Assembly (NCBI GenBank): GCA_030446545.1 | Contig: JAUJNB010000005.1 | Span: 65,519 to 129,518, forward strand | Origin: Acidimicrobiales bacterium | Lineage (GTDB): Bacteria > Actinomycetota > Acidimicrobiia > Acidimicrobiales > CADCSY01 | Direction: 5' to 3' | Length of the DNA: 64,000 nucleotides | In this document: piece after piece, positions 1 through 64,000 of the stretch | How positions within the stretch are numbered: the stretch's first letter is position 1 | How the letters are laid out: every line of letters begins with the position of its first letter | Program-made: the position numbers and the translations under genes | The notes under the pieces: generated by a model | The model's database searches: none | What the model was told of the DNA's origin: nothing | Seen by the model: the letters and a program-made list of their open reading frames with translations, nothing else

Positions 1-6
1 GGGCGG

Positions 7-61
7 CGGTCACCGGCGCGGGCCGGGCGGCGGTCACCGGGGCGGCCGGCACGGTCACCGG
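7..61. repeat. three short GC-rich repeats at the window edge
   Basis: The ten-base word CGGTCACCGG occurs at 7-16, 31-40 and 52-61, downstream of ispDF. Read on the minus strand from a possible GTG at 58, the region stays open to the window edge and gives a Val-Thr/Ala-Ala rich peptide. It could therefore be the beginning of the next gene. No ribosome binding site is visible, so this is only a possibility. Confidence 0.35.
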
Positions 62-88
62 GGCGGGGAGGGCGCCGGCCGGGCCCGC

Positions 89-1333
89 TCACCCGCTCGT
101 CCCGATCGCGACCGCAGACGTCGGCGGCGGAAGGCCCGGAGCCACCGCGCTGGCCCCTGGCGCTTCGCCACCCGGTCGTTCCGGAACCGGGCCGGCGGCC
201 CGGGCCACCAGGGCCACGGCCCAACACGCCACCCCCTCGCCCCGCCCCAACGCCCCCATGCCCTCGGGCCGACGGCCCCGCACGGTCACGTCGGCCCCGG
301 TCGCCGACCGCAACGAGTGCTCCATCTCCCGGCGCCGGGGTGCCAGCTTGGGGCTGTCGAGCACCACGGAGCAGTCGGCGTTGACCGGTTCCCATCCCGA
401 CTCGCGCACCAGGGCGGCCGCCCGGGCCAGCAGACCGAGGCTGTCGGCATCCTTCCAGGTCGGATCGGTGTCGGGGAAGTAGGTCCCGATGTCGTCCAGA
501 CCGGCCGCCCCGAGCAGGGCGTCGGCCACTGCGTGGGCCACCACGTCGGCGTCGCTGTGGCCGGCCAGGCCTCGTTCACCGGTGAAGACCGTGCCCCCGA
601 GGACCAGGGCGCGGGCCGCGTCGAGGCTGTAGGGATGGACGTCGAAGCCCAGGCCCACCCTCGTCCCGGCCGGCGGGGCCGACCGGTCCCCCGCCGGTGC
701 TCCGGCCAGGTGGGTGGCGGCCCGCACCACGTCGGGCGGATCGGTGACCTTGGCGTTGGCCACCTCACCGGGCACGACCACCACCCGGCCACCGGCGGCC
801 TCGATCAGGGCCGCGTCGTCGGTGGCCTCGGCCTCCCCGGCGTGAACGGCGCGCAGGCGGTCGGCGGCGAAGGCCTGGGGTGTCTGCACCGCCACCAGTG
901 TGGCCCGGTCGGGCGTGGCCACCACCACGCCGTGGGCATCGACGTCCTTGATGGTGTCGACCACCGCCACGCCGGGAACGGCGGCGTCGGCTCCGTCCCG
1001 CACGGCGGCCACGACCGACTCGAAGAGCGCGGCCGAGGCACACGGACGGGCGGCATCGTGGACCACCACCACGTCGGCGCTCTCCGGTACGGCGGCCAGC
1101 CCGGCCCGCACCGAGGCCGAACGGGTGGCCCCACCGGCGACCACGGTGTCGGCCAGCGGCTCGGCGTCGCCGATCCGTGCGGCCTCCACCACCGCCACGA
1201 TGCCGGCGCTCACCGGCCGGGCTGCGGCCAGGGCCCAGTCGAGCACCCGCCGGCCGGCGACCACCTCGTACTGCTTGGCTCCCCCGAAACGGGACCCCCG
1301 CCCGGCCGCCACCACGATCGTCCACACGCCCAT
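89..1333 (-). CDS. ispDF: bifunctional IspD/IspF, MEP isoprenoid pathway
   Basis: Two MEP-pathway enzymes are fused in 414 residues. The N-terminal half (about 1-215) is IspD, 4-diphosphocytidyl-2-C-methyl-D-erythritol synthase: it opens with the nucleotide-binding IVVAAGRGSRFGG loop and carries VVHDAARP. The C-terminal half (about 225-380) is IspF, 2-C-methyl-D-erythritol 2,4-cyclodiphosphate synthase, with the metal-binding GLGFDVHPY and GHSDADVVAHA motifs and FPDTDPTW. A proline/alanine-rich tail of about 35 residues follows. Fused ispDF genes are known in several phyla; here the order is the usual D then F. The product acts in the cytosol on the route to IPP/DMAPP, which the polyprenyl synthase at 19.8 kb would use. 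Confidence 0.96.
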   Translation of the reverse strand: MGVWTIVVAAGRGSRFGGAKQYEVVAGRRVLDWALAAARPVSAGIVAVVEAARIGDAEPLADTVVAGGATRSASVRAGLAAVPESADVVVVHDAARPCASAALFESVVAAVRDGADAAVPGVAVVDTIKDVDAHGVVVATPDRATLVAVQTPQAFAADRLRAVHAGEAEATDDAALIEAAGGRVVVVPGEVANAKVTDPPDVVRAATHLAGAPAGDRSAPPAGTRVGLGFDVHPYSLDAARALVLGGTVFTGERGLAGHSDADVVAHAVADALLGAAGLDDIGTYFPDTDPTWKDADSLGLLARAAALVRESGWEPVNADCSVVLDSPKLAPRRREMEHSLRSATGADVTVRGRRPEGMGALGRGEGVACWAVALVARAAGPVPERPGGEAPGASAVAPGLPPPTSAVAIGTSG

Positions 1334-1426
1334 CGCCGATGTTCTACTCGCCCTACCCGCCCCCGACGTCGCCCGGCGGGCCGGGCCTCAGCTTTCCCTC
1401 CGGCCCCGTCGGGGAACAGCAGGGCC

Positions 1427-2899
1427 ATGACATCGGTCATCTGTGCCGTCGACATCGACCGTCCGCTGCCCACCGTGTACGGGGCCTGGACCCGATCCCC
1501 GCGGATCCCGACCTTCATGGGAGGCACGGGGGAGGCCCGCCCGGCAGATCCGGTCACGGTCGACTGGGTGACCATGGTGGAAGGGCGGGCCCAGGACTTC
1601 CAGGCCGAGATCGACGAGCAGGTCGACGAGGAACACATCTCGTGGACGGGACGGGGACGGCCCCATGCCGGCGTGGTCTCGTTCGCGGCACTCGAAGGGG
1701 ATCGGTCCCGGGTCACGGTCGAGCTCGACTGGGAACCGGCCACCGGCAACGATCTGACCGATCAGCTGATCCTTCGTCGCCAGCTCCAGGAGGAGCTCGA
1801 CGGCTTCCGCCACCACGTGCTCACCGCCCCGGGAGGAGGAGCCCCGACTGCGAGGGCCGGCTCCGCCGGCCGACCGGTGCCCCACCAGAGGCCGGAGGCG
1901 GAGCCGGCCCCCCGGGGCGCTGACGGACACGGGCCCGGCGCCGAACGGGGGCGCCAGGCCGATTCCCCCCAGGAGATCCCGGCCAAGGGGTGGCTCGACA
2001 TCCTGAAGCGCACGGCCAAGCAGCTCGTGTCCGACAACGTCTCGATCGTCGCCGGCGGCGTGGCCTTCTACGTCTTCGTCGCCCTGGTGCCCACCCTCAT
2101 CGCCGTCATCTCGCTCTACGGCCTGGTGGCCGACCCCATCGACGTGAGCCGCCAGCTGGGACCGTTCCTCTCCGCCCTGCCCCAGGACGCCGCCGACCTG
2201 ATCCGCACCCAGGTGGAGGCCATCACCAACCAGGAGCGGTCCAGCCTCGGCATCGGCCTGATCGTCGGTGTGGTGGTCGCCCTCCTCGGCGCGTCCAAGG
2301 GCATGCTCGCCCTGGTCTCGGCCCTCAACATCGCCTACGACGAGCAGGAGACCCGCAAGTTCGTCCGCCTCCGGGGCCTGGCCCTCCTGCTCACCCTGGG
2401 CCTGGCCCTGGCCGCCGTGGCCGGGCTGGGCGGGATGGTCGTCGTCGGCAACCTGGCCGAGCGGCTGGGCAGCTTCGGGAAGACGGCCGTGTCGGTCCTG
2501 CGATGGCCGGCGCTGGCCACCCTGGCCGTGCTGGCCCTGGCTGCGCTCTACCGCTACGCGCCGGACCGGGCGGTGCCGAAGTGGCGCTGGGTCACGCCGG
2601 GGGCGATCGCCGCCACCGTGTTGTGGCTGGTGGGTTCCATCGCCTTCTCGGTGTACGTCAGGAACTTCGGCAACTACAACGAGACCTACGGCACCCTCGG
2701 CGCCGTCGTGGTGCTGCTGTTGTGGTTGCTCCTCACCGCCTACGCCATCGTGCTGGGCGCCGAGTTCGATGCCGAGACCGAGCGCCAGACCGAGCTGGAC
2801 TCCACCCGGGGCCCGTCACAACCGCTCGGGCAGCGGGAGGCCTTCGCCGCCGACACGGTGGGCTCGGAGGCCGACCTGGCCGAGGCCACCCGGCGCTGA
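1427..2899 (+). CDS. SRPBCC domain fused to YihY/BrkB membrane protein
   Basis: This 490-residue protein joins two modules rarely described together. Residues 1-135 look like a SRPBCC (polyketide cyclase/START-like) domain, with the pattern TVYGAWT, VTMVEGRAQDFQAEI, VTVELDWEP and a final amphipathic helix. Residues 136-185 are a Pro/Gly/Ala-rich linker. Residues 190-470 are a YihY/BrkB integral membrane domain with about six hydrophobic helices and the family pattern SIVAGGVAFYVFVALVPTL and YGTLGAVVVLLLWL. The open frame continues upstream through ispDF, but ATG 1427 begins the recognisable domain and clears the divergent gene. YihY proteins are envelope proteins of unsettled function; a soluble N-terminal SRPBCC domain suggests lipid or amphiphile binding, which is inference. 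Confidence 0.88.
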   Translation: MTSVICAVDIDRPLPTVYGAWTRSPRIPTFMGGTGEARPADPVTVDWVTMVEGRAQDFQAEIDEQVDEEHISWTGRGRPHAGVVSFAALEGDRSRVTVELDWEPATGNDLTDQLILRRQLQEELDGFRHHVLTAPGGGAPTARAGSAGRPVPHQRPEAEPAPRGADGHGPGAERGRQADSPQEIPAKGWLDILKRTAKQLVSDNVSIVAGGVAFYVFVALVPTLIAVISLYGLVADPIDVSRQLGPFLSALPQDAADLIRTQVEAITNQERSSLGIGLIVGVVVALLGASKGMLALVSALNIAYDEQETRKFVRLRGLALLLTLGLALAAVAGLGGMVVVGNLAERLGSFGKTAVSVLRWPALATLAVLALAALYRYAPDRAVPKWRWVTPGAIAATVLWLVGSIAFSVYVRNFGNYNETYGTLGAVVVLLLWLLLTAYAIVLGAEFDAETERQTELDSTRGPSQPLGQREAFAADTVGSEADLAEATRR

Positions 2900-2926
2900 G
2901 CGGCGCTGAGCGGCCGAACGCGCCGG

Positions 2927-3634
2927 TCAGGAGATCGGCGGGCCGCCCTCGAACACCACGGTGACGCCGGTGAAGCCGAGGGACGACAACATGGACTCCA
3001 ACATGGCCCGGGTGTTGGTCTCGGCCCGTCCCACCAGGCCGGCGTCGACCGCCGCCGCCGCCAGCTTCTCCTCGGCCAACAGGTACAGCTCGCGGTCGCC
3101 GGTGGGGTTGTCGGAGAAGACGGCGCCGGCCCGGTCGAGCAGCCCCCGGTCCCGGGACACCACGTAGCTGCGCTCGGGGTCGATCCTCGGCTCCGACAGC
3201 CGGGCGGAAGGCAGGCGCACCGTGACCGAGTTGTCCTCGGCCACCTCGATCGCTCCCTCGGCCAGACCGGCGAAGTCCACGGAGGCGTCCACGGTTCCCC
3301 CGGCCAGGAACACCGTGCGTTCGCCGCGGATGAACGACGGCACGAAGCTCGTGTCGTCCTCCACGTCGAGGATCACCTGGAACTGCCCGGTGGCCGCTCG
3401 GTACTCGGCCAGGTCCTCGATGGCCTGGAGCAGGGCGGGCTGGGTCCGGTCGACCGTCTCTTCGGCGAAGGGGTTGCCGAACGACGGAAGCCACCCGGCC
3501 ACCTTGGAGATGCCCAGGCCGAGGACCAGCACCACCAGCACCACCACCACCTGGCCGAGCTTGGAGGGCAGGGAACCCGTGCGCTCGCTCCTCCGGGCCC
3601 GCAGCGGCGGCCGGGACTGCCGCAGTTGCATCAT
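2927..3634 (-). CDS. DUF4230-like membrane-anchored protein
   Basis: A 235-residue protein with a short basic N-terminus, one transmembrane helix at about residues 25-45 (QVVVVLVVLVLGLGISKVAG) and an extracytoplasmic domain resembling DUF4230. The pattern is LLQAIEDLAEYRAATGQFQVILDVEDD followed by beta strands such as SVTVRLPSA and a C-terminal GVTVVFEG. The function of the family is unknown. An upstream in-frame start would overlap disA; the ATG at 3634, preceded by GAAGAG, gives the conserved length and leaves 37 bases after disA. It is probably co-transcribed with disA. Confidence 0.72.
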   Translation of the reverse strand: MMQLRQSRPPLRARRSERTGSLPSKLGQVVVVLVVLVLGLGISKVAGWLPSFGNPFAEETVDRTQPALLQAIEDLAEYRAATGQFQVILDVEDDTSFVPSFIRGERTVFLAGGTVDASVDFAGLAEGAIEVAEDNSVTVRLPSARLSEPRIDPERSYVVSRDRGLLDRAGAVFSDNPTGDRELYLLAEEKLAAAAVDAGLVGRAETNTRAMLESMLSSLGFTGVTVVFEGGPPIS

Positions 3635-3671
3635 CTCTTCGAGGATACCGGCGCTCCCGGGCCGGGCGTGG

Positions 3672-4778
3672 TCAGTTGTAGCGGTCGAGGATGCTGGTCT
3701 CGGCCAGGCGGGACAGACCCTCCTTGATGGCCCGGGCCCGGGTCTCGCCCACCTCCTTGACATCGTCGAGGTCGGCGGTGGAGGCCCGCATGATCTTCTG
3801 CAGGCTGCCGAAGTGGCCCACGATGCCTTCGACCACTGCTGGGGGCAGTCGGGGCACCTTGGACAGCAGCCGGTAGCCCCGAGGCGACAGCGTCAGGTCG
3901 AGGTTCTGGTTGCCACCGGGCAGGTGGAGCATGGAGGCCACCGCCTTGAGGTCGAGCAGGTCATCGGTCCCGAGGTTGGCCAGCCCCTCCACGGCCTCGG
4001 CCAGGTGCCAGGCCGCCTCCTCGTGGACGTAGTCACGGACGATGAGCCGGTGGTCGTCCTCGACGCCCCCCATGAGCTCCTCCAGCTGGAGGCGGACCAG
4101 GCGGCCGTCGACGCCGAGCTCCACGATGTGGCGCTCGATCTCCTCTGAGATGCGACGGACCATCTCGGTGCGCTGCAGCACCGTCACCACGTCGCGCAGC
4201 GTCACCAGGTCCTCGATCTCCAGGGCCGAGAGCGACCCGGCCACCGTGTCCAGGCGGTTCCTGTAGCGCTCCAAGGTGGACAGGGCCTGGTTGGCCCGGG
4301 CCAGGAGGCGGGGGATGGGCTCGAGCGGGTGCTTCTCGGCGTTGACGTACACCGCGATCACCGACTGGTCCTCGGAGACGGAGATGACCGGGACGCTGAT
4401 CGAGCGGGCCACCCGCTCGGCCGTGCGGTGGCGGGTACCGGTCTCGGAGGTGGCCACGTTGGGGTTGGGCACGAGATGGACGTTGGCCCGGGCGATGCGG
4501 CTGGCGTCGGCGGCCAGGATGATGGCACCGTCCATCTTGGCCAGCTCGGAGAGGCGCTGCGGGCTGAAGGCGGCATCGAGCAGGAAGCCCCCGGAGCAGA
4601 TGTTGAGCACCTCGGGCCCGTCGCCCACCACCACCAGCGCACCCATCTCGGCTTGGAGGATACGGTCGAGACCCTCCCGCAAGGGCTTCCCGGGCGCCAC
4701 CGAGGCCAATGCCTCCAAGAGCATGGAGCCACGACGGGGGGCCACGCCGGCGATCCTACTTGGGGTGGTGGTGGCCAT
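3672..4778 (-). CDS. disA: diadenylate cyclase DisA, DNA integrity scanning
   Basis: DisA makes cyclic di-AMP from two ATP and scans DNA. The 368-residue length is typical. The N-terminal DAC domain shows the catalytic DGA motif at residues 83-85 and the RHR motif at 116-118 (TGTRHRTAER). A helical spine follows, and the C-terminal 60 residues form a helix-hairpin-helix DNA-binding region (FGSLQKIMRASTADLDDVKEVGETRARAIKEGL). radA lies close by on the same strand, separated only by the small toxin locus; the two genes are neighbours in many Gram-positive genomes and DisA acts with RadA at branched DNA. Confidence 0.97.
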   Translation of the reverse strand: MATTTPSRIAGVAPRRGSMLLEALASVAPGKPLREGLDRILQAEMGALVVVGDGPEVLNICSGGFLLDAAFSPQRLSELAKMDGAIILAADASRIARANVHLVPNPNVATSETGTRHRTAERVARSISVPVISVSEDQSVIAVYVNAEKHPLEPIPRLLARANQALSTLERYRNRLDTVAGSLSALEIEDLVTLRDVVTVLQRTEMVRRISEEIERHIVELGVDGRLVRLQLEELMGGVEDDHRLIVRDYVHEEAAWHLAEAVEGLANLGTDDLLDLKAVASMLHLPGGNQNLDLTLSPRGYRLLSKVPRLPPAVVEGIVGHFGSLQKIMRASTADLDDVKEVGETRARAIKEGLSRLAETSILDRYN

Positions 4779-4798
4779 CGCCGAAGCACCCTTCCCTC

Positions 4799-4894
4799 AT
4801 GCGGTGGGTTGTGCACGCAACGTCGCCGCGGGCCCTCGTCGTCACCGACGTGGCTACGGTCATGGAGGTCCTCGACGGGCCTGCCCACCCCTGA
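4799..4894 (+). pseudogene. stub of a VapB-type antitoxin (31 residues)
   Basis: A 31-codon frame beginning at ATG 4799 ends with TGA at 4892-4894, sharing one base with the vapC start (TGATG). VapB antitoxins are normally about 60-90 residues, with an N-terminal DNA-binding ribbon and a C-terminal toxin-binding tail. Here only a short tail-like segment (RALVVTDVATVMEVLDG) is visible. Upstream lies the start of disA on the other strand, which leaves no room for the DNA-binding part. It could be a genuine mini-antitoxin or a remnant; I favour the remnant. Confidence 0.4.
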
Positions 4895-5331
4895 TGCTGG
4901 TCGACGCCAACGTCCTGCTCTTCGCCGAGGACGACACCAGTTCTCATCACCAGGCATCGCTGCGTTGGCTCACCGAAGCGTTGAACGGACCGGTCCGCAT
5001 CGGGCTGCCGTGGCCGTCGATCTCATCCTTCGTCCGCATCCGCACCCACCCCCGGGCTTTCGAGCACCCGCTGAAGCCCGACGACGCCTGGGACCGGGTC
5101 GTGGCCTGGCTGGCCGCGCCGGCTGCCTGGACGCCGACGCCCACTGACCGCCACGCCGAGGTGCTCGGGGGGCTGGTGCGGCGCCATCAGCTCGTCGGCA
5201 ACGCCGTCCCCGACGCCCACCTGGCCGCGCTGGCCATCGAGCACGGCGTGGGCGTGTGCTCAGCCGACACCGACTTCGCCCGCTTCACCGGCCTGCGCTG
5301 GTTCAACCCGCTCGACGGGCAGGCCCGGTAG
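4894..5331 (+). CDS. VapC-type PIN-domain ribonuclease toxin
   Basis: A 145-residue PIN domain. It starts MLVDANVLLFA with Asp4 and carries Asp107 (NAVPDAHLAALA), Asp125 and Asp127 (GVCSADTDFARF), the usual acidic metal-binding set of VapC RNases. The second acidic position, often a Glu in the helix around SISSFVRI, is not obvious. The family cleaves tRNA or rRNA and is normally held by a VapB antitoxin translated just upstream. Here translation would couple through TGATG to a very short upstream frame. Strand and spacing show the pair is inserted between disA and radA. Confidence 0.85.
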   Translation: MLVDANVLLFAEDDTSSHHQASLRWLTEALNGPVRIGLPWPSISSFVRIRTHPRAFEHPLKPDDAWDRVVAWLAAPAAWTPTPTDRHAEVLGGLVRRHQLVGNAVPDAHLAALAIEHGVGVCSADTDFARFTGLRWFNPLDGQAR

Positions 5332-5386
5332 CCGCCAGCCGTCCTCGTCCCCGGTCGAGGGGCCATGGCCCACCCCAGGCCCGGCG

Positions 5387-6775
5387 TCAGCTCCCGCTCC
5401 AGGTCTGGTGGATGGCGTCGGTCAGGGTGGCCGCCCGGAGCAGGGTCATCCCCGGTGGCGCCACCGGCGCAGTGGCCGGGACCACCGCCCGGCGGAACCC
5501 GAGGCGGGCGGCCTCGGCCAGGCGTCGGGGCGTCTGGGCGGCCTGGCGCAGCTCACCCCCGAGGCCCACCTCCCCCACCGCCACCAGGTCGGCGGGCACG
5601 GGGCGGCCGGTGAGCGACGACACCAGGGCCAGGGCCAGGGCCACGTCGGCGCCCGGCTCAACCACCCGCACCCCGCCCACCGCCGACGCGTGGACGTCGG
5701 AGGTGCCGAGGGCGCCAGAGTCGGTGTTCGAACCGGGGCCGAAGTCGACCCGGCAGCCCAGCACGGCCAGGATCAGGGTGAGGCGGCCGTGGTCGAGGCC
5801 CTGGGCCGAGCGACGGGGCTGGGCCAGCGTGGAGGGCGACACCAGGGCCTGCACCTCGACCAGCAGGGGACGGTGGCCCTCCATGGTCGGCACCACCACC
5901 GAGCCGGCCACGCCGGGCCGGCGGTCGGCGAGGAACAGCCCGCTCGGGTCGGGGACGCCGATCAAGCCGGCGTCGGTCATCTCGAACAGGCCCAGCTCCT
6001 CGGCCGAGCCGAAGCGGTGCTTGACCGCCCGCACCAGGCGCAGGGCGTGGTGACGATCGCCCTCGAAGGCCACCACGGTGTCCACCACGTGCTCGAGGAC
6101 CCGAGGGCCGGCCAACGAACCCTCCTTGGTGACGTGTCCCACCAGCACCACGCTCATGGCTCGCTCCTTGGCCGCCACCACCAGGCGGTGGGCGCACTCC
6201 CGCACCTGGGTGACCGAGCCGGGGACCGAGCCGAGGTCGGGGTCGAAGACCGTCTGGATCGAGTCCACCACCACCACGTCGGGCCGGAGCGCGTCGATGT
6301 GGGCCAGCACCGACGGCAGCACGGCGTCGGCCAGCAGGTGCAGCTCGGGGGCCAGCGTCCCCAGCCGCTCAGCTCGCATCCGCACCTGGGGGGCCGACTC
6401 CTCGGCCGTGACGAGCAGGGCCCGGGCCCCGGCGCCGGCCATGGCCGCCAAGGCCTGGAGGAGCAGGGTGGACTTGCCGATCCCGGGCTCGCCTCCGACC
6501 AGGGTCACCGAGCCCGGCACCAGGCCCCCACCGAGGACCCGGTCGAGCTCACCCAACCCCGTGGAGCGCCGCCCGCAGGCATCCACGTCGACCTCTCCGA
6601 TGGGGACGGGCCCGGCGGAGGTGGCGGGCAGGCCGGCGGCCCAGCCCGGGAGGACGACGTCCTCAGGCTCCTCCACCAGGGTGCTCCATGACCCGCACGC
6701 CGGGCAACGCCCCATCCATCGCGGGCTGGCCTCGCCGCAGTCGGTGCAGCGGTGGACGAGGCGGGACTTGGCCAT
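5387..6775 (-). CDS. radA: DNA repair protein RadA (Sms)
   Basis: RadA is a hexameric RecA-like helicase that extends D-loops in recombination and repair. The 462 residues carry an N-terminal C4 zinc finger (Cys10, 13, 24, 27), a Walker A motif (GGEPGIGKS, residues 94-102), a Walker B strand (PDVVVVDSIQTV) and the RadA signature near residue 252, written here as KHRFG where KNRFG is usual. A C-terminal Lon-protease-like domain follows from about residue 280 (HRPLLVEVQALV). The start is a plain ATG. It is close to disA on the same strand. Confidence 0.97.
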   Translation of the reverse strand: MAKSRLVHRCTDCGEASPRWMGRCPACGSWSTLVEEPEDVVLPGWAAGLPATSAGPVPIGEVDVDACGRRSTGLGELDRVLGGGLVPGSVTLVGGEPGIGKSTLLLQALAAMAGAGARALLVTAEESAPQVRMRAERLGTLAPELHLLADAVLPSVLAHIDALRPDVVVVDSIQTVFDPDLGSVPGSVTQVRECAHRLVVAAKERAMSVVLVGHVTKEGSLAGPRVLEHVVDTVVAFEGDRHHALRLVRAVKHRFGSAEELGLFEMTDAGLIGVPDPSGLFLADRRPGVAGSVVVPTMEGHRPLLVEVQALVSPSTLAQPRRSAQGLDHGRLTLILAVLGCRVDFGPGSNTDSGALGTSDVHASAVGGVRVVEPGADVALALALVSSLTGRPVPADLVAVGEVGLGGELRQAAQTPRRLAEAARLGFRRAVVPATAPVAPPGMTLLRAATLTDAIHQTWSGS

Positions 6776-6811
6776 ACCGGGGCATGGTAGGGAGGGCCTG
6801 GGACATCGTGC

Positions 6812-7624
6812 CTAGCCCGCCTCCCGGCGCCGGCGCTGACGGTTGCGGGCCAGTACCACCGCTGCCGCCAGGGCGCTGGCCGCGGCGAGAGCCAGCCAGA
6901 CCAGGCGCTCGGTGTGCAGGAGCTTGGAGGTGGCCGAGACAGGCACCGAATCACCCACGGCCGGACGCCACACCGCTCCGTCGGCGGTCACCAGGCCCGG
7001 GGGCGGGGCGCTCAGGGCACCGGGCAGCTGGGTGTGCACCTCGAAGCGGAAGGTGTCGGCCACTTCGCCGCCGATCGCCTCTTCCAGCTCGGCGCCGGCC
7101 AGGCTGAAGCCGCTGCCCTGCAGGGCCACCCGCAGCTCGTCATCGCTGAAGCCCTCGATGCCGGCGCTGAGGTCGACCAGGCCGTCGAAGGCGTAGGTGG
7201 TGCTGAGAAACGAGGAGCGGCGGGCCACCTCGAAGTCCCGCAGGGGACCGTCGGGCCCACTGACCTCCTCGAGCACCTCGGCGGCCGCCTCGGGGGTGGC
7301 GAAGGACTTGGTGGCGGTGACCACGGTCGACCCGTCGTCGGTGCGCTGGGGCCCGGCCACGGTCCACCCGGCCCGCTGCAGGTCGTCGACCCGGAGCTGG
7401 TCGGCCAAGTCGACCCGCCCGCTGGCCTCGGCGTCGAGGGTGACGGCGACCTGCACCTCGCCCGAGCCGTCCCGGGCCACGTCGAACCCGACGTCGACGC
7501 CCACCTGGCAGCTGTTGGCGGCCAGCGCGAGCAGGGCCGCGACCAGCAGGAGTCGACGAGCCCGGGCCGGGCCGGCTTCCCTCGGGCTTCGTCCGGGGCT
7601 TCGACTCGCGCTGGGCCAGGACAC
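6812..7624 (-). CDS. LppM-like exported protein with C-terminal anchor
   Basis: A 270-residue protein with an N-terminal export signal (RRLLLVAALLALAANSC, Cys39) and a domain of the LppM/DUF3153 kind, suggested by the opening VGVDVGFDVARDGSGEVQVAV. The Cys after LAANS sits where a lipoprotein would be modified, but the lipobox is poor. A hydrophobic helix at about 240-258 (LVWLALAAASALAAAVVLA) is followed by a basic RNRQRRRR stretch, so the domain is probably held on the outer face of the membrane. It lies 36 bases upstream of radA and is divergent from the MoxR gene. Confidence 0.7.
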   Translation of the reverse strand: MSWPSASRSPGRSPREAGPARARRLLLVAALLALAANSCQVGVDVGFDVARDGSGEVQVAVTLDAEASGRVDLADQLRVDDLQRAGWTVAGPQRTDDGSTVVTATKSFATPEAAAEVLEEVSGPDGPLRDFEVARRSSFLSTTYAFDGLVDLSAGIEGFSDDELRVALQGSGFSLAGAELEEAIGGEVADTFRFEVHTQLPGALSAPPPGLVTADGAVWRPAVGDSVPVSATSKLLHTERLVWLALAAASALAAAVVLARNRQRRRREAG

Positions 7625-7700
7625 GACGCTGCGACGCTACCGGGACAGCGACGGAGAGCCGGCCGGACCACGGGGATGGCCAGCCCGTAGGGTGCACGGT

Positions 7701-8792
7701 ATGAGCGGCCAGCGGGCGGCGGTGGAGGCCATGGGCGTCTCGGTGGCCGCCGGCGTGCCCGTGTTGTTGTGGGGGGCTCCGGGCACGGGCAAGACCTCGG
7801 CCATCCGGGCCATGGCCGACGCCGCCGGCTGGCCCTGCGAGACCGTCATCGCCGCCATCCGCGAGCCGTCGGACTTCTCCGGCCTGCCCGTGGTGGTCGA
7901 CGGCGTCGTCCACTTCGCCCCGCCCCGGTGGGCCGAGCGCCTGGCCGAGGCCGGCCGGGGGCTGCTCTTCCTCGACGAGATCTCCACCGCCCCGCCGGCC
8001 GTGCAGGCCGCCCTGCTGCGGGTGGTGCTCGAACGGGTGGTGGGCGACCTCAACCTCCCCGACGACGTGGTCGTCGTAGCCGCGGCCAACCCCCCCGAGC
8101 AGGCGGCCGACGGCTGGGACCTGTCCGCTCCCCTGGCCAACCGCTTCTGCCACCTCGACTGGGAGGTCGACGCCGCCACCTTCGCCCAGGGTCTGGTGGG
8201 CGGGTTTCCGGCCGCCACCATCCCGGCCCTGAGCCCCGGATGGGACGGCGACGCCCTGGCCCAGACCCGGGCCTTGGTGGCCGCCTTCGTCACCGTGCGC
8301 CCCGGCCTGACCTGTGCCCTGCCCACCGATGCGGCCCGGGCCGGTCGGGGCTGGCCCAGCCCCCGCACCTGGGACATGGCCGCCCAGTTGTTGGCCGGGG
8401 CCGAGGCCACCGGGGCCTCCACCGAGGCGGTCACGGCCCTGATCACCGGTGCCCTCGGTCCCGGCGCCGGCACCGAGTTTCTTCTGTGGCGCTCGGAGAT
8501 GGACCTGCCCGACCCGGAGGCGGTGCTGGCCGACCCCCTGCGCTTCGTCGTGCCCGAGCGGGGTGACCGGGCCTACGCCGCCCTCTCGGCGGTGGCGGCC
8601 GCGGTGGCCGCCCAACCCACCGTCGAACGCTGGCGGGCGGGGTGGCAGGTGGTGGCCCGGGTGGGCGAGCACGCGCCGGACGTGGCCGCCGTGGCCGCCC
8701 GCACCCTGGCCCAGTGCCGGCCCGCTTCGGCGGTGGCGCCCCCCGAGGTCAAGCTGTTCGCCCCCCTGCTCAAGGAGGCCGGACTGCTGTGA
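7701..8792 (+). CDS. MoxR-type AAA+ ATPase
   Basis: A 363-residue AAA+ ATPase. Walker A is GAPGTGKT at residues 25-32, Walker B is LLFLDEI at about 88-94, and sensor 1 is the VVVAAANPPE strand. The C-terminal third is a helical lid with no other domain. MoxR-type ATPases act as chaperones or remodelers and usually pair with a VWA protein, which follows here at 9187. The ATG at 7701 is the first start after the divergent lipoprotein gene. The target is unknown. Confidence 0.9.
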   Translation: MSGQRAAVEAMGVSVAAGVPVLLWGAPGTGKTSAIRAMADAAGWPCETVIAAIREPSDFSGLPVVVDGVVHFAPPRWAERLAEAGRGLLFLDEISTAPPAVQAALLRVVLERVVGDLNLPDDVVVVAAANPPEQAADGWDLSAPLANRFCHLDWEVDAATFAQGLVGGFPAATIPALSPGWDGDALAQTRALVAAFVTVRPGLTCALPTDAARAGRGWPSPRTWDMAAQLLAGAEATGASTEAVTALITGALGPGAGTEFLLWRSEMDLPDPEAVLADPLRFVVPERGDRAYAALSAVAAAVAAQPTVERWRAGWQVVARVGEHAPDVAAVAARTLAQCRPASAVAPPEVKLFAPLLKEAGLL

Positions 8793-8793
8793 G

Positions 8794-8932
8794 GGTGACC
8801 GGGTCCCGCTACCCGCCTCGCCCGCCGGACGGGTCCTGTCACCCTCCTTGCCCGCCGGACGGGTCCTGTCACCCTCCTTGCCCGCCGGCCGGGTCCTGTC
8901 GCCCTCCTGCCCGCCGACCGGGTCCTGTCACC
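8794..8932. repeat. tandem array of about 30-bp units
   Basis: Directly after the MoxR stop a 30-base unit is repeated head to tail. Exact copies lie at 8821-8850 and 8851-8880, a copy with one base lost at 8881-8909, and partial or degenerate copies on each side (8794-8820, 8910-8932). The core word is CGGGTCCTGTCACC. There is no spacer variation as in CRISPR. The 30-base period keeps a reading frame but the 29-base unit breaks it, which argues against coding. Confidence 0.8.
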
Positions 8933-8982
8933 GAGCGGGACCCCTCCCACGGACGCCTCGCTGCGCTCGGGCCCGTGGGCCC

Positions 8983-9143
8983 CTCCCCTCGGCGCCACCC
9001 GGTCGGCTCCCCTCGGCGCCACCCGGTTGGCTCCCCTCGGCGGTCGGCTCCCCTCGGCGCCACCTGGTCGGCTCCCCTCGGTGGCACCTGGTCGGCTCCC
9101 TGAGCCACCACCCGTCCGGCTCCCTGGCCCACCACCCGTCCGG
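8983..9143. repeat. tandem array of 24-bp units
   Basis: Six 24-base units stand head to tail at 8983-9006, 9007-9030, 9048-9071, 9072-9095, 9096-9119 and 9120-9143, with a 17-base deleted unit at 9031-9047. The leading core is CTCCCCTCGGCGCCACC, and the last two copies diverge. With the preceding 30-bp array this fills most of the 394-base gap between the MoxR and VWA genes. No gene, promoter or start signal stands out in the gap apart from the TTG start at its end. Confidence 0.85.
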
Positions 9144-9186
9144 CTCCTTTGGCTAGGGTTCTTGGGCTGTCTGTGGCTGAGTCGAG

Positions 9187-10380
9187 TTGGACCGGGGCAA
9201 GGTGGCGTCGGCCCGGCTGTGGGCCGTGGCCCGTCACCCCTACCTGGCCTCGGCCCTGTTCGCCTCCACCGTGGTGGCCGTCCCCGGCCTCGGCGGGGCC
9301 ACGGTCGACGAGGCCTGGCGCCTCTACCTCGACCCCGAGGTGGTGCAGCGCTGGAGCGTGGCCGAGCTGGGCAGCCTCTTGGTCCACCACACCGGGCACC
9401 TGCTTCGGGACCACGCCGGTCGGGCCCGGGCCCTCGGTCTGAGCCAGGCCGAGTCCGACGACTGGGCCCTGGCCGCCGACGCCGAGATCAACGACGACCT
9501 GTCCCACCCCGACCTGCGCCTGCCCGGCGAGGTGGTCCTGCCCGCCACCCTCGGTTGCGAAGCCGGTCGCCTGGCCGAGGAGTACCTCCACCGGGGGAAC
9601 TTCGACCCACCCGACCACCACGACTGCGGCAGCGGCGCCGACGCCAAGGTGCGGCCGTGGGAGCTGGCCGGCGACGCCGGTGGCGGGGTCCCGGTGGGCG
9701 AGCGGGAGATGCTCCAGTGCACGACGGCCAGCCGGGTGGTCGACTACGCCCGCTCGGGGCGGGGCCGGGTCGCCGCCGGCTGGCAGCGCTGGGCCGCCGA
9801 GGTGCTGGAGCCGACCGTCGACTGGCGCCGGGTGCTGGCCGCCGAGATCCGCAAAGGCATCACCACCGTGGCCGGACGGGCCGACTACAGCTACCGGCGG
9901 CCGTCCCGCCGGGCGGGCACCAGCCCCGGGGTGATCCTGCCCGCCCTGGAGCGTCCGCTGCCCGAGGTGGCGGTGCTGTGCGACACCTCGGGCAGCATGG
10001 ACGGCGAGGCCCTGGCCCGGGTGCTGGCCGAGGTCGAGGGCCTGTTGCGGGGGGTGGGTGTGGGCCGGGCCCGGTTGCGGGTCCTCTCCGGTGACGCGGC
10101 CGTGCACACCGACCGCCGGGTCACCAACGTGGGCCAGATCGACCTGGTGGGGGGCGGGGGCACCGACATGGCTGCCGGCATCGAGGCGGTCGCCCGTCTG
10201 CGGCCCCGCCCATCGGTCCTGGTCGTCCTCACCGACGGGATGACGTCGTGGCCGGCCGAGGCGCCCAAGGCCATGCAGGTCGTGGTGGGGCTGGTGGGCG
10301 CCGAGGTGGGGGCTCGGGGCGGGCAGGTCTGGGCTACCCCGGCGTGGACGAGGGTCGTGCACCTCGATCTCGCCGCCTGA
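9187..10380 (+). CDS. metallopeptidase-like/VWA protein, partner of the MoxR ATPase
   Basis: A 397-residue protein of the DUF2201 type. The N-terminal half resembles a zincin fold, but its motif reads HHTGHLLRDH (residues 67-76), without the Glu of a true HExxH, so peptidase activity is doubtful. The C-terminal half is a VWA-like domain with a MIDAS motif DTSGS at 266-270, GGGGTDM and VLTDG. Such proteins are encoded next to MoxR ATPases and are thought to work with them. The start is taken as TTG 9187, just after an in-frame stop; GTG 9202 is an alternative. The repeat arrays separate it from the ATPase gene. Confidence 0.85.
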   Translation: MDRGKVASARLWAVARHPYLASALFASTVVAVPGLGGATVDEAWRLYLDPEVVQRWSVAELGSLLVHHTGHLLRDHAGRARALGLSQAESDDWALAADAEINDDLSHPDLRLPGEVVLPATLGCEAGRLAEEYLHRGNFDPPDHHDCGSGADAKVRPWELAGDAGGGVPVGEREMLQCTTASRVVDYARSGRGRVAAGWQRWAAEVLEPTVDWRRVLAAEIRKGITTVAGRADYSYRRPSRRAGTSPGVILPALERPLPEVAVLCDTSGSMDGEALARVLAEVEGLLRGVGVGRARLRVLSGDAAVHTDRRVTNVGQIDLVGGGGTDMAAGIEAVARLRPRPSVLVVLTDGMTSWPAEAPKAMQVVVGLVGAEVGARGGQVWATPAWTRVVHLDLAA

Positions 10381-10407
10381 CGGGCCGTCGCCGGGAACGG
10401 GCCGAAG

Positions 10408-11166
10408 GTGAGCCGGCGGTGGTGCGACCGCCTCGACCCCGTGACCGAGCTGGTGGAGTGCAGCGGCGAGCACCACCGCGTGACCTGGCTGCGGGGCAGC
10501 CTGGTGGTCGAGGACCACGACCTCGAGGCCGAGCGGGCCATGAAGGCCCTGGGCGCCGAGACCCCGGCGTGCCTGCGCCTGGTCAAGCAGTGGCGCGAAC
10601 TCCACTCCTGGGCCACGTCGCCCGAGCTCTACGTCCAGATGCGCGACCGATTGGGCCCCGAGCGCATCCTGGGCCCGGGAGCCCTGCGTCAGACCAGCGA
10701 GCTGTCGCTCCTGCTCACCTGGGAACGGGCCTGGCGCACCTCGGCGTACTACGGCGTGGGCCACGAGCGCCTCCTCGAACGCCAGCTGGGTGACCGGGCC
10801 CTGGCCCCCCTGACGGCCCACGTCGACCTGTGGTCCCGGCGTCTCGAGTCCGGCCGCACGCCGTCGGTCGAGGTGAAGCTGGCCCGGCCGGGCCGGGTCC
10901 CCGAAGTCAAGGGCAGCATCGACCGCTTCGGGGCCCGGGCCAGGGTCACCCTCGGGGTGGGCTGGGCCCTCGGGGTGTGGGCGCGCGGCCTCGCCGTGGT
11001 CGACGACGGCTTCGTGGTGGCGCTCGTCCCCACGACCGGAGACCTCGGAGCCAGGGCCATCCGCTGGGAGCGCCAAGGCGACGGCGGGGCCCGTCCCGTG
11101 GTGGCCCCGGCCCGGCTGGGGCGGAGCCCCGACGGGTCGTGGCGCCTCACGTGGGACTGCACCTGA
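10408..11166 (+). CDS. unknown protein linked to the MoxR/VWA pair
   Basis: I do not recognise this 252-residue protein. It has no signal peptide or membrane helix. The first half is helical and rich in Arg and Trp (ERAWRTSAYYGVGHERLLERQLG). The second half looks like beta strands (RARVTLGVGWALGVWARGLAVVDDGFVVALV) ending in SWRLTWDCT. It begins with a GTG 27 bases after the VWA gene and is probably in the same transcript, so a role with the MoxR/VWA complex is likely by context only. Codon use is like that of its neighbours. Confidence 0.7.
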   Translation: MSRRWCDRLDPVTELVECSGEHHRVTWLRGSLVVEDHDLEAERAMKALGAETPACLRLVKQWRELHSWATSPELYVQMRDRLGPERILGPGALRQTSELSLLLTWERAWRTSAYYGVGHERLLERQLGDRALAPLTAHVDLWSRRLESGRTPSVEVKLARPGRVPEVKGSIDRFGARARVTLGVGWALGVWARGLAVVDDGFVVALVPTTGDLGARAIRWERQGDGGARPVVAPARLGRSPDGSWRLTWDCT

Positions 11167-11217
11167 TCCGCCTCCGGTCGGTGTCCGACCCGGTCGGAGA
11201 CTGAGGCACGATGGGGC

Positions 11218-12225
11218 ATGATCACGCCGTCCGGTGAGCCGCCGGCGCTGGCGCCCATGCTGGCGGGGTCCACCGGCCTGCCCGAGAAGACCACGGGGTG
11301 GGTCTTCGAGCCCAAGTGGGACGGTGTCCGAGCCATCGCCCGGGTCTGGGACGGCCAGGTGGCCCTGGCCAGCCGGCTGGGGAACGACGTGACCGCCGGC
11401 TACCCCGAGCTGGCGCGCTTGGGAGTCGGCCTCGAGGGCCGGGCCGTGGTCTTCGACGGCGAGATCGTCGCCTTCGACGACCGAGGACGCCCGAGCTTCG
11501 AGCGCCTTCAGCAGCGCATGCACGTCCGCCACCCGAGCCCCTCGCTGATGGCCCGGGCCCCCGTGCTCTACGTGGTGTTCGACCTGTTGTGGCTGGACGG
11601 GCAGCAGCTCACCGGTGAGGCGTTCACCGAGCGGCGACGACGGCTCGAAGCCTTGCACCCCAAGGGTCCTTCCTGGCAGATCTCCCAGCTGCTGCCCGAA
11701 CCACCCGACGACGAGCTGCTCGTCGCCTGCAACCAGGTCGGGCTCGAGGGATTCGTGGGGAAGTTGGCCGCCGCCCCCTACTCGGTGGGCAAGCGCTCCA
11801 AGTCCTGGACCAAGGTCAAGTGCGTCCGCCAACGGGAGTTCGTGGTGGGCGGGTGGAGCGAGGGATCAGGCGGCCGCACTGGTCGGATCGGGTCGCTCGC
11901 CGTCGGCTGGGTCGATCCCGACGTGCCCGCACCGCCGGGGCATCCCTTGGCGCTGCGATATGCGGGTCAGGTCGGCTCCGGGCTGAACACGTTCCTCCTC
12001 AACCACCTGGGCTCGACCTTCGAGGACCTGGCCTCGTCCACGAGCCCGTTCGTACCCCCGCCTCCCGTCCCGCGCCTGCACTTCGTCCAGCCCAGCCTGG
12101 TCGTCGAGATCATGTTCAACGAAGTGACCCGCGCCGGGGTACTCCGCCAACCCTCGATAAAGGGCCTGCGGGACGACGTCGAGCCCGCCAACGTGGGCTG
12201 GACCGAGGAGCTGGCGGGCGCCTGA
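11218..12225 (+). CDS. ATP-dependent DNA ligase, LigC/LigD ligase-domain type
   Basis: A 335-residue ATP-dependent ligase. The adenylation motif I is EPKWDGVRA with catalytic Lys33. Motif III lies near VVFDLLWLDG, motif IV is EGFVGKL, motif V is SWTKVKC, and an OB-fold domain follows from about residue 205. The size and C-terminal FIxxxVTxxGxLRxPS-like end match the stand-alone ligases related to the LigD ligase domain. With the polymerase gene at 12531 and a Ku remnant between them, this is the ligase part of a bacterial NHEJ locus. A break-sealing role is therefore inferred from family and context. Confidence 0.92.
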   Translation: MITPSGEPPALAPMLAGSTGLPEKTTGWVFEPKWDGVRAIARVWDGQVALASRLGNDVTAGYPELARLGVGLEGRAVVFDGEIVAFDDRGRPSFERLQQRMHVRHPSPSLMARAPVLYVVFDLLWLDGQQLTGEAFTERRRRLEALHPKGPSWQISQLLPEPPDDELLVACNQVGLEGFVGKLAAAPYSVGKRSKSWTKVKCVRQREFVVGGWSEGSGGRTGRIGSLAVGWVDPDVPAPPGHPLALRYAGQVGSGLNTFLLNHLGSTFEDLASSTSPFVPPPPVPRLHFVQPSLVVEIMFNEVTRAGVLRQPSIKGLRDDVEPANVGWTEELAGA

Positions 12226-12285
12226 CCTCCGACCAGCCCACGCAAGCATCACGAGGACATCGAGCTGGGGAGCATTGAGGTTGTA

Positions 12286-12313
12286 GAGCAACCCGGAGGC
12301 TCCACAGTTGCTC
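12286..12313. other. hairpin between ligase and polymerase genes
   Basis: Perfect seven-base arms GAGCAAC (12286-12292) and GTTGCTC (12307-12313) enclose a smaller GGAG/CTCC stem. No T-run follows, so this is not a classical terminator. It may attenuate or mark the end of the ligase transcript. The surrounding gap, 12226-12530, otherwise holds only the Ku remnant. Confidence 0.4.
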
Positions 12314-12441
12314 GTGAGCTGGGGCTGGAGCTCCTGGCAGCTCCGTTCCTCGCCGTGGCTGGCGACGGGGGAGCTGGCGTCGAAGGTCGCCTCAAGGTTT
12401 GAATGGTGTCTCAGGGGCGGGCGAAGGGGAGGCCGCGGGCC

Positions 12442-12516
12442 ATGCCGAGGGCGATCTGGAGCGGGTTGCTCGACTTCGGGCTGGCGAACATCCCGACGGT
12501 CCGTCAGAGCGCGTAG
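12442..12516 (+). pseudogene. 24-codon remnant of a Ku gene
   Basis: From ATG 12442 the frame encodes MPRAIWSGLLDFGLANIP and then VRQSA before a TAG at 12514-12516. Bacterial Ku proteins begin with a very similar run, of the form ARAIWSGxISFGLVNVPV followed by KLYSA. A purine-rich AGGGGAGG lies just upstream as a ribosome binding site. The rest of Ku (normally about 270 residues) is absent; the polymerase frame begins 15 bases later. This is best read as a deleted ku gene that keeps its start region. A chance match is unlikely given the position inside an NHEJ locus. Confidence 0.68.
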
Positions 12517-12530
12517 GGCGGCCGAGACCC

Positions 12531-13457
12531 GTGGCCGCGAAAGGTCGAGAGGCGGTCATCGAGGTGGGGGGCCGCGCCCTCACCTTGTCCAACCTGGAGA
12601 AGGTCCTCTATCCCGCCACCGGGTTCACCAAGGCCGAGGTCCTCGACTACTACGCCCGGGTGGCCCCGGTCCTGCTGGCCCATCTGGCTGATCGGGCCCT
12701 CACGCTGCGACGCTTCCCCGACGGCGTCGGGGGCGGATCGTTCTACGAGAAGAACTGCCCGGGGCACCGGCCCGACTGGGTGGGCGTGCACCGGATCGGC
12801 CTCGAGAGCGGGGGCGGGGGCGAGGCCATCGACTTCTGCCGCATCGACTCGCTGGCCGCCCTCACCTGGGTGGCCAACCTGGCCGCCCTCGAGCTCCACA
12901 CCTCGATGGCCCGCGCCCTCGCTCCCGATGCCCCCACCATGGTGGTGTTCGACCTGGACCCCGGCCCCCCGGCCTCGGTGCTCGACTGCGCCGAGGTGGC
13001 CCGCTCCATCCGGACGGTACTGGTCGACCTCGGCCTCGAGGTCCTGGTCAAGACTTCGGGCTCCAAGGGGCTGCAGGTCTACCTGCCGCTCAACACCCCG
13101 ACCACCTACGCCCGCACCGCCGGCTTGGCCAAGCACCTGGCCCAACTCCTGGAGCACCAGTTCCCCGATCAGGTGGTCAGCCAACAACGGAAGGAGCTCC
13201 GGCGGGGCAAGGTCCTCATCGACTGGAGCCAGAACGCCAGGCACAAGACCACCGTGTGCGTGTACTCGCTGCGGGCCCGGGAGCAACCGACGGCCTCGAC
13301 GCCGGTCACCTGGGACGAGGTCGACGCCGCCTGCCGCCGGGGCGACCCCGAGCTGCTCACCTTCCAGGCCCCGGCCGTGCTCGAGCGCATCGACGCCCTG
13401 GGCGATCTCTTCGGCCCCGCCAACCACCTGGTCCAGGAGCTCCCCGACCTGGGCTAG
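12531..13457 (+). CDS. LigD-type primase-polymerase domain protein
   Basis: A stand-alone polymerase domain of the LigD type (archaeo-eukaryotic primase fold), about 308 residues from GTG 12531. Visible motifs are SNLEKVLYPATGFTKAEVL at the start, the catalytic FDLDPG (DxD), TSGSKGLQVYLPL, and the family stretch KVLIDWSQNARHKTTVCVYS. Such enzymes fill gaps with ribonucleotides during non-homologous end joining. The frame is open further upstream to 12399, but that part is not family-like and covers the Ku remnant in another frame. Ligase and polymerase being separate genes here corresponds to a split LigD. Confidence 0.92.
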   Translation: MAAKGREAVIEVGGRALTLSNLEKVLYPATGFTKAEVLDYYARVAPVLLAHLADRALTLRRFPDGVGGGSFYEKNCPGHRPDWVGVHRIGLESGGGGEAIDFCRIDSLAALTWVANLAALELHTSMARALAPDAPTMVVFDLDPGPPASVLDCAEVARSIRTVLVDLGLEVLVKTSGSKGLQVYLPLNTPTTYARTAGLAKHLAQLLEHQFPDQVVSQQRKELRRGKVLIDWSQNARHKTTVCVYSLRAREQPTASTPVTWDEVDAACRRGDPELLTFQAPAVLERIDALGDLFGPANHLVQELPDLG

Positions 13458-13476
13458 CCGAACCGCCATCCGGCCC

Positions 13477-13510
13477 TTGACAGGGGCAACTTTGTACTGC
13501 AAAGTACTTT
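13477..13510 (+). promoter_or_regulatory. promoter/operator with perfect palindrome
   Basis: A consensus -35 box TTGACA lies at 13477-13482. Downstream are the half-site ACTTTGTACT (13489-13498) and the perfect ten-base palindrome AAAGTACTTT (13501-13510), which ends two bases before the ATG of the membrane protein. The AT-rich words stand out sharply from the GC-rich surroundings. The winged-helix protein encoded as second gene of the operon is the obvious candidate repressor (autoregulation), which is inference. Confidence 0.65.
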
Positions 13511-13512
13511 CT

Positions 13513-14094
13513 ATGCCTACTCCGCCTTTTTTCCATCCTGCCGGCGTCAGTGAGCCGGCGGCCGCCCTGCACCACGTCCAGGAGCTGCAGGACCGCACCC
13601 GCGCCGATCTCGGTTCCTTCTGGTTCCCCTTGGTCGTCTTCGGCGTGCTCACCCTGGCCAGCATCCCCTTCCTGGTTCCCGACGGAAGCCCGGCCATCCC
13701 CTACTTCTGGGCTGTGGCCGGGCCGGCCGGTGGCGCCGCCATCGGGTGGTACTGCCACTCCCGCGAGCAGCGCCTTGGGGTCTCCCGCTCGGGCACACCC
13801 TTTCTGGTCACCGGGGCGGTGCTCTTCGTGGCCGCCTTCGGCCTGCCGGCCGTCACCACCGGCGCCCTCCAGGAGGTGGTGTCGGCCTTCGCGGTGGGGG
13901 CCGGCTACCTGGTCTTCGCCTGGCTCTCCCGCAGCCCCACCTTGGCGGTGCTCGGGGTGGTGGTGGCGGCCGTCCCAGCCGGCGCTCTGTTGGTCGGACT
14001 GGCGCACCCGGGTCCGCCGGTGGCGGCCACCACCGGCTCCGCCATCCTCGTCACCGGCCTGGCCGCCCGGCGGGCCGAACAGCGCTCGGCGTGA
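13513..14094 (+). CDS. membrane protein paired with a winged-helix regulator
   Basis: A 193-residue integral membrane protein with about six hydrophobic helices, for example SFWFPLVVFGVLTLASIPFL, FLVTGAVLFVAAFGLPAV and PTLAVLGVVVAAVPAGALLV. I do not recognise a named family. The next gene starts inside its stop codon (GTGA), so the two are translationally coupled. The ATG lies two bases after the palindrome, so the message probably has a very short leader. A role as a sensed transporter or membrane partner of the regulator is only contextual. Confidence 0.8.
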   Translation: MPTPPFFHPAGVSEPAAALHHVQELQDRTRADLGSFWFPLVVFGVLTLASIPFLVPDGSPAIPYFWAVAGPAGGAAIGWYCHSREQRLGVSRSGTPFLVTGAVLFVAAFGLPAVTTGALQEVVSAFAVGAGYLVFAWLSRSPTLAVLGVVVAAVPAGALLVGLAHPGPPVAATTGSAILVTGLAARRAEQRSA

Positions 14095-14414
14095 CGGCCA
14101 CGGGCGAACATCCCGTGCATCGCCTCGACGACGTCGTCCACCAGCGGGTGCGCCTGGGCATCCTCGCCGTGCTGGCCGAAGCCGACCGGGCCGACTTCAC
14201 CTACCTGCGCCGGATGCTCGACCTCACCGACGGCAACCTGTCCCGCCACCTCGGGGTGCTGGAGCAGGCCGGCTACGTGCGTATCGACAAGGCCTTCGAG
14301 GAGCGCAAGCCCCGGACGTGGATCCATGCCACCACCGAGGGTCGCGCCGCGCTGGCCGCTGAGGTGGCCGCACTGCGTGAGCTGCTGGGTACCACCCAGA
14401 TGAACCGGACATGA
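14091..14414 (+). CDS. winged-helix transcriptional regulator (MarR/HTH_34-like)
   Basis: A 107-residue winged-helix DNA-binding protein. The pattern is VHQRVRLGILAVLAEADRADFTYLRRMLDLTDGNLSRHLGVLEQAGYVRIDKAFEERKPRTWIHATTEGRAAL, cut here into its helices: the recognition helix is NLSRHLGVLEQAGY and the wing is RKPRTWIHAT. This arrangement is typical of the small stand-alone regulators of the PF13601 type. It begins with a GTG overlapping the stop of the membrane protein. It probably binds the palindrome at 13489-13510. Confidence 0.88.
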   Translation: MTATGEHPVHRLDDVVHQRVRLGILAVLAEADRADFTYLRRMLDLTDGNLSRHLGVLEQAGYVRIDKAFEERKPRTWIHATTEGRAALAAEVAALRELLGTTQMNRT

Positions 14415-14575
14415 TCATCGGCTGCCTCGACATCTCCCGGGGGGGGTGGCGCCGAATAGGGAAAACGATCACGATCCGGTCGGGGCGGAGCGCATCACCG
14501 AAACCAGCCATCCGGTAGCCGCCGGAGCGTCTGGTGGCCTTCCTCGCCGACGGACCCGAGGAAGGAACAACCGAT

Positions 14576-16030
14576 ATGCGGTCATCCGCTCGTACGTGGG
14601 CCTCGAGGGCCCTGCTCGCCGGAGGGTTGGGCTCCACGCTCGCCCTGTCGACCCTGGTCTCGGCCGACGCCTCCAGCCACCGTGAGGCGCCCTTGATCTC
14701 CAAGGACCCGGTGGCCGACAACACCGACGTCTATGCCTTTGTCGATGCCGACGATCCCGACATGGTGAACCTCATCGCCAACTTCCAGGGCTTCCAGGAG
14801 CCCGGCGGCGGCCCCAACTACTTCGAGTTCGGCGACGACGTGCTCTACGAGATCCACGTCGACAACGACGGGGACGCGGTGGAGGACGTGACCTATGAGT
14901 TCCGCTTCACCACCACCACGGTCGACCCCAACACCTTCCTCTACGCCACCGGGCCCATCACCACGGTCGACGACGAGACCTGGAACCGGCCCCAGGAGTA
15001 CACGGTGACCAAGGTGGAGAACGGCGAGCGTCGACGGATGGCCCGCAACGTGCGCACCGCTCCGTCCAACGTGGGCCCCGCCAGCACGCCCGACTACGAG
15101 TCGCTGGCCCAGACGGCCGTGACCGAGCTCAAGGACGGTGGCCAGGTCTTCGCCGGTCAGCGCGAGGAGGGCTTCTACGTCGACATCGCCTCCATCTTCG
15201 ACCTGGGCTCCCTACGCCCGTTCCTGCCCAACTACGAGGACGGCACCGAGGGAATCGACACCTTCGCCGGCTACAACGTGCAGTCCATCGCCCTGCAGGT
15301 CCCCGTGGAGCACCTCACCGACGATGACGAGCCGGTCATCGGCGTGTGGTCCACCACCTCCCGCCAGTCCACCCGGGTGTTCAAGAACAACGACGGCAGC
15401 AAGCCCAAGAGCTCCGGCGACTGGGTCCAGGTGTCCCGACTGGGGAGCCCCCTCGTGAACGAGGTCGTCATCCCCCTCGGCCTCAAGGACGCCTTCAACT
15501 CCCTCGAGCCCAAGGACGACGCCGCCACCCTGACGGGAGTCCAGGCCGCTCCCTACTCGACCGAGGGCGACATCCCGCTCGTCCAGGACCCCATCCTCGG
15601 CGCCTACATGGAGCAGCTCTACGGCCTCACCATCCCCGGCCCCGAGCGCACCGACCTCATCTCCATCTTCCTCACCGGCATCGAGGGACTGAACCAGCCG
15701 GCCGACGTGCAGCCGGCCGAGATGCTGCGCCTCAACACCGAGACCCCGCCCACCCCCTTTGCCGACCGTGACCCGCTGGGTCTGCTGGCGGGTCAGAGCG
15801 ACGGCTTCCCCAACGGCCGCCGGGTGGGCGACGACGTGGTCGACATCGCCCTGCGGGCGGTGGCCGGCGGCACGCCGCTGGCGCCCGAGCCCGAGGTGAC
15901 CAACGTCGCTCCCAACAACGCCCTCACCGACGGCGTCGACGGGAACGACCGGCCCTACCTCCAGGACTTCCCCTACCTGGCCACGCCCCACCAGGGCACC
16001 GACCTGCGCAATCCCCAGCGGGTCCAGTAG
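14576..16030 (+). CDS. secreted DUF4331 protein
   Basis: A 484-residue exported protein. Residues 1-31 are a signal peptide (basic MRSSARTW, then ALLAGGLGSTLALSTLVSADA). The mature part begins SSHREAPLISKDPVADNTDVYAF, the opening signature of DUF4331 proteins, and carries many Asp-rich loops such as VDADDPDMVNL and DNDGDAVEDV that may bind calcium. The biochemical function of DUF4331 is not known. ATG 14576 has a good ribosome binding site (GAAGGAAC). The 161 bases before it hold no other gene. Confidence 0.9.
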   Translation: MRSSARTWASRALLAGGLGSTLALSTLVSADASSHREAPLISKDPVADNTDVYAFVDADDPDMVNLIANFQGFQEPGGGPNYFEFGDDVLYEIHVDNDGDAVEDVTYEFRFTTTTVDPNTFLYATGPITTVDDETWNRPQEYTVTKVENGERRRMARNVRTAPSNVGPASTPDYESLAQTAVTELKDGGQVFAGQREEGFYVDIASIFDLGSLRPFLPNYEDGTEGIDTFAGYNVQSIALQVPVEHLTDDDEPVIGVWSTTSRQSTRVFKNNDGSKPKSSGDWVQVSRLGSPLVNEVVIPLGLKDAFNSLEPKDDAATLTGVQAAPYSTEGDIPLVQDPILGAYMEQLYGLTIPGPERTDLISIFLTGIEGLNQPADVQPAEMLRLNTETPPTPFADRDPLGLLAGQSDGFPNGRRVGDDVVDIALRAVAGGTPLAPEPEVTNVAPNNALTDGVDGNDRPYLQDFPYLATPHQGTDLRNPQRVQ

Positions 16031-16072
16031 CTGTGGGGTGGGTCGGATCGAGGGCCATGGGAGCATGCACCT

Positions 16073-16462
16073 GTGGCCCTCGATCCCCTCGCCCTCCCCG
16101 AAGCGGTGCTGGCCTTCCTGGCCGAGCGCCACCTCGCCAGCCTGACGACGTTGCGAGCCGACGGGACGCCCCATGTGGTGCCCGTCGGTTTCGCGTTCGA
16201 CCCCGGAGAAGCCCTGGTCAGGGTCATCACCAACGCCGGGAGCCAGAAGGCGGCCAACGCCCGCAGGGGCGGCCGGGCCGTGGTGTGCCAGCTCGACGGT
16301 GGCCGGTGGCTCTCGCTCGAGGGCCCCGTGTGCCTGTCGGCCGGGCCCGACCGGGTGGCGGCGGCCGAGACCGCCTACGCCGGCCGCTACCGCCGGCCGA
16401 GCGAGAACCCCGACCGGGTGGCCCTGGAGATCGCCGTGGACCGCGTGCTCGGCCGAGCTTGA
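16073..16462 (+). CDS. PPOX-class (F420-dependent type) flavoprotein
   Basis: A 129-residue split-barrel protein. The pattern LAFLAERHLASLTTLRADGTPHVVPVGF followed by VRVITNAGSQKAANARRGG and VCQLDGGRWLSLEGP matches the small PPOX proteins of actinobacteria, many of which use F420. These reduce diverse substrates or protect against oxidative stress; the substrate here cannot be told. It starts with GTG 16073, 42 bases after the DUF4331 gene, and converges with the VOC gene. Confidence 0.88.
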   Translation: MALDPLALPEAVLAFLAERHLASLTTLRADGTPHVVPVGFAFDPGEALVRVITNAGSQKAANARRGGRAVVCQLDGGRWLSLEGPVCLSAGPDRVAAAETAYAGRYRRPSENPDRVALEIAVDRVLGRA

Positions 16463-16475
16463 CCCCCCAGCTGGA

Positions 16476-16859
16476 TCAGGCGCCGGCCGTCTGCCAGAGG
16501 CCGAGCAGGTTGCCCTCGCTGTCGGTGAAGTAAGCGGCGAAGCCCATGTCGCCCACGGCCTCCTTGCCCCGCACCACCGCGCCTCCGAGCTCGGCCACCT
16601 TGACCAGAGCCGCGTCCAGGTCGTCGACGTCGACGGTCACCACCGGCCCGGTGATGTCAGGCTGGCGGGCGAACATGCCGCCGTTGATGGCGCCCGGCTC
16701 ACTGGGCATCCCCCGCTCGTCGGTGACCGCCGTCTTGATCAGGGTGTAGCCCATGCCCGGCATCGACGTGAGCTCCCACCCAAAGGCCTCGGAGTAGAAC
16801 GCCGACGCCCGTTCCACGTCGTCGGCGGGGATCTCGAAGTGGACCACCTTGCCGGACAT
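16476..16859 (-). CDS. VOC-family (glyoxalase-like) protein
   Basis: A 127-residue protein with two beta-alpha-beta-beta-beta modules of the vicinal-oxygen-chelate fold. The first begins VHFEIPADDVERASAFYSEAFGWEL and the second PVVTVDVDDLDAALVKVAELGG, ending with AYFTDSEGNLLGLWQ. The substrate is unknown; close relatives are often annotated as glyoxalase/bleomycin resistance proteins. ATG 16859 follows the ribosome binding site GGGAGGG. A longer in-frame start upstream is GC-rich and not family-like. Confidence 0.88.
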   Translation of the reverse strand: MSGKVVHFEIPADDVERASAFYSEAFGWELTSMPGMGYTLIKTAVTDERGMPSEPGAINGGMFARQPDITGPVVTVDVDDLDAALVKVAELGGAVVRGKEAVGDMGFAAYFTDSEGNLLGLWQTAGA

Positions 16860-16932
16860 GGGCTCCCTCCCCTCGCAGCGCCCGCCCTCCGGCGGGACGG
16901 GCATGGATGATACTTCCCGCCAAAACGGCGCC

Positions 16933-16955
16933 GGCGCCGGTCGGGGACCGGCGCC
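16933..16955 (-). terminator. intrinsic terminator after clpC
   Basis: Perfect nine-base arms GGCGCCGGT and ACCGGCGCC surround a five-base loop. On the minus strand the stem is followed, after a few bases, by GTTTTGG. It lies 25 bases downstream of the clpC stop codon and before the VOC gene on the same strand. Confidence 0.65.
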
Positions 16956-16979
16956 GGGCACTATGAGGGTGACAAGGGG

Positions 16980-19480
<2,501 letters not shown>

Positions 19481-19568
19481 GGAACCGCCCTCCTCGGTTG
19501 GGCGCTACGTGCTGTGAGTCTACCGACCGGCCGCCCCTCCGTGCGGAGGCGTGCCACACCTCCCAGGC

Positions 19569-19669
19569 TCAGACGGCCCACGGGAGGTTGGCCAGGATGG
19601 AGTCGTCGGCCGGAACGAGCGAGGCCCGGTCGACAGTTGCCTGAGCGGCGATAGGCGGTCGAAGGGGTC
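19569..19669 (-). pseudogene. C-terminal remnant of a PIN-domain (VapC-like) toxin
   Basis: On the minus strand DPFDRL in one frame continues, after one missing base near 19650, as IAAQATVDRASLVPADD and then SILANLPWAV with a TGA at 19569. This is the C-terminal PIN signature of VapC toxins (HxDPFDRxLxAQA, then LVTAD). The upstream two thirds of a toxin are not present: the polyprenyl synthase gene starts on the other strand within 150 bases. The rest of the 335-base gap (19481-19815) shows no other gene. Confidence 0.5.
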
Positions 19670-19815
19670 GCGGCCCGGGCCATGCTCGCCGCCGCCCGGG
19701 CCACGGCCGCCAGGGGGGCGTGGGAGCGCTGCGGCACTGACGCCGGGACACGTCAGCGCACGCCCCGGCCGGCCCGCACTGCGGGTAGGCCGCCCTCCCC
19801 GGCTACCGTGGCCCG

Positions 19816-20796
19816 GTGGCTGCGCTCGCCCCACTCCTCCATCTCCCGGGCATGGCCGAGGAGCTTGCCCGGGTCGAGGACGGCCTGCGGGCCGCGGTGG
19901 TGACCGCCGACCCGTTCCTCACCGAGATGACCACCCATCTGGTGGCTGCCGGCGGCAAGCGCTGGCGCCCGGCCCTGGCCGTGGCCGCGGGGAGCTGCGC
20001 CACTGGTGACGGCCCCGTGAGCGACGACGTGGTGCTCGGTGGCGTCGCCGTCGAGTTGGTCCACCTCGGATCGCTCTACCACGACGACGTCATGGACGAG
20101 GCCGCCACCCGCCGGGGGGTCGAGTCGGTGAACGCACGCTGGGGGAACCTGCGGGCCATCCTCGCCGGCGACTTCCTCCTGGCCAAGGCCTCCGAGATCG
20201 CCGCCTCCCTCGGCACCGAGGTGGCCGCCCTGCTCGCCGCCACCATCGGCGACATGTGCGCCGGCCAGGTCCGGGAGCTGCAGACGGCCTACAACGCCGG
20301 TCGCGACGAACAGCAGTACCTGGCGGCCATCGACGGCAAGACGGCGTCGTTGTCGGCTGCGGCCTGTCGCATCGGCGCCCTGGTGGCCGGGCTGGCCCGA
20401 CCCCAGGTCGACGCCCTCACCACCTTCGGGCAGCGCTTCGGGATGGCCTTCCAGATCGTCGACGACGTCCTCGACGTGGTGGCCACCGACGAGCAACTGG
20501 GCAAGCCGGCCGGCAACGACCTGGCCGAGGGCGTCTACACCCTGCCCGTCATCCGGGCCCTGGCCGAGCCCGGCGGCGCCCCCGAGCTGGCCCGGCTGCT
20601 GGGGCGGCCCCTGGGGCCGGCCGAGATCTCCCAGGCCCGGTCCCTGGTCCAGGCCGACGGGGCCGTGGCCGGCGCCCTGGTGGTCGCTGATCACTACTGC
20701 CAGGAGGCCATCGCCAGCCTGGCCGGCCTGGACTGCTCCGGTGCCGACGACCTGGTGAGCACGGCCCGGACCCTGCTGGAGACCGTCCCCGCCTGA
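19816..20796 (+). CDS. trans-polyprenyl diphosphate synthase
   Basis: A 326-residue all-helical isoprenyl synthase. The first Asp-rich motif is HDDVMDEA, the second is DDVLD near residue 217, with GGKRWRP binding IPP diphosphate and GDFLLAKA. It condenses IPP onto an allylic diphosphate to make the long chain for menaquinone or a similar lipid; product length cannot be read from sequence with certainty. The start is GTG 19816. It lies immediately upstream of a two-component system on the same strand. Confidence 0.93.
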   Translation: MAALAPLLHLPGMAEELARVEDGLRAAVVTADPFLTEMTTHLVAAGGKRWRPALAVAAGSCATGDGPVSDDVVLGGVAVELVHLGSLYHDDVMDEAATRRGVESVNARWGNLRAILAGDFLLAKASEIAASLGTEVAALLAATIGDMCAGQVRELQTAYNAGRDEQQYLAAIDGKTASLSAAACRIGALVAGLARPQVDALTTFGQRFGMAFQIVDDVLDVVATDEQLGKPAGNDLAEGVYTLPVIRALAEPGGAPELARLLGRPLGPAEISQARSLVQADGAVAGALVVADHYCQEAIASLAGLDCSGADDLVSTARTLLETVPA

Positions 20797-20920
20797 CCCC
20801 TGCGGCCGTGGCGGCCCCGACGGGGTTGGCGGTGGCTCGGCGGCGGCCGCGTAGCATTAGGGGATCGAACGGGGACTGCTGGCCGGGCTGGCCGCCTTCC
20901 GCTGGGCGGCGTGGGTCTGG

Positions 20921-21961
20921 ATGGTGGCGGTCCTGGTCGTGTCCCGGGACGACCTGGATCGACCGGTGGTGGCGATCGGCCTCGTGGCCCTGGCCCTGGT
21001 CGTCACCGCCGTGGCCGGGTCCCAGGTGCGTCGCGACCCGACCCTGCTCCTCACCCCCGTGGCCGTCATCGCGGAGTTGGCCGTGGGAGCGGCCCTGGTC
21101 CTCGGCAGCGGTTTGGCCTACGGCGAGGGTCATGCCTTTGCCGCCGGCTCGCAGTCCCTCGGCTCGGCCTGGCCCCTCGCCGGTGTCCTTTCGGCCGGCC
21201 TGGCCCTCGGTGGCGCGGCCGGGGTCACCGCCGGGGTCGGCATGGGGATCAGCCGTCTGGGCGGCGCGGTGGCGGGTGGGGTGCCCGGGGGGTGGGACGG
21301 CGGCCGGGTCCTGTCGATCGTCTCCACCACCGTGCTGTACTCCCTGGCCGGCGGGGCGGCCGGGTTCGCGGCCGAGCGGGCCCGGCGGGCCGAGCAGCAG
21401 ATCAGCCGGTCCCGGGCCCGGGAGGAGGTGGCCCGCCACCTCCACGACGGAGTGCTGCAGACCCTGGCCGTGGTGCAGCGTCGGGCCACCGACGTCGACC
21501 TGGCCCGCCTGGCCCGCCAGCAGGAGCGGGCCCTGCGGGCCTACCTGGCCGGTGACCTCGACGACGGCGACGAAGACCTGGCCGCCGCCCTACGGCGGGT
21601 GGGGGCGTGGTGCGAGGACGCCCATGGTGTACGCACCCAGGTGGTGGTGGCCGGGGAGGTGCCCCGCCTGGACCCGGAGGTGCACGATGCCCTCGTAGGG
21701 GCGGTCACCGAGGCGCTGGCCAACGCGGGCAAGCACAGCGGCGCAGCTCAGGTGACCGTCTACCTCGAGCGGGGTGACGACGGTGGGGTCTTCTGCTCGG
21801 TCAAGGACGACGGCGCCGGCTTCGACCCCGACACGGTGGTCGAGGGCGTGGGTCTGCCCCGCTCCATCCGGGGCCGGGTGTCCGAGGCCGGCGGGCGGGT
21901 CGAGATCGCCAGCCGCCCGGGACGGGGGACCGAGGTTCGCATCTGGGTGGCCCGCCGATGA
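20921..21961 (+). CDS. membrane sensor histidine kinase (NarL/DesK type)
   Basis: A sensor kinase of 346 residues from ATG 20921. The N-terminal part has about four to five membrane helices; the HisKA_3 box is EEVARHLHDGVLQTLAVVQRR and the C-terminal HATPase has NAGKHSGAA and KDDGAGFDP. The hydrophobic frame continues upstream without a break to 20861 (GLLAGLAAFRWAAWVW), like the first helix of this kinase family, but contains no ATG, GTG or TTG before a TAG at 20858. The true start may be non-standard, or a base may be wrong. It overlaps its response regulator by four bases (ATGA). Confidence 0.92.
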   Translation: MVAVLVVSRDDLDRPVVAIGLVALALVVTAVAGSQVRRDPTLLLTPVAVIAELAVGAALVLGSGLAYGEGHAFAAGSQSLGSAWPLAGVLSAGLALGGAAGVTAGVGMGISRLGGAVAGGVPGGWDGGRVLSIVSTTVLYSLAGGAAGFAAERARRAEQQISRSRAREEVARHLHDGVLQTLAVVQRRATDVDLARLARQQERALRAYLAGDLDDGDEDLAAALRRVGAWCEDAHGVRTQVVVAGEVPRLDPEVHDALVGAVTEALANAGKHSGAAQVTVYLERGDDGGVFCSVKDDGAGFDPDTVVEGVGLPRSIRGRVSEAGGRVEIASRPGRGTEVRIWVARR

Positions 21962-22590
21962 GCCCGCAGGTCCACACCTGGAAGGTGGTGCTGGCCGACG
22001 ACCACGCCATCTGGCGCGACGGCGTGCGGGTCGACCTGGGTGAGGACTTCCGGGTGGTGGGCGAAGCCGCCGACGCACCCGCGGCCATCGAGGTCATCGG
22101 CCGGACCCGGCCCGATCTGGTGGTGTGCGACCTGGCCATGCCCGGCGGAGGTGGCCTGGCCGTGGCCAAGGCGTGCGCCGAGTTCACCCGCCTCGTCATG
22201 CTCACCGTCTCCGAGGCCGAGCGCGACCTCCTCGACGCCGTGGCCGCCGGGGCCGTCGGCTACCTGGTCAAGTCCACGCCACCGGCGGAGCTGCGGGCCG
22301 GTCTGCGCCGAGCCGCCCAGGGCGAGCCCGTCTTCAGCCCGTCGCTGGCCGCCCTGGTGCTGGGCGAGTTCCGGCGCCTGGCCAAGGGGTCAGGAGCGTC
22401 GCCCCTGTCGGACCGGGAGCGGGAGGTGCTCCAGCACGTGGCCCGGGGCCACACCTACCGGGAGATCGGCGAGACCCTCTACATCGCCGAGAAGACGGTG
22501 GAGAACCACGTCCGCAACATCCTGGGCAAGCTCCACCTCAACCGCAAGCACGAGCTCATGCGCTACGCCCTGGAGCACGGCATCGAGTAG
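21958..22590 (+). CDS. LuxR-family response regulator
   Basis: A 210-residue NarL-type regulator. The receiver domain (residues 8-125) has the acidic pair in VVLADDHAIWRDG, the phospho-acceptor Asp in DLVVCDLAMPGGGG and the conserved Lys in GYLVKSTPP. The C-terminal LuxR helix-turn-helix (about 145-205) reads LSDREREVLQHVARGHTYREIG and KTVENHVRNILGKLHL. It is the cognate partner of the overlapping kinase gene. Target genes are unknown. Confidence 0.95.
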   Translation: MSPQVHTWKVVLADDHAIWRDGVRVDLGEDFRVVGEAADAPAAIEVIGRTRPDLVVCDLAMPGGGGLAVAKACAEFTRLVMLTVSEAERDLLDAVAAGAVGYLVKSTPPAELRAGLRRAAQGEPVFSPSLAALVLGEFRRLAKGSGASPLSDREREVLQHVARGHTYREIGETLYIAEKTVENHVRNILGKLHLNRKHELMRYALEHGIE

Positions 22591-22607
22591 ACCCCCCGGA
22601 GTCGAGC

Positions 22608-22637
22608 CCCCAGCGTGCAGGCAGAACTGCGCTGGGG
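22608..22637. terminator. bidirectional hairpin between convergent genes
   Basis: Arms CCCCAGCG (22608-22615) and CGCTGGGG (22630-22637) pair perfectly, with a further CAG/CTG pairing inside the loop. GTCGAG/CTCGAC and a second C-run/G-run lie outside it. It stands between the convergent response-regulator and NmrA genes and probably ends both transcripts. No U-tract is visible. Confidence 0.5.
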
Positions 22638-22676
22638 AGAACCGGTACTGGGGGTCCTCGACAGAGCCGGCGTGGC

Positions 22677-23507
22677 TCAGGAACGGGCGAGCAGCTGGTG
22701 GAGGCTCATCGGAGGATGGCCGGCGAGGCGCTCGACGGCGTCGCTGAGACCTGCCGTTTGACCGGCGGCTATCGCCAGGTAGGTGCTGACCCAGCCTTCG
22801 AGCTCCCAGTCAGGAGCCCCGTACGAGGCGCGGGACGCGTAGGCCTGCTCCAAGGTCTGCTCCTCGTAGGTCACCGCACGCTCGGTCACCGCCGTCAACT
22901 GCGCCGCTGCCTCGGTGAGAGACAGCTCCTCCGGACCGGTGAGATCGTAGGTCGCGCCAGCGTGGACATCGGGGTCGAGCAGCACGGCCGAGGTGGCATC
23001 GGCGATGTCGTCCAGCGCCACCGCCGAGATGCGTCCGTCTCCCGCTGGGCCCCGGATCACCCCATCGGGACCGGCGATGAAGGGCAGGAGATCGAGGTAG
23101 AGATTGTTGCGCAGGAAGGTGAATCCGAGCCCGCTCGCTCGGATGTACTGCTCGGTTGCCCAGTGGTCACGAGCGAAGGTGAACACGGCGTCGGCGGCGG
23201 CGCCGTAGAACGACGTATAGACCACGTGACGTACGCCGGACGAGGCGGCGGCGTCGACGAAGATCCGGTGGTGGGCGACACGCTCGGCGGACTCACGCGC
23301 CGACACCATGAGCAAGGTCTCGACGCCTTCCAGCGCCCGGACAGAGGCGGGGCCGTCGTCGTAGTGGGTGACGGCGACCTCGGCCAGGCGAAGATCCGGG
23401 GCTGCGTCGGGTTGTCGGACGATGAGGCGCTGAGGACATCCGACCTGGGCGAGTCGGCGAGCGACTCTCCCACCGAGGCGGCCCGATGCTCCGGTCACGG
23501 CGATCAC
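22677..23507 (-). CDS. NmrA-like NAD(P)-binding protein
   Basis: A 276-residue Rossmann-fold protein of the atypical short-chain dehydrogenase group. It starts MIAVTGASGRLGGRVARRL (GxxGxxG dinucleotide site) from a GTG, has FTFLRNNLYLDLL and DDIADATSAVLLDP, and ends in a small helical substrate lid. Relatives include quinone reductase QorB/QOR2 and NmrA-type redox sensors. There is no YxxxK pair in the usual place, in line with that group. Substrate unknown. Confidence 0.88.
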   Translation of the reverse strand: MIAVTGASGRLGGRVARRLAQVGCPQRLIVRQPDAAPDLRLAEVAVTHYDDGPASVRALEGVETLLMVSARESAERVAHHRIFVDAAASSGVRHVVYTSFYGAAADAVFTFARDHWATEQYIRASGLGFTFLRNNLYLDLLPFIAGPDGVIRGPAGDGRISAVALDDIADATSAVLLDPDVHAGATYDLTGPEELSLTEAAAQLTAVTERAVTYEEQTLEQAYASRASYGAPDWELEGWVSTYLAIAAGQTAGLSDAVERLAGHPPMSLHQLLARS

Positions 23508-23567
23508 CGGAGCGGGTACCGGGACGACGCCATGCTCGCCGAACGATGAACGTGATCAGGACTTTCT

Positions 23568-23601
23568 GGGCACCGGCAGTCGCTCGAACGTACCGGTGCC
23601 C
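23568..23601 (-). terminator. hairpin downstream of the HU gene
   Basis: Nine-base arms GGGCACCGG (23568-23576) and CCGGTGCCC (23593-23601) form a strong stem with a 16-base loop, about 70 bases beyond the HU stop codon on the minus strand. There is no T-run after it. It probably separates HU from the NmrA-like gene. Confidence 0.45.
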
Positions 23602-23670
23602 ACTGGCCGTGGCCCGCCCGGTGGACCGGGCATCGTGGTTGAGGAAGAGCCGGACCGCCCCGGGTACCCC

Positions 23671-24105
23671 TCAGCTCTTGGCCGCGGCCTTCTTGGCCGC
23701 GGCCTTCTTCGCAGCCGCCTTCTTGGCCGGGGCCTTCTTGGCCGGGGCCTTCTTGGCCGGGGCCTCCGATGTGCTTCCACCTGCCGGGGGCGGGGACCAC
23801 ACGCCCCGAGCCAGCTTGGGGGCCTGGCGAGGGATCATGACCGAGTCCTTGAACGCCTTGAGCGGGGTGATCCTCGCCTTTTTCGAGGCCTTGATGCGTA
23901 TGGGTGCGCCCGTGGCCGGGTTGCGCCCGGCGCGTGCCGGGCGGTCGACCTTGGCGAACTTGGCGAACCCGCTGATGCTGACCGGCTCCCCCTTGGCCAC
24001 GACCGCGGTGATGACCTCGGTGAGGGCGCGCAAGGTGGCGTCGACCTGCTTCGCTTCCAGCTCTCCGTGTGCGGCCACCACATTGACCAGCTCTCGTCGG
24101 TTCAC
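23671..24105 (-). CDS. HU-type nucleoid protein with lysine-rich tail (HupB-like)
   Basis: A 144-residue histone-like protein. Residues 1-90 are the HU/IHF fold, with NRRELVNVVAAHGELEAKQV, the DNA-binding arm GRNPATGAPIRIKASKKARI and a Pro at its tip. Residues 110-144 are a basic tail of repeated (A/P)AKKA units, like the tail of mycobacterial HupB, which binds and bundles DNA. The gene starts with GTG 24105, preceded by GGGAGG. The tail is encoded by an imperfect 15-base repeat. Confidence 0.93.
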   Translation of the reverse strand: MNRRELVNVVAAHGELEAKQVDATLRALTEVITAVVAKGEPVSISGFAKFAKVDRPARAGRNPATGAPIRIKASKKARITPLKAFKDSVMIPRQAPKLARGVWSPPPAGGSTSEAPAKKAPAKKAPAKKAAAKKAAAKKAAAKS

Positions 24106-24337
24106 TTCATGCCTCCCAATCGAGTCGATGTCCTTTTGACCAACACAGTGTGGCCGTCAGGCGCCGAAGAGTCGGGGATATCACCCGATGCGGATGATAT
24201 GGGACGGCCGATGAGGCCTCGGCGTGGCCCCAGTGGGTGTCGGGGAAGCAGTCGCCAGTCTCCAGGAAACGCTGGCGCAGTTCTGGGTCGATGCGGGAGG
24301 CAGCGGCGGGGATAGCGCCGGGCGGCGGGGGAGCGCC
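24106..24337. other. gap between HU and HAD genes
   Basis: This 232-base gap should contain the HU promoter at its left end, next to the AT-richer stretch around 24130-24200 (for example TTTTGACC and GATGATATGG). On the minus strand the frame after the HAD stop stays open for about 85 codons with high third-position GC (peptide words RIDPELRQRFLETGD and FPDTHWGHAEA), but it has no plausible start and I recognise no family. Confidence 0.4.
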
Positions 24338-25000
24338 CTACGATGCGATCAGCTTGCCCAGCCTGCTCTCGTCCAGGCGGGCGAGAAGCTCGGCCACGTC
24401 TTCGTAGACCTCGACAGCTCCCGCCTCCTCCAGCTGCACGCGCGTGGCACCTCCCGTGAGCACACCGACGACTTCGAGATCGAGCTCGCCGGCCGCCTCC
24501 ACGTCCCAGGGCGTGTCGCCCACGACGAGTGTCCGGGCGGGGTCGAGACCGGCCTTCTTCATGGCCGCCTCGAAGATGTCCGGGGACGGCTTGCTGTGCT
24601 CGACTTCACCCTTGGACACCGTCTCCTCGATGGCATCATCGGCTCCGATGGCCTCTCGGAGCCGCTCGAGGTCCTTCTCGTCCGCCGACGAGGCCAGGAG
24701 GACCCGAGCCCCCCGTCGGGCCAGCTCCCTCAAGAACTCCGCCGCCTGCGGGAACGCCTTGATCTCGTCCTTGAACGGCTCGTAGTGGCGGGAGTGGGCG
24801 TCGCTGGCCTCCTCGCTCTCCCGTCCGATGAGGCGGTGTACCAGCTGGTCGGAGCCCATGCCGATCATGGGATGGATCCTGCTCATGGGCACCTCCTCAC
24901 CGATGTCCTGGAAGGCCCGCCACCAGGCCACGACGTGGAAGTAGTTGCTGTCGACGAGGGTGCCGTCGACGTCGACCAGGACAGAGGGGCGTTTTGACAT
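24338..25000 (-). CDS. HAD-superfamily hydrolase (phosphoglycolate phosphatase-like)
   Basis: A 220-residue HAD hydrolase with the nucleophile motif VDVDGTLVDS (Asp10 and Asp12), a helical cap, motif II ASSADE, the catalytic Lys in HSKPSPDIFEAA and motif IV VVGDTPWDVEAA. It belongs to the beta-phosphoglucomutase/phosphoglycolate phosphatase group; the substrate cannot be told. It lies 52 bases after lysS on the same strand and may be the last gene of the long vitamin operon. Confidence 0.92.
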   Translation of the reverse strand: MSKRPSVLVDVDGTLVDSNYFHVVAWWRAFQDIGEEVPMSRIHPMIGMGSDQLVHRLIGRESEEASDAHSRHYEPFKDEIKAFPQAAEFLRELARRGARVLLASSADEKDLERLREAIGADDAIEETVSKGEVEHSKPSPDIFEAAMKKAGLDPARTLVVGDTPWDVEAAGELDLEVVGVLTGGATRVQLEEAGAVEVYEDVAELLARLDESRLGKLIAS

Positions 25001-25052
25001 CGCCCCGCCCTACCCCCTGGAGGCGGTGGGTATCTCCGGTCCGGCGAAACCG

Positions 25053-26459
25053 CTACTCGGTCTGCTCGGGGCGCAGGGTGGGGAAGAGGATGACGTCGCG
25101 GATGGTGGTGGTGCCGGTGAGCAGCATGACCAGGCGGTCCATGCCGATGCCCAGGCCACCGGTGGGAGGCAGGCCGTACTCCAGCGCCCGGAGGTAGTCC
25201 TCGTCCACCACCATGGCCTCGGCGTCGCCTCCGGCCCGCTGCGCCGCCTGTTCCGCGAAGCGCCGCCGCTGCTCGTCGGGGTCGGCCAACTCCGAGAAGG
25301 CGTTGGCCAGCTCGCGGCCGGCCACGATGGCTTCGAAGCGCTCGACCATCCCCGGCTCGCTGCGGTGGTCCCGGGCCAGGGGCGACACCTCCTGGGGGTA
25401 GTCGCACACGAACACCGGCCCCCACAGCTGGGCCTCGGTGGTCTTCTCGTAGAGCTCGAGCACCAGCTTTCCCGGTCCCCAAGCCGTCTCCACGACGACG
25501 CCGTGGGTCTCGCACACCCGGCGCAACTCCTCGAGCGGGGTGGCCAGGCTGACCCGGACGCCGGTGTGCTCCTCGATCAGCTCGACCATGGTGGCCCGTC
25601 GCCACGGCGGGGTGAGGTCGAGGGCCCGGCCGTCGTAGGTCAACACGGTGGTCCCACACACCTCGATGGCCAGGTGGGCCACCAGCTCCTCCACCAGGGC
25701 CATGACGTCGGTGTAGTCGGCGTAGGCCTGGTAGAGCTCCAGCATGGTGAACTCGGGGTTGTGCCGGGTCGACAGGCCCTCGTTGCGAAAGACCCGGGCC
25801 AGTTCGAACACCCGCTCCAGGCCCCCCACGACCAGGCGCTTCAGGTAGAGCTCGGGAGCGATGCGCAGGTAGAGGTCGATATCCAGGGCCTGGTGATGGG
25901 TGGTGAAGGGACGGGCCGTCGCCCCTCCTGGGATGGGGTGGAACACCGGAGTCTCCACCTCCACGAAGCCCCGGTCCTCCAGCCAACGCCGGGTGAGGCT
26001 GAGCACCCGGGCCCGGGTCAGTGCCGTGGCGCGTGCCTCTTCGGAGACCCACAGGTCGAGGTAGCGCTGACGGTAGCGGGTGTCGACGTCGGCCAGGCCG
26101 TGCCACTTGTCGGGGAACGACCGCCGGGTGGCGGCCAGGAGCTCCCAGGTGTCGACCCGCACGCTCAGCTCCCCCCGCCGGGTGGTCATGACTTCACCCG
26201 TGACCCCGACCCAGTCGCCGATGGACAGGGCTGCGAAGTCGTCGAAGCGAGGAGTGGAGGCCGAAGGGGCGAAGAGCTGGACCCGACCGCTGCTGTCCTG
26301 GAGGGTGGCAAAGGCCAGCTTGCCCTGGACCCGGCGCAGCATGACCCGTCCGGCCACGGCCACCACCTGGGTGGTCTCGGTGCCCGGCTCGAGGTGGGCG
26401 AACTCTTCGGAGAGCGACGCCGCCGTGCGCGTGACGTCGAAGTGGTAGGGGATGGTCAC
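25053..26459 (-). CDS. lysS: lysyl-tRNA synthetase, class II
   Basis: Charges tRNA-Lys. The 468-residue protein has an N-terminal OB-fold tRNA-anticodon domain (VAVAGRVMLRRVQGKLAFATLQD) and a class II catalytic core with motif 1 around RARVLSLTRRWLEDRGFVEVETPV, motif 2 FRNEGLSTRHNPEFT and motif 3 GLGIGMDRLVMLL. It is slightly shorter than the roughly 500-residue norm because the N-terminal extension is short. The GTG start at 26459 shares four bases with the coaX stop (GTGA). Confidence 0.97.
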   Translation of the reverse strand: MTIPYHFDVTRTAASLSEEFAHLEPGTETTQVVAVAGRVMLRRVQGKLAFATLQDSSGRVQLFAPSASTPRFDDFAALSIGDWVGVTGEVMTTRRGELSVRVDTWELLAATRRSFPDKWHGLADVDTRYRQRYLDLWVSEEARATALTRARVLSLTRRWLEDRGFVEVETPVFHPIPGGATARPFTTHHQALDIDLYLRIAPELYLKRLVVGGLERVFELARVFRNEGLSTRHNPEFTMLELYQAYADYTDVMALVEELVAHLAIEVCGTTVLTYDGRALDLTPPWRRATMVELIEEHTGVRVSLATPLEELRRVCETHGVVVETAWGPGKLVLELYEKTTEAQLWGPVFVCDYPQEVSPLARDHRSEPGMVERFEAIVAGRELANAFSELADPDEQRRRFAEQAAQRAGGDAEAMVVDEDYLRALEYGLPPTGGLGIGMDRLVMLLTGTTTIRDVILFPTLRPEQTE

Positions 26460-27256
26460 CGGCAGGTGTTCCTCTCGTAGACGAGCCTCAGGCCGTGCAG
26501 GGTCAGCCAGGGCTCGAGATGCTGCACCCTGCGCGTCAACGGCGCCACCAGGTTGCTCAGGCCGCCGGTGGCCACCACGGTGGGTTCCCCCATTTCGGCC
26601 TCCATGCGGGCGACCATGCCGTCGACGAGGACGGCGGTGCCGTGGAGGGTCCCCGACTGGATGGCCGATTCGGTGCTGGTGCCGATCACCTGGCGGGGCG
26701 CCACCAGCTCCACCCGTCGCAGCAGGGCGGCGTGGGAGTACAGGGCGTCGAGGGCGATCTCCACCCCCGGGACGATGGCGCCCCCCAGGTACTCGCCGCC
26801 GGCGGAGATGGCGTCGAGGGTGGTGGCGGTGCCGAAGTCGACCACCACGAGTGGAGCCGGATAGCGGTCGAGGGCCCCCACCGCGTTGGCGATGCGGTCG
26901 GCCCCCACCTCCCGGGGGTTCTCGTAGCGGATGGGCACGCCCGTGCGGGTTCCGGGGCCGATGACCACCGGCGCCAGGTGGAGGTGGCGGTCGCACAGCG
27001 CCCGCAGGGCGGCCGTGACCCGGGGCACCCCCGAGCACACGGCCACGCCGGTGACGTCGGTGTCGAGGCGCACACCACGCTGGGCCAGGAGCTGGCCGAG
27101 GACCAGGGCCAACTCGTCGGAGGTGCGGGACGCCTCAGTGGAGAGACGCCAGTGATCGGCCAGATCGACGACGTCACCGTCCTCGTGGCGAGGGGGACCG
27201 TGACCGAACAGGCCCACCACGGTCTCGGTGTTGCCCACGTCGACCGCCAGCAGCAT
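26456..27256 (-). CDS. coaX: type III pantothenate kinase
   Basis: First step of CoA synthesis: phosphorylates pantothenate, made by the PanC in this operon. The 266-residue ASKHA-fold protein shows MLLAVDVGNTETVVGLF (phosphate loop with Asp6), GADRIANAVGA, VVVDFGTATTLDAI and VVATGGLSNLV. Type III kinases are not inhibited by CoA and need a monovalent cation, as known for the family. It overlaps nadC and lysS by three to four bases. Confidence 0.96.
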   Translation of the reverse strand: MLLAVDVGNTETVVGLFGHGPPRHEDGDVVDLADHWRLSTEASRTSDELALVLGQLLAQRGVRLDTDVTGVAVCSGVPRVTAALRALCDRHLHLAPVVIGPGTRTGVPIRYENPREVGADRIANAVGALDRYPAPLVVVDFGTATTLDAISAGGEYLGGAIVPGVEIALDALYSHAALLRRVELVAPRQVIGTSTESAIQSGTLHGTAVLVDGMVARMEAEMGEPTVVATGGLSNLVAPLTRRVQHLEPWLTLHGLRLVYERNTCR

Positions 27257-28140
27257 CAGGTCCCGCCGCCGGGGGTCCGAGCGTCGAGGTGGTGGTGAAC
27301 GTCGAGACCGAGGTCGAGGGCCGGGGCCGAGTGGGTGAGGGCACCCACCGAGATGAGGTCGGCGCCCGTGGCCGCGTAGGCCGCCACCGTCTCCAGGGTG
27401 ACCCCACCCGAGACCTCCAGGAGGGGTCGTCGGGCCGGGCCCCGCTCGTCCACGGCCCGGGCCACCTGGCCGGGCGTCATGTTGTCGAGCAGGACGAGGT
27501 CGGCCCCGGCCGCAACGGCCTGGCCCACCTGGTCGAGCCGGTCGGCCTCCACCTCGACGGTGCGTCCGGGCCAGCGGTCCCGGGCCGCGTCGACGGCGTC
27601 GGCGATGCCCAGGCCGGCCAGGTGGTTGTCCTTGAGCAACACCCACTCGCTCAGGTTGCCCCGGTGGTTGGCCCCCCCGCCGGCGCGCACCGCCGCCTTC
27701 TCCAGGGCCCGCAGACCGGGGGTGGTCTTGCGGGTGTCCCAGATGCGCGCCGGGCCGCCAGTGGCGGCGGCGTCGACGTAGGCCCGGGTCAAGGTGGCGA
27801 TGCCCGAGAGGTGGCAGAGGAAGTTCAGGGCGGTCCGCTCGGCAGTCAGCATCGCCGCCAGCGGACCTCGTACCCGGGCCACCACGTGACCGCGAGCCAC
27901 CGGGCTCCCGTCGTCGAGCAGCCACGTCACCTCGATGGAGGGGTCGACCCGGGCGAAGGCCTCCACCGCGCAGCGTCGTCCGGCCACGACGCCGTCGGCT
28001 CGGCTCACGATGGCGGCGTCTCCGTACGCCTCGGGAGGCAGGAGGGCGGCGGTCAGGTCGCCCAGCGGCTCGAGGTCCTCGGTCAGGGCCCGGCCCACGG
28101 CATCTTGCACCGCGGTGTCGGGCGGGTGGACCACGCTCAC
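27256..28140 (-). CDS. nadC: quinolinate phosphoribosyltransferase
   Basis: Makes nicotinate mononucleotide from quinolinate and PRPP in NAD synthesis. The 294 residues include the conserved TAERTALNFLCHLSGIAT, DTRKTTPGLRALEK and VLLKDNHL motifs, and an end rich in glycines (EVSGGVTLETVAAYAATGADLISVGALTHS) typical of the barrel domain. It lies directly after nadB with a four-base overlap. nadA is not in this window. Confidence 0.97.
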   Translation of the reverse strand: MSVVHPPDTAVQDAVGRALTEDLEPLGDLTAALLPPEAYGDAAIVSRADGVVAGRRCAVEAFARVDPSIEVTWLLDDGSPVARGHVVARVRGPLAAMLTAERTALNFLCHLSGIATLTRAYVDAAATGGPARIWDTRKTTPGLRALEKAAVRAGGGANHRGNLSEWVLLKDNHLAGLGIADAVDAARDRWPGRTVEVEADRLDQVGQAVAAGADLVLLDNMTPGQVARAVDERGPARRPLLEVSGGVTLETVAAYAATGADLISVGALTHSAPALDLGLDVHHHLDARTPGGGT

Positions 28141-29779
28141 TTCGCCCGTTCTTTCGGTGCTGAGTCCGAGGGCGTGGGCGTCATCGCCGAATCAAGGGCG
28201 GGATGGTGGAGGAGGCGACGGTGGAAGGCCGGGTCGAGGCGGGGGTGGTCGGCCCGCCAGTGACAGCCGCGGCTCTCGGCGCGGGCGGTGGCGGCCGTCA
28301 CCACGGCGGAGGCGACGGTGAGGAGGTTGCGGAGCTCGTGGTGGTCCCGATCGTCCCCGTCATCCGTCGGGGTGGTGGCGATGTGGCCGAGGGCGTCTTC
28401 CGTCGCCTTCAGCGAGACGTCCGTGCGCACGACGCCCGCTCCACAGGTCATCGCCTCCTGGAGCGCTTGCCTCGACGTGATGGCCGGCTGGGCCCGGGGG
28501 CTGTAGGCGAACCAAGCCTCGTCGGACACTGTCGTGTTCTCCAGGAGCGTCCCGCCATCGAGCACGGCCCGCATGGCCCCGCTGCGCCGGGGACCCTCCC
28601 AGCCCGCCTCGATGGCCTCCACCACCCGGGGGCCGAAGACCATGCCCTCCAGCAGGGAGTTGGAGGCGAGGCGGTTGGCGCCGTGCACCCCGGTGCACGC
28701 CACCTCGCCGCAGGCCCACAGCCCGGCCAGGGAGGTGGCGCCGTCGAGGTCGGTGACCACGCCGCCGCACAGGTAGTGGGCGGCGGGGGCGATGGGCAGC
28801 CAGTCGGCGGTGGGGTCCAGGCCGGCGGAGCGCACCGAGGCGGCGATGGTGGGGAACCGCCGCTCGAAGTCCTCCAGCCCGGTGGCGTCGAGCCAGCAGT
28901 GGTCGACGCCCTGGTCGAGCATCCTCGAGGTCATGGCCCGGCTGAGCTCGTCCCTCGTGACCAGCTCGTCGACGAAGCGCTCACCCCGGGCGTCGCGGAC
29001 CACGGCGCCATGGCCCCGCAGCGCCTCCGAGAGCAGCGGTCGGGGCGCCGACGGGTGGTGCAGGGCGGTGGGGTGGAACTGGACGAACTCCACGTCGGCC
29101 ACGGCCACCCCGGCCCGTAGGGCCATGGCCAGGCCGTCGCCCGTCGACTCCCCCGGATTGGTGGTCACGGCATAGAGCTGGCCGGCCCCGCCCGTGGCCA
29201 GGAGCACATGGGCGGCCCGCACCTCTCGACGCCCACCTTCGAGGTCGAGGGCCACCACCCCCCGGCAGCGGTCTCCCTCTACGAGCAGGTCGAGGGCGAA
29301 CCAGCCCTCCATGACCGCGGTCGCGGTGGCCCGCACCGCCTCCACCAGCGCCCGCTCCACCTCGACGCCGGTCGCCGCCCCCCGGCGTGCACCACACGGG
29401 GCCAGGAGTGGCCGCCCTCCCGAGCCAGCTCCAGGGCCCCGCCCTGGTCACGATCGAACACGGCCCCGAGGGTGATGAGCTCGTGCACCCGGGCCGGCCC
29501 CTCGTCGACCATCACCCGCACCGCGTCCACGTCGCACAATCCGGCCCCGGCGGCCAGCGTGTCGGCCAGGTGGGCGTCGGTGGAGTCCTCGTCGGTCGAG
29601 AGCACCGCCGCCACCCCGCCCTGGGCCCAGCGGGTGGTGGCCTGGTCCAGGGCCGCCTTGGTGAGCACACCCACCCGCAGGTCCGGCCGGGCGGCCGCCC
29701 GCACCGCCGCCGACAACCCGGCCACCCCGCTGCCGAGCACCAGCAGATCGAGCGGCGCCACCACCTGGTTCACGATCAC
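28137..29779 (-). CDS. nadB: L-aspartate oxidase (one apparent frameshift)
   Basis: Oxidises aspartate to iminoaspartate with FAD, the first step of NAD synthesis. The N-terminal FAD-binding segment is [19 protein letters not shown]; later motifs include [46 protein letters not shown] and a C-terminal helical domain. One base is missing in the C-run 29378-29383; adding it joins [11 protein letters not shown] to [14 protein letters not shown] and gives about 547 residues, the normal size. I treat the break as a likely consensus error. Overlaps panD and nadC by four bases (ATGA). Confidence 0.94.
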
Positions 29780-30123
29780 GACGACCGGGGCCGGTCGGCC
29801 TCGTCGACGTGGACCACGACCGGCTGGTGCCCGTCGAGCTCGGCCCCCTCGTAGTCGGCGTAGGTGAGCACGATGACGCGGTCGCCCACGGCCACGAGGC
29901 GGGCCGCGGCGCCGTTCAGGCAGACCTCACCCGGTCCACCAGGGATGGCGTAGGTCTCGAGGCGGGCGCCGTTGTCGACATCGAGCACCTGGACCTGTTC
30001 GTGGGCCAGGATGTCGGCCCGCTCCATCAGCTCGGGGTCGAGGGAGATGGAGCCCACGTAGGCGATGTCGGCGCCGGTCACGGTGGCCCGGTGGATCTTG
30101 GACTTCAACATCCGGCGCCTCAT
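29776..30123 (-). CDS. panD: aspartate 1-decarboxylase proenzyme
   Basis: Makes beta-alanine from aspartate for pantothenate. The 115-residue proenzyme cleaves itself at Gly24-Ser25 ([12 protein letters not shown]) to form the pyruvoyl group. With the start at 30123 the serine falls at position 25 exactly as in the E. coli enzyme, which supports that start. It overlaps panC by four bases, so PanD and PanC, whose products are joined, are translated together. Confidence 0.97.
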
Positions 30124-30971
30124 TCCGGCACCTCGATGGCGACGTTGTCGATGAGCCGGGTCGTCCCCACCCGGGCCGCCACCAGCAGGCGCAGCTCGCC
30201 GGCCAGCACCTCGGGGGGGGCCAAGGTCTCGGGGTGGACCACGGTGGCGTAGTCGAGCGTCACCAGCGGCTCGGCCTCGGCGACGGCCGCCACCAGTGCG
30301 ACCACCTCGCCCGGATCCCGCTCGCCGGCCACGACGGACGCCGCCCCGGCCCGGAGGGCCCGGTACAACACGGCGGCGGCCTCACGCTCGGCCACCGACA
30401 GGTAGCGGTTGCGACTCGACAGGGCCACGCCGTCGAAGCCCCGCACGGTGGGACAGGCCACCACCTCGACCGGCAGGCAGAGGTCGGCCACCAGCCGGCA
30501 CACCACCACGAGCTGCTGGAAGTCCTTCTCACCGAAGTAGGCCCGGCTGGGCCTGGCCAGGACCAGGAGCTTGGTCACCACCGTGGCCACCCCGTCGAAG
30601 TGACCGGGACGACTCGCTCCTTCGAGCACGTCACCCAGCCCGGCCACGTGCACCGTGGTCCGGCTGGCGTCGGGAAACATCTCCGGCACCGTGGGAGCGA
30701 AGACCACCGAGGCTCCGGCCTTCTCGGCCACGACGAGGTCGGCGTCGAGATCGCTCGGGTAGGTGTCCAGGTCCTCGCCGGGGACGAACTGGCGGGGGTT
30801 GACGAAGATGCTCAGCGCCACGGTGTCGCACTCGGTGGCGGCCCGCTCGACCAGGCTGGCGTGGCCGTCGTGCAGGGCGCCCATGGTGGGTACCAGCCCC
30901 ACGGCATCGCCCGCCGCACGTCGTGCTCCCAGGTGGGCCGAGAGCTCGGCCGCCCGCTCGATGATCCGCAT
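30120..30971 (-). CDS. panC: pantoate-beta-alanine ligase
   Basis: Joins pantoate and beta-alanine to pantothenate with ATP. The 283-residue protein has the HIGH-like [33 protein letters not shown], the pantoate-binding AFxGxxP region ([12 protein letters not shown]) and LSSRNRYLS, the KMSKS equivalent. ATG 30971 is the family start. It is separated by 53 bases from folK, the only real gap in the folP-lysS run. panB is not in the window. Confidence 0.97.
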
Positions 30972-31024
30972 GTCCGACCCCCTACGTTCCAGCCCCTGCA
31001 CGGGTGCCGTTCGCAACGGCCAGG

Positions 31025-31522
31025 CTACCTCGCCCGCCCTCGTCCACCGCCGTGGCGGCCTCCCGAGTCGGACGGCCACACGACGGCCGCCGGGTGCACC
31101 GAACCCGTGCTGGCGGCGAGCAGCTCCGAGGGGACCAGCTCGGGCGCCAGGTCGGCGAGGGGGGCGACCACGAAGCGGCGTTGCCACATGCGGGGGTGGG
31201 GCACCACCAGGTCGGGGTCGTCGACCGAGACGTCGCCCACCAGGAGCACGTCGACGTCGAGCGCTCGGGGACCGTTGCGCTCCCCCGGCACCCGGCCGGC
31301 CCGGCCCTCCAGCTCCTTGGCCACCTCCAGCAGCCGGCGGGGCGAGCACTCGGTGTCCAGCTCGACCACCGCGTTGAGGTAGAGCCCCTGTGGCGGCCCG
31401 CCAACCGGTTCGCTCTCGTAGACGGGTGAGACCCTCACCACGTCGGGCAAGGCGGATACGGCGGCTCGCAGGTGGGCCTCCCGGTCCCCCTGGTTGGAGC
31501 CCAGGCCGAGGAAGGCCCTCAC
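31025..31522 (-). CDS. folK: hydroxymethyldihydropterin pyrophosphokinase
   Basis: Transfers pyrophosphate to 6-hydroxymethyl-dihydropterin in folate synthesis. About 165 residues from GTG 31522: FLGLGSNQGDRE at the start, VVRVSPVYESEPVGG, LNAVVELDT, and the signature GPRALDVDVLLVGD with the metal-binding aspartates, then VVPHPRM. The GTG overlaps the folB stop (GTGA). An ATG six codons upstream is possible. Confidence 0.96.
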   Translation of the reverse strand: MRAFLGLGSNQGDREAHLRAAVSALPDVVRVSPVYESEPVGGPPQGLYLNAVVELDTECSPRRLLEVAKELEGRAGRVPGERNGPRALDVDVLLVGDVSVDDPDLVVPHPRMWQRRFVVAPLADLAPELVPSELLAASTGSVHPAAVVWPSDSGGRHGGGRGRAR

Positions 31523-31890
31523 CGGTCGGGGCGAACACACGTGAGGCGGATACCGGCCGAGGCCAGGTCGTGGGCGACCGGGGGTCGCAGCTTGCGCAGG
31601 ACCACGGTGACGGCCACGATGCGAACGTCGGCCGAGAGCACGGCGTCGGCCATGCGCCGGGCCAGGTGCTCGAGGAGGGTGACCGGCTCTCCCTCCACGG
31701 CGGCCGCCACCGCGTCACACAGCGCCCCGTAGTCCACGGTGTCGGCCAGGTCGTCACTCCTCGACGCCGTGGCCAGGTCGGCCGCCACATCCAGATCGAT
31801 CTCGAGGGGCTGGCGCTGGCGGCGCTCGGCTGGTTCGGCCCCGCAGCGGCCCAGCACCCGCAGGCCCCGGAGCTCGATCCACGTTCCCAT
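31519..31890 (-). CDS. folB: dihydroneopterin aldolase
   Basis: Converts dihydroneopterin to 6-hydroxymethyl-dihydropterin. The 123-residue protein shows IELRGLRVLGRCGAEPAERRQRQPLEIDLDV and TVDYGALCDAV, with the catalytic Lys in VVLRKLRPPV and the Glu of LLEHLARRMADAVL. The usual catalytic region GxxxxERxxGQ is changed to GAEPAERRQRQP, as in several actinobacteria. It overlaps both neighbours by one to four bases. Confidence 0.94.
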   Translation of the reverse strand: MGTWIELRGLRVLGRCGAEPAERRQRQPLEIDLDVAADLATASRSDDLADTVDYGALCDAVAAAVEGEPVTLLEHLARRMADAVLSADVRIVAVTVVLRKLRPPVAHDLASAGIRLTCVRPDR

Positions 31891-32396
31891 CAGGGTTGCA
31901 CCGCCAGCCGCTGGGCCAGGGCTACCAGCTCCCGACCGGGCGGTCCCAGCGGGCGGTGCAGGAGACGCTCGATCATGGCGATGGCCCGGGTCTGCTCGGG
32001 GACGAGCCCGGCATGGACCAGGTAGCCGGCCAGGAGCCCCTGGACCCGGTCACCCACGTCGTCGTCGTGGACCAGCACCCGCTCTCCGCCCGCCAGCAGG
32101 CCCCGCACGTCGACGAAGACCGCCTCGAGCCCCGCCACCAGCTCGTCACGGCGACCGAGGGGCAGGTGGCGGGCAGCCAGGCCGGACTCGTCGTAGGCGT
32201 GGAGGTTGTGGGGCGACGCCAAGGTGCTGACCACGCAGGTGAATCCCTGGGCCTTCACCCAGACGATCTCCTCGGCCCGGCGCACCCGACGGTGGCTGGG
32301 CCCGTAGCCGCCGATGCGCTCGCACACGGCCAGACGGTCCTTGATGACCCAGGCGAAGTGGCGGGGGGGCATCCCCTTGGCCCACTGCCCCTTCAT
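31890..32396 (-). CDS. dual-specificity-phosphatase-like protein without catalytic Cys
   Basis: A 168-residue protein with the layout of a small dual-specificity phosphatase: SGLAARHLPLGRRDEL, then ERVLVHDDDVGDRVQGLLAGYLVHAGL. In active enzymes the loop is HC(x5)R; here His110 and Arg117 are kept at the exact spacing, but Cys is Asp111 (HDDDVGDR). It should therefore not act as a phosphatase and may bind a phosphorylated ligand. It sits between folP and folB with overlaps of one and three bases, so its dose is tied to folate enzymes. The family assignment is mine from pattern. Confidence 0.65.
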   Translation of the reverse strand: MKGQWAKGMPPRHFAWVIKDRLAVCERIGGYGPSHRRVRRAEEIVWVKAQGFTCVVSTLASPHNLHAYDESGLAARHLPLGRRDELVAGLEAVFVDVRGLLAGGERVLVHDDDVGDRVQGLLAGYLVHAGLVPEQTRAIAMIERLLHRPLGPPGRELVALAQRLAVQP

Positions 32397-33211
32397 GATC
32401 CGCTCTTGGCGTCGGCCCGTCCGGAGCTGAGGCCGGGGCCGGTCGGGGACGACCCGACCAGGCGTAGGGCGTCGACGGTGGCGCCCACGTCGTGCACGCG
32501 CACCATGGCCGCCCCGGCGGTGGCGGCCCACACCGCCACCGCCAACGAACCCTCGAGGCGATCGGCCGCAGGGGCGGCGCCCGTGAGGGAGCCGAGGAAG
32601 CCCTTGCGGCTGGCGCCCACCAGGACGGGAAAGCCGGTGGCCACCAGTGAGCCCAGTCGGGCCAAGAGGTCGATGTTGTGGTCGAGGGTCTTGCCGAAGC
32701 CGATGCCGGGGTCGATCCACACCTCGTCCACCCCGCCGGCCCGAGCGGCCTCAGCCCGCTCCACCAGGAAGGACCGCACATCGACGACCACGTCGTCGTA
32801 GCGGGGGTCGGCCTGCATGGTGGCGGGATCACCCTGCATGTGCATGGCCACCCAGCCCACCTCGCCGCCCGCCGCGGCCACCACCGGCCACAGCGACGCC
32901 GACACGTCGTTGACCAGGGTGGCCCCCTCCTCCACGGCGGCCTCGGCCACACCGGCCTTGCGGGTGTCGACCGAGACCCGCACGTGGGGCGCCAGGGCGG
33001 CGACCACCGGCAACACCCGCCGGCGCTCCTCGGCCTCGTCGACGGGCTCGGCGCCCGGTCGGGTGGACTCCCCGCCCACGTCGATGACGTGGGCTCCCTC
33101 GGCCACCATGGCCAGCCCGTGCGCCACCGCCGCCGGGAGGTCGGTCCACCTGCCGCCGTCGGAGAAGGAATCGGGGGTGACGTTCAGCACACCCATCACC
33201 CGCGTCGCCAT
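32393..33211 (-). CDS. folP: dihydropteroate synthase
   Basis: Condenses hydroxymethyl-dihydropterin pyrophosphate with p-aminobenzoate; the sulfonamide target. The 272-residue TIM barrel starts MATRVMGVLNVTPDSFSDGG and has HVIDVGGESTRPGA, SVDTRKAGVAEAA, LVNDVSA, WIDPGIGFGKTLDHN and ASRKGFLG. It is the first gene of the minus-strand operon that runs to lysS; the 168-base divergent gap to 33380 should hold its promoter. Confidence 0.97.
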   Translation of the reverse strand: MATRVMGVLNVTPDSFSDGGRWTDLPAAVAHGLAMVAEGAHVIDVGGESTRPGAEPVDEAEERRRVLPVVAALAPHVRVSVDTRKAGVAEAAVEEGATLVNDVSASLWPVVAAAGGEVGWVAMHMQGDPATMQADPRYDDVVVDVRSFLVERAEAARAGGVDEVWIDPGIGFGKTLDHNIDLLARLGSLVATGFPVLVGASRKGFLGSLTGAAPAADRLEGSLAVAVWAATAGAAMVRVHDVGATVDALRLVGSSPTGPGLSSGRADAKSGS

Positions 33212-33379
33212 CGAGGCCCACCGTAGTTCCCACCCACCGGGAAATACCTGAACATGCCGATGCGGATCCTGGGACCAGGAAGGACGATCGGTCTACGCAC
33301 GGGTCGGCCCCCGAGCGGGGCCGTCCTCCGCGCTGACGGGTCAGAGGCAGGAGAGGAAGCGCGATAACGTCGCGGGTCC

Positions 33380-34342
33380 ATGCCCGTGGTGTACATGGAA
33401 CCAGACGCCGCCGAAGAAGTCGCCCGTCGCATCGCCGACGTGGCCTCCGAGCTCGAGGAGCGGGCCGCGGTCATCGACCGCCTGCTCGACGAAGCCGGCT
33501 CGTCGTCGATGGCCCCGTCGACGGCCCGCCTCACCAGTGAGTTGCTGGCGACGGTGGGCCAGGACATCCGGGTGCGGGCCGAAATGATCCGCACGGCCGA
33601 CCAGCAAGGATGGCCGGCTTCGATCTCGGCCATCCTCGCCGATGCTGCGCCCGGCGAGGAGATGCGCAACCGGCTTCGAGACATCGCCGGGGGCGGCCTG
33701 GCGGCCCTGACGGCGCTCGAACGGTTGAGCAGCGGCACCGAATCGCTCATGTCGCTGGCCCGCAGCGTGACCTACGGCTTGCGCTACACCGTGGCCCGGC
33801 TGCGCCGGGCCGCCCTCGCCTTTCGCTACACCACGGCGGCCACCTTCCTCGACGAGCGCCGCCTCCCCCGACGGATCCGTCGGACGATGATGCGGGCCGA
33901 GAACAACCGCCTGGACCGCGTGCGACGGGCGCAAGCCAGATCGGCCAGCCGCGCCGGGCAGAACCTGCGGGCAGGACGTCCCCTCACCTCGGCCGCTAGT
34001 CGCTTCCCCCGGGCGTCGAGGGCGGTGCGCACCGGGGGCCGGTTCCTCGGAGTGGCGGGGATCGGCCTGGCCGTCGTCGACGGCTACGGCGACGTCCAGC
34101 GAGGCGACTGGGGCGGTGTGGCCTCCAACACCGCCACCGTCGTCGGAACAGGCCTGATGATGTTCGGCCCGACGGCCCCCGTGGGCGCAGTGCTGGTCGC
34201 CGGCTCGCTCATCTACGAGTACCGGGACGAGATCGGCCAGGCCGCAGGCTGGGCCCGCGACCGGGCGGGGGACCTGGCCGAAGGGGTGGCTGACCGGGCG
34301 GGGGACATCGCCGAAGGCGTGGGCGACTTCTTTGGCCTCTGA
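33380..34342 (+). CDS. type VII-substrate-like protein (WXG/LXG-like N-terminus)
   Basis: I do not recognise a named family for this 320-residue protein. The first 95 residues are predicted helices with a heptad-like run (DAAEEVARRIADVASELEER, then AAVIDRLLDEAG), as in N-terminal WXG/LXG targeting domains. The middle is strongly basic (RRIRRTMMRAENNRLDRVRR). Residues 220-285 are Gly/Ala/Val-rich and hydrophobic (GVAGIGLAVVDGYGD, GLMMFGPTAPVGAVLVAGSLIYEY), a layout seen in many secreted type VII proteins. The end repeats DRAGD(L/I)AEGV. No secretion genes are nearby. First gene of a three-gene plus-strand cassette. Confidence 0.6.
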   Translation: MPVVYMEPDAAEEVARRIADVASELEERAAVIDRLLDEAGSSSMAPSTARLTSELLATVGQDIRVRAEMIRTADQQGWPASISAILADAAPGEEMRNRLRDIAGGGLAALTALERLSSGTESLMSLARSVTYGLRYTVARLRRAALAFRYTTAATFLDERRLPRRIRRTMMRAENNRLDRVRRAQARSASRAGQNLRAGRPLTSAASRFPRASRAVRTGGRFLGVAGIGLAVVDGYGDVQRGDWGGVASNTATVVGTGLMMFGPTAPVGAVLVAGSLIYEYRDEIGQAAGWARDRAGDLAEGVADRAGDIAEGVGDFFGL

Positions 34343-34913
34343 GCAGGCGCTCGGCGAACCCGGTGGTGCCGAAGCTGGGCTCGAAGCCGGCCCACAGGTC
34401 CTCTACGAAGAGCGTCGGTGGTTCACCCCTACCTTCTTGGCCTTCGGGGTCGTCCTGGCGATCGGGAACGCCTGGGGATTCGCCACGTCCTACGACCCCG
34501 CTCTCGACGTCCGCACTGCCATTTGGGCCTTGGGGGTGGCGGCGTTCATCAGCGCGGTCCTCGCCCTCTTCGCCTGGGCCCCGGGCACCAGTGAGTGCAA
34601 GAGCATCCGGGTCGACCGTGACGGGTTGACCGTGGGCCGCCAGTTCCTGCCTACCGGCGAGGTGGGCACGTGCGCCCTCCTCCCCGAGGCAGAGGCCGGC
34701 CGGGCCGCACTGAGCTGCCGGTACCAGGGCACTCGCATCGGGCGCCGCCGGATGTCGTACAACTACCTCCCCAACAACGGTCCGGCCGTGTTCGTCGTCC
34801 AGAAGGGCCGAGACCTGGCCCGGCCCGGATGGCTGATCGCCAGTCGCCACCCCGAGGGGCTGCTGGCGGCCCTGACCGAGCTGCGGGCCGACATGGCCCG
34901 ACCGGGGCAATGA
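34332..34913 (+). CDS. DUF3093-like membrane protein
   Basis: A 193-residue protein with two membrane helices (FLAFGVVLAIGNAWGFA and IWALGVAAFISAVLALFAW) followed by a soluble domain. The pattern YEERRWFTP at the start, DGLTVGRQFLPTGEVG in the middle and WLIASRHPEGLLAALTEL at the end matches DUF3093 proteins of actinobacteria, whose function is unknown. The start appears to be TTG 34332, overlapping the end of the previous gene by 11 bases; no ATG or GTG fits. It overlaps the next gene by four bases (ATGA). Confidence 0.68.
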   Translation: MASEQALGEPGGAEAGLEAGPQVLYEERRWFTPTFLAFGVVLAIGNAWGFATSYDPALDVRTAIWALGVAAFISAVLALFAWAPGTSECKSIRVDRDGLTVGRQFLPTGEVGTCALLPEAEAGRAALSCRYQGTRIGRRRMSYNYLPNNGPAVFVVQKGRDLARPGWLIASRHPEGLLAALTELRADMARPGQ

Positions 34914-35767
34914 AGCGGCGTAGCCACCCGGTGATCCTCTTCGAGGAGGTCATGGGCGACATCCCCGAGGGCCCGACCGAGCTGGGACCACTAGTGGCCG
35001 CCGTCGGTCGGGCGGATGTCGACGCCGGCATCTTCGCCGACGAAGAGGTCCACATCATGACCGGTCGGGCCGACGACCGGCCCGAGGCGTTCATCGACGC
35101 CCCCCGCCTGGCCGAGCTCTCCGAGCACGACCAGGACATCGCCATCGAGACGGCCTTCTGGCTCCTCCAAGCCCAGGGTGTGGCCACCTGGGACCCCGAG
35201 CGCGAGCAGTTCCGCATCCTCGGCGTCTACGCCGTCGTGGGGGACCTGCGCCAGGAGTGCGAGGCCGCCGTCAGCGTGCGCGTCGACGTCAGGGACGAGG
35301 GCACGAGGCGGGCTGCCGTCTACCGCGTTCGTCCCGACCTGTTCCTGTTCGAGGACGTGAGCGACACCGGCCTGCACCACTTCGTGTTCCACTCCCCGAC
35401 GAGGGCGGCAGAACGCCTGGCCGCCTCCGTGGACCCCTTCGGCTGCGCCGACCGTACGGGGGAACCCTTGTCGGCGGCCAGCATCGCCGACCTCGACCCG
35501 CACCCCGACCAACTGGCCACCACCGCTCGCACGAGCGCGCTCAGCTACCTCGGGGCACGAGGAGGAGGCGCCTCGGGCGGGCAACGGTCCTTCACCTGCT
35601 ACGGCGGACCCGACGGGGCGTGGGTCCTGAGCGGCTGGGAAGCAGCGGGGGACGGTCCGGACAGCCAGGTCGGCCACGTGGGCTGGCAACGCCTCGGGCC
35701 GAAGGACCTGGTCAGGTGGTGCCAGTCGTTCCTCTCCCGCTCGGTGGCCGACGACGCCGCCAGCTGA
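34910..35767 (+). CDS. unknown cytoplasmic protein of the three-gene cassette
   Basis: A 285-residue soluble protein with no signal or membrane segment. The order of elements (helical AFWLLQAQGVATWD, strands RILGVYAVVGDL, AAVSVRVDVRDE and AAVYRVRPDLFLFE, then HFVFHSPTRAAERLAASVDPF, and near the end SFTCYGGPDGAWVLSG and a final helix) faintly recalls EspG-type secretion chaperones, but no motif proves it. Its stop codon abuts the folE stop on the other strand with no base between them (TGATCA). Coupled to the DUF3093-like gene by ATGA. Confidence 0.6.
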   Translation: MKRRSHPVILFEEVMGDIPEGPTELGPLVAAVGRADVDAGIFADEEVHIMTGRADDRPEAFIDAPRLAELSEHDQDIAIETAFWLLQAQGVATWDPEREQFRILGVYAVVGDLRQECEAAVSVRVDVRDEGTRRAAVYRVRPDLFLFEDVSDTGLHHFVFHSPTRAAERLAASVDPFGCADRTGEPLSAASIADLDPHPDQLATTARTSALSYLGARGGGASGGQRSFTCYGGPDGAWVLSGWEAAGDGPDSQVGHVGWQRLGPKDLVRWCQSFLSRSVADDAAS

Positions 35768-36370
35768 TCAGCGGGCCCGATGGATGAAGGCCATGGCCTC
35801 GGCCCGGGTGGCGGCGTTGTCGCGGAACAGACCCCGAACGGCCGAGGTCACCGTGGTGGCACCGGGCTTGCGTACGCCCCGCATGGACATGCACAGGTGC
35901 TCGGCCTCGATGACCACGAGCACGCCCCGCGGTGACAGGACCCGCTCGAGCGTGTCGGCCACCTGGGAGGTCAGGCGCTCCTGGACCTGGGGCCGCCGGG
36001 CGAAGCCCTCCACCAGCCGGGCCAGCTTGGACAACCCGGTGATGCGTCCCTCGTCGCTCGGGATGTAGGCCACGTGGGCCTTGCCCACGAAGGGAACCAG
36101 GTGGTGCTCGCACATGGACACCAGGTCGACGTCGCGGACCATGACCATCTCGTCGTGGTGGGCGGCGAAGGTGGTGCTCAGGTGGTCGCCGGGGTCACCG
36201 TCGAGCCCGGCGAACACCTCGGCGTACATGTCGGCCACCCGGGCCGGAGTGTGCTCGAGGCCGTCGCGGTCGGGGTTCTCGCCGATGGCGAGGAGGAGCT
36301 CCCTGACCGCCTTCTCGATGCGGGCCCGGTCGATCGTCGAGGACTCCGGCAGCCGATGAGGCTCGTCCAC
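35768..36370 (-). CDS. folE: GTP cyclohydrolase I
   Basis: First enzyme of folate synthesis: GTP to dihydroneopterin triphosphate. The 200-residue protein has [25 protein letters not shown], the zinc and active-site signature [20 protein letters not shown] (Cys and two His), [22 protein letters not shown] and [18 protein letters not shown]. The start is taken as GTG 36370, 14 bases after ftsH, with AGAGGCG upstream. It is separated from folP by the plus-strand cassette. Confidence 0.97.
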
Positions 36371-36384
36371 GGCGGCGCCTCTGG

Positions 36385-38302
<1,918 letters not shown>

Positions 38303-38397
38303 CAATGAGCTCCCAGGAGGGACGAAGGAGAGACCCCAACACTACGGCCTGTCCCCTCAACAGACCATCGGCAGGGAAGCGAGGATCGAGCTTGGTT

Positions 38398-38485
38398 GTC
38401 GAACCTCCGGCTCACCGACAAGGCGCAGACTGATGGCCGGTTCCGGAAGGTGCTCACCCACGTCCGGCCGTAGCCCACGACGAAG
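38398..38485 (-). repeat. degenerate tandem copy of the hpt 3' end
   Basis: Just after the hpt stop codon, an 88-base stretch repeats the last 89 bases of the gene (38492-38580) with a period of about 94 bases. Shared words include TTCGTCGTGGGCTACGGCC, GACGTGGGTGAGC, TTCCGGAACC versus TACCGGAACC, and GAGCCGGAGGTTCG versus GAACCAGAGGTTCG. One lost base shifts the frame inside the copy, so the piece is no longer coding. It looks like an old partial duplication. Confidence 0.82.
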
Positions 38486-38486
38486 T

Positions 38487-39047
38487 TCATCGACGAACCT
38501 CTGGTTCGGCGATGAGGTGACACACGAACGGCAGGTTCCGGTAGCGCTCACCCACGTCGAGGCCGTAGCCGACCACGAAGTCGGACGGGATGCGAAAGCC
38601 CACATAGGCCAAGTCGAGGTCTTCCACCTCGTAGTGGTCACGGACGAGCAGGGAGCACACGGCCAGGCTGGCCGGATCGCGGGCCAGCAGCGTCCGACGG
38701 AGGTACGACAGGGTGAGGCCGCTGTCGATGATGTCCTCCACCAACAACACATGGCGTCCGGTGAGGTCGAGCTCGAGGTCTTTGACGATTCGGACCACCC
38801 CACTCGTGCGGGTCGTGCTCCCGTAGGAGGCCACGGCCATGAAGTCGAACTCCACGGGGAGGTCGATGGCGCGGGACAGGTCCGACATGAACATGAAGGC
38901 GCCCTTGAGCACGCCGACCAGCAAGGGGGGGTGTTCGGCGTAGTCGAGCGTGATCTGGCGGCCCAGCTCGGCCACCCGGACGTCCAACTCGTGTTGGCTC
39001 ACCACCAGCTCACCCAGGCGGGGGTCGCTGTCGTAGGGAGAGGGCAC
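38487..39047 (-). CDS. hpt: hypoxanthine phosphoribosyltransferase
   Basis: Purine salvage: hypoxanthine or guanine plus PRPP to IMP or GMP. About 186 residues from GTG 39047 (ribosome site GAGGGG): LLVGVLKGAFMFMSDLSRAI, the PRPP loop VLLVEDIIDSGLTLSYLRRTL and the base-binding DFVVGYGLDVGERYRNLP. A TTG 17 codons upstream would add a Pro-rich leader that is not family-like. It lies between tilS and ftsH, the common bacterial order. Confidence 0.95.
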   Translation of the reverse strand: MPSPYDSDPRLGELVVSQHELDVRVAELGRQITLDYAEHPPLLVGVLKGAFMFMSDLSRAIDLPVEFDFMAVASYGSTTRTSGVVRIVKDLELDLTGRHVLLVEDIIDSGLTLSYLRRTLLARDPASLAVCSLLVRDHYEVEDLDLAYVGFRIPSDFVVGYGLDVGERYRNLPFVCHLIAEPEVRR

Positions 39048-39137
39048 GGTCCGGCCCCTCGGCCCCGGGGCCGACGGAGCCGGCACGGCACCGCTCAACG
39101 GCCGGCGGGAGGGAGGGAGGGGGCGAGCACGTCGCCA

Positions 39138-40076
39138 CTATCGCTCGCCGGCCGCGCTCGGCTCCAACCGGAGCCGCCCGTCCCGGCGCGCCACCCGCCG
39201 TCGACCACCGACCTCGGTGGCCCGCCAGACCCCCCTCGCCACCGCCAGCACCCGCTCGACGGTGGCGCGGTCGGGGGGATGGCCCGCCTCCGACACCAGC
39301 CATCTCCGAACGGCCCGGCGGGCGAGGGGCAGGGGGGCGTGGGCCAGGGCCGAGGCGTCGGTCGGGTCGAGGGCAGCGGCGAGACGCTCGAGCAGGCGGG
39401 CGTCGTCTCCCAGGAGACCGGCGTTGCGGGCCATCACGGCAGCCACGTCGCGCTCGGCCACCCGGTCGAGCAGGGGCAGCACCTCGTGGCGGACGCGGTT
39501 GCGCCGCAGGCCGGGGTCGGCGTTGGTGGGGTCGTCGAGCGGCTGGATGCCCAGGCTGGCGCACAGGGCCAGCGTGTCGGCCCGGCGCAGGGCCAGCAGC
39601 GGCTTGGCCGGACCGGGACGCATGCCCGCCAGCCCGTCCAGCCCGGCGCCGCGCAGGAGGTTGAGCACGACCGTCTCGGCCTGGTCGTCGGCGGTGTGAC
39701 CGGTCATGGCCCCGGCCGGGAGCACCGACCGCCGGGCGGCGCGGGCCCGGGCCTCGAGGTTTGGCCCGGGGGCCACGACGGCTCGCCGGGCGACGAAATC
39801 GGCGCCCAGGCGCACGGCCAGGGTCCGCACCACCTCGGCCTCCGCCGCCGAGCCGGCTCGAAGCCCGTGGTCGACGTGCACGGCGGTCACGGCACAGCCG
39901 GCCTCGACGGCGAGGACCAGCAGCGCGCTCGAGTCGGGTCCACCCGATACCGCCGCCGCCACCGCCGTCCCGGCGGCCGGGAAGCGACAACCGGCGAGCA
40001 GGCGCGGGACGAGGCCTCGGGTGTCTCGCCCCTCCGAGCCCGGCTCAGCCGGCGACGGTGGCCCCGCCTGAGGCAA
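39138..40076 (-). CDS. tilS: tRNA(Ile)-lysidine synthase
   Basis: Modifies C34 of tRNA-Ile(CAU) to lysidine, essential for reading AUA. The 312-residue protein has the PP-loop AAAVSGGPDSSALLVLA, VHVDHGLRAGSAAEAEVV, GHTADDQAETVVLNLLRGAG and DPTNADPGLRRNRVRHEVLP. It is a short form lacking the long C-terminal domains of E. coli TilS. The only in-frame start found is TTG 40076, which makes it overlap the zinc protease gene by 32 bases. Confidence 0.94.
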   Translation of the reverse strand: MPQAGPPSPAEPGSEGRDTRGLVPRLLAGCRFPAAGTAVAAAVSGGPDSSALLVLAVEAGCAVTAVHVDHGLRAGSAAEAEVVRTLAVRLGADFVARRAVVAPGPNLEARARAARRSVLPAGAMTGHTADDQAETVVLNLLRGAGLDGLAGMRPGPAKPLLALRRADTLALCASLGIQPLDDPTNADPGLRRNRVRHEVLPLLDRVAERDVAAVMARNAGLLGDDARLLERLAAALDPTDASALAHAPLPLARRAVRRWLVSEAGHPPDRATVERVLAVARGVWRATEVGGRRRVARRDGRLRLEPSAAGER

Positions 40077-41136
40077 CCGGGGCTCCGACCCGGCGCATCC
40101 AGGCCGCCGGCTCCCGGATCTCGGCCAGGCTGGGGAGCATCTCCGGCCCCTCCCAGGCCCGGTTCAGGTACTCCGGGCCACCTTCGGCCTCGACGGCCTC
40201 GATGAAGCGCTCCCCCTGCTCGTACTGCTTGAGCTTGGCTTCCAGGCCGACCAGCTTCTGGACAACCTTGGCCACCCCCGAGGTGCTGGCCCGGCGCTGG
40301 TGCAGGACCCGCCCGAAACGCGCGGCCGAGGGAACGCGGCCGGCGCCGGCCCGGTCCATGGTGACGTCGCCATGGCCCTCGAGCAGGCTCATCATTCCCC
40401 CGATCTGGCCCAGGAGCTGGTGCTGGTCGGGCGTGGCCAGCAGCGCCACCAGACCCCCCTCGTCGAGCGGGTTGCGCCCGGCCCGAAGTTCGTCGACGGC
40501 CCGGCGCAGGGCGGCCAGGAAGCGCTTGGGGTCGGGTTCGATGCTGCCCAGGCTGGCCTCGACCAGCGAGAGGAAGTGCCCCCGCAACCAGGGGATGCCG
40601 GTGAACTGGGCCCGATGGGTGACCTCGTGGAGGGCGAGCCACAGCCGGAACTCCCGGGGGGGGAAGGCGAAGCGCTTCTCCAGGGCCAACACGTTGGGCC
40701 CGACGTAGTAGACGATGTCCTGGTCGACCGCCGTCTCGTCGTCGACCACCAGAAGGTCGTACTGACCGAGCACGCGGGTCGACATCCAGCCCAGCAGGGT
40801 GCCCACCTCCACCCCGGTCAGGGTGCGGGTGGCCCGGGCGGCCACGGCGTTGGTGGGCATGCGCTCGCCCAACCGCTCGGTGAGGGGGCTGAGCATGCGC
40901 TGGAACGAGGCCAGGTTGGCCCGGACCCATCCGGCCCGGTCGGTGACGCGGGCCCGGGCCGGGCCGGCCAGGGAGACCAGCCCGGTGGCCTCGGCCACCA
41001 ACACCTCCGCCTCAGCCGTGAGCTCGGCGAAGTCGGGCGCCAGCGAGTCGGCGTGGTAGGAGTCGGCCAGGGGCTCCCGACCGGCGATGCGCACCGCCAC
41101 CTTCTCGGCCACGTCCCAGCCGATGGGGTCAGCCAC
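40045..41136 (-). CDS. zinc-dependent metalloprotease, DUF2342 type
   Basis: A 363-residue actinobacterial protein of the DUF2342 family, sometimes listed as F420-biosynthesis associated. The zinc motif LHEVTHRAQF (HExxH) lies near residue 168, preceded by VYYVGPNVLALEKRFAFPPREF and followed by a third-ligand candidate in MMSLLEGHGDVTMD. Long helices at the C-terminus end in EGPEMLPSLAEI. The substrate is unknown. It starts with GTG 41136, with GAGAAAGG upstream, 15 bases after a small membrane protein gene. Confidence 0.92.
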   Translation of the reverse strand: MADPIGWDVAEKVAVRIAGREPLADSYHADSLAPDFAELTAEAEVLVAEATGLVSLAGPARARVTDRAGWVRANLASFQRMLSPLTERLGERMPTNAVAARATRTLTGVEVGTLLGWMSTRVLGQYDLLVVDDETAVDQDIVYYVGPNVLALEKRFAFPPREFRLWLALHEVTHRAQFTGIPWLRGHFLSLVEASLGSIEPDPKRFLAALRRAVDELRAGRNPLDEGGLVALLATPDQHQLLGQIGGMMSLLEGHGDVTMDRAGAGRVPSAARFGRVLHQRRASTSGVAKVVQKLVGLEAKLKQYEQGERFIEAVEAEGGPEYLNRAWEGPEMLPSLAEIREPAAWMRRVGAPVASGGATVAG

Positions 41137-41151
41137 GACGCTGCACCTTTC

Positions 41152-41310
41152 TCAACGTTCGTTCCTCGGGTACTTGAGGGCCTGCACCTTCTTCAAGTAC
41201 CCGGCGATGATGACCACCACCAAGAGGACTCCACCCGCCGCCAGCGGGACGCCGATCCAGTAGTGCCACACCTGGGCGGCCAGCAGCGAGGCCTCGTGCA
41301 GAAGATCCAT
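41152..41310 (-). CDS. 52-residue single-pass membrane protein
   Basis: A small gene: ATG 41310 to TGA 41154. The product begins MDLLHEASLLAAQVWHYW, continues with one membrane helix (IGVPLAAGGVLLVVVIIAGYL) and ends in a basic tail KKVQALKYPRNER. The gene stops 15 bases before the zinc protease start, and third codon positions are almost all G or C, so I take it as real. It may anchor or regulate the neighbouring protease; no family is recognised. Confidence 0.7.
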   Translation of the reverse strand: MDLLHEASLLAAQVWHYWIGVPLAAGGVLLVVVIIAGYLKKVQALKYPRNER

Positions 41311-41354
41311 CCCGCCATGGTAGGCCGCCTCTTCTCACCACAGGCCGGCGGGCG

Positions 41355-41519
41355 TCACGTGGCCAACTTGCGGCCCCTGGTGCGGGGCACGCTCATGGGC
41401 TCGTGCACGCTGCAGTAGCAACCGTCGTTGTAGATCGACAACCGCGTGTGGCACCCCTCTTCTCGGCACACCCGACCCGCCTGGGCCCGGACGCAGGGTC
41501 GCTCCTCGCTCGGGGTCAC
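41355..41519 (-). CDS. 54-residue Cys-rich zinc-binding-like protein
   Basis: The GTG start at 41519 overlaps the rsrA stop (GTGA). The product has Cys9, Cys18, Cys23, Cys34, Cys36 and His39 in the pattern CREEGCHTRLSIYND then GCYCSVHEP. A CxxxxC..CxC..H arrangement with TRLSxYN is found as a small zinc module at the ends of some actinobacterial regulators. Coupling to the redox-sensing anti-sigma factor suggests a role in the thiol stress circuit, which is inference. Confidence 0.72.
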   Translation of the reverse strand: MTPSEERPCVRAQAGRVCREEGCHTRLSIYNDGCYCSVHEPMSVPRTRGRKLAT

Positions 41520-41803
41520 GGAGCCTCGGGAAGCTCCCGCAGCACTTGGGCGACCCGGTCCTTGAGCCCCGGCGGTAATTCCTTTTCCCGACAGCAGGTG
41601 GAGACGACCAGCCGCAGCTCGGCCTCGAAATCGTAGGTCTCCAGACAACCGTTGCAGGCCTCGAGGTGGCCGCGGATCATGGACCGCCGTTCGACGGTGA
41701 GCTCGCCGTCGAGGAACCCGTAGAGCTCGGTCAGCGACTCCCGGCAGTCGGTGTCGCTCCCGCGCTCAGTGGACCTGGGCGGTGGGATCGGCTGGCTGGT
41801 CAT
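41516..41803 (-). CDS. rsrA: RsrA-type zinc anti-sigma factor
   Basis: A 95-residue anti-sigma factor. Cys20 in [16 protein letters not shown], then the ZAS motif HLEACNGC (His46, Cys50, Cys53) and Cys70-Cys71. In Streptomyces RsrA, oxidation of these cysteines releases zinc and frees SigR. The ATG at 41803 follows GGGGGAG and lies inside the 3' end of the sigma gene (38-base overlap), the usual coupling. Symbol given by family likeness. Confidence 0.92.
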
Positions 41804-42440
41804 CTCCCCCTTCTCGATCGGTCCTCCACGAGGTGGCCGTACCCTCCTCCGCTTCTTCGTTCGACGCCGACACGAGTTCATCGCCGATCAGCCGTCGCTG
41901 GACGGCAAAGTCGTACAACCGCTTTTGCAGGCCCTTTCTTCCGCGGTGCAGCCGGCTCATCACCGTTCCGATGGGGATCTCGAGAATCTCGGCAATCTCC
42001 TTGTACGAGAAGCCTTCCACGTCGGCCAGGAGCACGGCGATGCGGAACTGCTCGGGGAGGTCCTCGACGGCGTCTTTGACCTCGGTCTCGGTGAACAGGT
42101 CGAGGAGCTCGTCCTCGGCACTGCGCGTGGCCCGGGCGCTCTCGAGGCCTCCCAGGCGACGGAAGAGGTAGAAGTCCTCGATGTCGTCGAGATTGGTCTC
42201 TTCGGGCCGGCGCTGCTGGGACCGGTAGCGGTTGATGTAGGTGTTGGTCAGGATCCGGTAGAGCCAGGCTTTGAGGTTGGTGCCCTCTTGGAAGCCGCCG
42301 AAGCCCCGGAAGGCCTTGAGGTAGGTCTCCTGCACCAGGTCCTCGGCGTCGGCCGGCTTGCGGGTCATGCGCAGGGCCGCCGAGTACAACGACGGCATGA
42401 GCTCCATCGCCTGGTCGGCGAACGTCGCAGGATCGGCCAT
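41766..42440 (-). CDS. ECF sigma factor, SigR/SigH type
   Basis: A 224-residue ECF sigma factor for thiol-oxidative stress. Region 2 reads [42 protein letters not shown] (split here by helices 2.1-2.4) and region 4 reads [45 protein letters not shown], the group's typical helix-turn-helix. ATG 42440 lies only three bases after the 3' end of tRNA-Thr, so no ribosome binding site exists outside the tRNA; ATG 42398, preceded by GATGGAG, is an alternative but would drop conserved residues. Confidence 0.94.
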
Positions 42441-42443
42441 GAG

Positions 42444-42516
42444 AGCCCGAGAGGGGAATCGAACCCCTGACCTACGCTTTACGAGAGCGTCGCTCTGCCG
42501 TCTGAGCTACTCGGGC
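42444..42516 (-). tRNA. tRNA-Thr (anticodon CGT)
   Basis: A complete 73-base cloverleaf: acceptor GCCCGAG paired with CTCGGGC, D-arm GCTC/GAGC, anticodon stem ACGCT/AGCGT with loop CTCGTAA (anticodon CGT, reading ACG), and T-arm AGGGG-TTCGATT-CCCCT. The discriminator base is T and CCA is not encoded. It shares strand and close spacing with the sigma gene downstream. Confidence 0.97.
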
Positions 42517-42586
42517 CGGCGGACGGTAGGGGCTCACGCTAGCGCCGACGAGGCTCGGACCCCGCCTCGCTCGGCCGGTCGACCCC

Positions 42587-43639
42587 CTACCTGGAGGGCG
42601 ACCCTGCCGGCAGGCGGAGGAGCAGGCCCTGGAGGAGCAGAGTCTCGTTGGGGTTGCGCAGCAGCGCCGCCGACGCCGCGGTGATGGCGTCGAGCCCGGC
42701 GATGACCGGCCGGGAATCGGTCTCGGGCCCGGCCAGCGCCTCACGGTAGCGATCGGCCAGGGTGGCCATCCCGAAGCGCAGCTCTTCGGTCCGGTGGCGG
42801 CGTAGGGCCCGGCGCTGCGACGCCTCCACCCGCCCACGCCCCGACCCTCGCTCGCCGGTGGCGGTCACCCTCTCCTCCAGGGCGGCCACCTCCTCCGCCT
42901 GGGCCCGGCGCAGGGGCTCGGCCGCCTCCTCCACCAGCTCCAGGAGCTCGGCCACCACCACCGCCACCACCGCCCCGCTGCCGTCGAGCCGTTCCGGTAC
43001 CCCGGCCCACGCCTCACGGCGGCGGGCCAGCCCGGGGTCGCTGACCAGGAGGCGGGCCCGGTCGAGGCTCCCGCCGGCCGCGGCCGCCGCCGTGGTGGCC
43101 CGGGCCTCCTCCACTCCTTCCTCCAGGAGCAGGTCCAAGAGGGTGGACCGGGGGACGGGGGCCACGTCGATGCGCACACACCGCGAGGCGATGGTGACCA
43201 GCTCGGGCGGCACCGTGTCGGCCAGCACGACGAACACGGTGCTCTCCGGCGGCTCCTCGATGGTCTTGAGCAGCGCCGGCCCCACCCGCTGCACCCGGTG
43301 GAAGTCGGCGAGCACCAGCACCTTGCGCCGACCCTCGATCGGGCTGCGTACCGCCACCCGGGAGATCTCCTCAGCGTCGGTGATGCGCAGGAACGCCCCC
43401 TCCGGCACGAAGGTCATGGCGTCGGGATGCTCACCCGCCAGGGCCAGCCGGCAGTCGCGACAGGTTCCGCACCCTCCCTCCGGGCACAGCAGGGCAGCGG
43501 CGAAGGCGACGGCCGCGGCGGCCGTCCCGGCACCGGCGGGGCCGGCGAGGAGGTAGGCGTGCACGGGTTCGACGCTCGCGGCCCGGAGCTGGCCCACCAG
43601 TTGGGGCTGGCCGCGGACACCGGAGAACGCGTCGCTCAC
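42587..43639 (-). CDS. holB: DNA polymerase III delta' subunit
   Basis: Part of the clamp loader. The 350-residue protein has a P-loop-like AGPAGAGTAAAAVAFAAALLC (no Lys, as is common in delta'), a zinc-binding Cys cluster CPEGGCGTCRDCRLAL, KVLVLADFHRVQRVGPALLKTIEEPPE and the SRC motif ASRCVRI. GTG 43639 overlaps the tmk stop (GTGA); tmk-holB is the usual order. Confidence 0.93.
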   Translation of the reverse strand: MSDAFSGVRGQPQLVGQLRAASVEPVHAYLLAGPAGAGTAAAAVAFAAALLCPEGGCGTCRDCRLALAGEHPDAMTFVPEGAFLRITDAEEISRVAVRSPIEGRRKVLVLADFHRVQRVGPALLKTIEEPPESTVFVVLADTVPPELVTIASRCVRIDVAPVPRSTLLDLLLEEGVEEARATTAAAAAGGSLDRARLLVSDPGLARRREAWAGVPERLDGSGAVVAVVVAELLELVEEAAEPLRRAQAEEVAALEERVTATGERGSGRGRVEASQRRALRRHRTEELRFGMATLADRYREALAGPETDSRPVIAGLDAITAASAALLRNPNETLLLQGLLLRLPAGSPSR

Positions 43640-44292
43640 GGTCCGTTCTCCGGGCCCCGACCGGCGCCGAGCGCGGTACCGGCACCGGAGAACGGGGGTA
43701 GGCGGGCGGCCACGGCGTCCCACACCCGCCGGCCCACCTCCTCGGGGGTGCCGGCGGCGTCGACCACCAACCACCGGGAGGGATCGGCGGCGGCCAGGGC
43801 CGCGAAACCCTCGGCCACCCGGTGGTGGAAGGCGTCCCCCGCCGCCTCCAGGCGGTCGAGGTGGGCGTCCCGCCGGGTGGTGGCCAGGGTCGGGTCCAAG
43901 TCCAGGAGCACCACCACGTCGGCCTCCAGCCCCGAGGTGGCGAAGCGCGACAGGGAGGCGACGTCGTCGAGGGCCAGGCCCCGGCCGTAGCCCTGGTAGG
44001 CCAGCGAGGAGCCCACGAAGCGGTCGCTGACCACGTGGCGACCGGCGGCCAGGGCCGGGGCCACCACCTCGGCCACGTGTTGGGCCCGGGCCGCGGCCAT
44101 GAGCAGGGCCTCCGTCCGGGGGTCGAGGTCGAACCCAGCCGGCTGCAGGAGCAGGGTACGGACGCGCTCGCCCACCTCGGTCCCCCCCGGCTCCCGGGTG
44201 AGCAGGGCGTCGAGGCGGGGGGCCAGAAGGGCGGCCTGGGTGGACTTGCCCACCGCCTCTCCCCCTTCGAGGACGACGAGTCGGCCCCGCAT
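43636..44292 (-). CDS. tmk: thymidylate kinase
   Basis: Phosphorylates dTMP to dTDP. The 218-residue protein begins RGRLVVLEGGEAVGKSTQAALL (P-loop), has LLTREPGGTEVGERVR with the DR(Y/H)-type VVSDRFVGSSLAYQGYGRGL, and ends in a Pro/Gly-rich tail after DAVAARLPPF. A GTG one codon before the ATG is an alternative start; both overlap the exporter's stop. Confidence 0.95.
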   Translation of the reverse strand: MRGRLVVLEGGEAVGKSTQAALLAPRLDALLTREPGGTEVGERVRTLLLQPAGFDLDPRTEALLMAAARAQHVAEVVAPALAAGRHVVSDRFVGSSLAYQGYGRGLALDDVASLSRFATSGLEADVVVLLDLDPTLATTRRDAHLDRLEAAGDAFHHRVAEGFAALAAADPSRWLVVDAAGTPEEVGRRVWDAVAARLPPFSGAGTALGAGRGPENGP

Positions 44293-45803
44293 CACGACGA
44301 ACCCTCACCCTGGCGGGTCTCCCTCAGGACCCGACCGGCGGCCAGACCGGCCACGACGATGATGACGGCCGCCAGCCACAGGGTCAGGCGCACCCCCGGG
44401 ATGCTGATGGTCAGCGCCCCCCAGGAGACCTCCTCACCGACGAAGCCACCGAAGAGGCGACCGAGGGCCCCGGCGAGGAAGGGCCCGACGGCAAAGGAGA
44501 TGAGCAGGCACAGGCGGACCACGGTGTAGAGGGCGGTGAAGGTGCGGCCCCGCAGGTCGTCCGAGACGTGCTCCTGGAGGATGGTGTAGCCGAGGACGTA
44601 GGCGCAACCGGCGCCCACTCCGAGCAAGGCGACGAGGAAGAGGGCCGGGATGAGCGTCGACATGGACGCTCCGGCCAGGAGTGAGACGCCGGCCAGGACG
44701 ACCGCCCCGCTGAAGGCCCGGGGCCGGTTCAGACGGGCGTTCAACACCGAGACGCCCACCACCCCGGAGGCCACTCCGGCACCCAGGGCGAAGATCACCA
44801 GGCCGAAGCCGGCCGTGCCCCCGCCCAGCACCTTCTCGGTGAACAGGGGACCGAGGGGCACGAGCATCCCTCCACCGATGAGCCCGGTGCCCAGGCCCAC
44901 CATGACGGCGGTCACGATCCGGCTGGAGGCGATGAAGTGCCAGCCCTCCTTGAACTCGGTGAAGGTCCCGCTGAGGTCGATCCGACGGCGCGCCGATGTC
45001 ACCTCCGGGCGCCGACCCCCGAACCGCAGCGTCGAGATCAACACCGCCGACAAGAAGAAGGTGAGCACGTCGAAGTAGACGGCCAACGACGAGTCCTTCA
45101 GGAAGGCCAGGGCCGGGTTGGCGCCGAGGATGTCGGCCAACTTGGCCAGCGCGGCGAACAGGGCGGCGGCGATGGGGATCGACCCGTAGGCGGCCACCAT
45201 GGACAGTGAGTTGGCGGTGGCCAGATGGTCGGTCGGCACCATGTTGGGGGTCTCGGCCTCCTTGGCCGGCGACCACATCACGGTGAGCAGCTCCAGCAGG
45301 AACGAGACGACGACGAGTTGGGGGATCGTGTCGACCAAGGGCAGGGCGAGCAGTACCAGGCCCCGACCGATGTCGCAGCCCACCATGACCCGCTTGCGGT
45401 CCCAGCGGTCGAGCAGCACCCCGGCCACCGGCGCCAGGAAAAAGCCGGGCAGGATGCGCGCCGTCATCACCACCCCGATGGCGCCGGCTCCGCCGATCCG
45501 CTCGGCGATGGCGACGACGGCGAGGAAGCCGATCCAGTCGCCCAGGGCCGACACCACCTGGGCCAGCCACAGACGGAAGAAGTCGTGGGAGCCGAAGAGC
45601 CGCACCGTGGCCGAGCGGGCTGGGCCTCGATCCAGGTGGGCCACGGGCTGGGTGGGGAGGTCGGCGGCGGCCGTCGCTGCGTCCCCGGTGGGCCCCGCTC
45701 CACCCTCGGTGACCCCGATGTCCTCTTCGAGGTGGTCCTCGTTCCCGGGGTCGGAGTGCGGGTGGCGGAGCACAGGGTCCCGCGGGCGTCGGGCCTGGGC
45801 CAC
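44292..45803 (-). CDS. major facilitator superfamily exporter
   Basis: A 503-residue membrane protein with about 12 helices after an acidic 65-residue N-terminal extension. The MFS loop motif appears as GVLLDRWDRKRVMVGCD between helices 2 and 3, and the protein resembles the drug-exporter type MFS_3 (EnhA/TetV-like), for example PAKEAETPNMVPTDHLATANSL. The substrate is unknown. It overlaps tmk by one to four bases, so it may be in the same transcript. Confidence 0.9.
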   Translation of the reverse strand: MAQARRPRDPVLRHPHSDPGNEDHLEEDIGVTEGGAGPTGDAATAAADLPTQPVAHLDRGPARSATVRLFGSHDFFRLWLAQVVSALGDWIGFLAVVAIAERIGGAGAIGVVMTARILPGFFLAPVAGVLLDRWDRKRVMVGCDIGRGLVLLALPLVDTIPQLVVVSFLLELLTVMWSPAKEAETPNMVPTDHLATANSLSMVAAYGSIPIAAALFAALAKLADILGANPALAFLKDSSLAVYFDVLTFFLSAVLISTLRFGGRRPEVTSARRRIDLSGTFTEFKEGWHFIASSRIVTAVMVGLGTGLIGGGMLVPLGPLFTEKVLGGGTAGFGLVIFALGAGVASGVVGVSVLNARLNRPRAFSGAVVLAGVSLLAGASMSTLIPALFLVALLGVGAGCAYVLGYTILQEHVSDDLRGRTFTALYTVVRLCLLISFAVGPFLAGALGRLFGGFVGEEVSWGALTISIPGVRLTLWLAAVIIVVAGLAAGRVLRETRQGEGSS

Positions 45804-45910
45804 GGGGAGCAGCCTACCTAGGTGGCCTTGGCCGGACCGCTGGCCCGCCGCCCCGGGCGGAGGCCGTGGGCTCGACGGGTGACCTCCGCCCGTGACCCGG
45901 CTGCGCCCTG

Positions 45911-46036
45911 ATGGCCGCGGTCACCGACGGTCGCCTGGAGGACATCTGCACCCGGCGCAGGGTGCGGGTACTGGGGGTCTTCGGCGGCGCCGCCGGACCG
46001 TCGTCGGTCGAACCCGGCGACGTCGACGTCGCCGCG
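45911..46036 (+). pseudogene. N-terminal fragment of a MNT-type nucleotidyltransferase
   Basis: On the plus strand an ATG at 45911 begins [19 protein letters not shown] followed by [15 protein letters not shown]. This matches the start of minimal nucleotidyltransferases (LCxRHGVxRLAVFGSAARG then SDxD), with the GG and DVD at the correct spacing of ten residues. The first catalytic Ser is Gly here. After about 42 codons the frame runs into the 3' end of topA on the other strand, so the rest of the gene and any HEPN partner are missing. Confidence 0.5.
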
Positions 46037-46043
46037 GCTCCGC

Positions 46044-48802
<2,759 letters not shown>

Positions 48803-48833
48803 GCCTCCACCCAAACCGGGCACCGGGGGGATG

Positions 48834-50039
48834 TCAAACGGCGCCGAGCGGCTCGAGGAGCCGCACGGCCCGGCCACGCCAGCGGGGACGGAAGGCGTAG
48901 ACACAGGCCAGACGCAGCCGGGTTGCGGCGGCGTAGGCGTCCAGACCGGCGACGACCGCCGCAGTGGGGCGGTAGCCGTCGAGGAGAGCGGAGCCGGCGG
49001 AGGCGGCCCGCTCGGGCCCACACCAGCCCTGCAGCACCCGCAGCTCCAGGTGCACCGCCAGGTTGGCCAGGTCGAGGGCGGGATCGCCCAGGGCCAGGGT
49101 GTCGAGGTCGAGCAGGCCGACCCGGTCGCCGTCGTCCACCAGCACCTGTTTGTCGTGCAGGTCACGGTGCACGACTGCGGTGGTGGCCGGGTCGACAAGA
49201 CGATCGAAGCGGGTGCGCAGGTCCTCGAGGGCCCGACGGGCCGACGAGACGGCCGCCGCCGGGAGGACCTCGTGGGCCACGGCATGGTCCACCCACTTCC
49301 TGGCCACGTGCCACTCGGCGCCGACGTCGTGGTGGGCCAGCCCGGGGGCGGGCTCGGCCCCGTGCAGGGCCCGGAGGGCTGCTCCCGCCGCACAGAAGGC
49401 AGCCTCGACCTGGCCATCGGTCGTCCCCACGTCACCCAACAGCGCATGCAGCGGTCGTCCGGGAAGCTCGGCCGACTCGAGGCTCCCGGCGGCGGCGTCG
49501 GAAGCCACCACGTCGGGTACACGCACCCCGCCCACGGCCACCCCGTCGGGCCGGCGGACCGTGGGCCCGGGCCGGCTGAGCTTGCGGTAGGTGACGACCG
49601 CCCCCCGGGTGACCCGCACCACCGCTCGGCGCTCGGGTCGGTGCACGACCAACTCCGAGCCGGGGGCGCCGACCACGTCGGCCAGGTCGACCAGGCGACG
49701 GTCGGCCCCTCCGGCCTGGAGCATCACGCCGGTGTCCTCCACCACCGCAACCCGACCGGGGGCCGTCACCGCCGTCTGGCCGGCGACGGTCCGCAACCGG
49801 GCCGGATCGGCGAACCACTGCCCGGCCACCGTCGAGGTGCCGTCGCGGTACTCGAGCAAGAGGTGATCGGGCGAGCGGGGCCAGGACCGGGCCAGGAGCA
49901 GCGTCCGGCCGCTGCTCGGGCTGACCACCTCGGCCAGTCCCGACAGGCCCCACCCGTCGTCGCCCTCGACGGCCGGGGCGCCGGCAGCAGGCGGCGTCGT
50001 GGGAGGTGTCCGGTCAGCAGCCGAGCCGGCGACCCCCAT
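48834..50039 (-). CDS. APH-family phosphotransferase (sugar-kinase-like), second copy
   Basis: A 401-residue protein of the aminoglycoside phosphotransferase/maltokinase fold. The catalytic loop is [13 protein letters not shown] (Asp, with Gln where most APH enzymes have Asn) and the metal motif is [19 protein letters not shown]. The N-terminal lobe has strands such as [15 protein letters not shown]. Gln at this place is found in maltokinase-like sugar kinases. ATG 50039 shares one base with the stop of the first APH gene. The target is likely a sugar of the nearby glycan pathway, by context only. Confidence 0.85.
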
Positions 50040-51331
50040 CAGCAGGGAACGGCGCCGGCGGACGACCAGGCCAGGGCCGCTTCGAGGAGCCCCTCGGTGC
50101 GGATCGGCCACCCGGGCCGGCGCAGGCGGAACGGCTCCACGGCCAGGCAGAGCAGGGCCATCGAGGTGTGGATGGCGACGAGGTCGGCACGGGGGAAGCC
50201 ACCGGCGGCGGCGTAGCCGCCCAGGAGCTCCCCGGACAGCGCCGACGCCGAGCCCGGCGCCAGCCGTCCGTCGAGCTCGGCGGCCACCAGGGCGGCGAGG
50301 AAGTGGCCCACGTCGGCGGTGGGGTCCCCGACGGCGACGTCGTCGAAGTCGACCAGGGCGACACCCCCGGCTCCACACACCACCTGGTCGGAGGAGAAGT
50401 CACCGTGACGGGGACCGACCGGTCGCGGCCGTTCGTCGAGTTGGCGGGAGAGGGAGGTCGCCAGCCCGGCCGCCGCCGGACCCGACGACGGGAGCACGGT
50501 GGCGACGAGCGAGGCTGCGGCCCGGGCGGCCCGGGCGTCGGCGCCGGGGCGCAACGAGGCCAACCCCGAAGGGTCGGCCTGGTGCAAGGCCGCCAGGGCG
50601 GACCCCACCTCGGCCAGCGGGGCGGGCGGCCGGGCCGGTCGGGCGAGGACGTCGGAGAGGGACTCACCCGGGACCCAGGAGCTGGCCAGCGCCCCGGCCC
50701 TGGGCGCCGTACCGAGCAGACGGGGTGACCGGCACGACGCCGGGGCGGCGAAGCGCAACCCGGCCGCGGCCGCGGCCAGCCGGGACCGCCGGTAGGCCTT
50801 GACCAGCGCCACCGGGTTCCCCTCACCCCGCTCCACCACCCCCACCCAACGCCGCTCGGGCTTGTAGCGCAGCACGCGGGGAGCGGTCTCCCACAGCTCG
50901 GGCGACTCGGGTAACAGGCGACCAAGGAGGCGACGGCGGGCATCCCCGTCACCGCCCTGGAGGCGGCGGGCCCCGGGCAGGTCGCGGTCGCCGGCCCCGC
51001 CGGCCACCACCACCAGCTCGGAACCGAGGGTCACCACATCGCTGCCCTCGGCCTTCCCCCTGGCCTTGGCCAGCTTGGCCCCGTCCCCGCCGCGGTAGGC
51101 CTTGGCGAAGACCAGCTCGGCGGGCGCGTTTCCCGGTCGGTCGAGGCGGTAGGCCACCAGGCAGCTCGTCCCCGGCTTGTAGCGCACGTAGGTGGCGCAG
51201 GCCACGAACGGGCCCAGGTCGGGCCGGACCGGGGCCAGGCGTGCGCCCAGGGCTTCGGGATCGAGGACCAGGGCCAAGCCGGGGACGGCTCGGTCCCGGG
51301 CCACGATGGCGGCGTCAGCCGGTGCCAGCAC
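50039..51331 (-). CDS. APH-family phosphotransferase (sugar-kinase-like), first copy
   Basis: A 430-residue relative of the neighbouring kinase: nucleotide lobe strands AELVFAKAYRGGDGAKLAKA and PVALVKAYRR, catalytic loop HGDFSSDQVVCGAGG (again Gln at the Asn position) and VALVDFDDVAVGDPTADVGHFLA. The two proteins differ widely in sequence, so they are not a recent duplication. It overlaps the ABC exporter by 17 bases and the second kinase by one base. Confidence 0.85.
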   Translation of the reverse strand: MLAPADAAIVARDRAVPGLALVLDPEALGARLAPVRPDLGPFVACATYVRYKPGTSCLVAYRLDRPGNAPAELVFAKAYRGGDGAKLAKARGKAEGSDVVTLGSELVVVAGGAGDRDLPGARRLQGGDGDARRRLLGRLLPESPELWETAPRVLRYKPERRWVGVVERGEGNPVALVKAYRRSRLAAAAAGLRFAAPASCRSPRLLGTAPRAGALASSWVPGESLSDVLARPARPPAPLAEVGSALAALHQADPSGLASLRPGADARAARAAASLVATVLPSSGPAAAGLATSLSRQLDERPRPVGPRHGDFSSDQVVCGAGGVALVDFDDVAVGDPTADVGHFLAALVAAELDGRLAPGSASALSGELLGGYAAAGGFPRADLVAIHTSMALLCLAVEPFRLRRPGWPIRTEGLLEAALAWSSAGAVPC

Positions 51332-53168
51332 GGGCCCTCCTGTCCCAGCTGGCCGCCAGGAGCAGGGGCGCCTCGGGGGCAGCCGGGACCAAGGCCGCCA
51401 GCACGTCTGCGGGTCGACCCTGGGCCACCACCCGCCCGGCGCGGAGGTGCACGACGAGGTCGGCGTCGGCCACGGCGGCTTCGTCGTGGGCGATCACGAA
51501 GGTGGTACGCCCCCGTGTCAGGCGTCGGAGCGCATCGGCCACCTCCACCTCGTTGGTGCGGTCGAGCCCGGCCATAGGCTCGTCGAGCACCACGATGGGC
51601 GCCTGGCGCACGGCCGCCCGGGCGATGGCCAGGCGCTGGCGCTGCCCGCCCGAGAGCGTCGCCCCCCGCTCCCCGAGCACCGTGTCGTAGCCCTCGGGAA
51701 GCTGGGTGACGAAGTCGTGGGCGTTGGCCAGGCGGGCGGCGGCCTCGATCTCCTCGTCCCCCGCAGCGGGGTTGCCGTAGGCGATGTTGTCGCGCACCGA
51801 GGTGGCGAACAACACGCTCTCCTGGAGCACGATGGCCACCTGTGGACGCACCGTGGCCAGCCGGAGGTCTCGCAAGTCGTGGCCGTCGACCAACACCCGG
51901 CCTTCGGTGGGGTCGTGCAGGCGCAGGAGCAGGCCCATGAGGGTGGACTTGCCGGCGCCGGAATCGCCCACCACGCCCACCCGCTGGCCCGGGCGCACGT
52001 GCAGGTCGAGTTGGTGCAGGACCGGCCGGCCGGGCTCGTGGGCGAACGTGACGCCGTCGAAGCGCACGTCGCCCAGGAAGGCGGGGGCCGGGCGGGCCCA
52101 GGACCGGTCGCGGATCTCGGGCACGGTGTCGAGCAGGTCGACGATGCGCTCACCCGAGGCTGAGGCCTTGGCCAGCCGGCCCGTGTACTTGGCCACGTCG
52201 CGCAGGGGCCGGAAGGCCTGCTTGAGGTAGGTCACGAAGAGCACCAGGTCACCCGGCGACAGGGCGCCGGCGAGGACCCGGCGGGCACCGAGGTAGAGCA
52301 CGGCCCCGGTGGCCAGGGCCACCAGGAGATCGGTGGAGCGCTCGAGGGCGGCCGAGAGGCGCTTGGCCTTGACCCCGTCACGCAGGCTGCGGTTGTTGTT
52401 GACGGCGAAGCGTTCCTCGAGGGTGCCCTCCAGGGAGTAGGCCTGGACCACGGTCATGGCGCCCAGGGCCTCGGACGCCACCGACGCCAGCTCGCCCTCC
52501 TGGCGGCGCTGGGTGCGCGAGACGCTGGTGATGCGCCGGGTGAGGCGGGTGCCGCAGACGGCGAAGAGGGGGAAGGCGGCGCTGGCCACCAGGGCGAGCT
52601 GCCAGTCGACCAGGGCCATGACGACGGCCATGCCGATCAGGGTGACGAGGTTGCCCACGAGGGGCAGGGCTGCGGTCACCGTCACCTCCTGGAGGCGGCC
52701 GATGTCGCCGGTCATGCGGGTGAGGAGGTCGCCGGTACGGGCCCGGTGGTGGAAGGCCAGCGAGAGCCGCTGCAGGTGGGCGTAGACCTCGGCCCGCACC
52801 TCGGTGAGGACCCGGTTGCCGGCCAGGGCGAAGGCCACGGTGGTCAGGTACGACGCCAACGCCCGCAACCCGGTGAAGACCACCACGGCCACCGCGGCCA
52901 CCGCCAGGACGGTGGTCGGGTCGGCGACCGTGGCCGGGGGGGGCCGGCCGCCCGCCGCGCCCACCGGCGTCACGATGGCGTCGATGATGAACTTGAGGGG
53001 CCACGGCTCGGCCAGCCGCAACAGGACTTCGAAGGCCAGGGCGACCGAGCCCCCGGCGAGGACGGCGCGCTGGCGACGTAGGTGGGGGCGGAAGCGCCCG
53101 TAGGTGCGCCGCAGCCCGGGCAGGGCCTGGCGCAGGGTGGCAGCGGAGGCGGAGGCGGCGTTGGCCAT
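51315..53168 (-). CDS. ABC exporter, fused permease-ATPase (MsbA-like)
   Basis: A 617-residue half-transporter. Six membrane helices span about 45-330 (for example LVTLIGMAVVMALVDWQLALV); the coupling region is HLQRLSLAFHHRARTGDLLTRMTGDI. The ATPase has Walker A GDSGAGKST, Q-loop VLQESVLFATS, signature LSGGQRQRLAIARA and Walker B IVVLDEP. It would work as a homodimer and export a lipid-linked or glycosylated product. It overlaps the preceding glycosyltransferase gene by one base. Confidence 0.93.
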   Translation of the reverse strand: MANAASASAATLRQALPGLRRTYGRFRPHLRRQRAVLAGGSVALAFEVLLRLAEPWPLKFIIDAIVTPVGAAGGRPPPATVADPTTVLAVAAVAVVVFTGLRALASYLTTVAFALAGNRVLTEVRAEVYAHLQRLSLAFHHRARTGDLLTRMTGDIGRLQEVTVTAALPLVGNLVTLIGMAVVMALVDWQLALVASAAFPLFAVCGTRLTRRITSVSRTQRRQEGELASVASEALGAMTVVQAYSLEGTLEERFAVNNNRSLRDGVKAKRLSAALERSTDLLVALATGAVLYLGARRVLAGALSPGDLVLFVTYLKQAFRPLRDVAKYTGRLAKASASGERIVDLLDTVPEIRDRSWARPAPAFLGDVRFDGVTFAHEPGRPVLHQLDLHVRPGQRVGVVGDSGAGKSTLMGLLLRLHDPTEGRVLVDGHDLRDLRLATVRPQVAIVLQESVLFATSVRDNIAYGNPAAGDEEIEAAARLANAHDFVTQLPEGYDTVLGERGATLSGGQRQRLAIARAAVRQAPIVVLDEPMAGLDRTNEVEVADALRRLTRGRTTFVIAHDEAAVADADLVVHLRAGRVVAQGRPADVLAALVPAAPEAPLLLAASWDRRARAGTG

Positions 53169-54334
53169 CAGGCCACCGCCTCGGCGGGGTAGGGCGACCC
53201 GGCCAGGGCGAGGATCTCCCCCACGACGTGGTCCCAGCTGTGGCGGGTCACCACCAGCTCCCGCCCGGCCCGGGCCAGGGCTCGGCCGAGGCGGGGGTGG
53301 CGACGCACGGAGGACAGCGCGGCAGCCAGAGCCACCGGCTGGCCGGGGGCGACGAGCAGGCCCGTGTGCCCGTGGTCGAGCACCTCGGTGACCTGGCCCT
53401 GGCGGCTCGCCACCACGGGCAGGCCGGCGGCCAGGTACTCGTAGAGCTTGAGGGGCGAGAAGTAGAACCCGGGCAGCTCGGGATAGGGGGCGGTAGCCAC
53501 GTCCATGCGGTGCAGGTACCCGGGCACGTCGTCGGGATCCACCCCGCCGGCCAGGGTGGTGTTGGCCGCCAGCCCGAGCCCCTCGACCTGCTCGGCCAGC
53601 AGGGCCGCGCCGGGACCGTCGCCGACCACCAACAGGCGATAGGACGGGTCGGCCTGGACCAGGAGGGCGAGGGCGTCCACCAACACGTCGAGGCCGTGCC
53701 AGGGCTTGAGGGTGCCCACGAATCCGACGGTGAAGGTGTCCGACGGCTGGGTGGGAGGCGCCGGCGTGATCCGTTGCGGGTCGACCCCGTTGGCCACCAC
53801 ATGGACGCGGGTGGGGTCGACGGCCCGGGGCCGGGCCCAGGCCGCCACCGGTTCGGACACGGCCACCACCGCGGTGGCGGCGGCAAAGGCGGCGCGCACC
53901 GTCTGCTCGGCCTCGTCCCGCCCGATCAGGGCACGGTGGGTGGCCTGCTCGTCGATGAGCGGGGCATTGACCTCCACGAGGCCGGCGACACCGTGGCGGG
54001 CGGCCCACTCCAGTCCCGCCCGACTCCACAGGGAGTAGCGCTCGTAGACCAGGTCGAACGGCCCGGCACCCTCGAGTGCGGCCGACAGGCCGTCGTTGGC
54101 AGCCCGGCCCCGGGCTTCCCGCTCGGCCGGCGCCCCGGAGCCGATCTCCGGCAACCGGTGCACGACGACGTCGGCCAGGCCGGCCGGAGCCGGACCACCC
54201 AACCGGGTGGCGAACAGCTCCACGTGGTGGCCCCGGCGACGCAAGGCCCGCACCACCTCTTGGACGTGGACCGACCCGCCCTTGCGCCCGAAGACGGGCA
54301 GGCCGGGGTCGGCGCACACGTAGGCCACCCGCAT
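53168..54334 (-). CDS. GT4-type glycosyltransferase
   Basis: A 388-residue GT-B enzyme. The N-terminal domain starts MRVAYVCADPGLPVFGRKGGSVHVQEVVRAL with the acceptor-site Gly loop; the C-terminal domain has VGFVGTLKPWHGLDVLVDAL, LLVVGDGPG and the donor motif ELPGFYFSPLKLYEYLAAGLPVVAS (an E-x7-E-like arrangement). The GT4 family transfers sugars from nucleotide donors, mainly retaining. Starts one base inside the previous gene's stop. Confidence 0.93.
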   Translation of the reverse strand: MRVAYVCADPGLPVFGRKGGSVHVQEVVRALRRRGHHVELFATRLGGPAPAGLADVVVHRLPEIGSGAPAEREARGRAANDGLSAALEGAGPFDLVYERYSLWSRAGLEWAARHGVAGLVEVNAPLIDEQATHRALIGRDEAEQTVRAAFAAATAVVAVSEPVAAWARPRAVDPTRVHVVANGVDPQRITPAPPTQPSDTFTVGFVGTLKPWHGLDVLVDALALLVQADPSYRLLVVGDGPGAALLAEQVEGLGLAANTTLAGGVDPDDVPGYLHRMDVATAPYPELPGFYFSPLKLYEYLAAGLPVVASRQGQVTEVLDHGHTGLLVAPGQPVALAAALSSVRRHPRLGRALARAGRELVVTRHSWDHVVGEILALAGSPYPAEAVA

Positions 54335-55611
54335 CACGCCGGCTCCAGGGCCAGGACCGTCGGGGCGGGGGGCTGGGCCGCCCGGTCGGCCCGGCCCGCA
54401 GGAGGAGCGAAGTGGCGCCGGAGGCGGGCGCACTGGCGATGGACGTCGAACTCCTCCTCCACCAGGGCCCGGGCCGCCCGGGCCAGGCGGGTGCGCAACC
54501 CGGCGTCGTCGAGGAGCCGTCCCATGGCGGCGGCCAGGGCCCGGGGATCGCCTTCGGGCACGAGCAGACCGGTGTGCTCGGGCCGCACGGCCTCGGGGAT
54601 CCCGGTCACGGGCGTGGCCACGCACGGGGTTCCGAGGGCCATGGCCTCGAGCAGCACGGTGGGCAGGCCGTCGCGGTTGCCGTCGGCGCCCACCACGCAG
54701 GGGGCGACGAGGGCGGCGGCGCCGGCCACGGTGTCCCGCACCTGGAGTTGGGGCAGCGGCCCCACCAAGCGCACGATCTCGGCCAGGCCGAGGCGCTCGA
54801 TCTGAAGGCGCAGCGCCGCTTCCTCCGGGCCGGTGCCCACCAGCTCGCAGCGCAACGTCCGCCCCTCGGCCACCAACAGGGCGCAGGCCGCCACCAGGTC
54901 GGCGAAGCCCTTCTTCTCCACCAGCCGGCCCACGCCCACCACCAGCGGGGGCCGGCGATCGGGCGAGGAGTACGGGAAGCGGACCAGGTCCAGACCGTTG
55001 TAGACCCGCTCCACCGATGCCGCCGCGGCCGGGAACGAGCGGCGCAGGTGGGCCAGGTTGAAGTCGCTGACGGTGACCGAGGCCGCCGCCCCTTCGAGCT
55101 TGCGCCCGAGGTCTTCGGCGTTGACGTCCTCGTGGAAGATGTCCTTGGCGTGGGCGGTGAAGGTGTAGGCCACGCCGGTGAGCAGTGACGCCAGGCGGGC
55201 CACGGTCGTGGCCACCGAGGCGAAGTGGGCATGGAGGTGGCCGATGCCGTGGTGGCGCACCAGGAGGGCGAGCTCCACCCCCTGGGCGGCGTCGTCGACG
55301 TCGGCGGCCAGCAGGTCGTCCAGGTGGTGGGCCAGGCCGGGGAGCTGGCCGGAGGCGCTCTGCAGCAGGCTCCACAGGTCCGAGGCCCGTCGCCCGTGGT
55401 GGGTGAGGTAGGTCACCGGGGCCCGCACGTCGGCCAGGGCCTCGTGGAAGCGCCCGTCGCCCGGCGGGCGAAGCGAGAAGATCTCCAGATCGGTGCCGGC
55501 CGCCTCGTGGGCCAGGATCTCGTTGAGGATGAACGTCTCGGAGAACCGCGGGTACATCTTGAGGACGTAGCCGACCCGGTTCGCAACGGGTGACGACTCA
55601 GACGGCGACAT
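54334..55611 (-). CDS. GT4-type glycosyltransferase
   Basis: A 425-residue GT-B enzyme beginning RVGYVLKMYPRFSETFILNEI, typical of the WaaG/colanic-acid WcaL-like group. It has HLHAHFASVATTVARLASLL, VYNGLDLVRFPY, VVGVGRLVEKKGFADLVAAC and the donor site GNRDGLPTVLLEAMALGTPCVAT. ATG 55611 lies 14 bases inside the end of the upstream gene. Probably adds a sugar to an envelope or exopolysaccharide intermediate. Confidence 0.93.
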   Translation of the reverse strand: MSPSESSPVANRVGYVLKMYPRFSETFILNEILAHEAAGTDLEIFSLRPPGDGRFHEALADVRAPVTYLTHHGRRASDLWSLLQSASGQLPGLAHHLDDLLAADVDDAAQGVELALLVRHHGIGHLHAHFASVATTVARLASLLTGVAYTFTAHAKDIFHEDVNAEDLGRKLEGAAASVTVSDFNLAHLRRSFPAAAASVERVYNGLDLVRFPYSSPDRRPPLVVGVGRLVEKKGFADLVAACALLVAEGRTLRCELVGTGPEEAALRLQIERLGLAEIVRLVGPLPQLQVRDTVAGAAALVAPCVVGADGNRDGLPTVLLEAMALGTPCVATPVTGIPEAVRPEHTGLLVPEGDPRALAAAMGRLLDDAGLRTRLARAARALVEEEFDVHRQCARLRRHFAPPAGRADRAAQPPAPTVLALEPA

Positions 55612-56833
55612 CGACGACCTCCCGCCGCCAGGAGCGACGTCCCGACGCCATGGTGGGCGCGCCGAGGAGCGAGTCGGCCAGGGCCGGGATCCGGGCCAGC
55701 CCGTGGAGGTCGATACCGGACGCCACGTCACTTCGCCGGTCGCCGCCGGCGCCCAGCCAGTTCCCGAGATGCCGGGGGGTGAGGTGGTCGGGGTGCATCA
55801 TCTCGACCAGTCCCCGTGCCGCCAGGCGCTCGGCTCGCACCAGTTGCTCGGTCCGGGGACGGGTGCGGGGCACGATCAGGGCGCGCGAACCCTGGGCCAG
55901 GATCTCGCAGATGGTGTTGTAGCCGCCCATCGCCACCACCGAGGTGGCCCCGGCGGTGAGGCGCTCGGCGTCGTCGACGGAACCGAGGACCGACATGTCG
56001 GCCCGATCGCCCGCCAGGCGGTCCAGCGCGTGGCGATCCTCCGCCGCCATGTAGGGACCGGCCACCACCACGCCCACGTGGCCCCGGGGCAGGCGGGCCT
56101 GGACGAAGCTGTGGGCCAGGCCCAGGCCGTCCTGGCCCCCGCCCACCAGGCACAGGTCGTAGGGCGGCAAGACTTCGGGGTGGGCAACGGCGGCGACCGC
56201 AGGTCGGCCGTGGCCCAGGTAGCCGGTGTAGGTGGTCCGACCGGCCACGACCGGTGCCATGGCGTACTCGGCGACCGGGTCGAAGACGTGCGGGTCGCCG
56301 TAGACCCACACGGCGTCGTAGTAGTGGGCCACCGCTTCGTTGGCCCGGTCCTGACGCCACTGCCGGCGGGCGGGCCCGGCGGCGTCGAGGATGTCGCGCA
56401 GGCCGAGCACGCAGCGGGCCCGTCCCATCGTGCGCAGAGCAGCCAACGCCGGCTCGAGCTCCCCGGCCGCGCCCCGGGGGACCTTGTCCACGATCAGCAG
56501 GTCGGGGTCGAAGGTGGTGAGGGCGGCCAGCAGGATCCGGGACCGCAACTCGATCAGGGCGGCGAGAGGTGCGGCCAGGGTACGGGCCCGGTAGGTCCCG
56601 TCGAGGTCCTTGCCCAGGGCCGGGAGGATGAGGAAGTCGCCCCCAGGCGGGGCCAGCAGGGTGGCGGTGGCGGGCGCCCCGGTGACCAGCAGGATCTCGG
56701 GGACCGGCTCGGTGGGTCCGGTGGCGGCCAGGGCGCCGGCAATGGCCAGGTTCCGCCGGATGTGGCCGAGGCCCTGGGCATCGTGGGAATACAGGGCGAT
56801 GCGCCGGCGCCGGTGATGGAGATGGAGGCCCAC
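55598..56833 (-). CDS. predicted glycosyltransferase (COG4671, MurG-like)
   Basis: A 411-residue GT28-like protein. The pattern IALYSHDAQGLGHIRRNLAIAGALA, LLIVDKVPRGAAGELEPAL and VVAMGGYNTICEILAQGSRALIVPR matches the COG4671 group, whose donors and acceptors are not known. I choose GTG 56833, with GAGGAG six bases upstream; ATG 56920 would add 29 low-complexity residues coded by two long C-runs. It is the first gene of the glycan operon. Confidence 0.85.
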   Translation of the reverse strand: MGLHLHHRRRRIALYSHDAQGLGHIRRNLAIAGALAATGPTEPVPEILLVTGAPATATLLAPPGGDFLILPALGKDLDGTYRARTLAAPLAALIELRSRILLAALTTFDPDLLIVDKVPRGAAGELEPALAALRTMGRARCVLGLRDILDAAGPARRQWRQDRANEAVAHYYDAVWVYGDPHVFDPVAEYAMAPVVAGRTTYTGYLGHGRPAVAAVAHPEVLPPYDLCLVGGGQDGLGLAHSFVQARLPRGHVGVVVAGPYMAAEDRHALDRLAGDRADMSVLGSVDDAERLTAGATSVVAMGGYNTICEILAQGSRALIVPRTRPRTEQLVRAERLAARGLVEMMHPDHLTPRHLGNWLGAGGDRRSDVASGIDLHGLARIPALADSLLGAPTMASGRRSWRREVVDVAV

Positions 56834-56962
56834 GTCAGTCTCCTCGGGAGGGGGGGAAGGGGGGGGGAAGGTGAACACCAAGTGTCGGCCCGGTGTCTGA
56901 GAGGTGGATGAGGGCGTCATGAGACTCTTCTCATGAAGTGGGTCTCGGGGAAGTGGGGTCGA

Positions 56963-58147
56963 TCACCAGCCCGTGGTGGTGAGGTCCTTCGACAGCGGCG
57001 AGGGGAACCGGGGCCGCACCCGCACCCCGGCGAACCACTCGGTCAGGCAGGCCGCCTCCTCCCCGATGGCGGCCCGCCCATCGGAGCCGACGTCCTCCAG
57101 CACCTGCAGGGTGACCTCGCCGGTTGCGGTCTGGCGCCAGCCGCCCACGATCCGTCCGTCCCACCACACGCTGGCCCCGGCGTTGCCGCTCGTATCGAAG
57201 AGCAGCGGCTTGTAGGGGCCGAGGTACCAACTCCGCTCGAACCAGCCCATCGTCGTGGGGTCCAGGGCGGGCAGGAGGGCGGCCCAGGGTTCGACCGGGC
57301 CGGACCCCTCCAGGTCGTCGGCGAGCACGTACCCCGTCTTTCCGCCGAGATCGACCTCGACCGCGCCGACGTCGCCCAGCGCCCGGCGCACCGCCGCGAC
57401 GGTCGACCCCAGCCACCACTTGAGGTCGACCGCCGTACCGGGGCCGAACACCCGCAGCCACTGCTCGACCAGCCGTGCCACTCCCTCGGCGGGCGAGCAC
57501 GGTGGGATCTCCTCCCCCAGCCACGCCGCCGTGGAGGCCCACCGGGGCCGGGAGGAGGACCAACCGCCGTCGTTCGACGCCCGCACGATGTGTCCGGCGG
57601 CCGACAAGGTGGTCAGGACCCGGGGACCCACCGGCACCGGCCCACCCCAGGCCTTGCCCTCCCCATAGGTGATCGACCCGGCGAGCAGCGGGATCTGGCT
57701 GCGCAGTTCCGAAGACGTGGCCTCCCGCCCGTCGGCCAGCACCTCACGCACCTGCTCCGAGGCCTCGGTCAGCCACCGCTCCCCGTCTCGATGCAGCCCC
57801 GCGGCCTCGACGTCGCGCACGAGCCGGCGGCGTTCGGCGCCGTAGACCCGATCACTGGCCCCGGCCTGGGCGAAGGGCAGGGTTGCCCGGGGGAAGACGA
57901 AGAGGGTGCGACGCATGGCCAGGTGCTTGACCAGCGACCGCTCGACGTAGAGCGCGTGCTCCAGGTCGGGGACCACCATCCCGTCGACCCGGGCCCGGGC
58001 CGCCAGGAAGATCGTCGCCGGGTCGGTGCCGTGCAGGCACACCATGCTCCTCGCCCCCTCCACCACGTCTCCCGCACGATGGCCCGGTGTCAGTCGGTGA
58101 CGGCGGGCCAGTCGGGCCCGGCGTTCCGCGACGTCGAACGTCCTCAT
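56963..58147 (-). CDS. winged-helix DNA glycosylase-like protein (AlkZ/HTH_42 family)
   Basis: A 394-residue member of the HTH_42 (YcaQ/AlkZ) family, which includes glycosylases that unhook DNA crosslinks. Motifs: ARSMVCLHGTDPATIFLAARARV, LVKHLAMRRTLFVFPRATL, DLKWWLGSTVAAVRRAL and a C-terminal DPTTMGWFERSWYLG. The glycosylase-type QxQ motif is not obvious, so activity is uncertain. It stands alone between the glycan operon and the drug-exporter locus. Confidence 0.85.
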   Translation of the reverse strand: MRTFDVAERRARLARRHRLTPGHRAGDVVEGARSMVCLHGTDPATIFLAARARVDGMVVPDLEHALYVERSLVKHLAMRRTLFVFPRATLPFAQAGASDRVYGAERRRLVRDVEAAGLHRDGERWLTEASEQVREVLADGREATSSELRSQIPLLAGSITYGEGKAWGGPVPVGPRVLTTLSAAGHIVRASNDGGWSSSRPRWASTAAWLGEEIPPCSPAEGVARLVEQWLRVFGPGTAVDLKWWLGSTVAAVRRALGDVGAVEVDLGGKTGYVLADDLEGSGPVEPWAALLPALDPTTMGWFERSWYLGPYKPLLFDTSGNAGASVWWDGRIVGGWRQTATGEVTLQVLEDVGSDGRAAIGEEAACLTEWFAGVRVRPRFPSPLSKDLTTTGW

Positions 58148-58232
58148 GGCCCGATGCTGCCACCCGGCGGCTCCGCCGTCCCCGGGTCCTCAGAGGCCGC
58201 GCCGATAGGCGCCGCCGTGGCCCGAGCGGCCC

Positions 58233-58289
58233 GCCGGCGAAGCCGGCAAGAGCGGGAAACACAGCCTCACTCTTGGCGGCGAAGCCGCC
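58233..58289. terminator. two GC hairpins after the ABC permease gene
   Basis: GCCGGC-GAA-GCCGGC (58233-58247) and GGCGGC-GAA-GCCGCC (58275-58289) are perfect six-base stems with the same three-base loop, lying 36 bases beyond the permease stop codon. No T-run follows. The pair may end the minus-strand exporter transcript. Confidence 0.45.
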
Positions 58290-58324
58290 GAGCCTGAGAA
58301 GCGCTTGCCTATCCGCTGAACGAG

Positions 58325-59131
58325 TCAGTGGCTGGTCGAGCGCTTGTACTGGCGCACGGCCAAGGGGACGAAGACGGCCACGATGACGCCGGACCAGATG
58401 AGGGTGTAGAGAACCGGGTGCTGCAGCGACCAGACGTCGGGGGTGGCGGCCGCCATCGGGTTGATGTTGCCGAAGAGCTCCCGACACGCCTGGACCACCG
58501 ACGACACCGGGTTCCACTGGGCGATGGCCCGCAACACCGAGGGCAGGTTCTCGCTGGGCACAAAGGTGTTGGCGATGAAGGTGAACGGGAAGATGACCAT
58601 GAACGAGGCGTTGTTCACGACCTCGGGGCTGCGCACCAACAGGCCCACATAGGCCATCACCCATGAGAAGGCGTAGGCGAAGACCAACAACAGCAGCAAC
58701 CCGCCGAGGGCCTCCCACGGCGAGGTACGCACCCGCCAGCCCACCAGCAACCCGGTGGCGGCCATGACGCCGATCGAGAGCAGGTTGGTGACGATGTCGC
58801 TGGCCGTGCGCCCGAAGAGGACCGCCGAACGCGACATCGGCAGGGAGCGAAAACGATCGATGACGCCTTTCTGCATGTCCTCGGCCAGGCCGGCTCCGGT
58901 GAAGGTGGCGCCGAAGATCACCGTCTGGGCGAAGATGCCGGCGATGAGGAACTCCCGGTAGTTCCCTCCGGGGACGTCGATGGAGCTGCCGAACACGTAG
59001 GCGAAGAGCAGCACGAACATGATGGGCGACATCAGGGTCCACACCAAGATGTCGGGGACCCTCTTGATCTTGATGAGGTTGCGCTTGGCCACCACGGCGC
59101 CGTCGGCGAAGGTGCGAAGCACCGGGTTCAT
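58325..59131 (-). CDS. ABC-2 type exporter permease (DrrB-like)
   Basis: A 268-residue permease with six helices and the DrrB pattern: VAKRNLIKIKRVPDILVWTLMSPIMFVLLFAYVFG, GIFAQTVIFGATFTGAGLAEDMQKGVIDRFRSLPMSR and PFTFIANTFVPSENLP. It pairs with the overlapping ATPase gene (ATGA). The DrrAB group exports hydrophobic drugs or lipids; the cargo is unknown. Confidence 0.93.
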   Translation of the reverse strand: MNPVLRTFADGAVVAKRNLIKIKRVPDILVWTLMSPIMFVLLFAYVFGSSIDVPGGNYREFLIAGIFAQTVIFGATFTGAGLAEDMQKGVIDRFRSLPMSRSAVLFGRTASDIVTNLLSIGVMAATGLLVGWRVRTSPWEALGGLLLLLVFAYAFSWVMAYVGLLVRSPEVVNNASFMVIFPFTFIANTFVPSENLPSVLRAIAQWNPVSSVVQACRELFGNINPMAAATPDVWSLQHPVLYTLIWSGVIVAVFVPLAVRQYKRSTSH

Positions 59132-60195
59132 CGGACTGCCTCCTTTTCTTCATCACGGATGGTGGGGGCGTCACCGTCGAGGTGGGGCGCCGTTGGGATG
59201 CCGGCCCCCGGGCCGCCGGCCTGGCCTTCGTCGACCTGGCCTTCGTCGGCCTGGCCTTCGGCGGCGTGGCCGGTCAACTGCAGGAAGACGTCGTCGAGGG
59301 TCGGGCGCCGCAGCCCGACGTCGAGCACGACGACCCCGGCGGTGTCGAGCAGGCGGAGCACACCCATGAGCACGCCGGCCCCACCGTGCACCGGTGCGGT
59401 CAGACGCCGGGCGTGCTCGTCGACCTGCACGTCGCCGGAGGCCAGCTCGGCCAGGGCGGTCCGGGCCACGGCGAGGTCGGAGCCCGAGCCGACGACCAGC
59501 TCCACCCGTTCCCCGCCCACCTGAGCCTTGAGCTCGTCGGCCGCGCCCTCGGCGATGATGCGGCCGTGGTCGATCACCACGATGGTGTCGGCCAGCCGAT
59601 CGGCCTCCTCCAGGTACTGGGTGGTCAACAACAGGGTGGTCCCGCCGGCCACCAGATCGCGGATCACCCCCCACAGGTCGATCCGGCTGCGGGGGTCGAG
59701 GCCGGTGGTCGGCTCGTCGAGGAAGAGCACGGACGGCTCGGCCACCAAGGCGGCCGCCAGGTCGAGGCGCCGGCGCATGCCCCCCGAGTACGTCTTCACC
59801 GGGCGATGTCCGGCGTCGGCCAGGTCGAACAGCTCCAGCAGCTCCCGGGACCGGGCCTTCGAGCGCCGGCGCCCGAGCCCGTAGAGGCGCGCCACCATGT
59901 CCAGGTTCTCGAAGCCGGTGAGGTGCTCGTCGACCGCCGCGTACTGACCGGACAGGCCGATGCGGGTGCGCACGACCTGCGGATCGGTGCGTACGTCGAG
60001 GCCGGCCACCTCGGCGCTGCCGGCGTCGGGCACGAGCAGGGTGGTGAAGATGCGCACGGCGGTGGTCTTGCCGGCACCGTTGGGCCCGAGCAGACCCAGC
60101 ACTCGGCCCTCGGGGACCCGGAGGTCGAGCCCGTCGAGCGCGGTCACCGACCCGTAGCGCTTGACCAGGCCCCTCGCCCGGATCATGTCAGCCAA
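59128..60195 (-). CDS. ABC exporter ATPase (DrrA-like)
   Basis: A 355-residue ATPase: IRARGLVKRYGSVTALDGLDL, Walker A GPNGAGKT, signature YSGGMRRRLDLAAAL, Walker B LFLDEPTTGLDP, and a DUF4162-like C-terminal domain with LRRPTLDDVFLQLTG. The tail repeats ADEGQ/VDEGQ. TTG 60195 has the best ribosome site (GAGGAG, five bases away); ATG 60186 is three codons further in. Confidence 0.93.
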   Translation of the reverse strand: MADMIRARGLVKRYGSVTALDGLDLRVPEGRVLGLLGPNGAGKTTAVRIFTTLLVPDAGSAEVAGLDVRTDPQVVRTRIGLSGQYAAVDEHLTGFENLDMVARLYGLGRRRSKARSRELLELFDLADAGHRPVKTYSGGMRRRLDLAAALVAEPSVLFLDEPTTGLDPRSRIDLWGVIRDLVAGGTTLLLTTQYLEEADRLADTIVVIDHGRIIAEGAADELKAQVGGERVELVVGSGSDLAVARTALAELASGDVQVDEHARRLTAPVHGGAGVLMGVLRLLDTAGVVVLDVGLRRPTLDDVFLQLTGHAAEGQADEGQVDEGQAGGPGAGIPTAPHLDGDAPTIRDEEKEAVR

Positions 60196-60303
60196 GATTG
60201 CTCCTCTCTCTGCAGTGGTTCGGGGATACAGACGCCGACCCTGCGCTCGACTCATCGCGCCGCATGTCCGGCCTCGTCTGATGGAGACGGTAGGCACCGT
60301 TGC

Positions 60304-60318
60304 GGTCAGGTTCTGACC
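60304..60318. promoter_or_regulatory. perfect inverted repeat between divergent genes
   Basis: GGTCAG-GTT-CTGACC is a perfect six-base inverted repeat in the 147-base gap between the DrrA-like gene and the WYL regulator. It lies 25 bases before the regulator's ATG. It is the best candidate for the regulator's operator, controlling both directions. Confidence 0.55.
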
Positions 60319-60342
60319 TCGATAGCGACGAAGATGGAGTCC

Positions 60343-61464
60343 ATGGACGAGCCCACGGCCAGGGTGCTGCGGCTGCTCTCGCTGTTGCAGACCCAGCGGT
60401 TCTGGCCGGGATCCGAGCTGGCCGACCGCCTCGACGTGAGCGCCCGGACGCTGCGGCGCGACGTCGAGCGGCTCCGCCGCCTCGGCTACCCGGTCGATGC
60501 TGCGCCCGGCGTGGCCGGGGGATACAGGTTGGAGGCCGGGGCCGACATGCCCCCACTGCTCCTCGACGACGAGGAGGCCGTCGCCATCGCCGTCGGGCTG
60601 CGGGCGGCGGCGGGCGCATCGGTCGGCGGCATCGAGGAGACCTCGCTGCGGGCCATGGCCAAGCTGGAGCAGGTGCTTCCCGAGCACCTACGACGACGGG
60701 TCAACGCCGTGCACACCAACGTGGTGGCCCTGCGCTGGGGCGCCGGCGCTCAGCCGACCGTCGACGCCGAAGCGCTGGCCGTGTTGGCCCAGGCCTGTCG
60801 CGACCCCGAGCAGGTCCGCTTCGACTGCCGCCGCCGGGACGGCGACGAGACCCGGCGCCTGGTCGAGCCGCTCCAGCTCGTGTCGGCCGGCCGTCGCTGG
60901 TACCTGGTGGCCTGGGACTGCCGCCGGGCCGACTGGCGGACCTTCCGGCTCGACCGCCTCGAGGCACCCGCCCTCGCCGGTGCCCGCTTCGGGCCCCGCC
61001 GGCTCCCGGCCGCGGACGCCGCCGAGTTCGTGGCCCGCTCGATCCGCAGCATGCCGATGGCCCACCAAGCCACCGTCGTGGTCCACGCTGGGATCGACCA
61101 GGTGGGCGCGGTCCTGGGCTGGACCGATGCCCGGATCGAGGTCGTCGACCAGGCCAGGTCCCGGGTGCGCGTCCGGGCCGAGACTCTCGACTGGTTGGTC
61201 TCGACCGTGGCCATGCTCGCGGTCAGCTTCGACCTCGACCTCGAGGGCCCAGGTTCACCCGAGTTGACCACCCGTCTCGATGAGGTGTCCCGCCGCCTCC
61301 AGCGTGCGACCGCTACGAGCGGAGCGGCCCCGTCGAAGGCCGCAGTTCTCACTGAGTCGCCCTCGGCGTGGGTTCGCCTGGCACAACTCGACCAGTGTCC
61401 CGGAGGGACCTCCACCAGGGCCCGCTGGCCAGCCCTCCGGGTGATGATCTCGCAGGGAAGCTGA
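60343..61464 (+). CDS. WYL-domain transcriptional regulator
   Basis: A 373-residue regulator. The N-terminal HTH_11 is LRLLSLLQTQRFWPGSELADRLDVSARTLRRDVERLRRLGY; the WYL domain has LVEPLQLVSAGRRWYLVAWDCRRADWRTFRLDRL, followed by a WCX C-terminal domain. The last 55 residues, after RRLQRATA, look non-conserved. It is divergent from the exporter and probably controls it. ATG 60343 is preceded by GGAG; ATG 60334 is possible. Confidence 0.92.
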   Translation: MDEPTARVLRLLSLLQTQRFWPGSELADRLDVSARTLRRDVERLRRLGYPVDAAPGVAGGYRLEAGADMPPLLLDDEEAVAIAVGLRAAAGASVGGIEETSLRAMAKLEQVLPEHLRRRVNAVHTNVVALRWGAGAQPTVDAEALAVLAQACRDPEQVRFDCRRRDGDETRRLVEPLQLVSAGRRWYLVAWDCRRADWRTFRLDRLEAPALAGARFGPRRLPAADAAEFVARSIRSMPMAHQATVVVHAGIDQVGAVLGWTDARIEVVDQARSRVRVRAETLDWLVSTVAMLAVSFDLDLEGPGSPELTTRLDEVSRRLQRATATSGAAPSKAAVLTESPSAWVRLAQLDQCPGGTSTRARWPALRVMISQGS

Positions 61465-61545
61465 GCCGAGCGGTGGTGGGCGCAACACCATCCAGCAGGT
61501 CGACGAGCACGTCGATCGACCGCCACACCGCCGCGTCGGGCGCTT

Positions 61546-62235
61546 TCACGCCGTGGCTGCGTCCTCCGGCCCGGCCGCCCGGTGGTGGACGAAGACCTGG
61601 TGGGCCACCAGGCTGGACAGGGTCCGGTCGTGACCGGCCACCCGCAACACGAGGGGACCGTCGAAGGGGTGCTTCTCCTTGACCTCGACCGTGACGCCGG
61701 GGCGCAGGCCGAGAGTGTCGAGGAAGGCCACCACCTCGGCGTCGGTCGATCCGGGCACGGCCACGGTGGCCACGTCGCCGGGCTCCAGGGCGTAGAGCGA
61801 CGGCATGGCCGGGATGTCGGCCGCCTCGAGGGCCGGGATGGGGAAGCCGTGAGGACAGGTGGCGGGGCGGTCGAGGGCAAGGAAGATGCGGTCCTCGACC
61901 TCCTGAGGCAGGTCGTGCTCGAAGCTGCCGGCCAGGCGATCGGCCTCGTTCCAGGCGTAGCCCAGCATGTCGGCCAGGAAGCGCTCGACGATCCGGTGAC
62001 GACGGATGGTGGCCACGGCAGCCTGCCGTCCGGCCACGGTGAGCTCGACCCCGTGGTAGGGACGATGGTCGACCAGGCCCCGCTCGGCCAGGCGCTTGAC
62101 GGTGAAGGTCACGGTGCCCGGAGCGACCCCGAGCGCCTCGGCCAGGGCACCGGTCTGGGCGTCGAGACGGTCTCGGGTCAGCCGGTAGATGGCCTTGAGC
62201 GTCTCCCGCTCGGACCTGGTGACGGCCGCGCCCAT
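61546..62235 (-). CDS. DtxR/MntR-family metal-dependent repressor
   Basis: A 229-residue regulator: N-terminal helix-turn-helix (ALAEALGVAPGTVTFTVKRLAERGLVDHRPYHGVELT), the dimerisation and metal-binding domain IRRHRIVERFLADMLG and FEHDLPQEVEDRI with CPHGFPIP, and a C-terminal FeoA/SH3-like domain (LYALEPGDVATVAVPG). It senses Mn or Fe. Divergent from the molybdoenzyme gene across a 200-base gap. Confidence 0.93.
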   Translation of the reverse strand: MGAAVTRSERETLKAIYRLTRDRLDAQTGALAEALGVAPGTVTFTVKRLAERGLVDHRPYHGVELTVAGRQAAVATIRRHRIVERFLADMLGYAWNEADRLAGSFEHDLPQEVEDRIFLALDRPATCPHGFPIPALEAADIPAMPSLYALEPGDVATVAVPGSTDAEVVAFLDTLGLRPGVTVEVKEKHPFDGPLVLRVAGHDRTLSSLVAHQVFVHHRAAGPEDAATA

Positions 62236-62435
62236 GATCTCGACGCCACCAAGATACCCCACCGCTGAGCCTGCCCGTCCGCAGCCCCGGCCCCCGTGGG
62301 GTCCCGATCCTGCCCGCTGGACCGGTCGGGACCCCGGTCCCCTTCTGCGGTCGTGGTCGACGAGTGCGGCCGAGGTGCCTCGGCGCCGGTCTCGTTCTAC
62401 GTCCATCGACCCCTCCACACCCGAACACCTCGGCG

Positions 62436-64000
62436 ATGACACGACCGGCCCCCTCCCGACGCCACGGGGCGCGTGCCGGCGTGGTGGCGTCCATGGCGGC
62501 CCTGGCCACCGGTGAGGTGGCCGCCGTGGTGCTGGGCACGGGGACGTCCCTGGTCTTGGCCGTGGGCCAAGAGGTGATCGAGCGGGTACCCCCGGCCGTG
62601 GAGGATGCCGCCATCGACCTCTTCGGCACGGCCGACAAGCTCGTCCTGGTCATGGCAATCGTCGCCGTAGCCCTGGCGCTGGGCGCGGCCCTGGGGATGG
62701 CCGCGGCCCGCCGGTTCTGGATCGCCGCCGTCGGATTCACCTTGTTCGCCGCCCTCGGTGTGGCCGCGGTCGCCTCTCGGCCCACCGGTGATCCGGCCCT
62801 CTCCGCCGTTGCCGTGGGCGCGGGCGTGGGCGTGGGCCTGCTCGTCCTCCGTCGCCGCCTGGCTCCGGCCGCCGTCCCGCTCGGGGCGTCGTCCCGGGAT
62901 CGTGGTGAAACCGCCGGCGTGGTCCACCCGGCCGGGCCCACCGATGCCGCCGAGGTGGGCCGTCGCCGGTTCCTCCGCCTGGCCGTCACGACCGTGGGGG
63001 CGGTGGCCGTCACCGGGTTCGCCGGTCGGGGGGTGGCCCGTTGGCTGGGCCGGGGCACCCAACCTGGCGAAGTCACCCTGGGTCCGGTGTCGGTGCCCCT
63101 GGCCCGACCCGCTTCGGCCGCCTCGTTCGAGATCGACGGCCTGTCGCCCCTGTTCACCCCCAACCCAAGGTTCTTCCGGATCGACACCGCCCTCGCCGTC
63201 CCCCGCGTCGAGCTGGAGACGTGGCGGCTCCGGGTCACGGGCATGGTCGACCAACCCTTCGAGCTCACCTTCGAAGAGCTGAACGCCATGCCCCAGGTCG
63301 AGGCCGACATCACCCTGGCGTGCGTCTCCAACGAGGTCGGGGGCGACCTGGTGGGCAACGCCCGTTGGCAGGGTGTGCCGCTGGCCGACCTGCTCGAGCG
63401 GGCCGGGGTACGACCCGGCGCCACCCAGATCGTCGGGCGTTCGGTCGACGGCTGGACGGCCGGCTTCCCCACCGAAACCGCCCTCGACGGCCGCACCCCC
63501 CTGGTGGCGCTGGCCATGAACGGTGAGCCCCTCCCTCGGGACCACGGCTTCCCGGCCCGTCTGGTGGTGCCCGGTCTGTTCGGCTACGTCTCGGCCACCA
63601 AGTGGCTCTCGGAGATCGAGCTCACCACCTTCGAGGACTTCGACGGCTACTGGGTGCCTCGCGGGTGGTCCAAGCTGGGGCCGGTCGAAACCCAGGCCCG
63701 CATCGACGTGCCCGGCTTCGGGTCGCAGCCCCCAGCCGGGCTCGTCCCGGTGGCCGGCGTGGCCTGGGCCCCCACGCTCGGGATCTCACGGGTGGAGGTG
63801 GCCGTCGACGAGGGCCCTTGGAAGGAGGCCACCCTGGCCGGGGCGCTCGACGTCGACACCTGGCGCCAGTGGCGCTACGACTGGGACGCTGCCCCCGGGC
63901 GTCACGAACTGCGGGTGCGGGCCACCGACGGCGCCGGCGTGACCCAGACCGCCGAGCGGACCCTGCCCCGTCCGGGCGGGGCCACCGGCAACCACACCAT
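62436..64000 (+). CDS. membrane-anchored molybdopterin oxidoreductase (partial)
   Basis: The gene runs off the window; 521 residues are visible. Residues 1-155 contain about four membrane helices; then a twin-arginine-like RRRFLRLAV starts a fifth hydrophobic segment; from about 205 a sulfite-oxidase-type fold follows, with FEIDGLSPLFTPNPRFFRIDT, the cofactor Cys296 in LACVSNEVGG, and a C-terminal dimerisation domain. Actinobacterial proteins of this layout (Rv0218-like) are known but without settled substrate. The start ATG 62436 is the first after the divergent DtxR gene. Confidence 0.9.
   Translation, partial: MTRPAPSRRHGARAGVVASMAALATGEVAAVVLGTGTSLVLAVGQEVIERVPPAVEDAAIDLFGTADKLVLVMAIVAVALALGAALGMAAARRFWIAAVGFTLFAALGVAAVASRPTGDPALSAVAVGAGVGVGLLVLRRRLAPAAVPLGASSRDRGETAGVVHPAGPTDAAEVGRRRFLRLAVTTVGAVAVTGFAGRGVARWLGRGTQPGEVTLGPVSVPLARPASAASFEIDGLSPLFTPNPRFFRIDTALAVPRVELETWRLRVTGMVDQPFELTFEELNAMPQVEADITLACVSNEVGGDLVGNARWQGVPLADLLERAGVRPGATQIVGRSVDGWTAGFPTETALDGRTPLVALAMNGEPLPRDHGFPARLVVPGLFGYVSATKWLSEIELTTFEDFDGYWVPRGWSKLGPVETQARIDVPGFGSQPPAGLVPVAGVAWAPTLGISRVEVAVDEGPWKEATLAGALDVDTWRQWRYDWDAAPGRHELRVRATDGAGVTQTAERTLPRPGGATGNHT

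Follow-up and report, generated by a model that had tools for sequence, protein, structure and literature searches.

Between a LigD-type ligase gene and a LigD-type polymerase gene of an Acidimicrobiales bacterium lies an open frame of only 24 codons that begins like Ku, the end-binding partner of both enzymes. What is this frame, and does its presence mean that end joining (NHEJ) is being lost in this lineage? We addressed these questions in the window, a stretch of 64,000 nucleotides containing the locus, and in the genomes of the species and its relatives.

The 24-codon frame and the polymerase

The frame extends on the forward strand from an ATG at 12442 to a TAG at 12516 and encodes MPRAIWSGLLDFGLANIPTVRQSA. 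It has retained the Shine-Dalgarno sequence of ku (GGGGAGG, 12426-12432, forward strand), whose pairing with the anti-Shine-Dalgarno sequence (-11.1 kcal/mol) is similar to that of the ku site in G001, a genome of the same genus (-12.1 kcal/mol). A profile was derived from 78 other Ku proteins, using their N-termini; with it, this frame scored 30.6 bits (E 1.4e-8), while the runner-up place in the window reached 8.6 bits and the best score in 20 random sequences of 64 kb, generated with the same first-order composition, was 10.9 bits. The sequence-only reading, which had placed here a Ku start with a ribosome site between the two LigD-type genes and expected the peptide to align better than chance, was right on both counts.

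The curated model TIGR02772 aligned with the frame over positions 1-17 of its 259 positions, with 13 bits (E 0.05) against the 150 bits required by its cut-off, and a scan of the 24 residues alone with the Pfam Ku model (PF02735) gave no report, the piece being too short. A frame of 24 codons that falls below every curated cut-off might resemble Ku by accident, but such a coincidence is virtually impossible and was refuted by the gap between 30.6 bits and the best random score, by the presence of a full ku at the same place in the sister genome and by the match of both ku ends. The same syntenic full-length genes, in G001 and in G003 of the same genus, together with the two matched ends, establish that the frame is homologous to Ku by descent. 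DNA binding and dimerisation of Ku reside in its core domain (PMC9638933), and because this whole core is absent, the 24-residue product cannot be Ku: to judge by its sequence, the frame is a remnant and not a Ku. We also considered it as an N-terminal extension of the polymerase, which was rejected because it lies in another frame and because conservation of the polymerase start extends to G001.

The polymerase itself, a LigD-type primase-polymerase of 308 aa (12531-13457, forward strand, GTG start at 12531; TIGR02778, PF21686), is intact. It passes the TIGR02778 cut-off (267 bits for 214.7 required), carries the catalytic DxD as FDLDPG and is 86% identical to its counterpart in G001, with a dN/dS of 0.22. 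On its 3' side, the segment 13515-16030 holds extra genes for a membrane protein, an ArsR-like regulator (assigned by eye) and a DUF4331 protein; G001 and G003 do not have these genes here, and in both of them the polymerase is followed by DNA matching the gene at 16073.

An in-frame deletion relative to the sister genome

The comparison with sister genomes proposed by the sequence-only reading spoke for a real loss, since a full ku lies exactly between the two genes in G001 and G003. In G001 this gene has 312 codons, starting with MPRAIWSGSISFGLVNIP and ending with EAAPEKVRQSA before the stop. Aligned by blastn with the G001 locus (L061), the window matches positions 2626-2692 with its segment 12428-12494 (83.6% identity over 67 bp) and position 3557 onward with the DNA from 12495 onward; the two blocks abut at 12494/12495 in the window, whereas 864 nt separate them in G001. 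Because the two homologous blocks abut exactly, 864 nt, or 288 codons, are missing in frame, and since 288 is 312 minus 24, the stub corresponds to the first 18 codons of ku (12442-12495), the junction, and the last codons of the gene with its stop (VRQSA-TAG, 12499-12516). The earlier description of a ku that starts, then stops and has lost all the rest was therefore accurate for the start and the missing body, while the residues preceding the stop, and the stop itself, are those of the original C-terminus.

Both flanks of the deletion are 86% identical to G001 (window 9581-11171 and 12495-13459) and the distances downstream are the same in both genomes, with 14 nt from the stop to the polymerase start and 62 nt from the stop to the LSNLEK-type motif of the polymerase. 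In G001, an in-frame CCC-G, made up of a proline codon and the G after it, is present at both ends of the missing segment (ATC CCC GTC and GCC CCC GAG), and the deletion may have arisen at these short repeats; as they stand in the same frame, a deletion by microhomology would be in frame by itself.

The stub has also accumulated substitutions. Its residues L9, D11 and A15 are each found in 0 of the 78 Ku proteins compared, and position 11, D in the stub, is S in all 78; with three such residues, the stub has ceased to evolve as a Ku. Over the 18 N-terminal codons it differs from G001 by five nonsynonymous and four synonymous changes, against zero and four, respectively, between G001 and G003. 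These changes fit a relic under relaxed constraint, 18 codons being too few for a firm selection test.

We conclude, with a probability of about 0.9, that the stub is a scar, left in the lineage of this species by a single in-frame internal deletion of approximately 288 codons from an operonic ku (KuB). The ancestor of the genus probably had two Ku proteins, the stand-alone KuA and another one encoded in a lig-ku-pol operon, and since KuA is still present, the operonic copy would have been dispensable, a redundancy that may have permitted its loss. The core of ku would then have disappeared while the ribosome site, the first 18 codons, the last codons and the stop stayed in place, which would leave the polymerase its original upstream context, and KuA may now serve the retained ligase and polymerase.

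The deletion rests on one assembly, a draft of 2.57 Mb in 44 contigs that is 71% complete, and the genomes closely compared with it are also drafts, as their contig counts show. In a draft of this kind, and with an ancestor carrying two ku paralogues, the ku body could have been dropped during metagenome assembly, yet we consider such an artefact highly improbable: the junction is internal to a contig of 143 kb, the only notable paralogue of the stub in the genome is the N-terminus of KuA (58 bp at 81%), so that there is no long exact repeat to misjoin, and the stub is substituted at positions invariant in Ku, which would not be seen in a misjoined intact gene. Joint import of the stub and the ligase from one donor was rejected as well, because the flanks and the C-terminal tail match G001, from the same genus, and because G144, where the ligase has its nearest relative, has a Ku that ends differently (GKQKAS before the stop) and showed no DNA match with the stub.

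Compatible with the deletion scar would be a role of the stub as a short translated leader, the in-frame scar preserving the translation of the polymerase by translational coupling. Ribosomes would load at the ku site, end at the ku stop and restart 14 nt further on, at the GTG of the polymerase. Such a role would agree with the keeping of a strong site upstream of the polymerase, whose own ribosome site is weak (-6.3 kcal/mol, against -11.1 for the stub), with a stop-to-start spacing identical to that in G001 and with the in-frame nature of the deletion, but one in three random deletions stays in frame, a single such event is known and both the spacing and the sites are simply inherited; we find this role unlikely. 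That the 24 residues are not a decaying relic but a micro-frame kept for coupling with the polymerase, or for a peptide bearing the Ku C-terminal tail, appears quite unlikely.

End joining in the genome and in the genus

For the sequence-only reading, either the end-binding partner was lost and NHEJ was dying, or another Ku was present elsewhere. Searching the genome decided for the latter: contig C18 encodes a complete Ku (KuA) of 286 aa, which matches TIGR02772 over model positions 1-259 with 330.5 bits, above the curated cut-off, and evolves with a dN/dS of about 0.24-0.26 relative to its orthologues in G001 and in G002, another genome of the same genus. With this full-length protein in the genome, NHEJ is not dying through lack of Ku. 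The genome also carries on contig C41 adjoining PE and Pol domains, apparently in one open frame (a PE-Pol LigD protein), and on contig C43 a Pol gene with a divergent ligase nearby. NHEJ genes are thus present and the pathway, if active, would use KuA.

The stub could still be the first sign that NHEJ as a whole is disappearing from the lineage, as G002 is without ku and polymerase at the locus and 12 of the 45 well-assembled relatives searched gave no Ku match. Against this view stand the full Ku under purifying selection in the genome of the window, the PE-Pol protein, the second Pol gene with its ligase, the intact ligase and polymerase of the locus and the stand-alone Ku also retained in G002, and we judge it extremely improbable. 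Because a complete ku exists elsewhere in the genome, what is seen is a redundant repair gene decaying in the ordinary way and not the loss of end joining.

Four genomes of the genus could be compared at this locus. G001 has lig-ku-pol and the stand-alone Ku, hence both copies; G003 has lig-ku-pol, and no stand-alone Ku was found in this genome, which is 85% complete; the genome of the window has the ligase, the ku scar, the polymerase and the stand-alone Ku; G002 shows the same upstream genes and a ligase followed directly by the DUF4331 gene, with ku and polymerase absent from the locus and the stand-alone Ku kept. Among these four genomes, all of them drafts, the operonic ku was lost only where a stand-alone Ku is present. 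A search for Ku stubs beside LigD-type polymerases at 80 polymerase loci, taken from genome contigs and from the loci of relatives, found one other short Ku frame, in G048, while 34 of the 80 loci had no Ku match, and no remnant either, within the flank examined. In G048 (L024 / L041; C11, 18329-18874), the ku beside the LigD-type polymerase contains one internal TAG, 44 codons in; this is either another ku pseudogene, of independent origin, or an error of sequencing.

Nonconventional NHEJ systems have been described in which the LigD domains are split and Ku is present in several copies, with repeated or secondary losses and transfers (PMC7719229). The locus studied here resembles them in having separate genes for ligase and polymerase on the two sides of ku and differs in that an in-frame deletion has left its ku with the two ends only; a search of that article for the words 'pseudogen' and 'truncated' gave no match. 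Streptomyces species possess an operonic ku by a PolDom gene and stand-alone ku copies, with a copy number that varies among relatives (PMC5124664). This genus likewise has a polymerase-linked and a stand-alone ku in varying number, but its polymerase-linked ku was lost, whereas the polymerase-linked kuA of Streptomyces is almost ubiquitous (PMC5124664). Like pseudogenes and gene remnants in general, the stub has a recognisable start and end, a deleted body and changing invariant residues; unlike them, it still has a start, a ribosome site and a stop that are all in register with the gene downstream. The ku scar, a redundant operonic ku lost by deletion in a modular NHEJ locus, is a further example of a kind already described. 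It changes no principle and is useful for studying the evolution of modular bacterial end joining, as one step of redundant Ku loss is caught within one genus, from the intact lig-ku-pol through the in-frame ku deletion to the ligase-only locus, with the stand-alone Ku found in each of the two genomes from which the operonic ku has gone and the ligase part of the locus apparently exchanged more than once.

The ligase and nearby repeats

The LigD-type ATP-dependent DNA ligase (335 aa, 11218-12225, forward strand; TIGR02779, PF01068 and PF04679) passes the TIGR02779 cut-off (234 bits for 227.75 required) and carries the nucleotidyl-transferase lysine motif KxDG as EPKWDG. It is 76% identical to the ligase of G144, which belongs to another family, and 50% identical to the G001 ligase at the same place. 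In the ligase tree, it pairs with that of G144 (100/100 support); the ligases of G001 and G002 form a pair at another place, and that of G003 sits in a third group, beside further members of the G003 family. The window ligase is, on these sequence comparisons, foreign to the locus, a replaced copy (xenologue) exchanged within a neighbourhood whose flanks and polymerase match G001 at 86%. The presence of three ligase clades across four genomes of one genus suggests repeated exchange of one gene inside a conserved neighbourhood. At 12371-12391 (forward strand), immediately in front of ku, where such a piece would be expected, the segment GAGCTGGCGTCGAAGGTCGCC is identical at 19 of 21 positions to the last codons of the G001 ligase (ELASKVA for ELASRVA in G001), and 0 of 500 shuffles scored as high; this short match is tentatively assigned to the tail of an earlier ligase gene, of which it would be the 3' leftover.

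The spacer between ligase and ku also contains, at 12260-12310, a dispersed palindromic repeat, with the core GGAGCATTGAGGTTGTAGAGCAACC at 12269-12293, also given as GGAGCATTGNGGTTGNNGAGCAACC. It had no match in three genomes of the same genus, and its reversed control pattern gave no match; it has matches on five other contigs of the genome (C11, C24, C30, C34 and C39), and its DNA hairpin is predicted at -11.8 kcal/mol (z -3.96). Further upstream, GC-rich degenerate tandem repeats with CGGCTCCCCTCGG-like units, recognised by eye, occupy 8700-9160, upstream of a VWA-domain gene.
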